A stretch of 64,000 nt of DNA, taken from Coprococcus sp. GTDB lineage: Bacteria > Bacillota_A > Clostridia > Lachnospirales > Lachnospiraceae. Under the pieces are notes generated by a model. It saw only the letters and a list, made by a program, of their open reading frames with translations, ran no database searches and was not told the origin of the DNA. The DNA is taken from positions 1-64,000 of the forward strand of contig JAGANU010000001.1 in NCBI GenBank assembly GCA_017624085.1, written 5' to 3'. Positions 1 to 64,000 of this stretch are shown here, piece after piece. Numbering within the stretch: position 1 is the first letter of the stretch; each line of letters opens with the position of its first letter. Both the position numbers and the translations under genes were made by a program.

Positions 1-138
1 CACTCACCTCCACGTGTTCTGTAGTGTGTCAGTCTTATAGTAAAATAATATCAGAAGGAAGGTAGAAACGAAAAGCGAAAGTTAGCCAACATGTTTCATG
101 ACGCATTGGTGCCTTTCGCAGAAAGGCGGATTATAAAT

Positions 139-861
139 ATGGCAGAACAGATCTATACAATTCCGGTTAATGACGCATTTGACAGTGAGTGTGAATGTCC
201 ACTGTGCCAGATGCAGCAGGAGCTTGAAAGAAATGCAATTGAATACACAATGGGTCCAAGCTATATGGAGGACGATAACAGGGCAATGACAGATAGACTT
301 GGATTTTGCAGTCATCACCTTCGTATGCTATACAAGGAAAAGAACCGACTTGGACTTGCACTCATGTTAAATACGCATATGAACAAGACGATAAAGGATA
401 TGAAGGCTCTTGCAGCCAAGGGCCCCGCACCCAAGGGTAGCCTCTTTTCAAAGGGAAATGACGATTCCCCTGTTGTTAAATATGTTGAAGATCTGGAAAA
501 AAGCTGCTTTATATGCGGTCGAATGGACGATATGTTTGAAAGATATGTAGACACTATATTTCATATGTGGAAGCGTGACGAAGATTTTAAGCGTAAATTT
601 AGTGCATGCAAAGGTTTTTGTACATACCACTATGGTTTGCTATACAAAACAGGTCAAAAAAAGCTAAGCAAGGATACGTACACTGAATTCATCAGTATAC
701 TTGACAAGGTATATTTTGACAACATGGAACGGGTAAATGGAGATCTCAGCTGGTTTATAGACAAATTTGACTACAGACACAAGGATGAGCCATGGAAAAA
801 TTCAAAGGATGCTCTTCCAAGAAGCATCATAAAAACCGGTCATACAATTGTTGACAACTAA
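139..861 (+). CDS. DUF6062 family protein
   Basis: Predicted soluble protein of 240 residues resembling the DUF6062 family of Lachnospiraceae; no function is known to me. It carries two similar cysteine/histidine clusters: CPLC near the N-terminus followed by a Cys-x-His-His, and CFIC near residue 125 followed by a Cys-x3-His. This looks like an internal duplication that may bind metal. The ATG at 139 is preceded by AAAGGCGG at about 9 nt, whereas the longer in-frame start at 91 has no ribosome site. It is the first gene on the plus strand and ends at a bidirectional terminator shared with the convergent neighbour. Family assignment is from recall of sequence pattern. Confidence 0.75.
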   Translation: MAEQIYTIPVNDAFDSECECPLCQMQQELERNAIEYTMGPSYMEDDNRAMTDRLGFCSHHLRMLYKEKNRLGLALMLNTHMNKTIKDMKALAAKGPAPKGSLFSKGNDDSPVVKYVEDLEKSCFICGRMDDMFERYVDTIFHMWKRDEDFKRKFSACKGFCTYHYGLLYKTGQKKLSKDTYTEFISILDKVYFDNMERVNGDLSWFIDKFDYRHKDEPWKNSKDALPRSIIKTGHTIVDN

Positions 862-889
862 TTGACAGCTATGAGAAAGCATATTTTAC

Positions 890-931
890 AAATTAGAGCC
901 ATATCACTTTTCTGTGATATGGCTCTAATTT
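890..931. terminator. Bidirectional intrinsic terminator
   Basis: A perfect 18-bp inverted repeat (890-907 and 914-931, loop of 6) sits between two convergent genes. A-rich and T-rich flanks on both sides allow termination in both directions. Its right arm overlaps the stop codon of the minus-strand gene at 930. Confidence 0.85.
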
Positions 932-1478
932 AATCAAGTGATGCCCTGTAATCAACCAACAAACCTGAATATATAGGCTTAAGCGCTGAGCATCTTCTAA
1001 AATCCCCAGGTTTTACCAGTCCCGGTTTCTTGTTAAAAATATCAATTCCTGAATTTCTGAGCACTGCAGCTACAAACTGAGAACAGAAGAAGTTGTATTC
1101 TCTATCGTATGCCAAATGGAAAAATACGCTGAAAACTCCCATAAAATTATAGTTATACTTATCCTGATGCTTTTTAAATCTGGAAATCTCCTGCAAAATG
1201 TGTTCATACTGCTTATTTGATACACTAAGCTCATACACAACACATTTTGTTTTTTTGTGCTTTCCAAATATTCCCTTTTCAATATCCTCTTTAATAAAAC
1301 CGCTATTAAAAGGATTATACACTCCTCTCCTTGCAAAGCTATAAAGCTCATGTAAATCCTTATCCATAGATATGGATGTATGACAATAAGGCTCCCTTGT
1401 CATAAGCTTTATAAACTTAGAAGGCAACGTATTCGTTTTTGATAATAATATGTATACCTTTTTATTATCCTCTGACAT
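930..1478 (-). CDS. YiiX/NlpC-P60-like permuted papain-fold protein
   Basis: Protein of 182 residues with the layout of circularly permuted NlpC/P60 (YiiX/YaeF-like) enzymes: an early conserved His in CHTSIS around residue 34 and a later FFCSQFVAAVL segment that would hold the catalytic Cys. Family members are cysteine hydrolases or acyltransferases acting on peptides or lipids; the substrate here is unknown. There is no signal peptide or membrane segment, so it is probably cytoplasmic. I chose ATG 1478, about 10 nt after GGAAG; the longer frame begins with TTG at 1499 without a ribosome site. It lies downstream of glnS on the same strand (60 nt) and may be co-transcribed. Confidence 0.6.
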   Translation of the reverse strand: MSEDNKKVYILLSKTNTLPSKFIKLMTREPYCHTSISMDKDLHELYSFARRGVYNPFNSGFIKEDIEKGIFGKHKKTKCVVYELSVSNKQYEHILQEISRFKKHQDKYNYNFMGVFSVFFHLAYDREYNFFCSQFVAAVLRNSGIDIFNKKPGLVKPGDFRRCSALKPIYSGLLVDYRASLD

Positions 1479-1538
1479 AACAGTACATCTTCCAATCAAA
1501 TAAACTTTCTTTAGCAGATACTTACCGGATAATTGCCA

Positions 1539-3215
1539 CTACTTACCCGGCTTATATGAACTCTTAAGCGACACAATCCTATTGTAAACAGGATGCTCCT
1601 TTGTAGAATCCTTAGAATCGACACAGAAAAAACCGTTTCTAAGAAATTGGAATGCTTCTCCCGGCTTTGCTTCATCAAAGGCCTTCTCAAGCTTGCATCC
1701 CTGCTTTATCACAAGCGAATTAGGATTCAGATTTAGTGAACCATCATCATTAAGCTTACCCTTTTCCTCGTCAATAATGTTCTCATAAAGACGAACCTCG
1801 GCATCAATTGCGCTACCTGCAGATACCCAGTGAATAGTGCCTTTTACCTTGCGTCCTTCAAAGCCAGACCCACTTTTTGTTTCAGGATCATAAGTACAAT
1901 GAACAACTGTAACATTTCCATCATCGTCCTTCTCAAAACCAACACATTTAACAAAATACGCATTTTTAAGACGAACTTCGTTTCCAGGGAATAATCTGAA
2001 GTATTTCTTAGGAGGCTCCTCCATGAAATCCTCTCTCTCTATATAAAGATATTTGCTAAATTCAACCCTTCTACTTCCAAGCTCCTCATTCTCTTGATTA
2101 TTCTCAACATCAAGATATTCAACCTGATCCTCAGGATAATTATCAATAACGAGCTTTATTGGATCAACAACAGCCATGTATCTCTTTGCAGTGAGCTTTA
2201 GATCATCACGCACGCAATACTCGAGCATAGCATAGTCTACAGATGACTGACTCTTGGAAACTCCGACAAGCTCCATAAACTTTCTGATAGCTGAAGGGGT
2301 AAAGCCTCTTCTTCTAAGCGCTGCAATAGACACAAGACGCGGATCATCCCAGCCGTCAACTATGCCATCCTCAACAAGCTTCTTGATATATCTCTTACCG
2401 GTTACTACATTTGTAAGATAAAGCTTTGCAAACTCAATCTGTTTCGGTGTTCCATCAACACTGTCCTTGTAACCAAGCTCCATAACAACCCAGTCATAAA
2501 GTGGTCTGTGGTCCTCAAACTCAAGTGTGCAGATAGAATGTGTAATGCCCTCAATTGCATCTTCAATCGGATGGGCAAAGTCATACATAGGATATATACA
2601 CCACTTATCCCCAGTATTGTGGTGAGTCATTCTGGCTATTCTGTAGATAATCGGATCTCTCATGTTAATATTTGGAGATGCCATATCTATCTTGGCACGA
2701 AGCACCTTGCTTCCATCCGGGAATTCACCATTCTTCATTCTCTCAAATAAATCAAGATTCTCTTCAATGGTTCTGTCTCTATATGGGCTGTTTTTTCCAG
2801 GCTCAGTAAGAGTACCTCTATACTCTCTAATCTCCTCAGGTGAGAGGTCACATACGTAGGCCTTCCCCTTTTTTATGAGCTTAATAGCTGCATCATACAT
2901 CTGATCAAAGTAATCAGAAGCAAAGAACACTCTTCCCTCGAAGTCTGCTCCAAGCCACTTTACATCATCAAGAATAGACTCTACAAATTCTGTCTTTTCC
3001 TTTGTAGGGTTGGTGTCATCAAACCTGAGATTAAACTGACCATTATATGTCTTTGCAAGTCCTGAATTAAGGATTATGGACTTTGCATGTCCAATATGAA
3101 GATATCCATTTGGCTCAGGTGGAAATCTGGTAACAATCTTAGCTACCTTACCTTCCTCCAAATCTTTTTCAATAATCTGTTCTATAAAATTCTTTCCTGC
3201 AATCTCTTCAGCCAT
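1539..3215 (-). CDS. glnS: Glutaminyl-tRNA synthetase
   Basis: Cytoplasmic class Ic aminoacyl-tRNA synthetase that charges tRNA-Gln, 558 residues, the usual length. The catalytic domain shows [15 protein letters not shown] with HIGH at about residues 40-43, the conserved segments around [14 protein letters not shown] and GWDDPRL, and the C-terminal beta-barrel anticodon-binding region. The second ATP motif, usually MSK, reads TGKR near residue 272, keeping only the lysine. Many Firmicutes lack this enzyme and use GatCAB transamidation, so its presence is informative about the lineage. The start is set by AGGAGG about 9 nt upstream. Confidence 0.95.
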
Positions 3216-3331
3216 TTTTAGGTTGCCTCCTATTGAAATTCAAGTATTAATTCATATGCGCACTATTTCAGCACACAACTAAAGTTAGTTTACCACACAT
3301 TTTCTCTATATACCACTATAAAATTTTTTTC

Positions 3332-3360
3332 TTGATTTTTGATTCCTTTTTTGTTATAGT
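3332..3360 (+). promoter_or_regulatory. Sigma-A promoter for tRNA-Thr
   Basis: TTGATT (3332-3337), a 17-nt spacer and TATAGT (3355-3360) lie about 22 nt upstream of the mature tRNA 5' end. Confidence 0.7.
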
Positions 3361-3382
3361 AGTTATTGCTGTTGATAAGCAA

Positions 3383-3455
3383 GCTACTATAGCTCAGGTG
3401 GTAGAGCGCCACATTGGTAATGTGGAGGTCACGGGTCCGACTCCCGTTAGTAGCT
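3383..3455 (+). tRNA. tRNA-Thr (GGT anticodon)
   Basis: A complete cloverleaf can be drawn: acceptor GCTACTA/TAGTAGC, D arm GCTC/GAGC, anticodon stem CCACA/TGTGG with loop TTGGTAA (anticodon GGT, reading ACC/ACU) and T arm ACGGG/CCCGT. Total is 73 nt including discriminator U. CCA is not encoded. A T-rich run directly after it probably ends transcription. The repeat element begins about 25 nt downstream. Confidence 0.95.
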
Positions 3456-3480
3456 TTCTTTTTTTTGCTTAAAAACAAGT

Positions 3481-3538
3481 GTGTCACCGGGGACAGGTTC
3501 CTTGACACATGTGTCAGCGGGGACAGGTTCCTTGACAC
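3481..3538. repeat. Two REP-like hairpin units, left arm
   Basis: Two 28-nt units (3481-3508, 3511-3538) spaced by 2 nt. Each starts GTGTCA, holds GGGGACAGGTTCCT and ends TGACAC, so each can form a hairpin. The same unit occurs in reverse orientation at 3763-3867. This type of short palindromic repeat is often associated with REP-associated tyrosine transposases; none is encoded in this window. Confidence 0.85.
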
Positions 3539-3559
3539 ACTTTAGTTGTGAAAGCTGAA

Positions 3560-3741
3560 CATCATACAAAAAACAGAGGAAATACAATCAATCGGTAGCG
3601 AAGCGGACTTTGTTTCGCCGCTTCTTTGCTAAGGCGGGAGCGGGGGCGCCCTTATGCCCGCGAGAGCCGCATGCAGATGGAAGCAAGGCGAAACTAAGGC
3701 AAGCACGCGTGATTGTTGTATTCCTCTGTTTTTCTATGATG
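3560..3741. mobile_element. GC-rich inverted-repeat element (MITE-like; possible structured RNA)
   Basis: About 180 bp bounded by imperfect terminal inverted repeats of about 31 bp (3560-3590 against 3710-3741; both contain the CAGAGGAA core after reverse complementing). The interior is far richer in G and C than its surroundings and folds well: hairpin 3596-3631 (TAGC, AAGCGG paired with CCGCTT, GCTA) and a second nested stem around 3633-3670 (GCGG/CCGC, CGGG/CCCG, GGCGCC). No reading frame is convincing. Nested between inverted REP arms, it looks like a non-autonomous element or a structured RNA. A HEARO/omega-RNA-like identity is possible but unproven. Together with the two arms it fills the 413-nt gap between tRNA-Thr and sigH. 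Confidence 0.55.
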
Positions 3742-3762
3742 CGCCATCCTTATAGCTGATGT

Positions 3763-3867
3763 GTGTCAAGGAACCTGTCCCCAGTGACACATGTGTCAAG
3801 GAACCTGTCCCCGGTGACACACAGCAAAACACAAAAAATGTGTCACGGTACCTGTCCCCGGTGACAC
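3763..3867. repeat. Three REP-like hairpin units, right arm
   Basis: Units at 3763-3790, 3793-3820 and 3840-3867, in reverse orientation to the left arm: GTGTCA, then AGGAACCTGTCCCC, then TGACAC. The last differs slightly (GGTACC for GGAACC). The final unit ends 1 nt before the stop codon of sigH, so it may also serve as that operon's terminator hairpin. Confidence 0.85.
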
Positions 3868-3868
3868 A

Positions 3869-4450
3869 TTATTTTAATTTACTGCGTATTCTCTGTACAG
3901 CATTGTCTATTGATTTTGTAGGTTTGCCGAGGTGTGCGGCAATTTTATCGTAGGATGCTCCTGACAGGTACTCGTACAGTACCTTCTTTTCAAATTCCGA
4001 GAGCTTTGAATCTATAGTCTTCCACAGCTCTGACTCCTGTTGCTTTGCAAGCAGAATGTCTTCCGGGTTTGATGTAGTACTAGAATCTATGTCATCTAAC
4101 GGACTTGATTCATTGCCGCCATCTCCATATATGGAAATATAGCTGTTTAGCGGCCCGTGTTTCTTGTTATTGGAATTATTTACGGCATTTAGCATCTGTC
4201 TTTTTATACAAAGATAGGCGAAGGTCTTAAAAACAGCTCCCTTATCAGGGTTAAAATCTCTTATGGCATTCATAAGACCTATCATGCCTTCCTGCTTTAA
4301 ATCTTCATCATCAGCGCCTATGATGTAAAGGCCCCTGCTTTGCATGATAACAAGGGGCTCATATCTTTTGATAAGCGTTTCCTCTGCATCTTTATTCTTT
4401 TCCCTGCTAATCAGCTCTAATAGCTCGTTATCCGATAAATCCAAATACAT
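3869..4450 (-). CDS. sigH: RNA polymerase sigma-H (sporulation/stationary phase) factor
   Basis: Sigma-70 family protein of 193 residues. Region 2 is clear (DLKQEGMIGLMNAIRDF, then FKTFAYLCIKRQM for -10 recognition and melting), and region 4 forms the C-terminal helix-turn-helix (SGASYDKIAAHLGKPTKSI). Position after cysS-mrnC-rlmB matches the Bacillus/Clostridia order that ends in sigH, which separates it from other short sigma factors. In spore-formers sigma-H drives early sporulation and transition-phase genes. ATG 4450 was chosen because the longer frame overlaps rlmB; the ribosome site (TTAGG) is weak, hinting at coupling to rlmB 25 nt upstream. The yacP gene found in Bacillus between rlmB and sigH is absent. 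Confidence 0.88.
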   Translation of the reverse strand: MYLDLSDNELLELISREKNKDAEETLIKRYEPLVIMQSRGLYIIGADDEDLKQEGMIGLMNAIRDFNPDKGAVFKTFAYLCIKRQMLNAVNNSNNKKHGPLNSYISIYGDGGNESSPLDDIDSSTTSNPEDILLAKQQESELWKTIDSKLSEFEKKVLYEYLSGASYDKIAAHLGKPTKSIDNAVQRIRSKLK

Positions 4451-4475
4451 TATTCTATACCTAACACGATCTGTT

Positions 4476-5258
4476 CTACTTGCCCATCCTCTGTCTAACG
4501 ACCTCATAAGCCAAAACTCCGGTTGCAACCGACGCATTCAGCGAATCGATATCTCCCTTCATCGGTACAGACACAACATAGTCGCACTTTTCCTTCACAA
4601 GTCTGCTCACACCATTTCCCTCATTTCCTATAACAAGTCCGAGAGAGCCTGTCAAATTACAACGATACATAAGCTCTCCATCCATATCAGCACAGGCGAA
4701 CCACATTCCCCTGTCTTTTAGCTCTTCTATGGTCTTGCTTATGTTTGTAACCTTTGCAACAGGAGTATAATTAACAGCTCCTGCTGACGCCTTGACAACT
4801 GTGGCAGTTATGCCGACTGCACGACGCTTTGAGATGATAACGCCATGAGCTCCTGCAAGGTTCGCTGTTCTTATGATTGCACCAAGATTGTGTGGGTCCT
4901 CTATTTCATCAAGAATAAAAAAGAACGGATCCTCTCCTCTTGACTCTGCCAACGCAAACATATCCTCAATATCCGCGTATTTATAAGCTGCAGCATGGGC
5001 GATAACTCCCTGATGCTTGCCAGCCTTTGACATTTGATTAAGCTTGTCCTTTGATATATAGCTAATGACTGTATCCTGTTTTTTTGCTTCTCTCACGATA
5101 GTGCTTACAGCTCCGTCACGGCAGCCGTCAAGAATATACAGCTTATCAATTGTACGGCCGGAGCGAAATGCCTCGAGAACTGCATTTCGTCCCTCAAGAA
5201 TATACTCATCCTCATCTCTCAGTTCGCTATTTTTATTCTCAAATTCTCTCTTATCCAT
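4476..5258 (-). CDS. rlmB: 23S rRNA (guanosine-2'-O-)-methyltransferase RlmB, SpoU family
   Basis: SAM-dependent 2'-O-methyltransferase of the TrmH/SpoU family, about 260 residues, expected to methylate G2251 of 23S rRNA. It has the N-terminal substrate-binding domain (GRNAVLEAFRSG) and SPOUT knot motifs: motif 1 DEIEDPHNLGAIIRTA, motif 2 LVIGNEGNGVSRL and motif 3 IPMKGDIDSLNAS-like VPMKGDIDSLNASVA. ATG 5258 has GGAGA 6 nt upstream; in-frame ATGs at 5270 and 5285 (the latter overlapping the mrnC stop) are possible but less well placed. Operon with mrnC and cysS. Confidence 0.92.
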   Translation of the reverse strand: MDKREFENKNSELRDEDEYILEGRNAVLEAFRSGRTIDKLYILDGCRDGAVSTIVREAKKQDTVISYISKDKLNQMSKAGKHQGVIAHAAAYKYADIEDMFALAESRGEDPFFFILDEIEDPHNLGAIIRTANLAGAHGVIISKRRAVGITATVVKASAGAVNYTPVAKVTNISKTIEELKDRGMWFACADMDGELMYRCNLTGSLGLVIGNEGNGVSRLVKEKCDYVVSVPMKGDIDSLNASVATGVLAYEVVRQRMGK

Positions 5259-5277
5259 AGCTTTCTCCATCACCACT

Positions 5278-5712
5278 TTATTCATTATCCTTGTTCAGGA
5301 TCTCTTTTGTTATCTCAAACATTCTCTCATACTGCTTATCAAGGTATAGAAAACCTATTAGGCACTCAAAGCCTGTTGCCATACGATACTGACCTACTGT
5401 AGCATTCTTTGCGGTAGAATGAGTCTTTGTATTTCTCCCACGCTTATATATCCATTCCTCTTCCTCTGTAAGAAGATTATTTTCAAGCAAATGTGTTATA
5501 TATGAAGCCTGAGCCTCTGCCTTTACAAGCTGACTTACTTCCTTATGGTATTTAAACGCCTGCTTATTATCCTTAGTAACAGCAAGGGTTTTCACAAGAA
5601 GGTCAAATACACTGTCCCCGATATAAGCAAGTGAGAGGGGGGAATATTCACGTGGATTTGTATAGGTTACACTAAGTATTTCAGAAAAATATTCGTCTAT
5701 GCTCTTTTCCAT
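5278..5712 (-). CDS. mrnC: Mini-ribonuclease III
   Basis: Homodimeric RNase III catalytic domain without the dsRNA-binding domain, 144 residues, normal for MrnC, which matures the ends of 23S rRNA. The signature [14 protein letters not shown] with the catalytic Asp lies near residues 26-39, followed by the basic segment [21 protein letters not shown] and the second acidic site EC-LIGFLYL. Its start overlaps the end of cysS by 16 nt, with AAGG about 7 nt upstream inside cysS, indicating translational coupling. The cysS-mrnC pairing is conserved across Firmicutes. Confidence 0.93.
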
Positions 5713-7088
5713 TTTACACCTTCTCTAGTATCCTCAAGTATAATTCCCATAGAGGCAAGCTGATCACGAATCTCATCAGCTCTTGCAAAGTTCCTTGCCT
5801 TTCTTGCTTCCTGTCTTTCATTTATAAGAGCCTCAATATCTGAGTCAAGAAGCTCCTCCTTCTTCTCCGTAATAATACCAAGAACATCGCACAGCTTCTC
5901 TATTTTGCTGAGCACAAGGGCTACAGTATCGCTTGAAGACGTCTCGTTCACATTAACATTTGCATACTTTACAAGCTCAAAAATTACTGATATAGCATCT
6001 GCTGTATTGAGGTCATCATCCATTGCATCCTCAAACTTCTTTACAAATGTGTCAAGCTCAGCAGCAACTAAGCTGTCAACGTTACCACTTACTCCCTTTA
6101 ATGACTTAAGTCTGTCTACGGCAGTTAGTATTCTCTCAAGGCCATTTTTTGACGCCTCAACAAGATCTGCTGAGAAATTGAGCGGACTTCTATAGTGTGC
6201 TGACAGCATAAAAAATCTGATAACCTGAAGTGGATACTTCTCTGAAATTTCTCTTACAGTGAAAAAGTTTCCAAGAGACTTACTCATCTTCTCATTGTTT
6301 ATCTTAAGAAAGCCGTTATGCATCCAGTATCTTGCAAACTCTGTACCATTTGCGGCCTCGCTCTGTGCTATCTCATTCTCGTGGTGAGGGAATATCAGAT
6401 CTTCTCCGCCGGCATGGATATCAATAACATCTCCGATATACTTCTTGCTCATAACAGAGCACTCAAGGTGCCAGCCCGGTCTTCCGTCTCCCCATGGTGA
6501 CGGCCAAGAAGGCTCTCCCTCCTTCTTTGGCTTCCAGAGTACAAAATCGAGAGGATCCTCCTTCTCATCAACACCGGACACAAGGAGATCTCTGTTTCCT
6601 GAGCGCAGATCATCTATATTCTTCTTTGAAAGCTTTCCATAGTCTTCAAACTTTCTTGTTCTGAAGTAAACAGTTCCATTCACCTCATAGGCATAACCCT
6701 TCTCAATAAGCTCCTCCACCATGGCAATCATATCAGGAATCTCCTCTGTTGCCTTCGGGTGTGTTGTTGCCTCCATAACATTTAAGGCTTCCATATCCTT
6801 CTTAACCTCAGCGATATATCTCTCTGAAATCACACTGGCATCAACGCCCTCTTCATTTGCACGTCTGATGATCTTATCATCAACGTCAGTGAAGTTTGAA
6901 ACATAATTTACATCATAGCCCTTGTAGGTAAGATATCTTCTAAGGGTATCAAACACAATCATAGGCCTTGCATTACCTATGTGTATATAATCATAAACGG
7001 TAGGTCCGCATACATAGATGCCAACCTTTCCTTCTTTTATCGGAACAAACTCTTCTTTCTTTCTTGTTAGTGTGTTCAAAATCTTCAT
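5697..7088 (-). CDS. cysS: Cysteinyl-tRNA synthetase
   Basis: Class Ia synthetase of 463 residues that charges tRNA-Cys. Visible: the zinc ligand Cys27 in [12 protein letters not shown] at 36-39, further zinc ligands in [10 protein letters not shown] and [15 protein letters not shown], and KMSKSLGN near residue 268. The C-terminal DALR-like helical domain ends with the [14 protein letters not shown] segment. AAAGGACC lies 5-8 nt before the ATG. First gene of the cysS-mrnC-rlmB-sigH operon. No T-box motif is visible in the 226 nt upstream. Confidence 0.97.
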
Positions 7089-7314
7089 AATATGGTCCTT
7101 TCTAATTTAAAAGCCAAAAATACACAAATAATTTGTATATTCAAGGCACATCTTCCCATTCTTTGCCAAAGTAAGTATATGTTCACAATCCCTGTTTTGT
7201 CAAGGCAGTCCTAATGATTTGTATGGCTACAATATTTTATCAAAGCACAAAATAATTGTATTTAGCTTATCCCACTGTTATACTTATAGCAAATATAACC
7301 TATGGAGAAATAAA

Positions 7315-7812
7315 ATGCTGAATTTACATATCAACGAATCCAGAAGCTTTGTAAAAAAACTTTTAATGGATAGCACCTTTGACAGCTTTCTAGTTATGGA
7401 GTGCTACGTAAGAAGTGGAATTACATACAGCTTTGATGGCAGAATTAATAAAAGCTTCTATGACAGCGATGAGCTGGAGGAATTGCCTTCAGCTGATTTC
7501 GCAGCCTGGGAAAATGTAAGACCTCATGTGTACAATGTAATCAGAGGGAAAAAGCTTCCTCTCGGCTTTAAGATTGTTCTAATTCTATCAGAGACTGCTA
7601 TCTTCGATTTGCTTGAAAGAAACAATATCACGATCTCCTCCTCTGACATAGCAAATCTCACCCTGAATATCTATTATGGTGGTGAAGGTATCCAGCTCAC
7701 AACCATGGCAACTCAGAGAGTGTTCACCATGGATAAGACACTGGAACAGACCTGGGACAATGATGTCAGAGCCTTTCTGAAAAAGAATGAAATATACTTT
7801 ACAGAGGAATAA
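7315..7812 (+). CDS. DUF5721 family protein
   Basis: Soluble protein of 165 residues whose sequence resembles the DUF5721 family (YYGGEGIQLTTMATQRVFTMDKTLEQTWD near the C-terminus). No catalytic motif is apparent and function is unknown. ATG 7315 follows GGAG by 7-8 nt; the longer in-frame start at 7219 has no ribosome site. Divergent from cysS; it ends just before the CIRCE hairpin that precedes htpG, which probably serves as its terminator. Confidence 0.75.
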   Translation: MLNLHINESRSFVKKLLMDSTFDSFLVMECYVRSGITYSFDGRINKSFYDSDELEELPSADFAAWENVRPHVYNVIRGKKLPLGFKIVLILSETAIFDLLERNNITISSSDIANLTLNIYYGGEGIQLTTMATQRVFTMDKTLEQTWDNDVRAFLKKNEIYFTEE

Positions 7813-7820
7813 ATTTTTTG

Positions 7821-7847
7821 TTAGCACTCATTTAATTTGAGTGCTAA
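7821..7847. promoter_or_regulatory. CIRCE element (HrcA operator)
   Basis: Perfect consensus TTAGCACTC-N9-GAGTGCTAA, the binding site of the heat-shock repressor HrcA. It lies immediately upstream of the htpG -35 box. A T-run (TTTTTT) follows it, so on RNA from the DUF5721 gene it can also fold into an intrinsic terminator. A further half-site TTAGCAC occurs at 7861. Confidence 0.95.
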
Positions 7848-7854
7848 TTTTTTC

Positions 7855-7883
7855 TTGACTTTAGCACAAGTCTGCATTATCAT
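7855..7883 (+). promoter_or_regulatory. Sigma-A promoter for htpG
   Basis: TTGACT (7855-7860), 17-nt spacer, TATCAT (7878-7883), about 60 nt ahead of the htpG start and 8 nt downstream of the CIRCE element. Confidence 0.75.
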
Positions 7884-7942
7884 ACCCTTTAGTTGATTAT
7901 GGGCGTAATATTTGCCCTAAAAATAAAGGAGATGTTATTAAG

Positions 7943-9886
7943 ATGAAGAATGGTAGTTTATCAATCAACAGTGAGAATATTTTTCCTGTTATCAAGAAGT
8001 GGTTATACTCAGACCACGACATTTTTGTAAGAGAGCTCATTTCAAACGGCTGTGACGCAGTAACAAAGCTTAAGAAGCTGTCCCTTATGGGTGAGTTTAA
8101 TGAGCCTGATGAGCCTTATCGCATTGATGTTATTACAAGCGCCAACGACAAGACGATAACATTTGTAGATAACGGAATCGGTATGACAGAGGCAGAGGTT
8201 GAGAAGTATATTAACCAGATTGCGTTTTCCGGTGCAGAAGCCTTTCTTGAGCAGTACAAGGACAAGGCAACTGAAGAGCAGATTATCGGTCACTTTGGAC
8301 TTGGCTTCTATTCTGCTTTCATGGTAGCAGACAAGGTTACAATTGAGACAAAGTCATATATTGATGATGAGGATGCCGTATATTGGGAATGCAAGGACGG
8401 ACTTGAATATACGATGAAGAAGTGCATAAAATCTGACAGAGGTACTACTATTACTCTTTATCTCAATGAGGACAGCTATGAATTTGCAAATGAGTTCAGA
8501 ATAAAAGAAGTTATAGAGAAATACTGTTCATTTATGCCTGTTGAAATCTATTATACAAATGCTGATGCGCCAAAGGAAGACCCGAAGAACGAAACTATTG
8601 ATGTTGACGCACGAGAGGTTGACAGTGCAGATGATGCTGCAGATGACAGCACAAAGGAGGTAAGTGAGGATAAGGCTAAAGACGCTCCAAAGCCACTTAA
8701 CACTACTACTCCACTTTGGGCAAAGCATCCTAATGATTGTACTGATGAGGAATACAAGGAATTCTACAGAAAGGTATTCCGTGATTACAAGGAGCCTCTC
8801 TTCTGGATTCACCTTAACATGGATTATCCGTTTAATCTTAAGGGAATTCTTTACTTTCCTAAAATCAATACACAGTATGACAGCATAGAAGGTACTATAA
8901 AGCTGTACAACAATCAGGTATTTGTTGCTGACAATATAAAGGAGGTTATCCCTGAGTTTCTTATGCTTCTTAAGGGATGTATCGACTGTCCTGATCTACC
9001 ACTTAATGTTTCAAGAAGCGCCCTTCAGAACGATGGTTTTGTAAAGAAAATATCTGATTACATCTCAAAGAAGGTAGCCGACAAGCTTTCCGGCATGTAT
9101 AAGACAAAGAAGGAAGACTACGAAAAGTATTGGGACGACATCAATCCATTTATAAAATTCGGATGTCTTAAGGACGAGAAGTTCCTTGACAAGATGAAGG
9201 ATTTCTGCATATTCAAGAACCTTGAAGGAAAGTATATCACTCTTCCTGAGTATCTTGAGGCAGGCAAGGAAAAATATGAGAATAAGGTATTCTATATTAC
9301 GGATGAGCAGGCTCAGTCCCAGTACATCAACATGTTCAAGAATGAGGGAATGGATGCCATCATAATGACCCAGACAATAGACAGTCCATTCATCACTCTT
9401 CTGGAGCAGAAAAATGAAAATGTTCATTTCTATAGAATTGATGCTGAGCTCTCTGACAACTTTGTTGGTGAAGAGCTCTCAGAGGATACAGCAAAGGAGT
9501 ACACAGAAAAGCTTAAAACAACATTTGAAAAGGCACTTGATATGAAAGACCTTAATGTAAAGGTTCAGAGCTTAAAGGATGCAAATACTGCTTCCATCCT
9601 CACACAGCCTGAGGAAACAAGACGTATGATGGAAATGATGAAAATGTATGGAATGTCTGCCATGGATCCTTCAATGTTCGGCAAGGGTGAGGGAGAGACT
9701 CTTATCCTTAACAGCAACAACACCCTTGTAAAATATGTTCTTGACAATCCGGATGGTGAAAATACTGCTACAATCTGCTGTCAGCTGTATGATCTTGCAG
9801 TACTTGCAAATCGTCCTCTTGCCCCTGAAGCAATGACAAAGTTCATAGCAAGAAGCAACCAGGTTCTTGGCATATTAACAAAATAA
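7943..9886 (+). CDS. htpG: Molecular chaperone HtpG (Hsp90)
   Basis: Cytosolic ATP-dependent Hsp90 chaperone, 647 residues. The N-terminal GHKL ATPase domain shows FVRELISNGCDA (helix with the catalytic Glu and Asn), VDNGIGMT and GHFGLGFYSAFMVAD. The middle domain contains PLNVSRSALQ with the catalytic-loop Arg. A charged, Asp/Glu/Lys-rich linker of about 40 residues near 214-255 precedes LWAKHP; such a linker is long for bacterial HtpG. AAGGAG lies about 11 nt before the only plausible ATG. Control by HrcA is inferred from the perfect CIRCE directly upstream; in B. subtilis htpG is not in the CIRCE regulon. Confidence 0.97.
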   Translation: MKNGSLSINSENIFPVIKKWLYSDHDIFVRELISNGCDAVTKLKKLSLMGEFNEPDEPYRIDVITSANDKTITFVDNGIGMTEAEVEKYINQIAFSGAEAFLEQYKDKATEEQIIGHFGLGFYSAFMVADKVTIETKSYIDDEDAVYWECKDGLEYTMKKCIKSDRGTTITLYLNEDSYEFANEFRIKEVIEKYCSFMPVEIYYTNADAPKEDPKNETIDVDAREVDSADDAADDSTKEVSEDKAKDAPKPLNTTTPLWAKHPNDCTDEEYKEFYRKVFRDYKEPLFWIHLNMDYPFNLKGILYFPKINTQYDSIEGTIKLYNNQVFVADNIKEVIPEFLMLLKGCIDCPDLPLNVSRSALQNDGFVKKISDYISKKVADKLSGMYKTKKEDYEKYWDDINPFIKFGCLKDEKFLDKMKDFCIFKNLEGKYITLPEYLEAGKEKYENKVFYITDEQAQSQYINMFKNEGMDAIIMTQTIDSPFITLLEQKNENVHFYRIDAELSDNFVGEELSEDTAKEYTEKLKTTFEKALDMKDLNVKVQSLKDANTASILTQPEETRRMMEMMKMYGMSAMDPSMFGKGEGETLILNSNNTLVKYVLDNPDGENTATICCQLYDLAVLANRPLAPEAMTKFIARSNQVLGILTK

Positions 9887-9922
9887 ATAAACACACAATG
9901 TAAGCTTTCCTATAAAGAGAAA

Positions 9923-9960
9923 AATACCCGTATTCATAATAGACTGTGAATACGGGTATT
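9923..9960. terminator. Intrinsic terminator after htpG
   Basis: A 14-bp perfect stem (9923-9936 and 9947-9960) with a 10-nt loop followed by a short T-rich tract; it separates the convergent htpG and map genes and can work on both strands. Confidence 0.85.
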
Positions 9961-9983
9961 CTATTATTATTCAAAAATATCTG

Positions 9984-10856
9984 CTATCTCGCCAATATCT
10001 CAACACCATGCTCCGTCATAAGAAGGGTGTACTCCCACTGTGCTGACGGAGAACCGTCCTCTGTATAGATTGTCCAACCATCCTCCGCATCCTGATATAC
10101 ATCAGCAGCTCCAAGATTTATCATCGGCTCAATCGTAAAAGTCATTCCGGGTGCAAGCACATAGTCTTTACCAGGCTGTCCTATATGGCTCACGTATGGC
10201 TCCTCGTGGATATCAAGTCCAACCGCATGTCCGCCTATCTCTCTTACAACGGAATACCCCTGCTGTTTTGCAAATGTATTTATGGCATAGCCTATATCTC
10301 CTATTGTTACATACGGCTTACTGCACACCTCCACTCCAAGATCAAGAGCCTTCTTTGTATCCTCAACAAGCTTCCTCCATACAGGATCCACATCTCCAAG
10401 CATAAACATTCTTGAAGAATCTCCATAGTATCCGTTGAACTTTGTGGTACAGTCTATATTTACGATATCTCCGTCCTGCAATATAGTATCATAGCTTGGT
10501 ATTCCATGGCATACAACATCATTTACAGATATACACACACTCTTTGGATATCCCTCGTAGCCCAGACATGCAGGAATCGCATTTATCTTTTTTGTGTACT
10601 CATATATCAGGTCATCAAGCTCTCCTGTTGACACTCCTATCTTTACAAAAGGAGTAATATAATCAAGCACCTCTGTATTAATTCTGGATGCCTCTCTGAT
10701 TCCTTCAATCTGTGCCTCATTCCTGATCATTTTATGAGTAGGAATCTTAAATCCCGCCTTCTTCATAGCATCCAGCCGATCATCCATAGCAAGATGGCAT
10801 GACTTATATTTTCTTTCACTTCCGCACCAGCACACATCATTTCTTCCAAGCTTCAT
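9984..10856 (-). CDS. map: Methionine aminopeptidase with N-terminal SEC-C zinc motif
   Basis: Removes the initiator methionine from nascent proteins; M24 (pita-bread) metallopeptidase of 290 residues. An N-terminal SEC-C-like zinc finger is visible (Cys9-x-Cys11-x8-Cys20-His21), followed by the catalytic domain. Metal ligands: Asp in NIDCTTKF and in GYYGDSSR, His in GGHAVGLDIHE, Glu in FTIEPM and Glu in QWEYT. The SEC-C extension, also found on SecA, is thought to assist ribosome or nascent-chain association. AGAGG lies 7 nt upstream of the ATG. Downstream of the LTA-synthase-like gene by 23 nt. Confidence 0.95.
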   Translation of the reverse strand: MKLGRNDVCWCGSERKYKSCHLAMDDRLDAMKKAGFKIPTHKMIRNEAQIEGIREASRINTEVLDYITPFVKIGVSTGELDDLIYEYTKKINAIPACLGYEGYPKSVCISVNDVVCHGIPSYDTILQDGDIVNIDCTTKFNGYYGDSSRMFMLGDVDPVWRKLVEDTKKALDLGVEVCSKPYVTIGDIGYAINTFAKQQGYSVVREIGGHAVGLDIHEEPYVSHIGQPGKDYVLAPGMTFTIEPMINLGAADVYQDAEDGWTIYTEDGSPSAQWEYTLLMTEHGVEILAR

Positions 10857-10879
10857 AATAAACCTCTTTTCAATATTGT

Positions 10880-12973
10880 TTAATCTTTCTTTTTTTCCTC
10901 AATATATCTTGCAACATACGTATAATAACCTGTCTCCGTTATGTTATCAGCCGCAGTAAACTTATCAGATACATATCTCTCCATCCTGCTGATATCCTCA
11001 TCTGTCACCTCAGTACCATTTTTGAAATAGGTATCACCAGTATATGCATTGTACTCATAATCATCTGTAATATAGCTTCTATTTGGGAAAAGTACAAGTC
11101 CCGGACTTGTAGATAATATATCCCTTCCGATAATTAGTCTGGAATCATATTCTGCCCCCATAAGGTTAAGCATTGTAGGAAGAATATCTATACTGCTGCA
11201 CACCTTATCCACGCGAACACTTTCCTCCATGGAGCCTGACCATATGATAAGCTTACTTTTATATGCCTCAAGGCTTTGCTCAAAGTATTGTCCGGCCAGC
11301 TCATCAACAATTTCCATATTGTCATAAGGAACATGGTCTCCTGCAAGGACGATAACTGTCCTGTCGAGAATATTTCTCTTCTCAAGCTTTTCAAGAAGAG
11401 ACTGAACCATCAGCTCCAGCTCATACTGGGATGCCAGATAAGCATTTGTAAGATCGCTGTAGTTTAATCCACTTACCACATCTATATTTCTGTCGGACAT
11501 ATCATTTGCACCGCCAAATCCGTATGGGACATGTCCGCTTACAGTAAGATAATATAGATGGAACGGCACCTTTGCTGAATATGTGTCAAATGTCTCCTCA
11601 AGCATAACAGAATCAGACTGCGGCCACAGGTCATTTCCATACTCATCTGTCTGATACTCCAGCCCCTGATCACTTGCAATCCACTCATATCCTAAAGCAG
11701 GATGAGTAATATGTCTGTCGTAATATGTATAATCGTTGTCATGGAAGCCATAGCAGCTGTAGCCAAGTCTGCCAAGGGTATTGGCCATAGAAAAATACAT
11801 TCCATTTTCATTGTCAGCAGCTCTGCACATACTAAGGTATGCTCCGTTTTTTGTAGGACTGCCCATTAGATTTGCATATTCTCCGCCTAAGGTTGAACCA
11901 TACCACAAAGGTTGATAGTAGTTTTCAAATACAAAGCCCTCGTAGGCAAGCTTTGAAAGAGTTGGAAACAGCCTTGAATCCAGCATATAGCCTGTAAAGC
12001 CCTCTGCCGTAATCCATATTACATTGTAGCCTTCAAACATTCCTGTATATTCATTTTTCTTAGTAGGAATAATCGTCTTAAAATAGCTGCTGAGTGAAGA
12101 AACTGCATCGCTTCCTGAAAGCTCATTTATGGCATCAAAGTCCAAATCAAGAATGTTTGGAGAGATATCAATAACCTCTTCTTCTGTAGTTTCCTCAACA
12201 CTACCTGTAAGTTCTACGGACTCAGTTGTAGCCACTGTTGTAGCTTCTGTATCCTCCTCAATATCTCCTATGGATGCAAACTGTATCTCATCAGATTTGT
12301 TTTCTCCAGAAAATACTCCCTCACGGATATCCACGACAAAGCTTTCCATAACTCCAAGCTTTTCCACTGCAATATCCACAGAGGTGTACTGCTTATACAC
12401 ATTGTATGGGCTATATACGTCTGAAGACACAGCCCAAAGAACAAACAATGTAGTTCCATATACAAGCAAAACGCCGGCAAATGCAATGAGATTCGCCCAC
12501 CACTTTCTCCTGTCGAAGGCCATAAATGCCCATATAAAAACTATGCCGACTACAACAGGAAGTACAAGAAGCACGATATCGAACATATTCTCCTTAACAT
12601 TTGACATAACAGTCGCTGCATTATCGGCAGCCTGATTTCCAAACTTTATTGTACCCGCTATAGAAAGATAGTTATTGAATACCGAATGGTAAATGTACTG
12701 TGCAGTAAAGATAAGACCTGTAGCAAGCAAAAGCACGGTTGCTATTATTTTGTTCACAAGCCTCGGAAATATCCCGGTTAAAAGCCCAAAAGCCCCACCA
12801 AATACAATAGCAAAAATAATAATAAGGGAAACATCCTTTATCTTCATATCAAAATTGAGTCCATGAAAAATAAGCTCATAATAAAGGATGATTGCAGAAA
12901 ACATAATCCAGCCGGACCATTTCTTAAAATATACTCTCACATCATTGTACATACCACCAACAATACCAAACAT
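10880..12973 (-). CDS. LTA synthase family sulfatase-fold membrane enzyme
   Basis: Polytopic membrane enzyme of 697 residues related to lipoteichoic acid synthase and other phosphoglycerol transferases. The first about 210 residues hold five hydrophobic segments, then a Thr/Ser/Glu-rich linker (about 235-275), then an extracellular alkaline-phosphatase/sulfatase-fold domain (about 310-630). Conserved metal and catalytic sites: Glu in ITAEGF, the nucleophilic Thr in WYGSTLGGEY, His in VSGHVPY and Asp-His in LAGDHVPYDN. Expected to transfer phosphoglycerol from phosphatidylglycerol to a cell-envelope acceptor; which polymer is not determinable. AAGGAG precedes the ATG by 8 nt. Confidence 0.88.
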   Translation of the reverse strand: MFGIVGGMYNDVRVYFKKWSGWIMFSAIILYYELIFHGLNFDMKIKDVSLIIIFAIVFGGAFGLLTGIFPRLVNKIIATVLLLATGLIFTAQYIYHSVFNNYLSIAGTIKFGNQAADNAATVMSNVKENMFDIVLLVLPVVVGIVFIWAFMAFDRRKWWANLIAFAGVLLVYGTTLFVLWAVSSDVYSPYNVYKQYTSVDIAVEKLGVMESFVVDIREGVFSGENKSDEIQFASIGDIEEDTEATTVATTESVELTGSVEETTEEEVIDISPNILDLDFDAINELSGSDAVSSLSSYFKTIIPTKKNEYTGMFEGYNVIWITAEGFTGYMLDSRLFPTLSKLAYEGFVFENYYQPLWYGSTLGGEYANLMGSPTKNGAYLSMCRAADNENGMYFSMANTLGRLGYSCYGFHDNDYTYYDRHITHPALGYEWIASDQGLEYQTDEYGNDLWPQSDSVMLEETFDTYSAKVPFHLYYLTVSGHVPYGFGGANDMSDRNIDVVSGLNYSDLTNAYLASQYELELMVQSLLEKLEKRNILDRTVIVLAGDHVPYDNMEIVDELAGQYFEQSLEAYKSKLIIWSGSMEESVRVDKVCSSIDILPTMLNLMGAEYDSRLIIGRDILSTSPGLVLFPNRSYITDDYEYNAYTGDTYFKNGTEVTDEDISRMERYVSDKFTAADNITETGYYTYVARYIEEKKKD

Positions 12974-12989
12974 ATATCTTCTCCTTACA

Positions 12990-13025
12990 AAAATAAAGGT
13001 ACGGAATGAACCATACCTTTATTTT
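12990..13025. terminator. Intrinsic terminator downstream of pyrE
   Basis: A 12-bp AT-rich inverted repeat (12990-13001 and 13014-13025) followed on the minus strand by a T-run lies between pyrE and the LTA-synthase-like gene. Confidence 0.65.
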
Positions 13026-13094
13026 ATATAATATTTGTCGACTTTTTACAATAATTTAAGACATATTACAGCTATAATAATTATATATCCGGTA

Positions 13095-13769
13095 TTATTT
13101 CACTCCATACTGCTCATAATAAGCATCAATAGCAGCTTTAAGGGTGTCATCTATAATAACCTTTCCCTTATATGGTCTGTTGTAGAGATGCTCCACAACC
13201 TCAGCCATAGTAACAATGGATGTAGTCTTTATTCCATAGTTTTCTTCAATCTCGGCAAGTGCGCTCTTCTCACCCTGGCCTCTCTCCATTCTGTCAACAG
13301 AAACTACAAGACCAACAACATCTACATCACCCTGTGCCTTGATGATAGGAAGTGTCTCCTGAATAGATGTTCCTGCCGTTGTTACATCCTCTATGATAAC
13401 AACCTTGTCGCCATCTTCAATAGGACTTCCAAGAAGAATGCCCTTATCACCGTGATCCTTAACTTCCTTTCTATTTGAGCAATACTTTATATCCTCGTCG
13501 TACATCTCAGCGATAGACATTGTAGTTGCAACAGTAAGTGGAATGCCTTTATATGCAGGTCCAAACAATACATCAAAATCAAGACCAAACTCGGCATTTA
13601 TTGCCTCTGCATAATACTCACCAAGTCTCTTAAGCTGAGCTCCGGTTCTGTAAAAACCGGTGTTTACAAAGAAAGGAGTCTTTCTTCCACTCTTTGTCAC
13701 AAAGTCACCAAACTTAAGAACGTTACAATCAATCATAAACTCAATAAATTCCTGCTTGTAGCTTTCCAT
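13095..13769 (-). CDS. pyrE: Orotate phosphoribosyltransferase
   Basis: Converts orotate and PRPP to orotidine 5'-phosphate in de novo pyrimidine synthesis; about 224 residues. The PRPP-binding signature VVIIEDVTTAGTS is intact, as are FGPAYKGIPL and the catalytic-loop segment YCSNRKEVKDHGDKG. ATG 13769 is placed 9 nt after GGAGG; GTG at 13775 is too close to that site. It stands apart from the pyrF-pyrK-pyrD cluster at 21.8-24.4 kb and pyrC at 33.7 kb. It is followed by its own terminator. Confidence 0.96.
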   Translation of the reverse strand: MESYKQEFIEFMIDCNVLKFGDFVTKSGRKTPFFVNTGFYRTGAQLKRLGEYYAEAINAEFGLDFDVLFGPAYKGIPLTVATTMSIAEMYDEDIKYCSNRKEVKDHGDKGILLGSPIEDGDKVVIIEDVTTAGTSIQETLPIIKAQGDVDVVGLVVSVDRMERGQGEKSALAEIEENYGIKTTSIVTMAEVVEHLYNRPYKGKVIIDDTLKAAIDAYYEQYGVK

Positions 13770-13868
13770 ACTCACATACCTCCCAAGGTTTTTCTGATTT
13801 TCAAGGCTTATACTACCACATCATATTGCAAATCTCAACGTGTTTTTGCCACAATCCTACAAAGCAAA

Positions 13869-14519
13869 TCATATATGGAAACACTTTTGAATATCCTTGT
13901 GATTCCCCATAACCATAAGGGTCTCATCTCCGACAAACTTTACCTCCGGAGAAATCTTGACATCCATCTTGCCATCTCTCTTAATAGCCATAATATTGAT
14001 ATTGTATTTCTTTCTGATGTTTATGTCTATTATGGATCTTCCTATCCATTCCTTAGGAGTTGCTATCTCAAATATCGCATAATCCTTATCAAGCTCAATA
14101 TAATCATATATATGGTCTGCCGTATATCTTATAGCTGCCCATGTCGCAACCTGTTTTTCGGGATATATTATTTCATCCGCTCCATTTCTGAGAAGGAATT
14201 TCGCCTGCACATCTCTTCCGGCTCTCGATACAACCAGCTTTGCTCCAAGCTCCTTTAAGAGAGAGGTTGTCTCCAGCGAGCCCTGGAAATCATTTCCGAT
14301 TGCAACTATACATACATCATAATCCCCAACTCCCAGGGAGCGAAGGAATGCTTCATTCATGCTGTCGCCTATCTGTGCACTTGTAACATATGGAAGAACA
14401 TCCTCTACTCTTTCCTCCACCTTATCTACAGCCATAACCTCATGTCCAAGCTCATGAAGCTTTAGGGCCATGTGCTTCCCGAATCTGCCAAGTCCTATTA
14501 ATAATACTGATTTTACCAT
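13869..14519 (-). CDS. ktrA: Potassium uptake regulatory subunit KtrA (TrkA family)
   Basis: Cytoplasmic RCK protein of 216 residues that gates the KtrB channel. The Rossmann RCK-N domain begins with the nucleotide motif GLGRFGKHMA, with VDKVEERVEDV carrying the ribose-binding acidic residue; an RCK-C domain follows from about residue 135 and in relatives binds c-di-AMP. ATG 14519 has AGGAGG about 7 nt upstream; the longer frame overlaps ktrB. Thirteen nt separate it from ktrB, so the two are co-transcribed. Confidence 0.92.
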   Translation of the reverse strand: MVKSVLLIGLGRFGKHMALKLHELGHEVMAVDKVEERVEDVLPYVTSAQIGDSMNEAFLRSLGVGDYDVCIVAIGNDFQGSLETTSLLKELGAKLVVSRAGRDVQAKFLLRNGADEIIYPEKQVATWAAIRYTADHIYDYIELDKDYAIFEIATPKEWIGRSIIDINIRKKYNINIMAIKRDGKMDVKISPEVKFVGDETLMVMGNHKDIQKCFHI

Positions 14520-14532
14520 TTTGCTCCTCCTT

Positions 14533-15879
14533 TTATCCAACCGTTATCTTCTCTTTCGGAAGCTTTGAATTTGTTATCTCTTTATCAAGCGTTGCAAATA
14601 TTAATGTTAATCCACCCACTCTTCCTAAAAACATAAGTATAATCATAATCACCCTTGATACTGCCCCCAGGCTTGTTGTTATTCCAAGAGTGAGTCCCGC
14701 GGTTCCGATAGCTGACGCCGACTCGAACAATGTGTCCATAAGTGGCATACTCTCCAGGCAGCTGACTGCAATTCCGCCTGTAACAGCCAGTGTTATATAC
14801 ATAACAAGCACTGTTGCTGCATTCTTTACGATGTCATCCGTGATTCTTCTGCCAAAACACTCCACATCATTTTTTCTTCTAAAGACTGAAAAAAGTGTTA
14901 TAAGCAGTACTGCAAAGGTTGTTGTCTTCATTCCGCCGGCTGTTGAGCCCGGGGAACCACCTATGAGCATAAGAATAATGATAAACATCTTGCTGCTGTC
15001 GCTCATACTTGCAAGATCTACAGTATTGAAGCCCGCAGTTCTAGGGGTGACAGCTTGAAACAGTGCCGACCATATCTTCTCCGAAAGGCTAAGCCCATCC
15101 CAGGTGCTTCTTCCAAACTCATAACAAAAGAAGAATAAAAATGGCACAGCAATAAGGGCAAGAGTTGTGGCAAGAATCACCTTGCTCTGAAGTCTGTAGC
15201 TTCTTATGTGTATACCCCTTGTTCTAACATCATCCCATGTAAGAAAGCTTATTCCACCAATAATAATAAGCATTATAATCACAAAATTCACAGCCGGATT
15301 TCCGTAAAAGTATGTGAGGGAGGAGAACTTCTCCTTTGCCCCCATAAGGTCAAAGCCTGCATTACAAAAGGCAGATATTGAATGGAACACCGAATACCAC
15401 ACTCCCTTAGGTCCACCAAACTCTTTTATGAAGGTAGGCATAAGGAATATGGCGCCTAGTAGCTCAATGATAATTGTTGACTTAATGATAAAGTTGGTCA
15501 TTCTCACGATTCCACCTACCATCGGTGCTGAAATAGCCTCCTGCATGGTACTTCTCTGCATAAGTCCTATCTTTCTTCCCGATATGACAGATATGGCAAC
15601 AGAAACTGTAACAACACCCATACCACCTATCTGAATAAGCATCAGTATAATAATCTGTCCAAACAATGACCAATGCGTTGCGGTGTCACATACAACAAGT
15701 CCTGTAACACAAGTGGCTGAGGTTGCCGTAAAAAGCGCCTCACCAAATGATGTATATGAACCACTTCTCGAAGAAATTGGAAGCATCAGAAGAAGACTTC
15801 CGATCAAAATAACCATAGCAAAACCAACAATTATAATCTGAGATGAGCTAACCATCTTAGCTTTTATCTTTTTACCCAT
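14533..15879 (-). CDS. ktrB: Potassium uptake channel subunit KtrB (TrkH family)
   Basis: Membrane pore of the Ktr potassium system, about 448 residues. The four selectivity-filter repeats of this superfamily are visible: TATCVTGLV-like (TSATCVTGL), SAFCNAGFDLMG, TAGFNTVDL and SAIGTAGLTLG. The third-repeat gate region and GGSPGSTAGGMKTTTF are also present. ATG 15879 lies 9 nt after AAGGAG and gives the usual basic N-terminus; the longer frame from 15915 lacks a ribosome site. Operon with ktrA. Confidence 0.93.
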   Translation of the reverse strand: MGKKIKAKMVSSSQIIIVGFAMVILIGSLLLMLPISSRSGSYTSFGEALFTATSATCVTGLVVCDTATHWSLFGQIIILMLIQIGGMGVVTVSVAISVISGRKIGLMQRSTMQEAISAPMVGGIVRMTNFIIKSTIIIELLGAIFLMPTFIKEFGGPKGVWYSVFHSISAFCNAGFDLMGAKEKFSSLTYFYGNPAVNFVIIMLIIIGGISFLTWDDVRTRGIHIRSYRLQSKVILATTLALIAVPFLFFFCYEFGRSTWDGLSLSEKIWSALFQAVTPRTAGFNTVDLASMSDSSKMFIIILMLIGGSPGSTAGGMKTTTFAVLLITLFSVFRRKNDVECFGRRITDDIVKNAATVLVMYITLAVTGGIAVSCLESMPLMDTLFESASAIGTAGLTLGITTSLGAVSRVIMIILMFLGRVGGLTLIFATLDKEITNSKLPKEKITVG

Positions 15880-15985
15880 AGGAATATACTCCTTACCAAA
15901 ACTACAAATAACCAAAAATTATCAAAATCACCGGATTGTATCTGATATATATAACAATGCCTGGCAACATTCGATAACCAACATA

Positions 15986-16891
15986 TTATATATTATTTTC
16001 ATTAACATTTAAACATTTTTTAAATTCCTCACATATATTTCTGTATTCATCCCCATACTTACTTCCTTTTTCCCAAATAAAAGCATACTCGTGAAAAACA
16101 TTAAAATCCTTTACTACTATTTCCTTTATAACACCCGCATCAATAAGCTCCTGTGCTGCTGATTGAAACAAAAAGGTAATTCCCATATCCTCTTCAATCA
16201 ATTGAAGTATTGTATGCATGCCCCCAATAGTAATTGTATTATGAAAGCAATCCAGTGAGTAGTTGTTTGCCATAAGGTGCTTTTCCATGATCTCTCTGGT
16301 TCCACTTCCATCCTCCCTTATCAAAAGCGTTTCAGCAAACAAATCGGCCACACAATCAATTTTTTTGCGAAACTCATGCTTTACGCTGCAAACTGGAATA
16401 AAAGCCTCTGTTTTCAATATTTCAGATTCGAACTTTATTCTATCAAAGTATCCTTCCACAATAGCAAAGTTTATCTCACCCTGTATTATCTGTTCAAGAA
16501 GATTTGAGGTATTGCTAATCTTCATATTTACCTTGTATTCACTATGATTACGGAGGAACAAGGCAAGGGAATGTCCTATTACATATTCACCAATTGTTCT
16601 TGTCACTCCAAAATTGAGCTGCATTTCTAAAATACCTGCACTTTTTATCTTGTCCTTAAGATACTGTTCATCATTTATAGATGTCGAAAGAGCCTGCCTT
16701 AATATTTCCCCAGCCTTCGTCAGCTTCAGCTTTCTATGCTCATACACAAAAAGCTTTGCACCATAATATTCTTCAAGAAATCTTACATGCTGAGTAACTG
16801 CAGGCTGCGTTATATTAAGCTTCTGTGCTGCAGCAGTATAATTCATATACTTGCAAATAGTAAGAAAGGTTTCCGTTCTAAAATCCAACAT
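15986..16891 (-). CDS. LysR-family regulator (YeiE/CysL-like), divergent to yeiH
   Basis: DNA-binding regulator of 301 residues. The N-terminal winged helix-turn-helix (FLTICKYMNYTAAAQKLNIT then PAVTQHVRFLEEYYG) is typical; the rest is the periplasmic-binding-like effector domain. ATG 16891 follows GGAGG by 8 nt. The divergent arrangement with the YeiH-type exporter matches the E. coli yeiE-yeiH pair, so it likely controls that gene, perhaps in response to a sulfur compound or anion. Effector identity is inference. Confidence 0.85.
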   Translation of the reverse strand: MLDFRTETFLTICKYMNYTAAAQKLNITQPAVTQHVRFLEEYYGAKLFVYEHRKLKLTKAGEILRQALSTSINDEQYLKDKIKSAGILEMQLNFGVTRTIGEYVIGHSLALFLRNHSEYKVNMKISNTSNLLEQIIQGEINFAIVEGYFDRIKFESEILKTEAFIPVCSVKHEFRKKIDCVADLFAETLLIREDGSGTREIMEKHLMANNYSLDCFHNTITIGGMHTILQLIEEDMGITFLFQSAAQELIDAGVIKEIVVKDFNVFHEYAFIWEKGSKYGDEYRNICEEFKKCLNVNENNI

Positions 16892-16968
16892 TGTATCGCC
16901 TCCGTTATCCATATAATAACTTATAAAATATTTGTCCATTGTATAAATACTTATATCTAAAATAAACA

Positions 16969-17033
16969 ATAAGATAAATTTATATATCTATAATAATATA
17001 TGATTTTATCTTATCATAAAATTGGATTATAAT
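16969..17033. promoter_or_regulatory. Candidate LysR operator and yeiH -10 box
   Basis: A perfect 10-bp inverted repeat ATAAGATAAA / TTTATCTTAT (16969-16978 and 17005-17014) lies between the divergent genes, and TATAAT is at 17028-17033 with a poor -35. Weak -35 with an adjacent dyad fits an activator-dependent promoter. Confidence 0.5.
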
Positions 17034-17100
17034 TCAAAAGAAAAAAGGAAAAACAAGGAAATAAATATCCCTATTCAAATAATAAACGAGGTAAAATCAT

Positions 17101-18135
17101 ATGAAAACAATTAAAAACATTTGTCCAGGTTTACTTGTATGTCTTGCCATCTCCATTCCTTCTTGGCTTCTTGGAAAAAAATTTCCAGTCATAGGAGGAG
17201 CTGTTTTTGCCATACTTATGGGCATGATTATTGCACTGTTTTGGACACCTGATGACCGTATAAAAAAGGGGATAACCTTTACATCCAAGAAGATTCTTCA
17301 GGCCGCTGTTATTCTGCTTGGCTTCGGACTTAACTTAAGCGCAGTTCTACAGACCGGCAAGCAGTCTCTTCCAATAATTATATGCACTATTGCGACCTCT
17401 CTTATAATTGCTTTTATACTTCATAAGGTTCTGCATATTGACAGTAACATCAGCACACTAATAGGTGTTGGCTCCTCCATCTGCGGAGGCTCTGCAGTAG
17501 CTGCTACAGCTCCTGTTATTGATGCTGATGACGAGGAGGTTGCACAGGCAATCTCGGTTATATTCTTATTTAATGTTTTGGCAGCCTTAGTTTTCCCTAT
17601 ACTTGGCCGTGCAGTAGGCTTTGACACTACATCCGGGGAGGCCTTCGGTATATTTGCCGGAACTGCAGTGAATGATACCTCTTCTGTTACCGCCACAGCA
17701 TCAACATGGGACAGCATGTGGAATCTCGGCAGCCAGACACTTGACAAGGCGGTAACTGTAAAGCTCACAAGGACTCTTGCCATAATTCCAATAACAATTG
17801 TTCTTGCATTCATGAAGGCAGGCAAGAGGAAAGACGGTTCAGGAAGTAAAGCTGAGTCAATTAAAAAAGCATTCCCAACCTTTATTCTTTGGTTCGTCGC
17901 GGCATCGATCATTACAACAATATGTATTTCATCCGGTGTTTCAGCTTCCGTGTTCTCACCACTTAAGGAGCTTAGCAAATTCTTTATCATTATGGCCATG
18001 GCTGCCATAGGTCTTGGAAGCAACATCATTAAGCTTGTAAAGAGTGGTGGCAAGCCAATCCTTATGGGATTTTCATGCTGGGCTGGGATTACCCTAGTAA
18101 GCCTTGCACTTCAGCATGTACTGAATCTCTGGTAG
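17101..18135 (+). CDS. YeiH family putative sulfate/anion exporter
   Basis: Integral membrane protein of 344 residues, UPF0324/Cons_hypoth698 (PSE) family, with about ten hydrophobic helices. Diagnostic motifs include [25 protein letters not shown] and [17 protein letters not shown]. Family members are proposed exporters of sulfate or related anions, but transport is not firmly established. GAGG lies about 10 nt upstream of ATG. A strong terminator follows. Divergent LysR partner as in E. coli. Confidence 0.88.
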
Positions 18136-18156
18136 AAATAAGAAATTTATTACAGA

Positions 18157-18199
18157 AAAATCGCCATATCAGAATCCTCATTTCTGATATGGCGATTTT
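18157..18199. terminator. Intrinsic terminator after yeiH-like gene
   Basis: An 18-bp perfect stem (18157-18174 and 18182-18199) with a loop of about 7 nt and T-runs on both sides; located between convergent genes. Confidence 0.9.
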
Positions 18200-18247
18200 A
18201 CATATATCATATGTGTTATGATGAATAATTAAAGCTCCTCTTATATA

Positions 18248-21200
18248 CTATACATACACATCCGAAACACCCTTTTTCCTGCACATCTCAATATAAAGCT
18301 CCTTCTCAAGAGGCTTGCTGCACAGATAGCCCTGTATATTCCTTAAATCAAGGCTTTGAAGTACATTTGCCTGTGTAACATTCTCAACGCCCTCGGCAAT
18401 GCATACCATATTAAGCTCCCTGCTCATTCTGATAAGATTACTCATAACTGTTACCGTTACAGGGTTGGTGTCTATATCCTTAATCATGCTTCTGTCAAAC
18501 TTAACAATATCAAAGCCAAGAGATGCAAGAATGGATACATTTGAGTACTTAGTGCCAAAGTCATCCATGGCTATCTTGAAGCCTAATTCATGAATACGCT
18601 TAGCAACATCCTTAAGTCTCTCATGCTCCTGCTCGCTGACAGACTCTGTTATTTCTATCTCCACCAGAGAATGCGGAATATGATACTTATCTACTACAGC
18701 TGCAATCTTCTCTGCTATATCGTTCTCTATCAGAGATACTCTTGAAAAGTTACAGGATACCGGAAGGAAAGCTATCCCCTCCTTTGCCCATAAGCTTAGA
18801 TCCATGCAGACTGTTTCAAGCACAAATAAATCTACATACTTTATTGTATTACTCTTTTCAAGCCTGTCTATTACATCCGCAAGATCATCATTACCGGAAT
18901 ATCTCACAAGTGCCTCAGCCCCACATATTGTGCCATTTGGATAAACCATTTTAGGCTGGTAAAGAACGGAGAAATATCCTTCTGATAGCTCTTTTTTCAC
19001 CATCTCTGTCTTAATGGTACTCCACTTTCCGGAATGATGCTCATTGTTCTCGTACCACAGCTGTTTCTCAGAAAACAGAAGCTTTGAAGCATGATCCTCC
19101 ATCCTTCTTATGTCTATGCCGCTGTCGTTCCACACATAACCACAGCAGGCAGTGAACTCGCCAAGCAGCAGTTGCTCCCTAAGTCTGGCCGCATAGGCAT
19201 TGAACATAAGCTGCTCCATATCCTGACATATAACAATAAAATTGTCATGACCCATTCTGTATATCTGTTCTTCAGGAAATATCCTTTTTATTTTGTCGAT
19301 AATATCTATAATTACTCTGTCTGAAAAATCAGGGCCGAACATTTCTGCAATACCCCTTGTTTCATTGATATCAACAATTATAATACCAAGGCTATTAAAT
19401 TCCTTTCTGTTTCGAATAAGCTGGATGTAGCTGTTTCTGTTTAAGCATTTCGTCTGAACATCATGTGTGTACTCGTACTTCTCCTTTTCCTTAAGGCGAA
19501 GCTGGTATACATCATTTCCAACAAAGGTTGAGATACTTTTTATTAACCTCAAATCTCCATTATGTCTCTCCGGATTAAACACAAATATACGTCCAAGCAT
19601 CTGCTCATCCACAATAACAGGCACAGCATAAAGTGACCATATTCTGCATTCGGTAAGGATAGCTGCAAATTCTGTATTCTGAAAATGCAGAGAGTTTGAC
19701 CTGTTCAAGATCAGTACATGGCTATCACTTGTTTCCCTGTTTATTTCCTCAATAACAGATGTCTTTAAAAGCTTAAGAAGCTCGCTCTCCAGCGACTCTA
19801 CACCTGATGACTTCCAATAATAGAGCTCACCATCGTTTTCTTTATACTCAACAAAACACGCATTCTTTGAATTATAAAATGAGCCAAGCACCTCCATCAG
19901 ATGCTTATACTTTGTTGATGACTCCATATCTGATGTAATGATCTTTAATGAGCTTGCAAAGGCGTCCTCCATGCCATAGCTGCCGGCCAGTGCTGCCGTT
20001 ACCTTATCAGTATCAGAAACATCAACCGCAATCTCAAGTCTGCTTTTCTTGCCGTGCCAGTCTATTATCTTGTCCTTAAACACATAATAGCCACCGGCTT
20101 TTTCGTTATTATGGCTGCTTACAACATTCATTCCCGTAGTAAGTCTGCTGTTTGTACAGAATGGGCATGGCTCATCTCTATCCATAAATAACTGGTAACA
20201 TTTTTTTCCGATATATGAATCATCGCATTCAGCAATTCCCTGAGTACGCTTTGCCGCCCTGTTAAGATAATACAAATCGTAGGTATTTAAATCGGCAATG
20301 TAAACGACATCCTCCAGTTCATCAAAAACAAGGCCTTCATCATCGTTGTAGGAATATGTGGTTACATAACTGTCCTTGGCACCTGTAGCAAGCTCATCCA
20401 AGTATTCCTGATATCTGTTTTTACCATTTCTCTTCGCAACATAAAGCGCCTGGTCAGCTTCTCTATACACCCGGTCAAATGTAATATCAGCATCTATTTT
20501 ATGAATACTGATTCCAATTGACATTGTATGGGGAAGCTCACACTTGATTTCTGTCAGTCTGTACTTTATTGCATCCGCAATTTCATAGGCCTTCACTTTC
20601 TCCTCAAGAATCGGCACAAAAAGAGCAAATTCATCTCCACCAAGTCGTCCTGAAAAACCACCATAAGAACATGCAATATCCTCAAGATTCATGGCAACGT
20701 CACATAGAAGGTCGTCTCCTGCATAATGTCCAAATGCATCATTTATATGTTTGAAATTGTCTATATCCATTACATAGAATGCACAAAGCTCCCCGGGAAA
20801 TGAGGAAAGCATATCCGTTACCTTGTGCTGGAATGTGACATGATTGTATATTCCGGTTAAGGAATCTCTCTCAGCTCTAAGCAGAAGCTCCTGATTATGA
20901 AGCTTCTCCTCGTTAATTGAGTAATACTTTCCAAAAATCTTACATACCTTTCCCTCAGAGTTCTTAAGCGGAAGAAACAGCATTCTATACCATTCATATT
21001 TTCCTACTTCATCAAGGTCAAGTCTGACATCAAAGGTAACCTTATCATTATCCTCTGTGGCAGATTCATTGACAATCATACTTGTAAGAGTGTCGAACAG
21101 TGCTTTGCTGTCCTCCTGGTGAACAATCCTCTGGGTGTCCAGGTTAGCACCAAAATGCTCATATACCTTGTCGGCAACCATCTCCCCATCAATCATTACC

Positions 21201-21697
21201 TGACTTGTCAGGAGATCCTCCATTACATTGTATACAAAGACCGACTCTCCACTCTCCTGAAGAATAAGCCTGAGCATCTGTGTCTGAGCCTTGGAATCAA
21301 GCTGCTGAGCCATTCTCTCGGTCATATCGATAAAAACAGCACACAGCTCTATTACGCCTTTTTTTATTGACATTACTGAAAGACACACCTGAACCCAGAA
21401 ATATCCCCCGGTATTTACATCTGTAAACCTAATTGCTCTGGCGGTAGTTTTGTTTGTGGTTATTGTCTCGAGTATCTGCTTCTTCAAAACCGCTCTATCC
21501 TCTGGGATTGTAAGCATAACATAGTTATCGGAATAACCCTTCATCTGCTCTTCAGTGACGTTGAACATTTTGTAGAAGTTTCGACTCATATATTTTACTG
21601 CCGGCTTATCTCCCTTAAGCTCAAATATGCCCACTCCTCCTGACAGACTGTCAAGTGCTTTTTCAAGAAGAATGCTGTTGTCTATACTATCACCCAT
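18248..21697 (-). CDS. Multidomain PAS-GGDEF-GGDEF(degenerate)-EAL c-di-GMP protein
   Basis: Large soluble signalling protein of 1149 residues. Order: two PAS-like sensor domains (about 1-275); a GGDEF domain with intact RLGGDEFALF near 354 (diguanylate cyclase); a PAS-like domain containing CPFC near 510; a GAF-like region (about 590-730); a second GGDEF-like domain where the signature reads MGHDNF near 815 and is probably inactive; and a C-terminal EAL domain (about 900-1140). The EAL domain keeps EALVRY, CNFS, EITES, DDFGT, VKFDRS and EGVE, so phosphodiesterase activity is plausible; loop 6 reads DDFGTKYSN rather than the usual DDFGTGYSS. No membrane segments. The signal sensed is unknown. 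Confidence 0.88.
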   Translation of the reverse strand: MGDSIDNSILLEKALDSLSGGVGIFELKGDKPAVKYMSRNFYKMFNVTEEQMKGYSDNYVMLTIPEDRAVLKKQILETITTNKTTARAIRFTDVNTGGYFWVQVCLSVMSIKKGVIELCAVFIDMTERMAQQLDSKAQTQMLRLILQESGESVFVYNVMEDLLTSQVMIDGEMVADKVYEHFGANLDTQRIVHQEDSKALFDTLTSMIVNESATEDNDKVTFDVRLDLDEVGKYEWYRMLFLPLKNSEGKVCKIFGKYYSINEEKLHNQELLLRAERDSLTGIYNHVTFQHKVTDMLSSFPGELCAFYVMDIDNFKHINDAFGHYAGDDLLCDVAMNLEDIACSYGGFSGRLGGDEFALFVPILEEKVKAYEIADAIKYRLTEIKCELPHTMSIGISIHKIDADITFDRVYREADQALYVAKRNGKNRYQEYLDELATGAKDSYVTTYSYNDDEGLVFDELEDVVYIADLNTYDLYYLNRAAKRTQGIAECDDSYIGKKCYQLFMDRDEPCPFCTNSRLTTGMNVVSSHNNEKAGGYYVFKDKIIDWHGKKSRLEIAVDVSDTDKVTAALAGSYGMEDAFASSLKIITSDMESSTKYKHLMEVLGSFYNSKNACFVEYKENDGELYYWKSSGVESLESELLKLLKTSVIEEINRETSDSHVLILNRSNSLHFQNTEFAAILTECRIWSLYAVPVIVDEQMLGRIFVFNPERHNGDLRLIKSISTFVGNDVYQLRLKEKEKYEYTHDVQTKCLNRNSYIQLIRNRKEFNSLGIIIVDINETRGIAEMFGPDFSDRVIIDIIDKIKRIFPEEQIYRMGHDNFIVICQDMEQLMFNAYAARLREQLLLGEFTACCGYVWNDSGIDIRRMEDHASKLLFSEKQLWYENNEHHSGKWSTIKTEMVKKELSEGYFSVLYQPKMVYPNGTICGAEALVRYSGNDDLADVIDRLEKSNTIKYVDLFVLETVCMDLSLWAKEGIAFLPVSCNFSRVSLIENDIAEKIAAVVDKYHIPHSLVEIEITESVSEQEHERLKDVAKRIHELGFKIAMDDFGTKYSNVSILASLGFDIVKFDRSMIKDIDTNPVTVTVMSNLIRMSRELNMVCIAEGVENVTQANVLQSLDLRNIQGYLCSKPLEKELYIEMCRKKGVSDVYV

Positions 21698-21759
21698 AAT
21701 ATACCCCTTAAAGAACCTCTATATCCATACCCCTATGGATCTTTCATTACCTAAAACAA

Positions 21760-22674
21760 TTATTTCACACACCCAATAAGCTCTTTTATGTCACTAATTG
21801 AATTTCTTCTCATGTAATCCTCAATACCATCCATTATCTCCACCGTAGCATAAGGATTGTAAAAGTTTGCAGTTCCAACTGCCACTGCGGATGCTCCAGC
21901 CATAATCATTTCCAGGGCATCCTCTGTTGTTGCAACGCCTCCCATTCCAATAATCGGAAGCTTTATGGCATGAGAAACCTGATACACCATTCTCACCGCT
22001 ATTGGATGAATGGCAGGTCCGGATACACCTGCAGTCTTGTTTGCCACAGCAAATGTTCTTCTGTTAACATCTATTTTCATACCAGTCAATGTGTTTATAA
22101 GTGAAACAGCATCTGCTCCACCTGCCTCAGCTGCTCTGGCCATCTCTGTAATGTCTGTTACATTCGGGCTGAGCTTCATGATAACCGGCTGCTTTGCAAC
22201 TGCCTTAACAGCCTTTGTAATGTCAAACAACGCGTCCGGATTCTGACCAAATGCAATTCCGCCCTCCTTAACATTCGGACATGAAACATTGATCTCAAGA
22301 AGATCAACATCACAATCAGAAAGCTTCTCAACGCAGTCCACATAATCTTCCTTTGTCTTTCCACATACATTTACAATAATCTTCGTGTCATGCTGTCTTA
22401 GGAATGGAATGTCTCTGCTCTTAAATGTATCTATCCCCGGATTCTGAAGTCCAATAGCATTCATCATACCGCCAGAAATCTCAGCAATACGTGGTGTAGG
22501 GTTACCCGGCCATGGAATATTTGCCACGCCCTTTGTTGTAACTGCTCCAAGTCTGCTTAAGTCAACAAACTCACTGTATTCCATCCCTGATCCGAAGGTT
22601 CCTGATGCAACAGTTATTGGATTCTTAAGTGTTACCCCAGCAATATCTACTGCTGTACAAATATCCTGTGCCAT
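21760..22674 (-). CDS. pyrD: Dihydroorotate dehydrogenase B (NAD+), catalytic subunit
   Basis: FMN TIM-barrel enzyme of 304 residues oxidising dihydroorotate to orotate. The class 1 catalytic Cys is in LLEINVSCPN (about residue 129), with substrate-binding NAIGLQNPG and FMN-phosphate site IGMGGVATTEDALE. Pairing with pyrK identifies it as the 1B type, which passes electrons through PyrK to NAD+. Its ATG overlaps the stop codon of pyrK (TAATG), indicating coupled translation. Operon pyrF-pyrK-pyrD. Confidence 0.96.
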   Translation of the reverse strand: MAQDICTAVDIAGVTLKNPITVASGTFGSGMEYSEFVDLSRLGAVTTKGVANIPWPGNPTPRIAEISGGMMNAIGLQNPGIDTFKSRDIPFLRQHDTKIIVNVCGKTKEDYVDCVEKLSDCDVDLLEINVSCPNVKEGGIAFGQNPDALFDITKAVKAVAKQPVIMKLSPNVTDITEMARAAEAGGADAVSLINTLTGMKIDVNRRTFAVANKTAGVSGPAIHPIAVRMVYQVSHAIKLPIIGMGGVATTEDALEMIMAGASAVAVGTANFYNPYATVEIMDGIEDYMRRNSISDIKELIGCVK

Positions 22675-23438
22675 TACAGCTCCACCTCCTCTGCATTAAA
22701 TACAGGACCATCCTTACATATTCTCCTGTTGTGAACCTGTGAATGCTCATCCACTTCTTTTGTCTTACATACGCAGGCAAGACAGGCTCCAACACCGCAA
22801 GCCATCTTCTCCTCCATTGATATCTGACACTCTATGCCATGCTCCATGGCGTAGGACTTAATTCCTCTGAGCATAGGTGTTGGTCCACAGGCATATATAA
22901 CTGCTCCGTCAACACCATACTCCTTTATTGCATCAATTACATTTCCCTTTACACCGTGACATCCGTCCTCTGAGGACATGTACACAGTGCCATACTGTTC
23001 AAATTCCTCGTTAAGAAATATTTCATCTCTATAACCAAGAACTACAGACTTCTCACAATCAAGCTCCTTGGCAAGCTGAAGCATAGGCGGAATTCCAATA
23101 CCTCCGCCAATTAAAATGGCCTTCTTGTCCTTCTTCATAAATCCGTTTCCAAGAGGTCCGAGTATATCAACCTTATCTCCGGCTGTAAGCTGTGAAAACT
23201 GTGTAGTGCCAAAGCCTACGGTTCTATAAACAAGCCTTAGATATCCGGCCTGCCTGTCAATCTCGCAAAGGCTGATAGGTCTTGGAAGAAGCTTACCTGT
23301 ATCATGTGTATAAACTGATACGAACTGTCCTGCCACAGCCTGGTCTGCTATCTGAGGAGCTTTCAGAACAAGGCTGTATATATCTGTGGCAATGCACTTT
23401 TGGCTGATTACCTCAGCGGTCATCTTAAGTTTGCCCAT
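22674..23438 (-). CDS. pyrK: Dihydroorotate dehydrogenase B, electron-transfer subunit
   Basis: FAD and 2Fe-2S subunit of 254 residues linking PyrD to NAD+. The FAD motif RPISLCEIDRQ and the NAD-binding IGGGIGIPPMLQLAKEL are present. The 2Fe-2S cluster ligands lie near residues 214-241 (CGVGACLACVCK and the later Cys in RRICKDGPVF). GGAGG precedes the ATG by about 8 nt. Confidence 0.95.
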   Translation of the reverse strand: MGKLKMTAEVISQKCIATDIYSLVLKAPQIADQAVAGQFVSVYTHDTGKLLPRPISLCEIDRQAGYLRLVYRTVGFGTTQFSQLTAGDKVDILGPLGNGFMKKDKKAILIGGGIGIPPMLQLAKELDCEKSVVLGYRDEIFLNEEFEQYGTVYMSSEDGCHGVKGNVIDAIKEYGVDGAVIYACGPTPMLRGIKSYAMEHGIECQISMEEKMACGVGACLACVCKTKEVDEHSQVHNRRICKDGPVFNAEEVEL

Positions 23439-23456
23439 TTATTGTTCCTCCATGTT

Positions 23457-24386
23457 TTACTGTGCATCTATTGCACCATTTATATCATCAATCATATCAA
23501 CAACTGCCTGCCTTGACGCATCTGCAAAGCACTCAGCACCAAATCTTTCGTACTTGTCCTGCTTGTAGGCAGCTATAATTCCTCTTGAAGAATTAACTAT
23601 GGCACCAAGTCTGTCCTCATTGAAGTAATGCACAAGATCAGCTGCCTTACCACCCTGTGCGCCGTAGCCCGGAACAAGAATGAATGATTTAGGCATAATC
23701 TTTCTTAGAACCTTACCCATCTCAGGATATGTAGCACCTACAACTGCGCCAACTGCTGAATAACCGGACTTACCTATAACCTCGCTTCCCCACTTATCAA
23801 CCATCTCACCAACAATCTCATAAAGTGGACGACCATCTACAACTCTGTCCTGAAACTCTCCTGATGAAGGATTGGAGGTCTTAACAAGAACAAATATACC
23901 CTTATTTTCCTCCTTGCATACATCAACGAATGGCTTGATACCATCTGTTCCAAGGTAAGGATTAACTGTTATAAAATCCTCATCAAATCCGGCAAATGTA
24001 TTGCTGCCTACCTTAACTTTGCCAATATGTCCAACTGCGTAAGCTGTTGATGTTGAACCAATATCGCCTCTCTTTATATCGCCAATCACTACAAGGCCCT
24101 TTTCCTTACAATAATCAACTGTCTTCTTGAAGGCCTTAAGTCCCTCAATACCAAACTGCTCATACATAGCAATCTGTGGCTTAACAGCCGGAATAAGATC
24201 ATATGTAGCATCTACTATCGCCTTATTAAACTGCCAGATAGCCTCAGCTGCACCTGAAAGTGTCTCTCCATACTGTTCAAACGCTTCTTTCTGAATGTGC
24301 TCCGGTACGTAAGAAAGCATAGGATCAAGGCCTACAACTATAGGTGCATTTGTCTTCTTAATGTTTGTTACTAACTTGTCTATCAT
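23457..24386 (-). CDS. pyrF: Orotidine 5'-phosphate decarboxylase (type 2)
   Basis: Final enzyme of UMP synthesis, 309 residues, the longer type 2 subfamily. The catalytic charged network is seen in VVIGDIKRGDIGST, and phosphate binding in LVPGYGAQGG. Start defined by AAGGAG 9 nt upstream. First gene of pyrF-pyrK-pyrD. No PyrR-type attenuator was recognised upstream. Confidence 0.95.
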   Translation of the reverse strand: MIDKLVTNIKKTNAPIVVGLDPMLSYVPEHIQKEAFEQYGETLSGAAEAIWQFNKAIVDATYDLIPAVKPQIAMYEQFGIEGLKAFKKTVDYCKEKGLVVIGDIKRGDIGSTSTAYAVGHIGKVKVGSNTFAGFDEDFITVNPYLGTDGIKPFVDVCKEENKGIFVLVKTSNPSSGEFQDRVVDGRPLYEIVGEMVDKWGSEVIGKSGYSAVGAVVGATYPEMGKVLRKIMPKSFILVPGYGAQGGKAADLVHYFNEDRLGAIVNSSRGIIAAYKQDKYERFGAECFADASRQAVVDMIDDINGAIDAQ

Positions 24387-24483
24387 GGTAATTTCTCCTT
24401 ATAATTTATTCATATGCTATTTTGTCTAGCATGTTTTTGCATTATATGTTGCACTCTTTGCAGCTACTATCACAGAAAAAGCA

Positions 24484-25227
24484 CTATAATCTATAACTTC
24501 CAAGAATATTACATCCATCTGTTTCACATTCAAGCTGAAAAATTAGCGACTTAATTTCCTTCTGCTTCATATTGCAGCAAAGCTCTGCGAAAATACTGTA
24601 AACACCGTTTTCATTTACCGTAATAATATCCGATATATCAACTCCACAATCAGAAATCATGGTAAGCACAATTCCAAGCCTTCTGCTATCTGCACCACAC
24701 AGTATCCTAATATATAATCTGTTATGACTATCAAGAACAGTAAGTCTATCTGTACACGAAACAGCCTTAATATTTCTTCCTTCGAATGAAAGCTTCTCCA
24801 TATAATATACATATTTATTATGTGACAGCAGATACTTAATAAGCTCACTGTTTAACTCGTACTTTCCCTTGCTTATAATAACCCCCTGGGTAAAATCATT
24901 AAGTACATTTGCCGTATTATCAGGCTGAGTTTCGCAGTAATCTATGTCGAAGCAGTCTCTAAGCTCCAACATTCTGCCATACTGGTATTTCCTGCTAATG
25001 TCCATAATTCGCTTAATAATTGCCGTATACTCCTGCTTTATACCGGAATCAACATCTTCCGTAAGCTTATTTATAAGCTCCAGCTCTCTTTCAGGCTTAT
25101 ATATGGCATCACCATTTTTTGCCTTTACCAAAACTACCTGTTCAGACAACGCCATACGCTGTTTAAGCAGTTCCTTTATTTCACGATCAACTCTGTCAAT
25201 ATTTACCCTTACCTCTGAAAGTGTCAT
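24484..25227 (-). CDS. Chorismate mutase (AroQ)-ACT domain protein
   Basis: A 247-residue protein with an N-terminal chorismate mutase type II helical domain (residues about 1-90) matching the E. coli P-protein layout: NIDRVDREIKELLKQR, the Lys in VVLVKAKNG, and RELELINKL. The C-terminal third (about 170-247) looks like an ACT regulatory domain (GADSRRLGIVLTMISDCGVDISDI, then YSIFAEL). No prephenate dehydratase domain lies between; the middle segment is about 80 residues without a recognised motif. Likely converts chorismate to prephenate with amino-acid feedback. ATG 25227 has GGAGG 7 nt upstream. Between pyrF and a VanZ-like gene. Confidence 0.72.
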   Translation of the reverse strand: MTLSEVRVNIDRVDREIKELLKQRMALSEQVVLVKAKNGDAIYKPERELELINKLTEDVDSGIKQEYTAIIKRIMDISRKYQYGRMLELRDCFDIDYCETQPDNTANVLNDFTQGVIISKGKYELNSELIKYLLSHNKYVYYMEKLSFEGRNIKAVSCTDRLTVLDSHNRLYIRILCGADSRRLGIVLTMISDCGVDISDIITVNENGVYSIFAELCCNMKQKEIKSLIFQLECETDGCNILGSYRL

Positions 25228-25367
25228 ACCTGTCCTCCGAAGAGCCTGCCAGCTCATATTTATAGTCTCTATTAATATATCATTCAGACAGTTCTATTGC
25301 AAGGCTATGGCACTATTTCCCCGCTTTTCTCACAAGTAAGATTCAGTACATTTAATACTGCTTCTAA

Positions 25368-25955
25368 TCAAAATTTCCATACTAATAAAAATACGCAAAG
25401 CCACACACAGACTAAAGCTATGGTAACCCACGTTATTATTCTGCCTCTTGTTTCTCTGTTTCCAATCATAAATAACAGCACTAATACAGCACCGGCTATA
25501 TCTATAATAACATCGCTGCCTTTTCCTGCTCTGTCAGCAACAAAAAGCTGATGTAGCTCATCACTGCATGCATACGCAAATGTAATCACTAAGGACCACA
25601 CATAAGCATATACATCGGTTGTTTTGCCGGCTATCTTCTTTACTGCCAAATATAAAAGTGCAAACAATATTCCGTACTCAGCCATATGTGCACCTTTTCT
25701 AACCATCACCTCAACAACAGCAGTCATATTATCAACAACAGGTACCGGATCTCTTCTAATTTGCTGAACAAGTCCAACAATAAAATCAGTTATGGGGTTG
25801 CTGATGGCCGATGAGTCATTTCCGGTTCTTGATGACATATAAAAGATTACCATCATCCATAAGGCTGCTGGAATCGCATAAAGCCACTCTTTTCCACTGT
25901 TGTTTACACTTTGTCTATTCCTCTTAGTCTGACCTTTCTTTTTTGTCTGGGACAT
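25368..25955 (-). CDS. VanZ-like family membrane protein
   Basis: Membrane protein of 195 residues with about four hydrophobic segments and the VanZ signatures FYMSSRTG, VRKGAHMAEYGILFALL and SDELHQLFVADRAGKGSDVIID. Family function is poorly defined; VanZ itself confers low-level teicoplanin resistance. The N-terminal 20 residues are Lys/Arg/Gln-rich. ATG 25955 follows AAAGGAG by 10 nt; the longer frame has none. Confidence 0.85.
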   Translation of the reverse strand: MSQTKKKGQTKRNRQSVNNSGKEWLYAIPAALWMMVIFYMSSRTGNDSSAISNPITDFIVGLVQQIRRDPVPVVDNMTAVVEVMVRKGAHMAEYGILFALLYLAVKKIAGKTTDVYAYVWSLVITFAYACSDELHQLFVADRAGKGSDVIIDIAGAVLVLLFMIGNRETRGRIITWVTIALVCVWLCVFLLVWKF

Positions 25956-26078
25956 ATGTATAAAACTCCTTTGTATCACTGCCTCCTTGCTGAATTGGCT
26001 CACAGCCAGCCTTCGCAAAAAGAGAGAACAGATTTCTCCATTCTCTCCGTAAATGACTTTATATTATTTGTATTCTTA

Positions 26079-26666
26079 TTAACCAAAGTATCTCTCAAGA
26101 AGTCCCTTAAGAGCCTTGCCGTGTCTAGCCTCATCTCTTGCCATCTCGTGTACTGTGTCATGGATTGCATCAAGGTTATTCATCTTTGCACACTTTGCAA
26201 GGTCAAACTTACCTGCTGTAGCACCAAACTCACAGTCTACTCTCCAAGCAAGATTCTCCTTTGTTGAAGCCTTCATGTTAGGCTCAAGGTCTGATCCCAG
26301 AAGCTCCGCAAACTTAGCAGCATGCTCTGCCTCCTCATAAGCAGCCTTCTCCCAGTAGAGACCAATCTCCGGATATCCCTCGCGATGAGCTATACGAGCC
26401 ATGCAAAGGTACATACCAACCTCTGAGCACTCGCCCTCAAAGTTAGCCTTGAGCTGCTCAAAAATATACTTCTTGTCCTCATCACTGATGTCAGGATTAT
26501 TCTTAACTGTCTTATCATATACACCAAACTCATGCTCTGCAGCAAGTGTAAGCTCACCCTCTACCTTCTTGAACTTATCTGCGCCAACGTGACATACAGG
26601 GCACTCTGCAGGAGCTGCATCTCCTTCATAAACATAACCACAAACTGAACATACAAACTTTGCCAT
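26079..26666 (-). CDS. Rubrerythrin with N-terminal rubredoxin domain (reverse rubrerythrin)
   Basis: Non-haem iron peroxidase/oxygen-detoxifying protein of 195 residues. The rubredoxin domain is N-terminal (Cys6, Cys9, Cys22, Cys25), the inverted order relative to classical rubrerythrin, and is followed by a four-helix ferritin-like diiron domain (EGECSEVGMYLCMARIAHREG, AAYEEAEHAAKF, HEMARDEARHGKAL). Reverse rubrerythrins in Clostridium reduce H2O2 and O2 with NADH via rubredoxin partners and are PerR-repressed. AAGGAG lies about 9 nt upstream of ATG. Upstream DNA carries a Fur/PerR-like palindrome and a strong promoter. Confidence 0.93.
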   Translation of the reverse strand: MAKFVCSVCGYVYEGDAAPAECPVCHVGADKFKKVEGELTLAAEHEFGVYDKTVKNNPDISDEDKKYIFEQLKANFEGECSEVGMYLCMARIAHREGYPEIGLYWEKAAYEEAEHAAKFAELLGSDLEPNMKASTKENLAWRVDCEFGATAGKFDLAKCAKMNNLDAIHDTVHEMARDEARHGKALKGLLERYFG

Positions 26667-26730
26667 AGCTTCAATTCTCCTTTTCTTTGTTTTTTTGCTA
26701 TAATAATATTCCTACAGCTATAAAATATAG

Positions 26731-26758
26731 TGTATTAGATATCTGATACATTTGTATC
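26731..26758. promoter_or_regulatory. Overlapping palindromes in rubrerythrin leader
   Basis: TGTATTAGATATCTGATACA (26731-26750) is a near-perfect 20-bp palindrome and overlaps GATACA-TT-TGTATC (26745-26758). The central arm can pair with either side, so the two structures exclude each other. It lies in the untranslated leader between promoter and start. Confidence 0.5.
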
Positions 26759-26769
26759 GACTAACATAT

Positions 26770-26797
26770 ATTATATATACTTATGCGAAAAAGTCAA
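26770..26797 (-). promoter_or_regulatory. Sigma-A promoter for rubrerythrin
   Basis: On the minus strand TTGACT (26792-26797), 16-nt spacer, TATAAT (26770-26775). Leader of about 95 nt. Confidence 0.75.
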
Positions 26798-26808
26798 CCC
26801 TTATTAAG

Positions 26809-26821
26809 AATGATTCTCATT
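26809..26821. promoter_or_regulatory. Fur/PerR-like box
   Basis: AATGA-TTC-TCATT, a 13-bp palindrome resembling half of a Fur-family operator, ends 11 nt upstream of the rubrerythrin -35 box. Which Fur-family regulator binds, if any, is inference. Confidence 0.45.
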
Positions 26822-26865
26822 AAGTTTACATTATATTGAGATAAATTTCTAAATACACTTTAAAT

Positions 26866-28695
26866 CTATTGTTCCCCTAAAGCGATCTTTTTTAACAAAT
26901 ACTCATAGGCAGATATAGGAATTGGCTTGCTATAATAATATCCCTGTATATAATGACATCCCCACTCCTTCAGATATTCCTTCTGTTCAAATGTTTCCAC
27001 ACCCTCCGCAAGACTCTTAAGTCCAAGATGTCTGGACATTGTGAGAATATCCTGAGTCATCAGCATATCCTTGTTGTCGGGTTCTCCCTTTCCTATTCCA
27101 TCGATAAAGCTTTTGTCAATCTTTATTATATCAAGAGGCATATCCTTCAATAGAGCCATGCTGGAATAACCCGTTCCGAAATCGTCCATGGATATTCTGA
27201 AGTTTTGAGCCTTCAGCTCATTTAAAACCTTTATAAGATACTTTACATCAGCGAAATCTGCGCTCTCTGTAATTTCAAAGTCAATTAAGCTATGGTCGAC
27301 ATCATATTCATCTACAATATCACATAGTATATAAATAAGATCCGGTCTCGTAAGCTGATGTCTTGACAGATTGCAGGAAATCGGGAATAGTGGAAATCCA
27401 AGAGCCTTCCATTCCTTAAATTTCTTACAGATATTCCTAAGTACATACCTGTCTATTATATCTATTGTTCCATCTGCCTCAAATTGAGGAACAAAGCTTC
27501 CGGGAGATAGGATGTCTCCGCCCTTATAAAACCATCTGATTAGAGCCTCTGCACCTGTAAGTGTATCATTCTGCGGATTATATTTTGGCTGAAGATACAC
27601 AACAAGATCCTCATTCTCAATTGCTTCAGGAAGGTCAAGCTTATATCTTTGTGCCATAATATAGGATCGTTTCATTTCTGAGGTGTATATACATATCTCA
27701 TTTACATTGGTCTTAATACATTGAAGATGTGCCATCCTTGCCATGTCCTCAAGACGCATGTTTGTTCTAAGCTCCTCAAACTCATCATACACCACGAGTC
27801 CACAACTATAGAATATCTTGTATTTCTTGTTAGATGGCAGTTGCCCAATCTGCTCAAAAAATGAATGGAGTCGGCTTTTCATCTCATGCTCCGGCATATA
27901 CTTGATTATCATGGCAAATTCATCTCTCTCACATTTTGCTGAGTAAAGAATCCAATCCTGTTTAAGCATAGTGTCGCATATAAATCGAAACAGTTCCTTT
28001 GCCACATCACGCCCCATAACATTGTTGATAAGTCTGTAGCCCTTAATATCGAATCTTGCAAAAGCGAACTGATCAAGACCAATATATTTGCATTGTTCCA
28101 GCTTACCACGAAGCCAGTTCCAGTTATAATGTCCTGTTGAAGCATCTCTGTATGCTATCTCGTAAAGGTCTCTCTTATTCATATTGTCAAGGTTCAGCAG
28201 CTCCTCCGTCTTTGTCTTTTTTGACCATACAGGAATCTCAACGCACAGGCTGTTTTCACTCTCCATATAACAAACATATGGGAGCTTATGATTTGAAACA
28301 ACATGCAGCTTCTCTGTTTCAATATACAGCTTTGCATAGGAATAAGCTGCCGCCATGAGGCGGGGAATATCTTCAAGTAATGATATGTCAAAGCCTTTTA
28401 TATCAACTACATCAAAGGCAGGAACTGTAATACTGACACATGCCGGAGGAAGCTCCTCCATATCTGTGTACCCTATCTCAACACCGCAGCACAAGCGGGA
28501 ATAACCCTCATCCGTCATCTTTTCAGGTAAATAAAACAATGCTCTGTTGGCAAGGGGTCTGTAAATACTACTAAAAATCTTATACCACTCATATCCATTT
28601 TCCTGGCAGAACTCATCAAACCCATTTGCCTGGTGGGTTCTGAGTACGTATAGCTTTCTTTTGGGTTTATAGCCCTTGACCCATTCGTGTTCCAT
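26866..28695 (-). CDS. EAL-domain c-di-GMP phosphodiesterase with GyrI-like N-terminus
   Basis: Soluble protein of 609 residues. Residues about 1-160 resemble the GyrI-like/AraC effector-binding fold (small-molecule binding). A degenerate GGDEF domain follows, with ERDEF near 257 replacing GGDEF and so probably catalytically dead. The C-terminal EAL domain (about 345-595) retains GAEALIRW, NLSRHQL, EITES, DDFGTGYSS, IKIDKSFI, EGVE and QGYYYSKP, all needed for hydrolysis. Likely a ligand-regulated phosphodiesterase. GAGG precedes the ATG by 7 nt. The N-terminal domain assignment is tentative. Confidence 0.85.
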   Translation of the reverse strand: MEHEWVKGYKPKRKLYVLRTHQANGFDEFCQENGYEWYKIFSSIYRPLANRALFYLPEKMTDEGYSRLCCGVEIGYTDMEELPPACVSITVPAFDVVDIKGFDISLLEDIPRLMAAAYSYAKLYIETEKLHVVSNHKLPYVCYMESENSLCVEIPVWSKKTKTEELLNLDNMNKRDLYEIAYRDASTGHYNWNWLRGKLEQCKYIGLDQFAFARFDIKGYRLINNVMGRDVAKELFRFICDTMLKQDWILYSAKCERDEFAMIIKYMPEHEMKSRLHSFFEQIGQLPSNKKYKIFYSCGLVVYDEFEELRTNMRLEDMARMAHLQCIKTNVNEICIYTSEMKRSYIMAQRYKLDLPEAIENEDLVVYLQPKYNPQNDTLTGAEALIRWFYKGGDILSPGSFVPQFEADGTIDIIDRYVLRNICKKFKEWKALGFPLFPISCNLSRHQLTRPDLIYILCDIVDEYDVDHSLIDFEITESADFADVKYLIKVLNELKAQNFRISMDDFGTGYSSMALLKDMPLDIIKIDKSFIDGIGKGEPDNKDMLMTQDILTMSRHLGLKSLAEGVETFEQKEYLKEWGCHYIQGYYYSKPIPISAYEYLLKKIALGEQ

Positions 28696-28768
28696 AATAT
28701 TACCTCAACTACATAAATTACTCATATGAAAACTATAAAATAAGCTAATATACCACATTTGCACGGAA

Positions 28769-30847
28769 TTATTGTATATAAGACTTTATCGACTCAGTTG
28801 CTTTCCACTTTGAGAAGTTGAAGCTTCTCACATAGCCCTTCTCATCATTTTCTTCCTTAATGTCTTCAAGTACCTCAGCAAAGGTATCATCGCCTCCATG
28901 ATAGTAGGAACGTACAACGTAATCATCAGACTCTTCATCCAACAAGGTATCAGGATCTATGTCGTGCGATTTCAAGTAATCAACCAGGTAAGGTACTCCA
29001 TCGCAGCCTGTATCAATTACATAAGACATATCAATTTTATGTGTTCCATTCTCCGGATTAAGATTATAGCTTGCAATTACCGCACTTGGTCTGCAAAAAG
29101 CAAAGATAACAAGCATCATCATTACCGACATCACGGAGTAATTAAACAGTGGCAGGCTTTTTTTGAACATTTTAACAACAACACCGGTTAGCAGAACGGT
29201 TGTAGTAGCCAAAGCCCAAAGTGTATTAAATCTCATATATGTAAGATTGTACTCTGATATATACATAAACATTCGCATTGTAGCTGATGCAATCATAACA
29301 TAGGTACAGATACTCATGACAAAAAGTACGGTTCTAAGAAGAACACTCTTTGTAAATACCATATCGCATACCATAACTATACATACGTTAACAACAGCAA
29401 CAAAAAGCAGCTGGAAAAAGCCGGTTCTTGCGTACTCTGAATACGACATTGAATCAGGCAGACTTCCCTTATTCATAAAAAGATATATAATCTGAACTGC
29501 AACAAAGATTACATAGAATACTGTGAGTACTATACTGATTGTGCATCCAATTGTTGGGTCATAACGCTTAGAAGGACCCATTATTCCGTCCAGATCCCTT
29601 CTTGTAGCCTTCACCGCAACTCCATATGCAAAGAGGAATATTAAAAAGGCAAACAAAACGATCCTAACCAGATCCCATGACAGGAATATCTTTCCAAAAA
29701 CATCCTTTACAACCTTTCCAAATACAGGATCGGCAGATGCAAGTAGATTGAGAACTATAACGAGAATAGGCAAAACAATTATAAGTCCAATAACAATAGG
29801 TGTAGCCTTCTTATTTCGTACTTTCCCATTTCTTATATTGTCAGCTCTTCTGTCCTCGAACGGCTTTGCAAAATAGCATATAGGTGCCAGAATAAACTCC
29901 AACATGGAAAAGGCACCCTTTAATATATCCCAATCCTTTGTATAATTGAAATAATTAACTATTGCAAACATCTGGCACAAATACATACAAGTATTACACA
30001 CAAATATTACATATCCGTCTCCTGTCAGACATATAGCTATTGAAAACAATATGGAAAGAGCATACCAGGGTATTATTCTTGTTTGCTTTGAAAGTGCTTC
30101 TCCAAATAACAATATATCCCCATTCTTTTCTGCAGTATGTATCTCATATTTTGCAATACAAAATGTAATAAGTCCTACGGAGAACAGTGCTACCACCGCC
30201 GAGAGGATGCTTGACCAATTATCAAATAAACAAAAAGCACAGACAAGGGCGTATATAAAAATTGGTATACCTATAAGCTTTATTCTGTCTGCTGAAACAT
30301 TACGATTCACACGATTTACTGAAGCATTTCCAGGTCCCATGGCAGGCCCATACTGCGGACCTCTGTTCGGTCCCATATTCGGACCATACTGTGGACCTCT
30401 ATTCGCTCCCATATTCGGGCCATACTGTGGGCCTCTGTTCGGCCCCATATTCGGGCCATACTGCGGACCTCTGTTCGGTCCCATATTCGGTCCCATATTC
30501 GGGCCATACTGTGGCCCTGCATTTGGTCCCATGTTAGGACCATACTGTGGACCTCTATTTGGTCCCATGTTAGGACCATACTGTGGACTTCTATTTGGTC
30601 CCATGTTTTGGCCATACTGTGGGCCTCTATTTGGTCCCATGTTTTGTCCATACTGTGGCCCTGCATTTGGTACAGTATTCTGAATAGCTGAATAATCAGT
30701 ACTCTGACCAGATGATTCCTCAGCATTCTGAACAGCTGAATAATCCTTAGGTGTATCCACTAAAGACGCATCAGTCTGTGAAGTATCAGTCTGTGCAGCA
30801 TCAGTCTGTGCAACATCTCCCTGTGTCACAAAATTATCATTATCCAT
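28769..30847 (-). CDS. DUF4173-type membrane protein with Gly/Pro/Asn/Tyr-rich repeat region
   Basis: Membrane protein of 692 residues. Residues about 1-60 are Gln/Asp/Thr-rich; about 62-172 hold nine copies of a 12-residue repeat (GPQYGPNMGPNR and variants). From about 185 to 590 run ten or more hydrophobic helices with DUF4173 features (LLASADPVFGKV, SYSEYARTGFFQLLFV). The C-terminal about 90 residues are charged and probably outside the membrane. Function unknown. ATG 30847 is 5-6 nt after GGAGG; the longer frame begins inside the neighbour's end. The repetitive tail resembles that on the PrsW-like protein at 35 kb. Confidence 0.75.
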   Translation of the reverse strand: MDNDNFVTQGDVAQTDAAQTDTSQTDASLVDTPKDYSAVQNAEESSGQSTDYSAIQNTVPNAGPQYGQNMGPNRGPQYGQNMGPNRSPQYGPNMGPNRGPQYGPNMGPNAGPQYGPNMGPNMGPNRGPQYGPNMGPNRGPQYGPNMGANRGPQYGPNMGPNRGPQYGPAMGPGNASVNRVNRNVSADRIKLIGIPIFIYALVCAFCLFDNWSSILSAVVALFSVGLITFCIAKYEIHTAEKNGDILLFGEALSKQTRIIPWYALSILFSIAICLTGDGYVIFVCNTCMYLCQMFAIVNYFNYTKDWDILKGAFSMLEFILAPICYFAKPFEDRRADNIRNGKVRNKKATPIVIGLIIVLPILVIVLNLLASADPVFGKVVKDVFGKIFLSWDLVRIVLFAFLIFLFAYGVAVKATRRDLDGIMGPSKRYDPTIGCTISIVLTVFYVIFVAVQIIYLFMNKGSLPDSMSYSEYARTGFFQLLFVAVVNVCIVMVCDMVFTKSVLLRTVLFVMSICTYVMIASATMRMFMYISEYNLTYMRFNTLWALATTTVLLTGVVVKMFKKSLPLFNYSVMSVMMMLVIFAFCRPSAVIASYNLNPENGTHKIDMSYVIDTGCDGVPYLVDYLKSHDIDPDTLLDEESDDYVVRSYYHGGDDTFAEVLEDIKEENDEKGYVRSFNFSKWKATESIKSYIQ
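30331..30663. repeat. 36-bp tandem repeat (coding)
   Basis: Nine degenerate copies of a 36-bp unit encoding the 12-residue GPQYGPNMGPNR motif; one copy (around 30480-30495) has an extra NMGP insertion, a sign of slippage or unequal exchange. Confidence 0.9.
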
Positions 30848-30875
30848 TTTTACCTCCAACTCCTTATACAAACAA

Positions 30876-32684
30876 CTATCTTCCATTTACAAGCGTCATT
30901 TCATCCAGGCTCACAATCCTGTCCATACAAACAGGAGCAGTAAGTCTGTATGCAAAGCTTCCTGACTCAAAGAGACAGTACAGCTTTCCGTTGTATGAAT
31001 ATATCTGCTCAAGCTTCTGAGGTAGCTTAAGCTCCTGCCTTGGAGTTTCATCCTTATAATTTACTCCGGACAGCTTGCCAGATACAATATCATAAACCTC
31101 TATCTTAGATTCATCTATACCATATGATATAGAGAAAATGATTTCATTCTTATATACTTGAAGACCCTGTACTCTTCCCGGGATATAAAATGCCTCTGCC
31201 GGCTCATCTGAAATAGACACTCCACCATTTATTATCTCATAGCTGGCAGCCATGCTGTAAGTATTTTTGTCCTTCTTCCAATAGCCTGCATATATACGAC
31301 CGTCATATATAGTAATAAATGATGTTGCAGGGAACATTACCTTGCAGGTATTCCGATATGTGATAGGAACATGCTCCTTATCGAAATCATACGCTTCAAT
31401 TGAGCTAAGGGTCAGGCATGATATAGATGCCTTTCTTTTTTCGTTGTCACCTTCAGACTCTATATATGACGAAACCCAAAGAACATTGTTTTTTTCATCA
31501 TATGCAAGTCCTCCGGCATGTGTGGTATTTTTAAGCACTAGTGTCTTTATATACTCACCGCTCTTTGTATCCAGCACATATATTACTGATTTATGACCTT
31601 TAACACCGCAATAAGCGCTGACAAAAGTGTACTTCTCTGTAACAGCTATTCCCTGAGGTGTCATAGATGTGCAAGCAGAAACAGCACCGCCCCTGCCGCT
31701 TTTAAGTGTTTCGGCATACAAAAGACCCGGAATAACTGTAAGGTCATATTCGTTGCTGCCATCCTGCCCATATACACCCATATGATAAAACTCAGACTCT
31801 GTTGACATCTCCCACAACTGTGCAAGATATGTTTTATTATCGGCAGCAATAACACTTGTACCTGTTTCATCTGTAGGAAATTCAAAATTTCTGCAAACTA
31901 CAACGCTGTAAAGTGCTATGACTGAGATTCCGGCAAGATATAAAAAAGAAAAAACCTTTACAAGACCTCGTTTTGATTTTTCTATCGACAGAAGGGATGC
32001 CATAACCATCTGACTAATTATAGTTACAAGCATCATCACATTTGTGAGAATGTCCCCATGGCTAATAAGCTGAAGAGGCACTCCCAATATCATGAGCCAA
32101 TAGGCTTTTTCCTTCACTTTTATTCGCAAAGCACCATAAAAGCCTTCCCGTCCCATCGACCAAACCTGTATACTCTGCCATATGACCATAAGCCCGTACA
32201 CAATACAGATTATGTGAAGCAGTTGTCTTAAAATTGCAATCAATACGGCCTCTGCTGTCTCTCCGTTTATATAAAAAGCAAGGTAATACACCCCAAGAGA
32301 GAGCTGGTATATTCTCCACACGATCATGGAAATCATAGCAAAAAAAGCAATTATGGCAAAAAGCCCTGTGACAAGCCTTTTTCTTACGCCCTCTCTGTGG
32401 TCTCTCATGTCGCGTCTATATCTTTTTTTCAGTCTTGAAAGCTCTCTAATATGCTTTTTGGATTTTCGAACTTCCTTGGCCTTTTCACGAAGCATTTTAT
32501 GTGATTCATGCTTGTCCTTCATCAGGTCGTATTCGGCTTTTAAGCTGTCATACTTTAAAGTCTCTGCTTTAAGATCCTGCCTCGTCGTTTTTAGGGCTGC
32601 TCTGCTGGTCACATAACCTTCAAGGTCAATTTGAGCCTGTTCCTTAAGTTTTTCTGCCTGAAGCCTTAACTTTTCTTTTTTCAT
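30876..32684 (-). CDS. Coiled-coil membrane protein with extracellular beta-propeller-like domain
   Basis: Unrecognised protein of 602 residues in three parts. Residues 1-105 are a Lys/Glu/Leu-rich coiled coil, presumably cytoplasmic. About 105-265 hold five to six hydrophobic segments. About 270-602 has repeating blades (GGAVSACTSMTPQGIAVT, SVIYVLDTKSGEYIKTLVL, HAGGLAYDEKNNVLWV, IEVYDIVSGKLSGV) typical of YncE/PQQ-like beta-propellers, likely extracytoplasmic. It starts 4 nt after the COG0523 GTPase stop with only a weak ribosome site, so coupling is likely. Function unknown. Confidence 0.65.
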   Translation of the reverse strand: MKKEKLRLQAEKLKEQAQIDLEGYVTSRAALKTTRQDLKAETLKYDSLKAEYDLMKDKHESHKMLREKAKEVRKSKKHIRELSRLKKRYRRDMRDHREGVRKRLVTGLFAIIAFFAMISMIVWRIYQLSLGVYYLAFYINGETAEAVLIAILRQLLHIICIVYGLMVIWQSIQVWSMGREGFYGALRIKVKEKAYWLMILGVPLQLISHGDILTNVMMLVTIISQMVMASLLSIEKSKRGLVKVFSFLYLAGISVIALYSVVVCRNFEFPTDETGTSVIAADNKTYLAQLWEMSTESEFYHMGVYGQDGSNEYDLTVIPGLLYAETLKSGRGGAVSACTSMTPQGIAVTEKYTFVSAYCGVKGHKSVIYVLDTKSGEYIKTLVLKNTTHAGGLAYDEKNNVLWVSSYIESEGDNEKRKASISCLTLSSIEAYDFDKEHVPITYRNTCKVMFPATSFITIYDGRIYAGYWKKDKNTYSMAASYEIINGGVSISDEPAEAFYIPGRVQGLQVYKNEIIFSISYGIDESKIEVYDIVSGKLSGVNYKDETPRQELKLPQKLEQIYSYNGKLYCLFESGSFAYRLTAPVCMDRIVSLDEMTLVNGR

Positions 32685-32688
32685 TTAC

Positions 32689-33624
32689 CTAGCTGTCAAA
32701 ATACTCCTTTATTCTATCCTCCACAAGTCCTGCGCCAATAACAATTATTATCTCCTGACCTTCTTTTATAGGGCAAATGCTAACATTACTTTTTGTGGCA
32801 TTTAGCTCCAGCCAGTTACCATGCTCGTCCTTTATAAAACCCTTGATTCGAAACACGTCACCAACATTGTTATCACAAAAAACACTCTTCACCCTAGGGC
32901 AAAGCTCATCTGCCGACATAGCCTTGTTCATGATATATACAGTATTAAATATATCTCCCTGATCAAACCACAGCTTCACATAGTCATGAAGCTTATAGCC
33001 TGCATGCATAAAATGCTCATAATCATCATCTGTAAAGTCGCCCCAATCCTTAGTAATTACCTCGTCTTTAATGATCCTGCTGCACTGAAACTCAGCAAGC
33101 GTGTCATTTATATATTTAACTGAACTGTCGATGTCAGATTGGAGTATATCCTGTGTCTTGCTCATCAAAAGAAGTCCGCAATTGGCTATCTGGGAAGCCA
33201 GCATGAATCTGGACTGTTTTGACATATTCTTATCTATATCGGCCTCAACTATTGAGATAATACTTCCTATCTCAAACCATCTGTCAAGAGGCTCCTCATG
33301 AAGCACATCCAGAAATTCATCCACATCGAATATTCCTGAGGGCTCCACAATAACTCTGTCATATCCACTCATTCCCATGGCAATCAGCTTTGTCTTAAAT
33401 CTTCTCTTATGGCAATCTGCACCGCAGCCACCTGCGACCATTTCTCCATGACAATGCTCTCCCATAATATCTGATAAAAGCATCATATCCACATTCACAG
33501 CACCATAATCATTCTCAAGTATTCCTATATTGAGTCCCTTGTCCACGAGATAAGTCACATATTTCTTAATGAATGTAGTCTTCCCGGCTCCAAGAAAACC
33601 GGTAATCAGATCGATCTTAACCAT
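32689..33624 (-). CDS. CobW/COG0523-family GTPase
   Basis: P-loop GTPase of 311 residues from the G3E family, whose members insert or traffic metals (Zn, Co, Ni). Walker A is GFLGAGKTT (residues 9-17), followed by ENDYGAVNVD; EPSGIFD is the switch/Walker B region and a C-terminal CobW-like domain follows. The family's usual GCxCC metal motif is altered to GGCGADC (Cys67, Cys71), so metal specificity may differ. ATG 33624 follows GGGAG by 7 nt. It lies between pyrC and the propeller protein; the pyrC product is a zinc enzyme, which makes metal supply to dihydroorotase a possible but unproven link. Confidence 0.85.
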   Translation of the reverse strand: MVKIDLITGFLGAGKTTFIKKYVTYLVDKGLNIGILENDYGAVNVDMMLLSDIMGEHCHGEMVAGGCGADCHKRRFKTKLIAMGMSGYDRVIVEPSGIFDVDEFLDVLHEEPLDRWFEIGSIISIVEADIDKNMSKQSRFMLASQIANCGLLLMSKTQDILQSDIDSSVKYINDTLAEFQCSRIIKDEVITKDWGDFTDDDYEHFMHAGYKLHDYVKLWFDQGDIFNTVYIMNKAMSADELCPRVKSVFCDNNVGDVFRIKGFIKDEHGNWLELNATKSNVSICPIKEGQEIIIVIGAGLVEDRIKEYFDS

Positions 33625-33662
33625 ATGTCTTCTCCCATAAAGGTCATTCTGTAAGAATGAAC

Positions 33663-34946
33663 CTATTGTTGCTTTTCCCACTTTTCAGAGTCGTACACAA
33701 TCTGTCCACCGCATATTGTGTAGTGCACCTTACCGGGAAGAGTCCAACCGACAAACGGTGAATTAACAGCCTTTGAGGCAAATCTGTCAACCATCCACTG
33801 CTCATTTTCACCAAATATTACTATATCGGCAGCAGCACCCTTGGATATAGATCCGGGTGTCATTCTATAAAAACGGGCAGGGTTACTGCTCATAAGCTCC
33901 ATAAGCTTTAAAAGACTTATATAACCGGGCTGAACAAGAGAATAAATTCCAAGAGCAAGTGAGGTCTCAAGACCTGTTATACCACTTGGAGCCTTGGATA
34001 GCTCCCTCGACTTTTCATCTACACTGTGAGGTGCGTGATCCGTTACTATCATATCTATGGTACCATCTATAATTCCCTGTATAATATCTCTTCTGTCTGA
34101 CTCTGTACGAAGAGGCGGATTCATTCGTGCATTTGTTCCATACTTAAGCACTGCATCCTCAATCAGTGTAAAGTGATGTGGTGTAGCCTCCGCATGTATG
34201 TCCGCTCCCATCTCCTTTGCTCTTCTTACAAGCTCAACTGAGTTACCGGAGCTGATATGCTGAATGCAAACAGGTGCACCTGTATGAAGGGCCATCATGC
34301 AATCCCTCGCAACCATGATATCCTCCGCTGTTCTCGAGGCGCCGCCATAGCCAAGCTTCTCAGACACCTTTCCCATATTTACACCAGGCTGTTTTATAAA
34401 GAGAGGATCCTCCTCGTGAAGACTTATGGGAAGATCGAGCTCCTTCGCCTTCTCCATGGCACGAAGAAGAAGCTCCTCATCCATAATCGGTATTCCGTCA
34501 TCAGTAAATCCTGCAGCGCCGGCCCCGGCAAGCAATTCCATATCAATAAGCTCCCTGCCTTCAAGCCCCTTTGTAACAGCGGCAGTCTGAAGGACATGTA
34601 TGCCCGTCTTTGCCCCCTTGTCCTGTATATACTTCAGAGTTTCAAGGTTATCCACCGCAGGCTTTGTATTTGCCATACATACTACCATTGTAAAACCGCC
34701 TCGTGCAGCAGCCATAGCACCCGATTCAATATCCTCCTTGTAGGTAAAGCCCGGATCTCTGAAGTGGACATGAGTATCAACAAGGCCCGGGGCAACAACA
34801 AGCCCATCAGCGTCTATTATCTTTGCATTTGGGGACTCAATATTCTTTCCTGTCTCTATAATAACATTTCCGTCAATTAATACATCCATAGCTTCATCAA
34901 CGCCATTTACAGCATCAACTACTCTGCCATTTTTTATAAGTAACAT
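33663..34946 (-). CDS. pyrC: Dihydroorotase
   Basis: Zinc amidohydrolase of 427 residues that interconverts carbamoyl-aspartate and dihydroorotate. Class I layout: HxH metal motif at His59/His61 (DTHVHFRDPGF), FTDDGIPI, HAEATPHHFTL and the final metal Asp in VTDHAPHS. ATG 34946 follows AGGAG by about 10 nt; the longer start at 34982 lacks a site. Separate from the other pyr genes; 38 nt upstream of the COG0523 GTPase. Confidence 0.95.
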   Translation of the reverse strand: MLLIKNGRVVDAVNGVDEAMDVLIDGNVIIETGKNIESPNAKIIDADGLVVAPGLVDTHVHFRDPGFTYKEDIESGAMAAARGGFTMVVCMANTKPAVDNLETLKYIQDKGAKTGIHVLQTAAVTKGLEGRELIDMELLAGAGAAGFTDDGIPIMDEELLLRAMEKAKELDLPISLHEEDPLFIKQPGVNMGKVSEKLGYGGASRTAEDIMVARDCMMALHTGAPVCIQHISSGNSVELVRRAKEMGADIHAEATPHHFTLIEDAVLKYGTNARMNPPLRTESDRRDIIQGIIDGTIDMIVTDHAPHSVDEKSRELSKAPSGITGLETSLALGIYSLVQPGYISLLKLMELMSSNPARFYRMTPGSISKGAAADIVIFGENEQWMVDRFASKAVNSPFVGWTLPGKVHYTICGGQIVYDSEKWEKQQ

Positions 34947-35005
34947 ATGCTTTTTTCTCCTGTACCAAGTTTTATAATGCATTCACATCTGCAGCATGAT
35001 AGCTG

Positions 35006-36190
35006 TTATTTTCTGTTCTGATATCTCCCCTGCCAATAGGAATCATTATATATTCCCGGCTGGTGAGCACCTCCATACAGGTTTTGCTGAGTTTGCATAC
35101 CGTATGTACCCTGTTGCTGGTTTCTTCCATATTGTGTTCTTTGCTGACTATTCATTCCATAAGCACCGGGCTGATTGTTTGTTCCATATAGATTCTGCTG
35201 ATTATTCATTCCATAAGCGCCGGGCTGATTGTTTGTTCCATATCCATTCCGCTGATTATTCATTCCATAAGCGCCGGGCTGATTGCTTACTCCATATGAT
35301 GAGCCTTGACGGTAATTTCCACCATATGGCGTTCTTTGCTGCCCCGGCATACCCTGTGACATCTGTCTATTTTGCATTCCATAGCCAGGCTGTCTCTGAT
35401 TTCCATTATACTGATTATAATTCCAATTGTTAACCCACTGGCCATTGTTCCAGGCAGGTCTCCTAAATGTATAAGGATCTGACCATATAGGTTGATTTGA
35501 AATAATATGATCAACCTTGGCAGCATGAAGGAGCATCATCATAAGAACAAATGCAATTACAAATACAACAACAATTATATATCCTATGTTCATAAACTCT
35601 CTGGTTACAATAAAATCGTATAAACCATGAATTAAAACCGGAACTAAATACGCTAGAAACATATTGGCAGCAACACCACTGCCTTCATTCTGATTTGCAT
35701 TTTCCTTTGCCTTTGCATAAAAGTATCCCATGAACACACCGCAGGTACAGTGAAGTGGAACAGATGAGATTGCACGTATTACTCCAAGCCCTAATCCACC
35801 CGGAAGAACATACAGTATATTCTCAAGTGTTGCAAAACCAAGTGCCGAGCACACTCCGTATATAATGCCATCATAGCTATGATCAAAGTTCTTATTCTTC
35901 CATGTAGCTATAAGTAACGCAATAAACTTCACCAGCTCTTCCATTGCAGCTACAACACAGAAATATTCCACAATACCATATACAATGCTGTCCTGATATA
36001 AATCAGTTCTTTCCAGAACTGTCATTCCTATGAGTTCTCCAATTGCAGCCGGTATACAACTGACAGCACCAAGAACTGCAAGTATCACCAGAAGGTTTGT
36101 GGGATTTCTTCTTTGTTTATTCTTTCCCACTACAAGCAGAAGTAATCCTATGGACGGTAAAACAGCTAATCTAAGTAATATTGAACTCAT
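35006..36190 (-). CDS. PrsW-family intramembrane metalloprotease with Gln/Asn-rich tail
   Basis: Polytopic protein of 394 residues related to PrsW (M82), the site-1 protease for anti-sigma factors in Bacillus. The active-site Glu-Glu pair is in AAMEELVKF (about 83) and the later His/Asp site in HGLYDFIV (about 190). Seven to eight helices span residues 1-235. The C-terminal about 150 residues are a low-complexity Gln/Asn/Gly/Tyr-rich cytoplasmic or extracellular tail with an 18-residue tandem repeat. GGGAG precedes the ATG. Substrate unknown. Confidence 0.85.
   Translation of the reverse strand: MSSILLRLAVLPSIGLLLLVVGKNKQRRNPTNLLVILAVLGAVSCIPAAIGELIGMTVLERTDLYQDSIVYGIVEYFCVVAAMEELVKFIALLIATWKNKNFDHSYDGIIYGVCSALGFATLENILYVLPGGLGLGVIRAISSVPLHCTCGVFMGYFYAKAKENANQNEGSGVAANMFLAYLVPVLIHGLYDFIVTREFMNIGYIIVVVFVIAFVLMMMLLHAAKVDHIISNQPIWSDPYTFRRPAWNNGQWVNNWNYNQYNGNQRQPGYGMQNRQMSQGMPGQQRTPYGGNYRQGSSYGVSNQPGAYGMNNQRNGYGTNNQPGAYGMNNQQNLYGTNNQPGAYGMNSQQRTQYGRNQQQGTYGMQTQQNLYGGAHQPGIYNDSYWQGRYQNRK
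35150..35303. repeat. 54-bp tandem repeat (coding, PrsW-like tail)
   Basis: Near-identical 54-bp units beginning at 35150, 35204 and 35258 encode an 18-residue motif containing TNNQPGAYGMNNQ. The third copy is divergent at its end. Confidence 0.85.
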
Positions 36191-36298
36191 ATATTCTCTC
36201 CCTATTTTTCATTTGCGTACAAATATACATAATAAAGATACCATTTTTATAACAAATTAACAATAAAAAGTAGAAAAAGAGTTATAAATATTAATTAA

Positions 36299-36341
36299 GC
36301 CCCGATATCACATGCGCTTAAAGCACAGACAATACCGGGGC
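36299..36341. terminator. Intrinsic terminator
   Basis: GCCCCGATAT / ATACCGGGGC stem (36299-36308 and 36332-36341) with an inner imperfect stem, flanked by a T-run on the plus strand and TTAATTAAT on the minus strand. It follows the padR remnant operon. Confidence 0.8.
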
Positions 36342-36349
36342 CTTTTTTA

Positions 36350-36503
36350 TTAGTTCTGTGATATCTCAACATCACCGCTTGTAGTTCTTATTTTACACAT
36401 ACCTTCTGCACCTGACTTTGTAACAGGAACATCAATAGAGCCGCTTGTGGTTTTCACATCACACATTGCTCTTTACCTGCGACAAATATTCCTGCTTAGT
36501 CAT
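36350..36503 (-). pseudogene. Deletion scar: DUF1700 start fused to DUF4097 end
   Basis: Directly after padR, an ATG at 36503 (overlapping the padR stop by 8 nt) opens MTKQEYLSQVK, a typical DUF1700 N-terminus, and stops after 14 codons at 36459. From 36466, in another frame, 38 codons to the stop at 36350 read like the C-terminus of a DUF4097 beta-strand repeat protein (KTTSGSIDVPV, then CKIRTTSGDVEIS). Such proteins normally form the operon padR-DUF1700-DUF4097. I infer one internal deletion removing most of both genes, with a junction near 36466. Confidence 0.75.
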
Positions 36504-36816
36504 TTCCCTTTTCCTCCTTTACTATAAACCTATATATAGACTCAAGCTCCTTCCATTCATTCTTAAACTCTTCTATACGTTGTCTGCCTAAATCTGTTAA
36601 GTGATAATACTTTCTAAGTCTGCCATTGTGCTCCACCGAATTAACCGTAAGAAGCGAACCAGCCTCCAGCCTTCTAAGGATAGGATAAAGTGTTGACTCA
36701 GATATCTTCACATACGGATTCATATCCTTGATAATCTGGTAACCATAGGAGTCCTCATCCTTTATGGCTGCCAGAACACATACGTCAAGCATTCCTCGCT
36801 TCAACTGAATGTCCAT
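36496..36816 (-). CDS. PadR-family transcriptional regulator
   Basis: Winged-helix regulator of 106 residues. Features: MLDVCVLAAIKDEDSYGYQI, the recognition region SESTLYPILRRLEAGSL and the wing NGRLRKYYHLTDLG. ATG 36816 is 7 nt after AGGAGG; ATG 36822 would abut that site. Its own promoter overlaps a dyad likely to be its operator, suggesting autoregulation. The genes it would normally control downstream are deleted (see adjacent scar), so it may now be a solitary regulator. Confidence 0.9.
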   Translation of the reverse strand: MDIQLKRGMLDVCVLAAIKDEDSYGYQIIKDMNPYVKISESTLYPILRRLEAGSLLTVNSVEHNGRLRKYYHLTDLGRQRIEEFKNEWKELESIYRFIVKEEKGND

Positions 36817-36837
36817 GCACATACCTCCTTTTGCATT

Positions 36838-36868
36838 ATACTATACGTTGCATAGTATTATATGTCAA
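36838..36868 (-). promoter_or_regulatory. padR promoter with PadR operator
   Basis: Minus strand: TTGACA (36863-36868), 17-nt spacer, TATAGT (36840-36845). The inverted repeat ATACTAT-N7-ATAGTAT (36838-36844 and 36852-36858) covers the -10 and spacer, a classic repressor position. Confidence 0.75.
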
Positions 36869-36897
36869 GAGGCATTCATCTGTTTATACACAAAAAT

Positions 36898-36950
36898 AGA
36901 GCATATATGTTTGTGAAAAACAACTAAATCTTTCACATCATATATGCTCT
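36898..36950. terminator. Intrinsic terminator of the beta-galactosidase gene
   Basis: Long imperfect stem: AGAGCATATATG (36898-36909) pairs with 36939-36950, and TGTGAAA with TTTCACA. A T-run follows on the minus strand. Confidence 0.8.
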
Positions 36951-37012
36951 GGAATATTCGACCTCTCTGTAGAAAAATCTAAGTGGTTTTTTATTCAGCT
37001 CAAAAGCCGGAA

Positions 37013-38962
37013 TTATACCCTGTCAATTCTGCTTTCGTATGGCATGATAGCCTCCTGCTTGTACATCTTTGTCTCACCTGTGTGATTCATAATTATACGT
37101 ATACCGGAAGATTCTGAGCCCCTATAACAAACCTCAATACCGTCCTCTGTCTTTTCTCCTTTTATATCATTGTCCTTCATAACCTTGTTCATTATAAGCT
37201 TCAAGATAGCCTCATCAAGGCTGCAGGCTAGATAATAAACAGTTCCTTCTCCCTGCTTCTTTCTTGTTACAGCGGCAAATGTGTCATAAAAAGTGTCGCC
37301 ATATGAGAAAAGCACCTCAGCATCAGTCGGCTCTACCATATCTCTAAACACGCTTCCTTCACCGGTAACATTTGTATACTCGCCCTTACCGACAACAGGG
37401 AACTCCTGACCATCCTGGAGACTCTCCGTCTCAACAACGCATAATCCTGCAAAATCACTGTAATTAACAGGTATAACCTGCCCAAATGTAAGATTATTGT
37501 TGACGTCCTTAACCGCTGTTCTGTACGTTAATATTGCAGTACCTCCTGCCCTTACAAAGCTTTTAACCTTTTCCGTAATCTCCGGCTTTTCAACAATCAT
37601 TTGAGGAAGAATAAGTATCTTATAGCCTGACAGATCAGAAGTTTCCGGTATAATATCAACAGGTACATTGACATCGTAAAATGTTTTATAAAACTTTTCC
37701 ATCTCCTTCTGATTATCAAGAAGAATACTCTGTCTCTGTATTCGAAAGGCAGCAAGGCTATCATAATCATACATAATAGCTACCTGGCTCTGTATTGGCT
37801 GGCAAAGCTCTTTTTCATAATGAGCTATGTCCTTAAATGCGCTTTGCACCTCATAGTATTTTCTTCTTTTCACGTTGTCCGCATCAAGTATTCCATAGCA
37901 AAACTGCTCCGCACCCTTAGTAGCACCTCTATATCTAAAATACATCATAGACTCACAGCCATGAGCAAAGCTCTGATAGGACCACATTTTTGCCTGATTC
38001 GGTCTCGGAGTATATCCGGTTACATCATGCCCCTGTGCTCCCATAATGGCTTCTGTTATCCAGAAATTTTGTTTCTTTAATCCTCTTATATAATCGAGAG
38101 AAAAACCTATCTCGTGAGGCTTAAGAGGTTCCTTCTGACCGCCCCATACAGGATAGTTGTTGTACGCAACAATATCAAGATGCTCTGCAAGCTTTGAATA
38201 ATCCAGATGCTTGCTGAAAGCTCCTCCGGGAAGATCATGAATTACTACCGCATCCTTATCAATTTCTTTTATAAGATTAACTTGGAACTCGGCAAAATCA
38301 ACTACTGATTTGCTTCTAAACCTCTCCCAATCAAGACGCAGAGCCGGATTATGTGTAGTTATTGTTGCTTTCGGTATTGGAATCTCTGAAAAATCGTTAT
38401 ATTCCTGTGACCAGAAGGTTGTGCCATAGGTTTCATTCAGCTTTTCAATATCACCCTCAAATTTGTCATTTAGAAATCTTTGAAATGCACGATGACATTT
38501 TTCGCAATAGCAGATATCACTGAATTCATGTCCAAGCTCATTGTCTATTTGCCATGCGACAACAGCACCTTCACCCTTATAATGCTCTACCATTTTCCTG
38601 ATTATTTTCTCTGAATATTCATACATCACCGGTGAATTGAAGCAATACACATGTCTTCCGCCAAACACCCTCTTCTGCCCATTCTCCCACTCTGAAAGTA
38701 TAGAAGGCTCCTTTGCCGCAAGCCATGCAGGAATTGTTGCTGTAGGAGTACCCAAAATAACCTTAAGCCCCTTTGTCTTTGCCTTATCAATCACATAATC
38801 AAAGTATGAGAAATCATATTCGCCTTCTCTCTTTTCCATAATATGCCAAGCAAATTCTGCAATACGTATAACATTGCAGCCAAGCTCAACAATATTATCC
38901 ATATCCTCATCAATCATTGAGATATCCCACTGTTCCGGATAGTAATCGACACCCAACCACAT
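37013..38962 (-). CDS. Beta-galactosidase, GH42 family
   Basis: Cytoplasmic glycosidase of 649 residues hydrolysing beta-galactosides, often plant- or mucin-derived oligosaccharides. The (beta/alpha)8 domain begins WLGVDYYPEQW; the acid/base Glu is in WQIDNELG (about 139) and the nucleophile Glu in WITEAIMG (about 302). A zinc site is suggested by CYCEKCH. The trimerisation domain (about 390-590) and a C-terminal beta domain follow. AAGGAG precedes ATG by 7 nt. No transporter is adjacent. Controlled most likely by the LacI-type regulator upstream. Confidence 0.94.
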   Translation of the reverse strand: MWLGVDYYPEQWDISMIDEDMDNIVELGCNVIRIAEFAWHIMEKREGEYDFSYFDYVIDKAKTKGLKVILGTPTATIPAWLAAKEPSILSEWENGQKRVFGGRHVYCFNSPVMYEYSEKIIRKMVEHYKGEGAVVAWQIDNELGHEFSDICYCEKCHRAFQRFLNDKFEGDIEKLNETYGTTFWSQEYNDFSEIPIPKATITTHNPALRLDWERFRSKSVVDFAEFQVNLIKEIDKDAVVIHDLPGGAFSKHLDYSKLAEHLDIVAYNNYPVWGGQKEPLKPHEIGFSLDYIRGLKKQNFWITEAIMGAQGHDVTGYTPRPNQAKMWSYQSFAHGCESMMYFRYRGATKGAEQFCYGILDADNVKRRKYYEVQSAFKDIAHYEKELCQPIQSQVAIMYDYDSLAAFRIQRQSILLDNQKEMEKFYKTFYDVNVPVDIIPETSDLSGYKILILPQMIVEKPEITEKVKSFVRAGGTAILTYRTAVKDVNNNLTFGQVIPVNYSDFAGLCVVETESLQDGQEFPVVGKGEYTNVTGEGSVFRDMVEPTDAEVLFSYGDTFYDTFAAVTRKKQGEGTVYYLACSLDEAILKLIMNKVMKDNDIKGEKTEDGIEVCYRGSESSGIRIIMNHTGETKMYKQEAIMPYESRIDRV

Positions 38963-38981
38963 ATTTTTTCTCCTTCTCTCA

Positions 38982-38996
38982 GTAAATTTTTTACTA
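38982..38996. promoter_or_regulatory. LacI-type operator O1 upstream of beta-galactosidase
   Basis: AGTAAA-TTT-TTTACT, 20 nt before the GH42 start and just downstream of a TTGACA (minus strand, 39000-39005). The same AGTAAA-N3-TTTACT motif occurs in the terminator of the LacI-type gene. Confidence 0.65.
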
Positions 38997-39138
38997 AATT
39001 GTCAATAAGTTAAACAAGCAATGCACATATACTATGTTTAGCATAGATATTTACTAGCTAAAACGCCTTTTTTATATATAATAATCTACCACATATAACA
39101 TAATAATACAATGAAATATTTACTAAAAACATGTAAAA

Positions 39139-39175
39139 AAAGCCTATATAGTAAATCTTTTACTATATAGGCTTT
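39139..39175. terminator. Terminator of LacI-type gene containing a second operator-like motif
   Basis: A 17-bp perfect stem with TCT loop and a seven-T run on the minus strand. Its apex is AGTAAA-TCT-TTTACT (39150-39164), matching the operator at 38982-38996 in sequence and 3-nt spacing. Confidence 0.8.
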
Positions 39176-39188
39176 CATAATATATATA

Positions 39189-40253
<1,065 letters not shown>

Positions 40254-40274
40254 TTAATTGCCATACAGAAGACT

Positions 40275-40370
40275 TTATTTTGTTATTGTAAATACCTTTG
40301 AAGCTGTACCTCTAACAAGCTTTATCTGATAACCACTGGCTGTATCATTCTTACTCCGCTTTTCTTTCAC
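40275..40370 (-). pseudogene. Short coding-like remnant
   Basis: A 31-codon frame opened by GTG 40370, 2 nt after the bcp stop, with no ribosome site. The end reads ASGYQIKLVRG then SKVFTITK, reminiscent of fibronectin/Ig-like repeats of surface proteins. It could be the leftover 3' end of a lost gene, or chance. Confidence 0.25.
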
Positions 40371-40372
40371 AA

Positions 40373-40825
40373 TTATACTTCAGCAAGCATCTTCTCCGGA
40401 TCATCTGCAGCCTTAACCTTGTCGTTTGCCTTGATGATAATTCCCTGCTCATCAATAAGATAAGTAGTACGAACCACACCCATGGAAACCTTGCCGCACA
40501 TTTTCTTCTCCTTCCACACGTCATAAGCCTCTATAACGCTTCGCTCTGTATCTGAAAGAAGTGTAAATGCCAAGCCAAACTTCTCCTCAAACTTCTTATG
40601 TGATGCAACAGAGTCCTTGCTTACACCGAGAACAACAGCCCCTTTCTCCACAAACTGTGGATACCTCTCGGAATATCCACAGGCCTGCTTTGAGCAGCCT
40701 GCAGTGTTATCCTTCGGGTAAAAATATAATATAACCTTCTTTCCCAGATAATCACTGAGTTTAACCATATCTCCGTTCTGATTTGGAAGTTCAAAATCAG
40801 GTGCCTTTGTTCCTACCTCTAACAT
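40373..40825 (-). CDS. bcp: Thiol peroxidase, Bcp/PrxQ-type peroxiredoxin
   Basis: Thioredoxin-fold peroxidase of 150 residues reducing H2O2 and organic peroxides with thioredoxin. The peroxidatic Cys44 and resolving Cys49 are in TAGCSKQACGYSE, preceded by FYPKDNT; this five-residue spacing is diagnostic for the PrxQ subfamily. AGGAGG precedes the ATG by 7 nt. Confidence 0.95.
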   Translation of the reverse strand: MLEVGTKAPDFELPNQNGDMVKLSDYLGKKVILYFYPKDNTAGCSKQACGYSERYPQFVEKGAVVLGVSKDSVASHKKFEEKFGLAFTLLSDTERSVIEAYDVWKEKKMCGKVSMGVVRTTYLIDEQGIIIKANDKVKAADDPEKMLAEV

Positions 40826-40862
40826 ATATTATTCCTCCTATATTTGATTTATAATTTTACTC

Positions 40863-41369
40863 TTATTCGCCAACTACATTCACCTGGCACATCTTCATTG
40901 TAAGAAGAGCTGCCGCATGTGACTTTGGCGTTACTCCTGCACAGCAGGATGCGTCAACGGTTACATTTATTTCCGGGAAAAGAGCCTTGATAATAAGTGC
41001 ATTTGATACTACACAGATATCTGTGCACAGTCCGATTATCTCCACCTCTTCAAAATTAAAATCTGCCCAACCTGTATACCCAAAGGAAGGCTTATTTATG
41101 ATCGTTGCGCCTTCAACTTCCAGGCCATCAGCAATCTGCCAGCCCTTCGTATCCTCTACACAATGTAATACAGGAAGATTCTTTCCTTCATTTGTCTCAA
41201 GATAATCTTCATAGTGGGTGTCTCTTGTGAATATTATCTCTGCTCCAAGCTGATTATACTCATCAATCTTCTTTTTCACATTAGCCACTATGGCCTGCGC
41301 CTCTAAAGTGCCCAGCGACCCGTCAATGAAGTCATTCTGCATATCCACAACAATAAGTGTCTTCTTCAT
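40863..41369 (-). CDS. Isochorismatase/nicotinamidase-like cysteine hydrolase
   Basis: Protein of 168 residues with the catalytic triad of this fold: Asp9 (VVDMQNDF), a mid-sequence Lys region, and nucleophile Cys in GLCTDICVVSNAL (about 117-121). FTRDTH and the metal-like His in the middle suggest a nicotinamidase-like member (NAD salvage: nicotinamide to nicotinate), but the family is broad. CGGAGG precedes the ATG by 7 nt. Confidence 0.82.
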   Translation of the reverse strand: MKKTLIVVDMQNDFIDGSLGTLEAQAIVANVKKKIDEYNQLGAEIIFTRDTHYEDYLETNEGKNLPVLHCVEDTKGWQIADGLEVEGATIINKPSFGYTGWADFNFEEVEIIGLCTDICVVSNALIIKALFPEINVTVDASCCAGVTPKSHAAALLTMKMCQVNVVGE

Positions 41370-41455
41370 AAGCTACCTCCGTCAGGACAATTTGTACACA
41401 ATGCTGATTGTCCATTTCCCCTGTTCTTTGTAATAACAAAACTTTAATCTAGCCA

Positions 41456-42010
41456 TTATTTCTTAAGCTTAAAGCCATCAGAGAATGCATTTCCGACCAC
41501 TTCACCCATAGACATATACGTATGATTTGCAGCGTCAAAAGCGATAGGCTTTAGCTTCTTTATATCAATCTGTCCTTCAGTAAGAATAGACTCATCTACT
41601 GAAATATTAACAATCTCACCGATAAGAATACCATTCTCATAGCTCTTCACCTTGCACTCAAGAGCGAACGGAAGCTCGTCAATAAGGGGAGCATTCACAA
41701 ATTGACTCTTTGTTGCATGAAATCCGGCTCTTGCAAACTTGTCCGGCACCTTGTTTGCAGTCTCAACACCTACATAGTCGCAAGGAACCACTGTCTCCTC
41801 CGTAGCTACACTAACCGTAAACGCCCCGGTCACCGCAAGATTATCTGTTGTCTTGTGCTGTGACATACTAATTGAAACCTCATTTGAATCTGAAATCATT
41901 CCCCACGCAGCATTCATTGCATTTGGTACTCCGTCTTTGTCGTATGTACCAACAACAAGCACCGGCATAGGAAATAACCAAGGCTTTACACCAAAATCCA
42001 CTCTACTCAT
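41456..42010 (-). CDS. Flavin reductase-like FMN-binding split-barrel protein
   Basis: Protein of 184 residues with the split-barrel flavin reductase features: PMPVLVVGTYD, NAMNAAWGMISD, TKSQFVNAPLI and ECKVKSY. It binds FMN and transfers electrons from NAD(P)H or another donor; the partner is unknown. AAAGGAG precedes the ATG by 7 nt. Neighbouring genes are small redox and transport genes on the same strand. Confidence 0.85.
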   Translation of the reverse strand: MSRVDFGVKPWLFPMPVLVVGTYDKDGVPNAMNAAWGMISDSNEVSISMSQHKTTDNLAVTGAFTVSVATEETVVPCDYVGVETANKVPDKFARAGFHATKSQFVNAPLIDELPFALECKVKSYENGILIGEIVNISVDESILTEGQIDIKKLKPIAFDAANHTYMSMGEVVGNAFSDGFKLKK

Positions 42011-42104
42011 TGTATCACTCCTTTTTATTTAATATATAAACTGCTTTAATAATTGTATCATCAACAGTTTTTCATAAACAAGATTTTTCACTACAAACTT
42101 TTTT

Positions 42105-42881
42105 CTATCTTAATCTGCCAAACACGAGAATTACAACTCCAAGCAACACAAGCACAACTCCAACTACACGGTTAAGAGTCTCAGGCTTCGCCTTATTTGC
42201 ATATACCGCAGCTATTCTTGCCCATACAAATGTGAACAATATGCAAAGTGTTATCACAAGTACATCAGGCATATCTCCAAAGGAAAAATGAGATAACGAG
42301 CCTGTAAGTGCTGTGAAAGTCATAATAAAAACGCTTGTTCCAACAGCAGTTTTAAGCTCATAGCCAAGTACGCTTGTCAGAATGAGAAGCATCATCATTC
42401 CGCCGCCCGCTCCGACAAAACCACAGATAAATCCAACGAATGCTCCACATATTACAGAGCCACCAACGCGTTTCTTTTTGCTTACAGCCTCCATATCACT
42501 CCTTGTTGTCATAACCGGCTTAACGATAAACTTTACTCCAAGAAATACTGTCATCATAGTACTGAAATTTCCCATTGTCTTTGCAGGGACAATGCTTGAA
42601 ACATAGCTTCCGATTATGGTAAACAACAACACAAATAGCATCATCAGGATGCCATTTTTTATATCAAGGTTATTGTTCTTTTTGTAGGTATACGCAGATA
42701 CGGCGCTGGCTAAAACATCAGAAGCAAGGGCAATGCCTACCGCAGTATACGGCTCTATACCAAGGAAGGAAATGAGCAGCGGGCTAATTACCGCAGCTGC
42801 ACTCATACCGGCAAAACCTGTTCCGAGACCGGCTCCCATGCCGGCAAAAAAAGTAATAATAATAGTTTCTAAAAGCTTCAA
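42105..42881 (-). CDS. TauE/SafE (TSUP) family membrane transporter
   Basis: Membrane protein of 258 residues with about eight helices in two related halves, each with the family's small-residue motif (GLGTGFAGMSAAAVISPLL and GFICGFVGAGGGMMML). Members move sulfite, sulfonates or other organic anions. The start is TTG at 42881, 9 nt after GGAGG; no ATG is suitably placed. It may relate functionally to the YeiH-type exporter at 17 kb, but no link is shown. Confidence 0.85.
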   Translation of the reverse strand: MKLLETIIITFFAGMGAGLGTGFAGMSAAAVISPLLISFLGIEPYTAVGIALASDVLASAVSAYTYKKNNNLDIKNGILMMLFVLLFTIIGSYVSSIVPAKTMGNFSTMMTVFLGVKFIVKPVMTTRSDMEAVSKKKRVGGSVICGAFVGFICGFVGAGGGMMMLLILTSVLGYELKTAVGTSVFIMTFTALTGSLSHFSFGDMPDVLVITLCILFTFVWARIAAVYANKAKPETLNRVVGVVLVLLGVVILVFGRLR

Positions 42882-42940
42882 CTTCTACTTCCTCCACTAA
42901 TCAGAAAGGAAATCTTTTATCTCCTAATAATGATAAATAT

Positions 42941-43330
42941 TTACTTAATATCATACATTTCTGCGGTTTCTCTATCTCTGTACTCATGCTTTTCATAGTA
43001 GCCAATAAGTTTACCTTCATCCCTCAAGGCCACCATATACACGTCCTTATTTTGCTTAGCATTGTAATATGTATATACTATGTTGTTTGCCTCAGATTTC
43101 GAAAACCATTCAACAACCTCACGTATTTTATTCACAGAATTCTCATTGTGACAATCAAGCAGGCTTTTTCCTAAAAGTAAAGCTCCGCCACGCTTCTCGT
43201 AGTACTTTATGGCCGCAGGATTCATATATATTATTTCATGCTCTAAATTACATATTACAACTGAGCATCTGTCCTGATCTATTATACTTTTAGTATATTT
43301 TTCTAATTCATCCAATTCATATACCTCCAT
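42941..43330 (-). CDS. PAS domain protein
   Basis: Small protein of 129 residues formed almost entirely by one PAS domain (VVICNLEHEIIYMNPAAIKYY, LLGKSLLDCHNENSVNKI, then the sheet region). The CHNENS segment recalls the PAS domains of DUF438 proteins. No output domain is attached. The ATG at 43330 abuts an AGG; an in-frame TTG at 43315 has GGAGG at 8 nt and could be the real start. Confidence 0.7.
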   Translation of the reverse strand: MEVYELDELEKYTKSIIDQDRCSVVICNLEHEIIYMNPAAIKYYEKRGGALLLGKSLLDCHNENSVNKIREVVEWFSKSEANNIVYTYYNAKQNKDVYMVALRDEGKLIGYYEKHEYRDRETAEMYDIK

Positions 43331-43409
43331 CCTCCATATATTTAACCATGCCTATTATATAACGATATCTTCCTTGTAAAAATATAGATTAAATAAAAAA
43401 TATTACAGA

Positions 43410-43922
43410 CTATAGCTTTAACGTCATCTCATGCCACTCTTCCCCTCCCCAGGTAGAAGCTGCAATTCCCTTTTCCTCAAAGCCCATCCTTACATACATA
43501 GGAACCTTGTCATCAAGGCATGTTAAAATAAGCTGTTTCCTTCCATTATTCCTTTCTCTTTCCGCATACCTTCGGACAATCTCGCCAGCAAGTCCCTGTC
43601 CTCTGTATTCCGGTCTTACATCAAGGCCCACCAGCATAATATTTTTCCCGTCTTTTCTGTTAAGCCTCTCATTTATAAAGAACTCATCTCTAAAAGCATC
43701 TTCATCTGTTGCAATTCCATTTAAAAAACCAGCAATTTTGCCAAATTCTGTGTCATAAGCAACCATAAACAGCTCCGGCACATATCCGATTCTATCCTTC
43801 ATGGACTTCTCTGTGCAGGCTTCGTGTGGAGGAAAGCATATCTGTTCAATCAAAACTGCCTCACATGCCTCCTCCTGTCGTATATCTCTAAATTCATATC
43901 TTGAAAAATCGTAACACTTCAT
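43410..43922 (-). CDS. GNAT-family N-acetyltransferase
   Basis: Acetyl-CoA-dependent acetyltransferase of 170 residues. The acetyl-CoA site is LDVRPEYRGQGLAGEIVRRY (motif A) and the C-terminal part YVRMGFEEKGIA is the motif B strand. Substrate unknown. AAAGG lies about 11 nt upstream of the ATG. Confidence 0.85.
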   Translation of the reverse strand: MKCYDFSRYEFRDIRQEEACEAVLIEQICFPPHEACTEKSMKDRIGYVPELFMVAYDTEFGKIAGFLNGIATDEDAFRDEFFINERLNRKDGKNIMLVGLDVRPEYRGQGLAGEIVRRYAERERNNGRKQLILTCLDDKVPMYVRMGFEEKGIAASTWGGEEWHEMTLKL

Positions 43923-43998
43923 AAAACAACAACACCTTTCAAATATAATACTATTCTTGATATACGAAATTCATTATAATATAAGTTCAAACAAAAAA

Positions 43999-44025
43999 CC
44001 ACTAGAGAGTCTTTCTCTCTAGTGG
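43999..44025. terminator. Intrinsic terminator of the ridA-OCD operon
   Basis: CCACTAGAGAG / CTCTCTAGTGG stem (43999-44009 and 44015-44025), loop of 5, followed on the minus strand by TTTTTT. It marks the end of the eight-gene catabolic operon. Confidence 0.88.
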
Positions 44026-44082
44026 CAATATTATTAGCACAGACACGACTACCCCTTTGCATTCGCACCCATGTTAATGTTA

Positions 44083-45225
44083 TTAGAATAAGTACGGCTT
44101 GTCCCAAAGGTTGAGCTTTGTTCCGATACCAAGCTCAAGTGCCTTCTCATAACACTTCTTACCCCATGCAACGTCTTCAACAGGCATTCCTCCTACTGAG
44201 TAGATGATAACCTCATCATCAGACTTTCGACCTTCCGCTTTTCCTGAAAGTATAGCGCCAAGATTAACTATCTTATCCTTTGTCAGCTTACCATCATGAA
44301 CAAGATCCATCCAGAGACAACCTGGAATATATACCTCGTTGTAAGTTGGATATGGATACTCTTCAGCCCAAGCCTCATAAAGCTTGATATTGTCACATAC
44401 AAGCTTAGCCTTGCCGCTACATATATAGTCATCTGAAAAATCGCCTGATCCTGGGATACAGAACAATGCGCCCGGCTTAATCCATGACTCATCTATGAAT
44501 GGATACTGGCTTCTGTCCATACCCATTGAAGTTGATGTGGCAAAGCTTAATATATCTGAATCCCTTACACACTCCTCAACTGTGTCAACAACCTGAATTG
44601 TTGTGAACTGTGGCAGATGCTCCTTTACATATTCTATGCATCTGTCAATCGAAGCCTTTCCTCGACCCTTAATCTTAAGTGTATCAAGTGTAGGACGTAG
44701 TGCGGCAAATGTTTCTACAGCCGTGATATTGATAACACCAGGACCAACAATACCAAGAACCTTAGCATCCTTAACGGCGAGATTCTTAACACCCACACCA
44801 GGAATTGCTGCTGTTCTATAAGCTGAAAGAAGGTTTGCTGACATAAGTGAAAGCGGAGCTCCTGTATCCTTGTCGTTGAGCATAACCATGAGGATTGATC
44901 GTGGAAGACCCTTCTCTCTGTTCTCTACATTTGAACCATACCACTTCATACCTGCCATAGCTGTCTCACCACCTACATAAGCAGGCATAGCCATGAATCT
45001 TCTGTCAGGTCCTGCCTTTGGCATGTTTGGAAATGGCGGATTCTCCGGAAATGATACCATGGTACCGTGTGAGTTACCATTCTCACCACCCATTATGTAA
45101 TCACCCTTATCCAGTGTGATAAGAAGCTCCTCCATACATTCTGTACAAGCTACTACATCATTTACACCAGCCTTAATCATATCCGGCTCACTTAAATATA
45201 ATAAGTCAATCTTTGCACTACTCAT
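44083..45225 (-). CDS. Ornithine cyclodeaminase/mu-crystallin family protein
   Basis: NAD(P)-binding protein of 380 residues related to ornithine cyclodeaminase, ketimine reductases and alanine dehydrogenase of this fold. MAMPAYVG, the core GMKWYGSNVENREKGLPRS and the Rossmann site VLGIVGPGVINIT (Gly-x-Gly-x2-Asn) are visible. Homologues are commonly labelled tyramine oxidase subunit B, a name I do not consider evidence of function. Last gene of the operon starting with ridA; a cyclodeaminase or imine-reducing step downstream of amine dehydrogenation fits context. AAGGAG precedes the ATG by 8-9 nt. Confidence 0.78.
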   Translation of the reverse strand: MSSAKIDLLYLSEPDMIKAGVNDVVACTECMEELLITLDKGDYIMGGENGNSHGTMVSFPENPPFPNMPKAGPDRRFMAMPAYVGGETAMAGMKWYGSNVENREKGLPRSILMVMLNDKDTGAPLSLMSANLLSAYRTAAIPGVGVKNLAVKDAKVLGIVGPGVINITAVETFAALRPTLDTLKIKGRGKASIDRCIEYVKEHLPQFTTIQVVDTVEECVRDSDILSFATSTSMGMDRSQYPFIDESWIKPGALFCIPGSGDFSDDYICSGKAKLVCDNIKLYEAWAEEYPYPTYNEVYIPGCLWMDLVHDGKLTKDKIVNLGAILSGKAEGRKSDDEVIIYSVGGMPVEDVAWGKKCYEKALELGIGTKLNLWDKPYLF

Positions 45226-45265
45226 AACAACACTCTCCTTTTCATATGATATGTATGTTTATAAA

Positions 45266-46666
45266 TTACTTTGCAACTTTTCTGTGATGCTCCGCATAGA
45301 GTTCGTTTTCCATCGCCATAACTTCCTTTATCGGATAAGCCTTAAACATAGGTTTCTTCATCTTGCACTTAACCCAGAAGAAAGCGTATATAGCAAGAAC
45401 AACTATAGTAATTCCGTCAATTGTATATAACTGTAGCTTCACATCCCATGAAGGATCCATATTGTATATCATGTATGCTGAACCAACAACACCAAGAATA
45501 GGAATAATAGGGCCAAGTGGAAGCTTGAAGTTTCGTGGTGCATTTGGCATCTTTCTTCTAAGTATAAGTACATCCACATTTGAAATGATGTAGCTTATGA
45601 GCCAGAGGATTGCAAGCACGGATATAAAGAATGCTACCTGGTCTGACGATGAAAGACCTGTTACGTTGATTATAATGAAGAACAAAGCCTCAAATACTAG
45701 TCCGATAACAGGAACGCCCTTCTTGTTTGTCTTCTGAAAGAACGCTGGAAGGAGACCTATTTTGGACATACCTGCGATAATATAAGCAAGACTTGACATC
45801 AGTGTGTTAATAGAACTTACTGTTGCAAATATGGCAACCGCCATCATCCAGTACTTTCCTATATTTCCAAGAACCATCTGTCCATAAAGCACATGTGGTG
45901 TACCGCTAGCTGAGAGTTCCTCCCATGGGGTATAATATGCAAAGCCATATGTAAGGATAATCTGCATAATAAGGATAATTACCATACTTAGTACCATACC
46001 AAGTGGAATGTTTCTCTTCGCATTCTTTACGTCCTTTGAAATTGGTACTACGTACTCACCTCCAACAAAGAGGAAGAACGCCGCACCACATAAGCCTGTA
46101 ACGCTTTTGAAATCAGAAGCAATCACACGTGGCTGATTTACTATCTCTCCGGTTCCTGCCTTTGCTGCTCCGATAATACCAAGGATAAACAAAGAACCGA
46201 TGAGGGCATATGCGACAAAATCCTGGATTTTGATAAACATGTCAACACCATTCAGGTTGACGCAAAACAGTATTCCTATAAGTATTGTGGCGTATACCCA
46301 GCTAGGGATTCCTGTATTTGGCAGAATTGCTTCGACAGTATTACCAAACATGGCACCTTCTACCGATCCTGCCAGTGAGTTACACAAGATATAACCACCT
46401 ACCATACATATAATAGTAAGAAATGGTCCTACGCAGGCAAGCGAGTACTGAGCCAGACCACCTGTAAGGTTTGGCATCAGTGAATTTAATTCCGAAATAG
46501 ATAAAAGAGTTAATATATTTACAATACAAGCTATTATCATAGAGATAATAAATGATGTTCCTATTGCTGATATACCTGCACCAAGTGTAAACAGACAACT
46601 AGATGCTACTACAAGTCCAACACCGGTTGCTACTACTCCAGCAAGTCCTATCTTCTTCTCATTCAT
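45266..46666 (-). CDS. APC-family amino acid permease
   Basis: Secondary transporter of 466 residues with about twelve helices. The APC consensus helix 1 region reads GLAGVVATGVGLVVASSCLFTLGAG, and the FVGGEYVVPISKDVKNAKRNIPLG segment matches helix 6 and the following loop. Likely an amino acid or amine permease or exchanger. GGAGG precedes the ATG by 7 nt. Within the ridA-OCD operon, directly after the P-II-like gene, giving the operon its own uptake or exchange system besides the divergent ABC transporter. Confidence 0.88.
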   Translation of the reverse strand: MNEKKIGLAGVVATGVGLVVASSCLFTLGAGISAIGTSFIISMIIACIVNILTLLSISELNSLMPNLTGGLAQYSLACVGPFLTIICMVGGYILCNSLAGSVEGAMFGNTVEAILPNTGIPSWVYATILIGILFCVNLNGVDMFIKIQDFVAYALIGSLFILGIIGAAKAGTGEIVNQPRVIASDFKSVTGLCGAAFFLFVGGEYVVPISKDVKNAKRNIPLGMVLSMVIILIMQIILTYGFAYYTPWEELSASGTPHVLYGQMVLGNIGKYWMMAVAIFATVSSINTLMSSLAYIIAGMSKIGLLPAFFQKTNKKGVPVIGLVFEALFFIIINVTGLSSSDQVAFFISVLAILWLISYIISNVDVLILRRKMPNAPRNFKLPLGPIIPILGVVGSAYMIYNMDPSWDVKLQLYTIDGITIVVLAIYAFFWVKCKMKKPMFKAYPIKEVMAMENELYAEHHRKVAK

Positions 46667-46705
46667 GAGCAGCCCTCCTTTTTATCATCAATGAACAACC
46701 AATAT

Positions 46706-47080
46706 TTACAGGTCGCCTTCTTTAAGAGCATCCGTGCCTTCCTCACCGGTTCGAACCCTAATAGCATTTGTAACTGGAAGAACAAATATCTTTCCATCAC
46801 CGATATGACCTGTATATAGTGATTTTTCAACGAAATCAAGAAAATCATCCACCTCTCTTGTTGGGAGAACCACCATAACTACCTGCTTGCTAAGAAGCTG
46901 TGGCTGTTCATTTTTGTCAGCCTCATATTCCTGGGTTCCAAGCTGAACACCACAGCCTTTCGCGTCGTATATAGTCATACCTGTTATTCCGAATTTTCCA
47001 AATTCCCTAGTCAGTTCAGCCACCTTTGCTTCCTTTGTAATAATCTGAACCATTGATAATTCCTCGATTGATACCTTCAT
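46706..47080 (-). CDS. P-II-family (GlnB-like) signalling protein
   Basis: P-II fold protein of 124 residues. It keeps GKFGITGMTIYDAKGCGVQ and the C-terminal signature IGDGKIFVLPVTNAIRVRTGEEGTDAL, in which GDGKIF and the basic residues bind nucleotide. The T-loop (about 45-65) is unlike canonical GlnB and lacks the uridylylated Tyr context. P-II proteins sense ATP/ADP and 2-oxoglutarate and often regulate transporters; its place just before an APC permease suggests that the permease is its target. GGAGG lies 8-9 nt before the ATG. Confidence 0.82.
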   Translation of the reverse strand: MKVSIEELSMVQIITKEAKVAELTREFGKFGITGMTIYDAKGCGVQLGTQEYEADKNEQPQLLSKQVVMVVLPTREVDDFLDFVEKSLYTGHIGDGKIFVLPVTNAIRVRTGEEGTDALKEGDL

Positions 47081-47133
47081 AATGTGTACCTCCTTTTCAC
47101 GTATACAAGTTTGTCTGTTTCTCTATCTAAAGC

Positions 47134-48270
47134 CTATAATTTAGCCTTAAATCTACCATAGGCAAGTCCGCTTATATCTACGCTTGTCCTACCCTCTGTT
47201 ATCAGCATGGCAAGCTGATCTCCTACTGCCGGCCCTATACCAAAGCCATGTCCCGAAAAGGCACATGCAACTACAAGTCCCGGGGCCTCATCCACGAATC
47301 CAAGTACGGGAACACCATCCTGACATATATCGATGAATCCTGCCCACGTTCTCACAATCTTTGCATCAGCAAGATCCGGGAAGTATTTCATAATTCCTCT
47401 GCAGATGCAAGGTGCAGTAATACTTTGATTACTAGGTGAGTTCTTTGGTCCTTCATCTCTATTATTAGGCTCAAGACCTGACGAACCACCAAATACAAAT
47501 GATCCATGATCAGACTGATGTCCATAAAAATCAGCCTCTGCAGTTCCTAGCATCTGATTGAACATATGTGGCTCTGCCTCTGTAACAAGACACTCGACAA
47601 GCTCCTTGTGCATTGGGACATCAACTCCGATAGTATTTAGGATATCTCTTGACTCATATCCGGCAGCTATCATTACAAACTCGCCCTGATATGTATCATT
47701 TTCAGTTATTACCTCTTTTACCCTGCCTCTTATTTTTCTTAGTCTTACAACCTTTTCACCGGTGATAAATCTTACGCCCCGCTTTCTTGCGGCTCTATAA
47801 AATGCTAGTGTGGTTACCATCGGATTGGCATGTCCATCTGTAGGACACCAGCTTGCTCCAATTACCTCATCAGACAAATAAGGATTAATTTCCTTAACCT
47901 CCTTGGCATCTATCATTCTTACATCAAGTCCAACCGCCTTAGCTCTATCTGTAAGTCCCTGAAGAATCTCCAGATGCTTCTCAGTTTTTCCAAGTCTGAG
48001 ATTGCCCTCTTTATGGTATTCACAGTCTACTCCAAGCTCAATGGACAATTCCGGCCATAGCTCCCTGATACCATACATGGCCAGTGGTAATTCCCTTGGG
48101 TCCCTTCCTGACTGTCTTACGCCACCACCATTTCTTGATGATCCACCATTTCCTATATTGTCACTAGCCTCAAGAACTATTACTGATTTACCTCTTTTAC
48201 TAAGATAGTACGCAGTAGCGCATCCTATGATTCCACCGCCAACTATTACTACATCCGCTGTATTTTCCAT
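47134..48270 (-). CDS. DAO-type FAD oxidoreductase (opine/glycine/sarcosine oxidase beta-like)
   Basis: D-amino-acid-oxidase-fold flavoprotein of 378 residues. The N-terminal dinucleotide site VVIVGGGIIGCATAYYLSKRG, followed by SSRNGGGVRQSGRD, and a C-terminal GFVDEAPGLVVACAFSGHGFGIGPAVG are typical of sarcosine/glycine oxidases and the OoxB/HcnC catalytic subunits of opine and D-hydroxyproline dehydrogenases. It would oxidise the C-N bond of a secondary amine or amino acid. Only 2 nt separate it from the BFD-like gene. Electrons likely pass to the FAD/Fe-S partner. GAGGAGG precedes the ATG. Confidence 0.87.
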   Translation of the reverse strand: MENTADVVIVGGGIIGCATAYYLSKRGKSVIVLEASDNIGNGGSSRNGGGVRQSGRDPRELPLAMYGIRELWPELSIELGVDCEYHKEGNLRLGKTEKHLEILQGLTDRAKAVGLDVRMIDAKEVKEINPYLSDEVIGASWCPTDGHANPMVTTLAFYRAARKRGVRFITGEKVVRLRKIRGRVKEVITENDTYQGEFVMIAAGYESRDILNTIGVDVPMHKELVECLVTEAEPHMFNQMLGTAEADFYGHQSDHGSFVFGGSSGLEPNNRDEGPKNSPSNQSITAPCICRGIMKYFPDLADAKIVRTWAGFIDICQDGVPVLGFVDEAPGLVVACAFSGHGFGIGPAVGDQLAMLITEGRTSVDISGLAYGRFKAKL

Positions 48271-48272
48271 AG

Positions 48273-48593
48273 CTAGTCCTCCTCTTTACCAAGAACCTTC
48301 ATTTCAATAGGTCTCATTGGAGATCTTGCTGTTGCAGGCTCAAGCTCTGCCGGTGATACTCCAAGCTCCTTTGCCACTATTGCTTTAACAAGCTTGGCGC
48401 AGGTCTGCCCCTGACATAGACCCATGCCGGTTCGAAGAAACCTTCTGACCTCTGTCATTGTCCACATTCCATCATGCACAGCCCTTCTAATCTCGCCCTT
48501 AGTAATCTCCTCGCATCTACAAATCAGCATTCCGTCATCCGGCTGTGGCACATATTCACCTATATCCTTTGATCTATCAACAACTGAATTCAT
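48273..48593 (-). CDS. BFD-like [2Fe-2S]-binding protein
   Basis: Small protein of 106 residues with a bacterioferritin-associated-ferredoxin-type fold: CRCEEITKGEIRRAV and later GLCQGQTC, giving the Cys-x-Cys...Cys-x4-Cys 2Fe-2S pattern. In opine oxidase A subunits this domain is fused to the FAD protein; here it is a separate polypeptide between the two flavoproteins, which argues for a multi-subunit complex. Confidence 0.87.
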   Translation of the reverse strand: MNSVVDRSKDIGEYVPQPDDGMLICRCEEITKGEIRRAVHDGMWTMTEVRRFLRTGMGLCQGQTCAKLVKAIVAKELGVSPAELEPATARSPMRPIEMKVLGKEED

Positions 48594-48604
48594 AGTCTAC
48601 CTCC

Positions 48605-50182
48605 TTAGCTACACTGAAAAAATCTAGCCCTCATAGCATACTCTTTTGGAACCTTCATTGTAAGAAGATTTGTATGGTCAAAAGCAGGAACACTCTTAAC
48701 AGCTACAACCTCAGCCTCACATACCGGCTTACCAGATCGATCGAGACCGAATCCCTTTTCTCCAATTGAAGGCAGAGGAAGAAACTCATAAGGTAGGGTA
48801 ACTGTTGCTGTTCCATCTCCGAGATCTTCATCTACAAGGAATATTGCCTGTCCTGAACAGCTTGCCACACACATTCCACAATTGATGCAATCCTTGTCAT
48901 CTGTCACAAACGGCAGGTTTGTTATATTATTACCTATTGATATGCAGCCTTTTGGACAGGCGTCCTGACATGGATTACAAGGTATATTCTGTGTACACTC
49001 CATAACAGGATGAACACCCTTTTTATGTGTAATACCAGGAAATCTTTCTATCTCTTCATCATCCACATAGCCCTTTTTCAGAAGACTCATGGATACTTCT
49101 ATTCCTTCATCAGTCTTTTCAACAAGCTTGCCGCGCATATTTGGTGCAAACATACCCTGTCTGAGGCTCTCCAAGTCCTCCTTCAGCTTTGAAACCTCTG
49201 CAGTTTTTTCTTCCGAAGTACAATATCCCAAGTATTCTGACACGCACACTCCGGCAATCCTTCCCTGGATCATTGCTGAGGATGCCTCTTCAATTCCCGA
49301 CACATCTCCGGCTGCAAATATGCCAGATACGGAGGTCTCACCATACTCATCAATCACCGGAACCTGGCCTCCTCTCCTTGGATCATCAACCATGCTGCAG
49401 CCCGACATTTTCAGAAGCTGGCTCATAGGTGAAAGTCCAACAGCCATACAGATTGTATCTACATCAAAATATTTGTCTGTTCCCGGAACAGGCTTAAAGG
49501 AACTGTCTACCTCACTTATGGTTACACCGGTTACTTCTGTATCACCATGTGCCTTTGTTATTGTATGTGATAAGTAAAATGGAACTCCGCACCTTGCTAC
49601 CTTTGAGGCATGCACTCCGTATCCACCTATTCTAGGAGCTGCATCTACAAGTGCAACCACCTTACAGCCTGCCTGAAGGAGCTGAAATGAAACCACCAAC
49701 CCAACATTTCCTGAACCGAGCATAAGCACCCGCTTACCCGGCTTTATGCCGTGAAGATTCATCATAGTCTGTGCTGCACCTGCTCCTATAACACCAGGAA
49801 GTGTCCAGCCTGGAAATGTCACCATGTTTTCAGCAGCACCGGTTGCAACAATTACCGTGTCTCCCTTGTAGTGCTTTATACGATCTCCGATTCTTACATT
49901 TACCTCTTTATTGGAATAAAGTCCAATTACAGTGGCACCAAGCATAACATTTACACCGGCATCTGAGGCTTCCTTAAGGAGCTCCTCTCCAATTTTAAAG
50001 CCTCTTATCTTTGCATGATGCTCTTTCGAACCAAAAAACTTATGTATCTGTTTAAAAAGCTGTCCACCCGGCTTATCATTTTCATCAAATACTATTACCT
50101 TAAGTCCTCTCTTTGCTGCCTCTATTGCAGCTGATAAACCGGACGGACCAGCACCTACTATAATTACTTCGTATCGTTCCAT
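48605..50182 (-). CDS. FAD/NAD(P)-dependent oxidoreductase with 2[4Fe-4S] ferredoxin domain
   Basis: Flavoprotein of 525 residues similar to opine oxidase/HcnB alpha subunits. FAD motif VIIVGAGPSGLSAAIEAAKRG at the N-terminus, NAD(P) motif RVLMLGSGNVGLVVSF, FAD site ISGIFAAGDVSGIEEAS. About residues 390-450 carry two 4Fe-4S motifs (CTQNIPCNPCQDACPKG and CINCGMCVASCSG). The ferredoxin domain suggests electrons go to a low-potential carrier rather than oxygen. ATG 50182 follows AAAGG by 9 nt; ATGs at 50188 and 50191 are too near. Confidence 0.87.
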   Translation of the reverse strand: MERYEVIIVGAGPSGLSAAIEAAKRGLKVIVFDENDKPGGQLFKQIHKFFGSKEHHAKIRGFKIGEELLKEASDAGVNVMLGATVIGLYSNKEVNVRIGDRIKHYKGDTVIVATGAAENMVTFPGWTLPGVIGAGAAQTMMNLHGIKPGKRVLMLGSGNVGLVVSFQLLQAGCKVVALVDAAPRIGGYGVHASKVARCGVPFYLSHTITKAHGDTEVTGVTISEVDSSFKPVPGTDKYFDVDTICMAVGLSPMSQLLKMSGCSMVDDPRRGGQVPVIDEYGETSVSGIFAAGDVSGIEEASSAMIQGRIAGVCVSEYLGYCTSEEKTAEVSKLKEDLESLRQGMFAPNMRGKLVEKTDEGIEVSMSLLKKGYVDDEEIERFPGITHKKGVHPVMECTQNIPCNPCQDACPKGCISIGNNITNLPFVTDDKDCINCGMCVASCSGQAIFLVDEDLGDGTATVTLPYEFLPLPSIGEKGFGLDRSGKPVCEAEVVAVKSVPAFDHTNLLTMKVPKEYAMRARFFQCS

Positions 50183-50199
50183 CTTCATCATCCTTTCCG

Positions 50200-50508
50200 C
50201 TACAAGGCAGTTACTCCGTTCTGAGTCTGTACAACCATTCCTTCACGAAGAGGTGTAACGCATGTTCTTACATTTGGCTTACCATCAACAACCATGACAC
50301 AATCCGTACACCTTCCTATCGCACAAAAGACTCCTCTGGGCATATGCTTCTTCTTCGTATATCTGTGAATCATTACACCATTTGCCTTTAGTGCCATTGC
50401 GATTGGTTCTCCCTCACAGCCGGTCATCAATGTGCCGTCAAATGTGAATGTAACCTTTTTTCCTTTATCAATAACTCCAAGTATTGGGTGGTTTTCTATC
50501 CTGCTCAT
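50200..50508 (-). CDS. [2Fe-2S]-binding protein (HcnA/OoxC-like)
   Basis: Protein of 102 residues with a ferredoxin-like 2Fe-2S binding loop: FCAIGRCTDCVMVVDG and a fourth Cys in VRTCVTPL. It corresponds to the N-terminal domain of sarcosine oxidase alpha subunits and to HcnA of D-hydroxyproline dehydrogenase. ATG 50508 follows GGAGG by 7 nt; ATG 50514 is too close. Between ridA and the FAD/4Fe-4S gene. Confidence 0.87.
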   Translation of the reverse strand: MSRIENHPILGVIDKGKKVTFTFDGTLMTGCEGEPIAMALKANGVMIHRYTKKKHMPRGVFCAIGRCTDCVMVVDGKPNVRTCVTPLREGMVVQTQNGVTAL

Positions 50509-50546
50509 CTGCATTCCTCCCAGCTAAAAACTAATTTTACGAAAAG

Positions 50547-50945
50547 CTATGCTCCACAGCCTATGAATGCTTCCATCTCAATTTCCACCAGCTGTGTCGG
50601 TCTGTTGAGTCTAGAAATCTCTACCACTGTGTTCAGTGGTCTTATATCATGGAAGAACTCTGAGTAAGCATCGCATATCTTACCACCCTGGGTAATATCT
50701 GTTGTGTATATCTTTATGCTTATTACATCTTCTTTACTTGCGCCTGCCTGCTCTAACAGCTTTATCTGTTTATCCAGCACATATTTTGTCTGCTCATATG
50801 CGTCTTCTCCATATACAGTTCCATCAGGCTGAACTGAAGTAGTTCCTCCAACCTTTACAAAGGGGCCAACCTTTACCATTCTCGAATATCCTACTTTTTC
50901 CTCAAGTGGTGCACCTGAACTGTAATTTACTCTTGTAAATTCCAT
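50547..50945 (-). CDS. RidA family (enamine/imine deaminase-like) protein
   Basis: YjgF/YER057c/UK114-fold protein of 132 residues, trimeric in relatives, which hydrolyses reactive enamine/imine intermediates formed during amino acid oxidation. Visible: VKVGGTTSVQPDG, the long helix DVISIKIYTTD and the conserved RPLNTVVEISRLNRPTQLVEIEMEAF with the ligand-binding Arg and Glu. First gene of the operon, fitting removal of imines produced by the amine dehydrogenase. AGAGG precedes the ATG by 8 nt. Confidence 0.9.
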   Translation of the reverse strand: MEFTRVNYSSGAPLEEKVGYSRMVKVGPFVKVGGTTSVQPDGTVYGEDAYEQTKYVLDKQIKLLEQAGASKEDVISIKIYTTDITQGGKICDAYSEFFHDIRPLNTVVEISRLNRPTQLVEIEMEAFIGCGA

Positions 50946-51002
50946 AAAAACTACCTCTCTTTCATATATAAGTTTTTAAGCTAATGCTTTTTAGTGAGTA
51001 AT

Positions 51003-51042
51003 AACAAAGGCGTCCATACTTCTAGGTATGAACGCCTTTGTT
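51003..51042. other. Strong hairpin inside divergent ridA-lysR intergenic region
   Basis: AACAAAGGCGT / ACGCCTTTGTT (51003-51013 and 51032-51042) plus CATAC/GTATG (51015-51019 and 51026-51030), one internal mismatch. Followed on the plus strand by TTTTTT at 51050-51055. It lies between two divergent operons where a terminator is not expected. The rest of the 317-nt gap contains the lysR promoter and a second terminator. Confidence 0.7.
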
Positions 51043-51138
51043 CTAGGGATTTTTTACATGCCTAAACATTATCACATCCAAATCAAATGGAAAAACAGAA
51101 AAATATATGAGGAGTTAAACCATTTAGTTGAAATAAAT

Positions 51139-51167
51139 TTGACATGCAAATTTTCATGTTGTAATAT
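51139..51167 (+). promoter_or_regulatory. Sigma-A promoter of lysR
   Basis: TTGACA (51139-51144), 17-nt spacer, TAATAT (51162-51167). Predicted start near 51174. Confidence 0.8.
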
Positions 51168-51183
51168 AATGAAAGATGCAAGG

Positions 51184-51213
51184 GCGCACGAGTTTTCGTG
51201 TGCTTTTTTTTTT
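51184..51213 (+). terminator. Promoter-proximal intrinsic terminator (attenuator) before lysR
   Basis: GCGCACGA-GTTT-TCGTGTGC stem-loop followed by ten T residues, only about 10 nt downstream of the predicted transcription start and 50 nt before the lysR ATG. Transcripts stopping here would be about 40 nt. Confidence 0.8.
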
Positions 51214-51262
51214 GGATATGTATCAGCTTTACCATATTTGTACCAAACGAGGAGGAAAATAT

Positions 51263-52168
51263 ATGAATCAAAGACAGCTTAAGTACTTTCTTTCCATATA
51301 TAAACATAAAAGCATCACAAAGGCCGCTGAGGAAATGTATATCTCCCCTCAGGGAATAAGCAAGACCCTGGCCTTGCTTGAATCAGAGCTGGGTGTATCC
51401 CTGTTTGAGCATAAAAGCAACAGCATTGTTCCAACGAAAGCTGCAAACAGACTGGCATGCCACGCAAAAAATCTGCTTGCTGAATACGACTATATAACAA
51501 ACAGCTTGTTTACTGACGGAAACACAAAGAATGAACTGCTGATTCACTGTTCTTACGATGTACCGCAGCTTTTATCTCCAGTCTTTTTTTCAGAGTTTAA
51601 CGCAAGACATCCGGAGATTCTTATTAAGCTGCAGGAATATCCGGATGCCGATATTCTAAATGCAGTCTCAAAAAACAAAATTGAGCTGGCAATTGTAGCA
51701 GGTCCACTTAATTACAAGAAATTAAACTGCGAGCTTCTATGCTCTGAGCCTTTTTGCATTGTAGTGAACAAGGGGCACCCTCTTGCCTCGTACAAAGAAA
51801 TATCTATCAGACAGCTTGATGATGTTCCGCTGGCAGTTAAGGATATGTCCAATCCTGATAGCATACAGCAATATGATGAGTTGCTTAAGAACAATATCAT
51901 TCCGAACATTATCATCGAGACAACTGATGCCCACCTTATTCATAAGATGGCTGAGGATAATATTGCAGCAGGCATGAGCCTAATGTATCTGGCGAAAAAA
52001 ATACGATCACCAAATATTGTCGTTATTCCATTTAAAGAAAAGTGGCTAAGCAAAAGCATATACATTGTATCAAACAAAAATGACACATTAAGCTATATCG
52101 CAAAAACCTTTAAAGAGTGCTTAATGTTAACAATGGGTTCTTCCCATGAGAGTAATTTGCTTCCATAA
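51263..52168 (+). CDS. LysR-family transcriptional regulator
   Basis: Regulator of 301 residues: winged helix-turn-helix (FLSIYKHKSITKAAEEMYIS, then GISKTLALLESELG) and an effector domain. ATG 51263 has GAGGAGG 7-8 nt upstream. It is divergent from the ridA-led operon and followed by an amino-acid ABC transporter, the position of OccR/NocR in Agrobacterium opine regions. It likely activates both sides with the catabolic substrate as ligand. Its own expression may be attenuated by the terminator at 51184. Confidence 0.88.
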   Translation: MNQRQLKYFLSIYKHKSITKAAEEMYISPQGISKTLALLESELGVSLFEHKSNSIVPTKAANRLACHAKNLLAEYDYITNSLFTDGNTKNELLIHCSYDVPQLLSPVFFSEFNARHPEILIKLQEYPDADILNAVSKNKIELAIVAGPLNYKKLNCELLCSEPFCIVVNKGHPLASYKEISIRQLDDVPLAVKDMSNPDSIQQYDELLKNNIIPNIIIETTDAHLIHKMAEDNIAAGMSLMYLAKKIRSPNIVVIPFKEKWLSKSIYIVSNKNDTLSYIAKTFKECLMLTMGSSHESNLLP

Positions 52169-52236
52169 CTTCAGTAAAACCTCAAGGATATATGCACTAC
52201 TTATGTCAAAAGCCCCACTCTCAAGACAAATATGGA

Positions 52237-52269
52237 TTGAATTTTGATAACATTGATGCTATAGTTATC
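52237..52269 (+). promoter_or_regulatory. ABC-transporter promoter with candidate LysR site
   Basis: TTGAAT (52237-52242), 17-nt spacer, TATAGT (52260-52265). An inverted repeat GATAAC-N12-GTTATC (52246-52251 and 52264-52269) overlaps spacer and -10, resembling an LTTR dyad. Confidence 0.6.
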
Positions 52270-52301
52270 TGCGTATAAAAATACGAAAGGAAGGTATAAT
52301 T

Positions 52302-53177
52302 ATGAAAAAAACGAAAAAGATTTTATCAATGGTTCTTGTGGCTTCACTTGCAATTGCTTCACTTACAGCATGTGGTGGCAGTGATAACAAGGATGAAAAG
52401 AAGGCTTCAGCTAAGACAAAGGTTATCGAGGTTAACCTTACAGATGAGGAGTACGCTTTTGGTGTTGACAAGACTCAGCCAGAGCTTCTTACTCAGGTAA
52501 ATGATTTTATTGATGAGATTAAGAGTAATGGAACATTTGACGATATATGTAACCACTACTTTGGAGACGGAGAGCCTGTTGGTGTTACCTCTGCAACACT
52601 TGATACAACAAAGGATCAGCTTGTCGTTGCTACAAATGCTGCTTTCGAGCCATTTGAGTATACACAGGGTGACACATACTATGGTATTGATATGGAGATT
52701 GCAGACGCACTTGCTAAGAAGCTTGGCAAGGAGCTTGTAATCCAGAATATGGATTTTGATGCTGTATGTCTCTCAGTTGGTCAGCAGAAGTGCGACATCG
52801 CTATGGCCGGTCTTACAATCAAACCGGACCGCGAGGAGTATGTAACATTCTCAAAGTCATACTACAACGCTTCACAGAAGCTTGTTGTTATGGAAGACAA
52901 CACAGAGTTTGATGATTGTGCTGATGCAGCTGCAATTGAGACGATTCTTAAGGGTAAGGACAGCTCAGTAAAGGTTGGCGTTCAGACAGGAACAACAGGC
53001 CAGTTCTATTGCGAAGGCGATGACGACTGGGGCTTTGCCGGATTTGGTATGACAACAGTTGGTTATAAGAATGGTTCTCTTGCAGTTCAGGATCTTATCA
53101 ATGGTAACATCAATTATGTTATTATCGACTCAGCTCCTGCAAAGTGCATAACTGATTCAATCAACAAGTTACAGTAG
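52302..53177 (+). CDS. Amino acid ABC transporter substrate-binding lipoprotein, circularly permuted
   Basis: Lipoprotein of 291 residues: signal peptide with lipobox LTAC (Cys24). The core (about 107-291) is the usual SBP_bac_3 start (LVVATNAAFEPFEY, YYGIDMEIADALAKKLG, CDIAMAGLTI) but it ends at VIIDSAPAKCITDS. The segment normally found at the extreme C-terminus (TDEEYAFGVDKTQPEL, then VNDFIDEIKSNGTF and ICNHYFG) is instead at residues about 45-90, just after the lipobox. The order of lobes is therefore permuted. First gene of SBP-permease-ATPase. AAGGAAGG precedes the ATG. Confidence 0.9.
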   Translation: MKKTKKILSMVLVASLAIASLTACGGSDNKDEKKASAKTKVIEVNLTDEEYAFGVDKTQPELLTQVNDFIDEIKSNGTFDDICNHYFGDGEPVGVTSATLDTTKDQLVVATNAAFEPFEYTQGDTYYGIDMEIADALAKKLGKELVIQNMDFDAVCLSVGQQKCDIAMAGLTIKPDREEYVTFSKSYYNASQKLVVMEDNTEFDDCADAAAIETILKGKDSSVKVGVQTGTTGQFYCEGDDDWGFAGFGMTTVGYKNGSLAVQDLINGNINYVIIDSAPAKCITDSINKLQ

Positions 53178-53188
53178 AAAGGATTTAT

Positions 53189-53899
53189 ATGGAATCATTT
53201 ATCCTAAAAATCGAAAAGTTCTTAGAAATATTTATTGAGTATAAAGGATATGTTAAGGTGCTTGAGGGCTTAAAGAATACCCTTATTATCGCTGTTATCG
53301 GCCTATTAATCGGTATCGTGATTGGTATTCTTATTGCAACAGTTCGTGTTATTCCAAAGTATAAGCTACTGCCAAGAATACTCAATGCAATATGCGGTTT
53401 TTATGTCAATCTTTTCCGTGGTGCTCCTATGGTTGTTCAGCTCCTGGTTTTCTATTATGTACTGATGCCACTTCTTGGGCTCCATATGACAGGCGTCCAG
53501 GTTGCCATAATTGTTTTTGGTATAAACAGCGGTGCTTATATATCTGAAATAATGCGAAGTGGTATTCAGTCTGTTGACAAGGGACAGATGGAAGCAGGAC
53601 GTGCTGTCGGACTTAGCTTCGGAACTACAATGATGAAAATAGTTATTCCTCAGGCAATTAAAAACATTCTTCCTACACTTGGAAATGAGTTTATTGCATT
53701 GATTAAGGAAACATCTGTTGTAAGCTTTGTAGGTGCAGCCGATCTCTATGTTGCATTTAACTACATCGGAAGCAACAGCTACGAGTTCATGGTTCCATAT
53801 CTGGTAATGGCAATTATATATATCTTGCTGGTACTCATAATCAGTTTATTTGTGAAGTTATTAGAAAGGAGCCTTGGAAAGAGTGATAGACGTAATTAA
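53189..53899 (+). CDS. Amino acid ABC transporter permease
   Basis: Membrane component of 236 residues, HisMQ/GlnP type, about five helices. The EAA loop that docks the ATPase is [36 protein letters not shown] is another family motif. AAAGG precedes the ATG. Overlaps the ATPase gene. Confidence 0.94.
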
Positions 53900-54707
53900 T
53901 CTTGAAAAACACTTTGGTGATAACAAAGTGCTTAATGGTATAAACCTTACAATTGAAAAGGGCGATATCATGGTAATTATCGGTCCTTCCGGCTCCGGTA
54001 AGAGTACATTTCTAAGATGTCTCAACTGTATGGAAGACCCATCTGGCGGAGAAATCATATTCAACGGTGAGAATATTGCAGACATGAAGGTTGATATCAA
54101 CAAACATCGTCAGCATATGGGTATGGTCTTCCAGCACTTCAATCTGTTTAACAATAAGACTGTTATGCAGAATATTATGCTTGCCCCTGTCCATGTTCAG
54201 ACAAAGAGACTTAACAAGCTTAAGAGACAGAATGTATGGATAAAGCTTACCAACACATTCCGCAAGAACAAGCGTGAGCTTAATGAGATTACAACAACTA
54301 AGCAGGAAATTATCGATTCAGCTAAAGAGAAGGCTACTTCTCTTCTAACCTCAATCGGTCTTCTTGACAAGGCAGATGTTTATCCTTCTACTCTGTCAGG
54401 TGGTCAGAAACAGCGAGTTGCCATAGTTCGTGCTCTGGCAATGAACCCGGATGTTATCCTCTTTGACGAGCCTACCTCCGCACTCGACCCTGAAATGGTT
54501 GGCGAGGTGCTTGATCTCATGAAGAAGCTTGCAAATGAGGGAATGACAATGGTTATCGTTACCCATGAGATGGGCTTTGCCCGTGAGGTTGCCAACAAAG
54601 TAATCTTCATTGATGAAGGTCAGATTCTTGAAAGTGGAACTCCTGAGGAATTCTTTGGAAACCCTAAGAACCCACGACTAAAGGATTTCCTTTCAAAAGT
54701 ATTATAA
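53883..54707 (+). CDS. Amino acid ABC transporter ATP-binding protein
   Basis: ATPase of about 274 residues, GlnQ-like. Walker [11 protein letters not shown]-loop [10 protein letters not shown], signature LSGGQKQR, Walker [13 protein letters not shown] and the switch His in VTHEM are intact. An extra basic segment of about 40 residues (around 108-147) sits between the Q-loop and the signature where relatives are short. No ATG is available; GTG 53883 (AAAGGAG 11 nt upstream) gives the normal family N-terminus [12 protein letters not shown], while TTG 53874 is too close. Overlaps the permease by 17 nt. Confidence 0.92.
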
Positions 54708-54731
54708 AAGTATAATCCTTAATAAAAAAAG

Positions 54732-54770
54732 GGACGATTCTTTTCATACAAAAGAATCGTCCTTTTTTTA
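54732..54770 (+). terminator. Intrinsic terminator after ABC transporter operon
   Basis: GGACGATTCTTTT / AAAAGAATCGTCC (54732-54744 and 54750-54762) followed by TTTTTTT. Confidence 0.92.
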
Positions 54771-54884
54771 ACCAACCCTTGTATACGCAGCAAGTGCAAG
54801 CGCATCTTCAATAATCGGTATAATTGCCAGACAAATTGTAATTCCTATGCTTAGTTCCCCGGTTAACCTTCCGTAGAAGTTTAC
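54768..54884 (-). pseudogene. C-terminal gene fragment, hydrophobic
   Basis: An open frame of 38 codons without a start, closed upstream by TAA at 54885 and ending at 54768. It reads NFYGRLTGELSIG then a hydrophobic stretch ending AAYTRVG, like the last helix of a membrane protein. No ribosome site. Probably a decayed 3' end; the family is not recognised. Confidence 0.3.
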
Positions 54885-54906
54885 TTATGTAATACCAGCG
54901 CCACTG

Positions 54907-55677
54907 TCATAAGCCAAGACATATACATATTCCTGCCAGTATAAGCAAATGTACAGGATAAAACAAGTAGAAAACCCACTTAAGCGGTAAACCTCTTTTC
55001 CCATTGTACCATTCAAAAAGCTTAGCGTCCACAAGAGCAACGGCCTCCAAAGGACTTGCAGCAATTAAAGGTATAAGCATAAAAAATGTACGTTTAGGTA
55101 CAGTGTTGTCCTTTGCATAATATGCTATGACAATGGCAACAACACCAAAAAAACCATAATCTGTACGAAGGAGCTGGGCAACTACAGATATTCCTATGAT
55201 TGATAGAATCTGAAGCAGCTTTGACTTATCTGTATCTTCATATTTCTTTCTAATTGCATCAACAAGCCAAACAGCAATTAGTCCAAATGCTAAGGTAAAG
55301 AATACATTTTGAGCTTCAAGACTATAAAAAATCCCTTTATTAAAATCTTCTGTCTTTACAAATAAAGCGAGATCAAAGGGAATCTCTGAGACAGCGGAAA
55401 ATAATACCAGTCTTCCAAGATATCGGCCTTTACTTCTTGTATATTTATATCCTTCGATAAGTAAAAAAATATATATTGGGAACGCCAGTCTACCAATTCC
55501 TCTGATAATAAAATCGATAATAATTAGAACCGGCTCATCCTCCATTGTCTTTTCTATAATAGAGGCACCTATATGGTCAATTAGCATGGTGGCCATGGCA
55601 ATTATCTTAAGCGTACTGCCTGCAAGGCCACTTGAGACATATTTTTCTGTTACTGGCGAATTCAATTCATATATCAT
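54907..55677 (-). CDS. TraX family membrane protein
   Basis: Membrane protein of 256 residues with about eight helices and the TraX signature near the N-terminus (LKIIAMATMLIDHIGA), RLAFPIYIFLLIEGYKYT, and PFDLALF. TraX acetylates F-pilin in E. coli; chromosomal Firmicute homologues are of unknown role, presumably acyltransferases. AAGGGAAG precedes the ATG. Begins 3 nt after the YunG-like gene, so co-transcribed. Confidence 0.88.
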   Translation of the reverse strand: MIYELNSPVTEKYVSSGLAGSTLKIIAMATMLIDHIGASIIEKTMEDEPVLIIIDFIIRGIGRLAFPIYIFLLIEGYKYTRSKGRYLGRLVLFSAVSEIPFDLALFVKTEDFNKGIFYSLEAQNVFFTLAFGLIAVWLVDAIRKKYEDTDKSKLLQILSIIGISVVAQLLRTDYGFFGVVAIVIAYYAKDNTVPKRTFFMLIPLIAASPLEAVALVDAKLFEWYNGKRGLPLKWVFYLFYPVHLLILAGICICLGL

Positions 55678-55679
55678 TT

Positions 55680-56123
55680 TTATATTCTTCCCTTTTCACA
55701 TCTTTTTTTAAGCTCAGACCTCAGATATTCATATCTAAGTCTTTTTTCCTCCTTTGCAAAATGCACCTCACGAAGCTGCTTTGGATTATCCTCATAATTA
55801 AGAACTTCATCACCGAATTGTTCACTTGTAAGGTCGAATTTACAATCACCTATAACATTGTAGCAATGAAAATTTCCTCCCTCTCTGAGGATTCCATATA
55901 CCTCTCCTCCAAATATATCCTGTGCCAGAAAAGCTGTTATAGAACACTGCCCCAAAGTCATATTATCAGCAGTCCATCTGTCTCTCATACGCGGCGCACA
56001 TGTATCGGCACACCATATTTCAGACAGTGCATCATAAAGCTCTATGGGTGTTTCAATACCAGGATACTCATCTGATATTGCTTTTGCATTTGCATTTTCC
56101 CATCCCCAGAATCTGTATTTCAT
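55680..56123 (-). CDS. YunG-like protein
   Basis: Small protein of 147 residues resembling Bacillus YunG: LGQCSITAFLAQDIFGGEVYG, NFHCYNVIGDCKFDLTSEQFG. The conserved Cys, His and Asp suggest a papain-like arrangement, which is inference. AAAGGAG lies about 10 nt before the ATG. Operon with the TraX-like gene. Confidence 0.72.
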   Translation of the reverse strand: MKYRFWGWENANAKAISDEYPGIETPIELYDALSEIWCADTCAPRMRDRWTADNMTLGQCSITAFLAQDIFGGEVYGILREGGNFHCYNVIGDCKFDLTSEQFGDEVLNYEDNPKQLREVHFAKEEKRLRYEYLRSELKKRCEKGRI

Positions 56124-56182
56124 ATATTCATTACTCCTTTAACAAAAGTTTCATTCCTACAGTAATTGTCCTATCGAAATAA

Positions 56183-56200
56183 GACAAAAGGAACGTCCCC
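56183..56200. repeat. Fragment of a REP-like repeat
   Basis: GACAAAAGGAACGTCCCC lies 2 nt before the trpA stop (56203). It resembles the AGGAACCTGTCCCC core of the repeats at 3.5-3.9 kb but is a single degenerate copy. Confidence 0.3.
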
Positions 56201-56202
56201 AC

Positions 56203-56961
56203 TTACTTCATTGACTTTACATATTCACCTACGTATTTAGGTGCATCCTTGCCATACTTTTCAATAATCTTGATTATGGCTGAGCCAACGATAGCTCCAT
56301 CTGATATAGCAGACATTTTGTGAGCCTGCTTGGGTGTGGATATTCCAAACCCGATTGCACATGGCACATCAGTATTCTCGCGAATAACACGGACTATAGA
56401 TTCAAGGTCTGTATTGATTTCACTTCTTGTACCGGTGACTCCCAAGCTTGAAACAACGTAGATGAAGCCCTCTGCTTCCTTTGCAATCATAGCAATTCTG
56501 TTTTCTGAGGTAGGGGCGATCAGTGAAATAAGGTCTACTCCATACTGCCTGCAAAGTGGCTGAAATTCATCCTTCTCCTCGTATGGAAGATCCGGCAGTA
56601 TAAGACCATCTATACCAATCTCCTTACATGTACTTATAAATTTCTCAGCTCCATATGAAAATACAACATTTGCATATGTCATAAACACCATAGGAACCTC
56701 CACATCTGTTCGAAGCTCTCTAACCAGATCAAATACATTATCTGTCGTGACGCCGCCGCTTAAAGCTCTTATATTTGCCCCCTGAATTACAGGACCTTCT
56801 GCAGTTGGATCTGAAAACGGAATTCCCAGCTCAATAAGATCTGCGCCATTAGAAACAGCAGCACGAACAATCTTAGCGGTTGTATCCAAATCCGGATCAC
56901 CACATGTTATGAACGGTATAAACGCCTTACCATGGTCAAATGCTTTACTTATTCTACTCAT
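56203..56961 (-). CDS. trpA: Tryptophan synthase alpha subunit
   Basis: TIM-barrel subunit of 252 residues that cleaves indole-3-glycerol phosphate to indole. Catalytic Glu in [16 protein letters not shown] and Asp in [11 protein letters not shown]; phosphate site at GFGISTP. ATG 56961 overlaps the trpB stop by 8 nt with GGAGG upstream; the longer frame to 57051 overlaps trpB heavily. Last gene of trpEGDCFBA. Confidence 0.96.
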
Positions 56962-58144
56962 GAATATCCTCCCCTCTGTAGCGTGCAATTGCTGCACAAT
57001 CCTTGTCTCCACGTCCTGAAATAGTAACAACAATAATCTTATCCTTATCAAGTGTTGGCGCTAGCTTTCTGGCATATGCAACTGCATGAGCAGATTCAAT
57101 CGCAGGTATAATTCCCTCAGTCTTTGCCAGATATTCAAAAGCTTCAACTGCCTCTTCGTCTGTAATAGGAACATACTGTGCCCTTCCAATATCATGGAGG
57201 TATGCATGCTCCGGTCCAACTCCCGGATAGTCAAGTCCTGCTGAGATCGAATAAACAGGGGCAATCTGTCCGTATTTATCCTGACAGAAATATGATTTCA
57301 TACCATGGAATATACCAACACTTCCTGTATTTACAGTTGCAGCTGTCTCCCAGGTATCTATACCTCTTCCGGCTGCCTCACATCCAATAAGGGCAACATC
57401 CTTGTCCTCAATAAAATTGTAGAAGCTTCCTATTGCATTTGAACCGCCTCCCACACACGCGATCACTGCATCAGGAAGTCTGTGTTCCTTCTCAAGCATC
57501 TGCTCCTTAATCTCCTTGGATATTACAGCCTGGAAATCTCTTACAATTGTAGGGAACGGATGAGGTCCCATAACAGAACCAAGGCAGTAATGTGTATCGG
57601 AAATTCTGGTTGTCCACTCTCTCATAGCCTCTGAGACTGCATCCTTTAAGGTTGCAGTTCCACTTGTAACCGGAATAACCTCTGCACCAAGAAGACGCAT
57701 ACGATATACGTTAAGTGCCTGACGTTTTGTGTCCTCCTCGCCCATAAAAACAACACACTCCATACCCATGAGCGCTGCTGCAGTTGCTGTAGCTACCCCA
57801 TGCTGACCGGCTCCGGTTTCAGCAATCAGTCGGGTTTTTCCCATCTTTTTTGCAAGCAAGGCCTGTCCAAGAACATTATTAATCTTATGTGCTCCTGTAT
57901 GATTTAAGTCCTCTCTCTTAAGATAAACCTTTGCTCCACCAAGATCCTTTGTCATTTTCTCAGCATAGTAAAGTCTTGATGGACGTCCTGCATACTCATT
58001 GAACAGCTCTGTAAGCTCCCTGTTAAACTCAGGATCATTCTTATAAAAATTGTATGCCTCCTCCAATTCTATTACCGCATTCATAAGTGTTTCAGGAATG
58101 TACTGACCACCATGAATACCAAATCTACCGTTGCTATTTGTCAT
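56954..58144 (-). CDS. trpB: Tryptophan synthase beta subunit
   Basis: PLP enzyme of 396 residues condensing indole and serine. The PLP Lys is in HTGAHKINN (about 86), the phosphate loop is GGGSNAIG and the catalytic Glu is in [15 protein letters not shown] precedes the ATG by about 8 nt. Confidence 0.97.
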
Positions 58145-58173
58145 ATGTCTACCCTTTCTAATATATCTTGTTA

Positions 58174-58770
58174 TTATCCTCTGACTGCTTTTATAAACGT
58201 TCTTATCTTTTCTTCATCCTTAAAACCACCGGTTTCAATACCCGAGCTGGCATCTACTGCAAATGGATGAAGGATATTAATAGCATCCCTCACATTATCT
58301 GCGCTAAGTCCTCCTGCAAGGAAATATGGTCTCTTAATATCCTTAATTAACCCCCAGTCAAAGCTCTCCCCGGAGCCTGCACCGGAATCAAGAAGAACAT
58401 AATCGGCAGTGCATTCATCTATATCTGCTAAATCTTCCCCGCAGCCTATTCGAAAGGCCTTTATTACCGGCTTATTACATAATGCTTTTAGCCCCCTTAT
58501 GTAGTCTTCATCCTCGTGACCATGCAGCTGTGCAATATCTATTATATCGTTTTCAAGAAGTCCTGCAACCTCTGATACCGGTGCATCTACAAACACTCCA
58601 ACAGCCTTTATGTCACTACTCAAGGCTGATTTAAGTGTGTAGGCCTTATCCGGAGTAACATATCGCCTGCTGTTTTGTGCAAATACAAAGCCAATATATT
58701 CCGGTTTTACATGATTCAGCACTTCTATATCACACAGCCTTGTTATTCCGCATAACTTAATTCTTGTCAT
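58174..58770 (-). CDS. trpF: Phosphoribosylanthranilate isomerase
   Basis: TIM-barrel isomerase of 198 residues. The catalytic Cys is in KLCGITR and the general acid Asp in [15 protein letters not shown]; the phosphate site is [18 protein letters not shown] precedes the ATG. Follows trpC by 27 nt. Confidence 0.95.
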
Positions 58771-58797
58771 AATGTCTCCTACATTTATACTGTGTCT

Positions 58798-59577
58798 CTA
58801 TGCATTTCTAAGCATATTAAGCATGCTCTTTTTGTTCTCTGCTCTCATAAGAGCTTCACCAATCAACACTGCATCTGCTCCCATAGCCTTTATATCTCTG
58901 ATATCAGCAGTGGTCTTAACCCCGCTTTCAGAGACAAATAGTATACCTTCCGGGATAAGCTCCCTAAGTCTTCTGCTATTTTCGGTATCTACAGTGAAAT
59001 CCTTCAGATTTCGATTGTTAACGCCTACTATCCTTGCATTTGCCCGAAGTGCCACGCGAGCCTCCTCTTCATTATGCACCTCAACCAAGGCTGACATTCC
59101 AAGCGAATCACATATATCTATATACTTACAAATTTCCTCCTCTGTCAGTATCGAGCAAATTAAAAGCACTGCGGAGGCACCAAGGAGCTTTGCCTGATAG
59201 ATCTGATACTCATCAACTGTAAAATCCTTGCGAAGGCACGGAATACATACATTCTCAGAAATCTCCTTCAGGTATGCATCTGAGCCCATAAACCACTTAG
59301 GTTCCGTCAATACAGATATGCAGTCAGCGCCCGCCATCTCATATTCCCTTGCTATGTCGAGGTACTTAAAATCCGGCTCAATGATCCCCTTTGACGGAGA
59401 TGCCTTTTTACACTCACAGATAAAGCTAAGTCCATCCCTCTTAAGTGCCTTTTCAAATTCAAAATCTCCCATCTTCATCGAAAGAGCACTTTCCTTTATC
59501 TCATCAACACTAACAAGCTTTTTATCCTCTTCCACTCTATACCTTGAATAACGTGAAAGCTCATCTAATATTGTCAT
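58798..59577 (-). CDS. trpC: Indole-3-glycerol phosphate synthase
   Basis: TIM-barrel enzyme of 259 residues. Conserved FICECKKASPSKG, RKDFTVDEYQIYQA, VGVNNRNLKDF and SESGVKTTADI all match. CGGAGG lies 7 nt before the ATG, which is 2 nt after the trpD stop. Confidence 0.96.
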   Translation of the reverse strand: MTILDELSRYSRYRVEEDKKLVSVDEIKESALSMKMGDFEFEKALKRDGLSFICECKKASPSKGIIEPDFKYLDIAREYEMAGADCISVLTEPKWFMGSDAYLKEISENVCIPCLRKDFTVDEYQIYQAKLLGASAVLLICSILTEEEICKYIDICDSLGMSALVEVHNEEEARVALRANARIVGVNNRNLKDFTVDTENSRRLRELIPEGILFVSESGVKTTADIRDIKAMGADAVLIGEALMRAENKKSMLNMLRNA

Positions 59578-59579
59578 TC

Positions 59580-60605
59580 CTATTCCTCCGGGCGGTTGCT
59601 TACTTCTATAAATTTATTAAGTGTATCAAGAGCTTTTCCGGAATCAATAAGCTCTGCTGCAAGCTTAATTCCCTCTTCCATGCTGACAGCCTTTCCTCCA
59701 ATATAAAGAGCTGCTCCGGCATTCATAAGCACCGCATCTCTCTTTGGTCCCTTTTCGCCCTTAAGGAGTGCAAGTGTAATCTGTGCATTTTCCTCAGGTG
59801 TACCACCCTTAAGCTCATCCTTTGTACAACGCTTAAAGCCAAACTGCTCAGGGGTAATAACAAATGACTTAAACCATCCATCTCTTATCTCACAAATCTT
59901 TGTTGGGGCGCTCATTGATATTTCATCCAGCTTATCCTTGCCATAAACAACCATTCCACGCTTAATGCCAAGACTTACAAGAACCTGGGCAAGTGGCTCA
60001 ACAAGGTACTCATCATATACTCCAAGCAACTGCATCGATGGAGAACCCGGATTGGTAAGAGGGCCAAGTATGTTAAATACAGTTCTAAAGCCAAGCTCCC
60101 TTCTAATTGCACCTACATACTTCATAGATGAATGATATTTCTGCGCAAAGAAGAAACACATACCAACTTCATTAAGGAGCTCTACGCACCTAGAAGGACT
60201 CTGGGTTATATTTACACCAAGTGCCTCAAGGCAATCTGCTGTTCCGCAAAGTGACGAAGCTGCTCTGTTACCGTGCTTTGCTACCTTCATTCCACCCGCA
60301 GCTGCAACAAGAGCTGATGTTGTAGATATATTAAAGCTCTGTGCATTATCTCCACCTGTACCAACTATCTCGAAGAGCTCCATGTCTGTCTCAACTTTTG
60401 TAGCGTGATCTCTCATGGCAGCTGCGCAGCCTGCAATCTCATCGGTTGTCTCTGCTTTCGCACTTTTAGTTGACAGTGCAGCAAGAAAAGCAGCGTTCTG
60501 AGTAGGTGTTGTCTCTCCACTCATTATCTCATTCATTACAGAGTATGCCTCATTGTACGTAAGATCTTCCTTGTTTACTATTTTTACTATAGCTTCCTTA
60601 ATCAT
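59580..60605 (-). CDS. trpD: Anthranilate phosphoribosyltransferase
   Basis: Transfers phosphoribose from PRPP to anthranilate; 341 residues. PRPP loop [32 protein letters not shown], and the metal site near DELDEIS-like [22 protein letters not shown] precedes the ATG by about 9 nt. Separate from trpG, not fused as in enteric bacteria. Confidence 0.96.
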
Positions 60606-60608
60606 AAT

Positions 60609-61178
60609 CTACATCTCCTTTATAAAATTATATAACATTTGCTTACCATCAGGAGTCATAATCGATTCCGGATGGAATTGAACTCCATATATATCATATT
60701 TGTCATGCTTTACTGCCATTATTTCACCATCTGTAGTGGTTGCGGTAACCTTAAGGCACTCCGGTATGGTGTCGGCAGCTGCAGCCAGCGAATGATAACG
60801 TGCAACCTTTGCATGCTCCGGACATCCCTTAAAAAGGGTACATGTTGTATCAAAGCTTACATCCGACTGTTTTCCATGCATCAATTCACGGGCGTATGTT
60901 ACGGTTGCGCCAAATGCGGTGCAGATTGCCTGATGTCCCAGGCACACACCAAGAATAGGTATCTCTCCGCCAAGCTTCTTTACTACATCAATGATTATTC
61001 CTGCGTCCTCCGGTCTTCCCGGACCGGGGGACAATATAATGCGCTCCGGCTTTAACTCTCTTATCTCATCTATCGTTAGTTCGTCATTTCGAATGACCTT
61101 TATATCCGGATTTATCTCCCCCACAAGCTGAAAAAGATTATATGAAAAGCTATCATAATTATCTATTAACAAAATCAT
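60609..61178 (-). CDS. trpG: Anthranilate synthase glutamine amidotransferase component
   Basis: Class I glutamine amidotransferase of 189 residues providing ammonia to TrpE (possibly shared with aminobenzoate synthase). Triad: Cys in GVCLGHQAIC, His-x-Glu in [21 protein letters not shown] and LSPGPGRP are conserved. ATGA overlap with the trpE stop; AGGAGG 7 nt upstream within trpE. Confidence 0.96.
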   Translation of the reverse strand: MILLIDNYDSFSYNLFQLVGEINPDIKVIRNDELTIDEIRELKPERIILSPGPGRPEDAGIIIDVVKKLGGEIPILGVCLGHQAICTAFGATVTYARELMHGKQSDVSFDTTCTLFKGCPEHAKVARYHSLAAAADTIPECLKVTATTTDGEIMAVKHDKYDIYGVQFHPESIMTPDGKQMLYNFIKEM

Positions 61179-62641
61179 ACGTCTTCCTCCTGTGCAATCT
61201 CTAGTGCCTTAAGTGAAGCCTTAGCCTTGTTCAGGCACTCCTGATATTCCATTTCCGGAACAGAATCAGCGACAATTCCTGCTCCACTTCTCACAAATAC
61301 CTTTCCATTTTTCTTATATGCAATTCTTATTGCAATACAAGTATCCATGTTTCCGGTAAAATCTATATATCCTATTGCTCCGCCATATATGCCTCTCTTG
61401 TTATTCTCAAGCTCCCCTATAAGCTGACAGGCTCTTATCTTCGGAGCCCCGGAAAGTGTTCCTGCAGGAAGGACAGCCTCTATAGCATCAAGAGCGTCAT
61501 AGCCTTCCTTTATTTCGCCCCTGACTGTAGAGCCTATATGCATCACGTGGGAATAACGTTCTATTGAATGAAGCTTTTCAACCTTTACCGTTCCAAATGT
61601 ACTTATTTTACCAAGATCATTTCTTCCAAGATCAACAAGCATATTATGCTCTGCCAGCTCCTTTTCATCTGAAAGAAGCTCCGCCTCCAGTCGCTTGTCT
61701 TCCTCATCGTTTTTCCCTCTCGGCCTTGTTCCGGCAAGAGGGAAGGTGTGCAGCACACCATTTTCAAGCTTAACAAGTGTTTCAGGAGAAGCACCGGCCA
61801 CCTCAACATCGGTACCTGAAAAATAGAACATATACGGTGACGGATTGATTGTTCTAAGCACTCTGTATGTATCAAAGAGACTTCCCTCAAACGGAGCTGA
61901 AAGTCTGTTTGACAGTACTATCTGAAAAATATCTCCTTCCTTAATATGGTGTTTCGCCTTCTTTACCATATCGCAATATCTTTCCTTGTCAAAAAGCGGT
62001 GTCACCTCTCCCAAAAGCCTTCCACCCATGTTTTGCTTTTTATCACCATGTAGCAAAAGCTCCTTTAACTGCTTGAGCTCAACAATCGCTTTATTGTACC
62101 CTGTTTCAATATCATCCAGCTTCATATTTACAATAAGAACAATCTTCTGACACAGATGATCAAAAGCTATAACCTTGTCAAAAAGCATGAGGTCCACATC
62201 CTTGAATTCCTCCGTATCCTCTACATTACATCTGACTGAAGGCTCCTTATAACCAAGATAATCATAAGAAAAATATCCCACAAGTCCGCCGGTAAATGAA
62301 GGCAGATTATTTAGTCGCGGACTTCTGTAATCAGATAAAATCTGTCTAATATACTCCGAAGGATTGTCCGTCTTAACGTTCAGATTTCCAATCTTCATTT
62401 CTCCATCAATACATGTTATCTCAAGCTTTGGATCAAAGCCTAAAAACGTGTACCTTCCCCATGACTCATTTGCCTGTGCTGACTCCAGCATATAACAGTG
62501 CGTTGAAACATTTTGAAGAATCCTCATAGTCTCAATAGGTGTGATAAAATCAGACAGAAGCTCTGTGCTTACAGGAAGTATGTTGTATTTTCCTGTAGCT
62601 GCAATCTCTTGGACTTCTGTCTTTGTAGGTGAAATATTCAT
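61175..62641 (-). CDS. trpE: Anthranilate synthase component I
   Basis: Chorismate-utilising enzyme of 488 residues, first committed step of tryptophan synthesis. Tryptophan feedback site LLES-like [14 protein letters not shown], catalytic [24 protein letters not shown] and the metal Glu region [14 protein letters not shown] 62641 follows GGAGG by 8 nt; a GTG five codons upstream is too close to that site. Transcription is controlled by the tryptophan T-box upstream. Confidence 0.96.
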
Positions 62642-62656
62642 AAGCATGCCCTCCAC

Positions 62657-62687
62657 AAAAAAAATCCTCTGCTATTTCTGTCAGAGG
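62657..62687 (-). terminator. Second intrinsic terminator between T-box and trpE
   Basis: On the minus strand CCTCTG (62682-62687) pairs with CAGAGG (62666-62671), followed by a run of eight T (62657-62664), ending directly before the trpE ribosome site. It lies 3' of the T-box terminator. Confidence 0.75.
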
Positions 62688-62690
62688 AAT

Positions 62691-62983
62691 AAAAAAATCC
62701 TTGACAGAATAATAAAATCTGTCAAGGACGGATAATCTAATATAATCCGCGGTGCCACCTTGAATTCACGAATACTCGTGCACTTTGCAGGATACAAACA
62801 TATCCCTGGCAATTAACGTATGCCATAACGTCGCAGAATACTCTGGATATAAGCATCCATTTGACTGCGCCCTCCGCGGTCCATTTGATAATGTGTATCT
62901 AACCTGACTCTCAGCAACACAGGCTCTCTGTATAGGCATCACTACCGTTATCTCCGCTTCAACGGTTTAATCTACTAAATTCT
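62691..62983 (-). promoter_or_regulatory. T-box leader, tryptophan-type, of trp operon
   Basis: A T-box riboswitch of about 290 nt senses uncharged tRNA. The T-box sequence GGTGGCACCGCGG is on the minus strand at 62747-62759. The competing terminator stem TCCTTGACAGA / TCTGTCAAGGA (62698-62708 and 62718-62728) is followed by seven T. The 5' half shows typical stem I elements. TGG triplets followed by A occur at 62881-62883 and 62857-62859 in the expected specifier region, matching Trp. It fills the 373-nt gap upstream of trpE together with the second terminator. Confidence 0.93.
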
Positions 62984-62989
62984 TAAACA

Positions 62990-63018
62990 ATCATAGCACT
63001 GCAATGCATGCTTGTCAA
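62990..63018 (-). promoter_or_regulatory. Sigma-A promoter of trp operon
   Basis: Minus strand TTGACA (63013-63018), 17-nt spacer, TATGAT (62990-62995). The -35 box overlaps the stop codon of the upstream gene. Confidence 0.85.
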
Positions 63019-63587
63019 CTATATTTTATTCCCTCTTTTGCAAGCATGGCCTTGTCCCTTTTCTTTTGAATTCTCCACAATACAAACAAGACAAGAATGT
63101 ATATGATAATTAGCAATGAATTGCCCGCAAGCGGTAACATCAACAGAATCAATCTCATGTTGATTTCCTGTGCAGTGGCTGATTTTTCTCCCTTGGCGTA
63201 GACCTCAATAGTATCTCCCACCTTGTACATCGCCTCTCGTGCATCTTCAACCTCTTTATCCCTGTCAGCCATATGATCAAATGAGCCACCGCCCAGATAA
63301 ACATCAGCAGAACCTGTATACTCAGCCCCACCCTGTGTATACCTATACTCAACAGGCTGTGTCACTTTGAGATTATATGTAACATCAAGGGTACGACCTT
63401 CTGTTGTATCTTCGTGCTGAGTATACTCACATACCATATCGGATGCAGCTGTTATCTCTGCATTGATCTTATCATATGACGCATATATCTTGGCACTTAT
63501 ATACCTTGGCAGCATAAATGCAGTTGCCACCACAATAACCAGTCCCCATAAAATTAATACGATCTTCATTGACGGATTCTTTGTCAT
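63015..63587 (-). CDS. Small membrane protein, DUF3592-like
   Basis: Protein of 190 residues with one hydrophobic segment near residues 8-27 and another near 145-172 flanking an extracytoplasmic domain of about 115 residues (KVTQPVEYRYTQGGAEYTGSA, then VGDTIEVYAKGE). The layout resembles DUF3592 proteins. Function unknown. ATG 63587 is 9 nt after GGGG; ATG 63593 is too close. Confidence 0.6.
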   Translation of the reverse strand: MTKNPSMKIVLILWGLVIVVATAFMLPRYISAKIYASYDKINAEITAASDMVCEYTQHEDTTEGRTLDVTYNLKVTQPVEYRYTQGGAEYTGSADVYLGGGSFDHMADRDKEVEDAREAMYKVGDTIEVYAKGEKSATAQEINMRLILLMLPLAGNSLLIIIYILVLFVLWRIQKKRDKAMLAKEGIKYS

Positions 63588-63747
63588 AACCATATTCCCC
63601 TATTATTTCTCACCTATTATTTAAGTAACCTGCATTGCAAATTGACTCGTTACATAAACATTATATAGTCTTAACCGCCAGGCAGCAACAGTCCTAACGA
63701 CATTTTACCTAATCAACACACAGGGCATATAATCTCTTTACATAGCA

Positions 63748-64000
63748 TCAATCCGCCCAATCCAGCTGTGCTTCATTAATTCCAAGTTCTCTACATTTGT
63801 TTATTACTTTCTCTTTTTCCAGGCTGTTTCCAATTGTATATGAAAGTACATGATCCTTCAGCACTATAATCTTCGTTTTTCCGTTCTTCATGTCCACATA
63901 CCATGGCATAGCCTTACTATCCTTAAGTACCTTCGATAATCTCTCCGGGAAGTCCTCATATTCACTTTCATATGTAATTGCAGTCCAATACTTTGGTATA
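63748..64000 (-). CDS. C-terminal part of an unrecognised protein (truncated by window end)
   Basis: An open frame of 83 codons enters from the right edge and stops at 63748. The sequence (KYWTAITYESEYEDFPERL, KTKIIVLKDHVLSYTIG, ending NEAQLDWAD) is acidic and soluble-looking with no recognised motif. Codon use resembles neighbours. The start lies outside the window. Confidence 0.6.
   Translation of the reverse strand, partial: IPKYWTAITYESEYEDFPERLSKVLKDSKAMPWYVDMKNGKTKIIVLKDHVLSYTIGNSLEKEKVINKCRELGINEAQLDWAD

What the first reader, a model, noticed from the sequence alone, without database searches (positions are those of the whole stretch)
44083..54707. Anaerobic opine/secondary-amine catabolic island resembling Agrobacterium occ/noc regions
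Seen: eight same-strand genes (ridA, 2Fe-2S, FAD+2[4Fe-4S], BFD-like 2Fe-2S, DAO-type FAD, P-II-like, APC permease, ornithine-cyclodeaminase-like), then a divergent LysR and an amino-acid ABC transporter. Established: octopine/nopaline regions pair LysR regulators (OccR/NocR), amino-acid ABC transporters, two-subunit opine oxidases (OoxA/OoxB) and ornithine cyclodeaminase; HcnABC has the same three redox parts. Inference: this is a clostridial version in which a ferredoxin-type domain replaces oxygen as electron sink, RidA clears imine products and the cyclodeaminase-like protein processes the released amino acid. I know of no described system with exactly this set.
Basis: partly seen in the sequence, partly recalled or inferred. 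Interest (0 to 1): 0.75.

Follow-up and report, generated by a model that had tools for sequence, protein, structure and literature searches.

The report
Anaerobic amine-oxidation operon, carrier-type
A rumen-type bacterium carries a conserved eight-gene operon that probably breaks down simple amines without oxygen by first attaching them to a carrier acid and then splitting off an aldehyde; it resembles known amine pathways but is built from a different set of enzymes.

Summary
The eight-gene operon is real and at the stated place; its core recurs in Clostridia, Coriobacteria and Treponema. It is not an occ/noc-type island. The cyclodeaminase-like protein (OCD) is not an ornithine cyclodeaminase: it belongs to the family NCBI names 'tyramine oxidase subunit B', and its best-scoring solved relative is SbnB, which acts on an N-substituted glutamate. 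The ABC transporter is not conserved with it. The redox set is sarcosine-oxidase alpha split into three genes without its C-terminal part, plus a beta-like DAO subunit. In five genomes related redox genes lie directly behind an N-methylglutamate-synthase-like gene set; the four read in full have the whole set plus RidA and no OCD at the site. That swap, with aldehyde-, ammonia- and amine-handling neighbours in a minority of loci, favours this reading: OCD reductively joins a primary amine to a 2-oxoacid (probably 2-oxoglutarate), and the flavo-iron-sulfur complex cleaves the N-alkyl amino acid to aldehyde plus amino acid. The secondary amine would then be an internal intermediate, not the food. 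Substrate, acceptor and direction are inferred. Confidence in the carrier mechanism is about 0.45. I call it a new variant of a known kind (N-methylglutamate/saccharopine-type pathways).

The parts
50547..50945 (-). RidA-family imine/enamine deaminase (132 aa), first gene
   Evidence: PF01042, 76 bits; also present in the four MGS-linked versions read in full, which lack OCD
50200..50514 (-). 2Fe-2S protein (Fer2_4, 104 aa), corresponds to SoxA model positions 10-102
48605..50191 (-). FAD/NAD-type oxidoreductase with C-terminal 2[4Fe-4S] motif (528 aa; 'HcnB' in my tables), corresponds to SoxA model positions 170-493 plus a ferredoxin-like tail
   Evidence: cysteine motif read from the sequence
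48273..48593 (-). BFD-like 2Fe-2S protein (106 aa), corresponds to SoxA model positions 523-594
47134..48270 (-). DAO-type FAD subunit (378 aa), SoxB/proline-dehydrogenase-beta-like; proposed N-alkyl amino acid dehydrogenase
46706..47080 (-). P-II-family protein, proposed partner of the permease
   Evidence: PF00543; next to a transporter gene in 69 of 71 cases in OCD loci
45266..46666 (-). APC-family permease, proposed amine uptake
   Evidence: PF13520
44083..45225 (-). OCD/mu-crystallin-family dehydrogenase of NF004848; proposed N-alkyl amino acid synthase
43998..44026 (-). terminator-like hairpin and T-run behind the operon
   Evidence: consensus match only
51263..52168 (+). divergent LysR regulator (start chosen at 51263; a longer frame starts at 51176)
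   Evidence: a LysR homologue near OCD in 22 of 106 loci
52302..54707 (+). neighbouring amino-acid ABC transporter (binding protein, permease, ATPase); probably not part of the conserved system
   Evidence: binding protein near OCD in 0 of 106 other loci

Best explanation
The operon oxidises a primary amine without oxygen by a carrier cycle. (1) The APC permease, with the P-II protein as its regulator, brings in the amine. (2) The OCD-family enzyme condenses the amine with a 2-oxoacid, most likely 2-oxoglutarate, and reduces the imine with NAD(P)H, giving an N-alkyl amino acid (an opine-like secondary amine). (3) The four-part complex (DAO flavin, BFD and Fer2 2Fe-2S, FAD+2[4Fe-4S]) oxidises the other carbon next to nitrogen; with RidA helping hydrolysis, an aldehyde and the free amino acid (glutamate) are released and the electrons go to NAD+ or ferredoxin. 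(4) Glutamate dehydrogenase would regenerate 2-oxoglutarate and release ammonia; alcohol or aldehyde oxidoreductases take the aldehyde. Shown: gene content, conservation, predicted fold, conserved carboxylate-site residues, gene swaps. Inferred: substrate, carrier acid, direction, complex formation, electron acceptor, P-II role, RidA role.
For: Swap: five genomes have an MgsC 76% or more identical to that of L203 or L205 (G103, G511, G342, G732, G607). In five of five Fer2 and HcnB lie directly behind MgsC; the four read in full have GMAS-MgsA-MgsB-MgsC-Fer2-HcnB-BFD-DAO-RidA and no OCD in the 20 kb fetched, while G511 was seen only from MgsA to HcnB. G342 has no OCD match at all; G103 has an OCD-linked copy elsewhere (L147). 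Domains fit N-methylglutamate synthase and GMAS (make-up in passages of PMC6237917). The HcnB quick tree puts the four MGS-linked copies at two places among OCD-linked ones. OCD: best solved relative is SbnB, solved with 2-oxoglutarate and with an N-substituted glutamate (entry titles). The Arg-Lys-Arg that binds the substrate carboxyl in P. putida OCD (passage of PMC3840593) is matched by R76, K94, R137, invariant in 161 of 161 rows, so the protein should bind a carboxylate although its family is named for tyramine. OCD-family tauropine dehydrogenase acts in opine metabolism of a sponge (passages). DAO: best folds are sarcosine oxidase beta and proline dehydrogenase beta. Neighbours in 106 OCD loci: iron alcohol dehydrogenase 11, PotD 8, Amt 12, glutamate dehydrogenase 6, EutB 1, EutC 2; where present, 11 of 13 alcohol dehydrogenase and 11 of 12 Amt genes lie within 2 kb of a core gene. 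A sister complex sits with aldehyde ferredoxin oxidoreductase in 4 of 5 fetched loci. 12 of 12 plasmid loci read carry OCD-RidA-FAD oxidoreductase, with an aldehyde dehydrogenase in the stretch in 6 of 12.
Confidence: 0.45

Rival explanations
1. Direct amine dehydrogenase: the DAO complex oxidises a primary amine to an imine, RidA hydrolyses it to aldehyde and ammonia, and the OCD protein is a second subunit or an alanine/glutamate-type dehydrogenase that re-assimilates ammonia.
Against: DAO's nearest folds act on N-alkyl or cyclic amino acids; it does not explain why an N-methylglutamate-synthase-like set stands in place of OCD.
Confidence: 0.22
2. Amino-acid inversion or imino-acid reduction: the DAO complex oxidises a D- or cyclic amino acid to an imino acid and OCD reduces it to the L-form, as in DauA/DauB (recalled) or the proline/hydroxyproline routes with an OCD-type reductase.
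Against: Aldehyde, polyamine and ammonium neighbours and the synthase swap are unexplained.
Confidence: 0.15
3. Opine or secondary-amine catabolism: the opine is imported, the DAO complex splits it, and OCD processes the released amino acid.
Against: OCD is not an ornithine cyclodeaminase; the ABC binding protein is not conserved with the set; the opine dehydrogenase is a weaker fold match than sarcosine oxidase beta.
Confidence: 0.13

Closest known systems
N-methylglutamate pathway (GMAS, MgsABC, MgdABCD) of methylamine oxidation
   Same: Logic proposed here: amine is put on an amino-acid carrier, then a sarcosine-oxidase-like dehydrogenase frees aldehyde plus glutamate (pathway in passages of PMC6237917); relatives of the window's redox genes stand behind an MgsABC-like set in five genomes.
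   Different: In the window a single OCD-family enzyme stands where MgsABC and GMAS would be; none of these hits the window; the dehydrogenase lacks the C-terminal part of SoxA and carries a 2[4Fe-4S] motif.
OCD-RidA-FAD oxidoreductase clusters of Proteobacteria ('tyramine oxidase subunit B', NF004848)
   Same: Same OCD family, 53-56% identity, with RidA and a DAO-type flavoprotein in 12 of 12 loci read of 607 matching plasmid records, APC permease in 9 of 12 stretches.
   Different: One DAO-type protein of 430-438 aa in the two measured, 26-29% to the window DAO in four loci, stands for the four-part iron-sulfur complex.
SbnB and CmnK, OCD-family enzymes of diaminopropionate formation
   Same: SbnB is the best solved relative by sequence and by VIA-align; entry titles show an N-substituted glutamate, 2-oxoglutarate and NAD bound.
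   Different: Below the NCBIfam SbnB cut-off (165 of 327 bits); catabolic-looking, not siderophore or antibiotic, context.
Dye-linked L-proline dehydrogenase (1y56) and heterotetrameric sarcosine oxidase
   Different: About 27-29% identity; SoxA C-terminal part missing; linked to OCD, P-II and a permease.
Agrobacterium occ/noc opine regions
   Same: LysR, ABC transporter, DAO and OCD superfamilies all present in the window.
   Different: OCD is of another family, ABC not conserved, iron-sulfur parts extra. The make-up of occ/noc is recalled, not tested against named proteins.

Membership tests
NF004848 'tyramine oxidase subunit B' (OCD superfamily) | score over the curated cut-off | tested here: met
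   554 bits against 362
NF004848 'tyramine oxidase subunit B' (OCD superfamily) | activity on tyramine | not testable with these tools
   The experimental basis of the name was not found: searches; Arcos et al. 2010 seen only as a reference entry
Ornithine cyclodeaminase | score over the curated cut-off | tested here: not met
   NF005762 57 bits against 350
occ/noc opine catabolic region | amino-acid ABC transporter as a conserved partner | tested here: not met
   binding protein near OCD in 0 of 106 other loci; it is next to the operon in the window
occ/noc opine catabolic region | OoxA/OoxB-type two-subunit opine oxidase | tested here: inconclusive
   best-ranked plasmid match 33% for DAO, 24-34% in the 15 rows listed for the FAD subunit; no named OoxA or OoxB was compared
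occ/noc opine catabolic region | OccR/NocR-type LysR | tested here: inconclusive
   LysR domains met; the 25 best NCBIfam models shown are all below cut-off; no named OccR or NocR was compared
N-methylglutamate pathway | MgsABC and GMAS present | tested here: not met
   no hit of L203 GMAS, MgsA, MgsB, MgsC in the window at 1e-5; MgsC in 0 and GMAS in 1 (L071) of 106 OCD loci
N-methylglutamate pathway | dehydrogenase of the SoxB/SoxA families over cut-off | tested here: not met
   soxB 134 bits against 529; SoxA pieces 22-131 bits against 1164
N-methylglutamate pathway | N-alkylglutamate as intermediate | not testable with these tools
   needs biochemistry
P-II signal proteins | Pfam P-II domain over cut-off | tested here: met
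   74.1 bits against 25
P-II signal proteins | GlnB/GlnK-type equivalog models of NCBIfam | tested here: not met
   68.6 bits against 181 and 65.1 against 202

The most novel reading that the evidence does not exclude
A second, independently built carrier pathway for primary amines: an OCD-family opine-forming dehydrogenase replaces N-methylglutamate synthase and hands an N-alkyl-glutamate to an O2-independent, ferredoxin-type SoxAB-like complex, so that gut and sediment anaerobes oxidise amines such as ethanolamine, polyamines or aromatic amines; a P-II protein gates an APC permease, a partner class that I do not recall from published P-II systems.
Probability: 0.38. Interest if true: 0.8.

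Novelty: new variant of a known kind. Interest (0 to 1): 0.62.

Why it matters
If true, it would explain how anaerobes of rumen, gut and sediment use amines without oxygen, give a testable function to an OCD family now named only 'tyramine oxidase subunit B', and show that N-alkyl amino acid carriers were built twice from unrelated enzymes. It would also put a P-II protein next to an APC-type permease.

Tried and rejected
Rejected: true ornithine cyclodeaminase; ABC transporter as a core part; mobile or phage cargo (no confirmed relative in viral contigs; in phage records six matches, the best 48% in a short faecal record). EutABC linkage was first read as a strong hint to ethanolamine-derived opines; it lies inside the operon in one locus only (L055), so it is given low weight. 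Literature searches for the basis of 'tyramine oxidase subunit B' and for an OCD-based amine pathway found nothing that describes it; searches for P-II with APC transporters gave nothing relevant. Arcos et al. 2010 was seen only as a reference entry. What I remember of a P. putida U tyn cluster, of PotN, of DauA/DauB, of SbnB's direction and of occ/noc is recalled.

Limits. Trees are quick trees; the careful DAO tree was not finished. In the DAO tree (two MGS-linked rows) L205 joins the long branch L204, which may be false; the HcnB tree carries the claim, and the AOR-linked outgroup I meant to add fell out there by my filters. Gene labels in locus tables are BLAST labels from the window's genes plus a few added queries, not full annotation, and no background rate for neighbours was measured on random genes. 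The 106 loci exclude short-flank loci (L085-L144, L173-L202, L221-L249) and the plasmid loci L001-L004 and L165-L172, hold one place twice (L057 and L215), are not independent by ancestry, and many end at contig ends. The 161 rows were limited to OCD hits above 38% identity and hold repeats. One search kept the best 80 of 548. One search scored only the 7997 candidates sharing most words.
Full report
Observation. The eight minus-strand genes lie at 44083-50945 with gaps of 2-53 bases. A terminator-like hairpin follows OCD (consensus match only). The divergent LysR and an amino-acid ABC transporter are there too. No whole genome is held for the window; the nearest OCD relatives, 91% identical, include MAGs of rumen Lachnospiraceae and Pseudobutyrivibrio.

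Conservation. Of these 80, 18 have exactly the window's eight-gene order, 23 all eight genes somewhere in the locus, 64 both HcnB and DAO. Of 106 OCD loci with longer flanks, 84 have DAO, 82 HcnB, 82 BFD and 79 Fer2 within 9.5 kb; RidA 44, P-II 70, APC 68, AraC 50, LysR 22, ABC binding protein 0. In 391 genomes drawn from one class, 9 of the 10 with HcnB at 60% or more also have OCD over the cut-off, against 11 with OCD in all. OCD without the complex exists: 22 of 106 loci, some at contig ends, and genome G010 lacks HcnB at 1e-60. The complex without OCD or MGS nearby exists too: L204, L206, L207.

The swap. Genome G103 has a second copy of the redox set without OCD (L203). In front of it lie a glutamine-synthetase-like gene, a class II amidotransferase, a GXGXG protein and an FMN glutamate-synthase protein. 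That is the make-up of GMAS and MgsA, MgsB, MgsC (passages of PMC6237917). The MgsC is 45-48% identical to plasmid proteins in the 12 rows listed; the two of these whose surroundings I read stand beside sarcosine-oxidase-family genes and glnT. Scans of 67 genomes of the order, 391 of the class and 398 of the phylum gave five genomes with MgsC at 76% or more to L203 or L205 (their own included): G103, G511, G342, G732, G607. All five have Fer2 and HcnB directly behind MgsC; four, read in full, also have BFD, DAO and RidA and no OCD in the stretch; G511 was seen only in a 4.3 kb stretch. Six further genomes with MgsC at 43-54% (best match each) were fetched; none has this complex, two have a DAO-type gene of 25-28% identity nearby, and one of those has Amt and P-II. 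In the HcnB quick tree the four MGS-linked copies fall at two places among OCD-linked ones. I read this as an exchange of the enzyme that supplies the N-alkyl amino acid while the dehydrogenase stays.

Neighbours. Iron alcohol dehydrogenase genes lie near OCD in 11 of 106 loci; of 13 found in the wider set, 6 lie within 400 bases and 11 within 2 kb of a core gene. PotD in 8 of 106; NCBIfam ranks PotA and PotD models first for the L162 genes. Ammonium transporter 12, of which 11 within 2 kb of a core gene; glutamate dehydrogenase 6. EutA, EutB, EutC lie inside the operon of L055; L155 has EutC 4.8 kb away, L158 two EutA fragments. In a sister complex (HcnB 44-47%, DAO 25-35%), 4 of 5 fetched loci have a 4Fe-4S protein and aldehyde ferredoxin oxidoreductase behind DAO. 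In 12 of 12 plasmid loci read, chosen among the best-ranked of 607 records, OCD, RidA and one FAD oxidoreductase follow each other; an aldehyde dehydrogenase lies in the stretch in 6 of 12, directly behind in 2. These fit an aldehyde product and an amine substrate; each alone is weak, and no background rate was measured. In the window none of the alcohol dehydrogenase, glutamate dehydrogenase, Amt or Eut queries has a hit.

P-II. In OCD loci the P-II gene is next to a transporter in 69 of 71 cases: APC 55, Amt 9, PotA 5. The APC-linked P-II (46% or more identical to the window) differs from the Amt-linked (33-41%) and Pot-linked (29-35%) ones, so P-II goes with the transporter rather than with the enzymes.

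Mechanism. Carrier cycle: amine + 2-oxoacid + NAD(P)H to N-alkyl amino acid (OCD); N-alkyl amino acid to aldehyde + amino acid + two electrons (complex, RidA). With glutamate as carrier, glutamate dehydrogenase would close the cycle and pay back the NAD(P)H. An OCD-family enzyme of opine metabolism is known, tauropine dehydrogenase of a sponge (passages of PMC4113996 and PMC3840593; that its amine, taurine, has no alpha-carboxylate is general knowledge). Rivals are given in their field; direct amine dehydrogenation and imino-acid reduction are the strongest.

Known or new. It works, on this reading, like the N-methylglutamate pathway but is not a member: MgsABC and GMAS are absent from the window and the dehydrogenase is below the Sox cut-offs. 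It shares the OCD-RidA-DAO trio with the proteobacterial clusters. Literature searches found no description of an OCD-based version; most subscription papers are not in that library.

Noticed in passing
window 52302-53177 (+): The ABC binding protein looks circularly permuted: residues 106-281 match positions 11-172 of a solved amino-acid-binding protein and residues 35-89, at the N-terminus, match its C-terminal end 179-233. The binding protein beside L155 gave no such second match to it.
   Followed up: partly
46706-47080 and OCD loci: P-II genes sit next to three unrelated transporter kinds (APC 55, Amt 9, PotA 5 of 71), each with its own range of identity to the window's P-II.
   Followed up: partly
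L150, L151, L156, L161, L162: Two OCD paralogues in one cluster, each cluster with at least one at 43-48% identity to the window's, together with Pot-type ABC genes, P-II and an iron alcohol dehydrogenase.
   Followed up: partly
L208-L211: A related Fer2/FAD/BFD/DAO set is followed by a 4Fe-4S protein and aldehyde ferredoxin oxidoreductase.
   Followed up: partly
L071:17-1252: A glutamine-synthetase-family gene directly upstream of OCD, the only one among 106 OCD loci.
   Followed up: no
window 51180-51207 (+): Terminator-like hairpin with a long T-run in front of the LysR gene, possibly a leader attenuator.
   Followed up: no
L057: OCD family member beside an antiporter-like and an M20-peptidase-like gene (read by eye from the sequence) in a genome with no HcnB match at 1e-60.
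   Followed up: no
window 62721-62971 (-): T-box leader before the tryptophan-type gene run (gene run by reading).
   Followed up: no
window 28769-30886 (-): Membrane-type protein with a long GPN-rich repeat near its N-terminus (read by eye).
   Followed up: no
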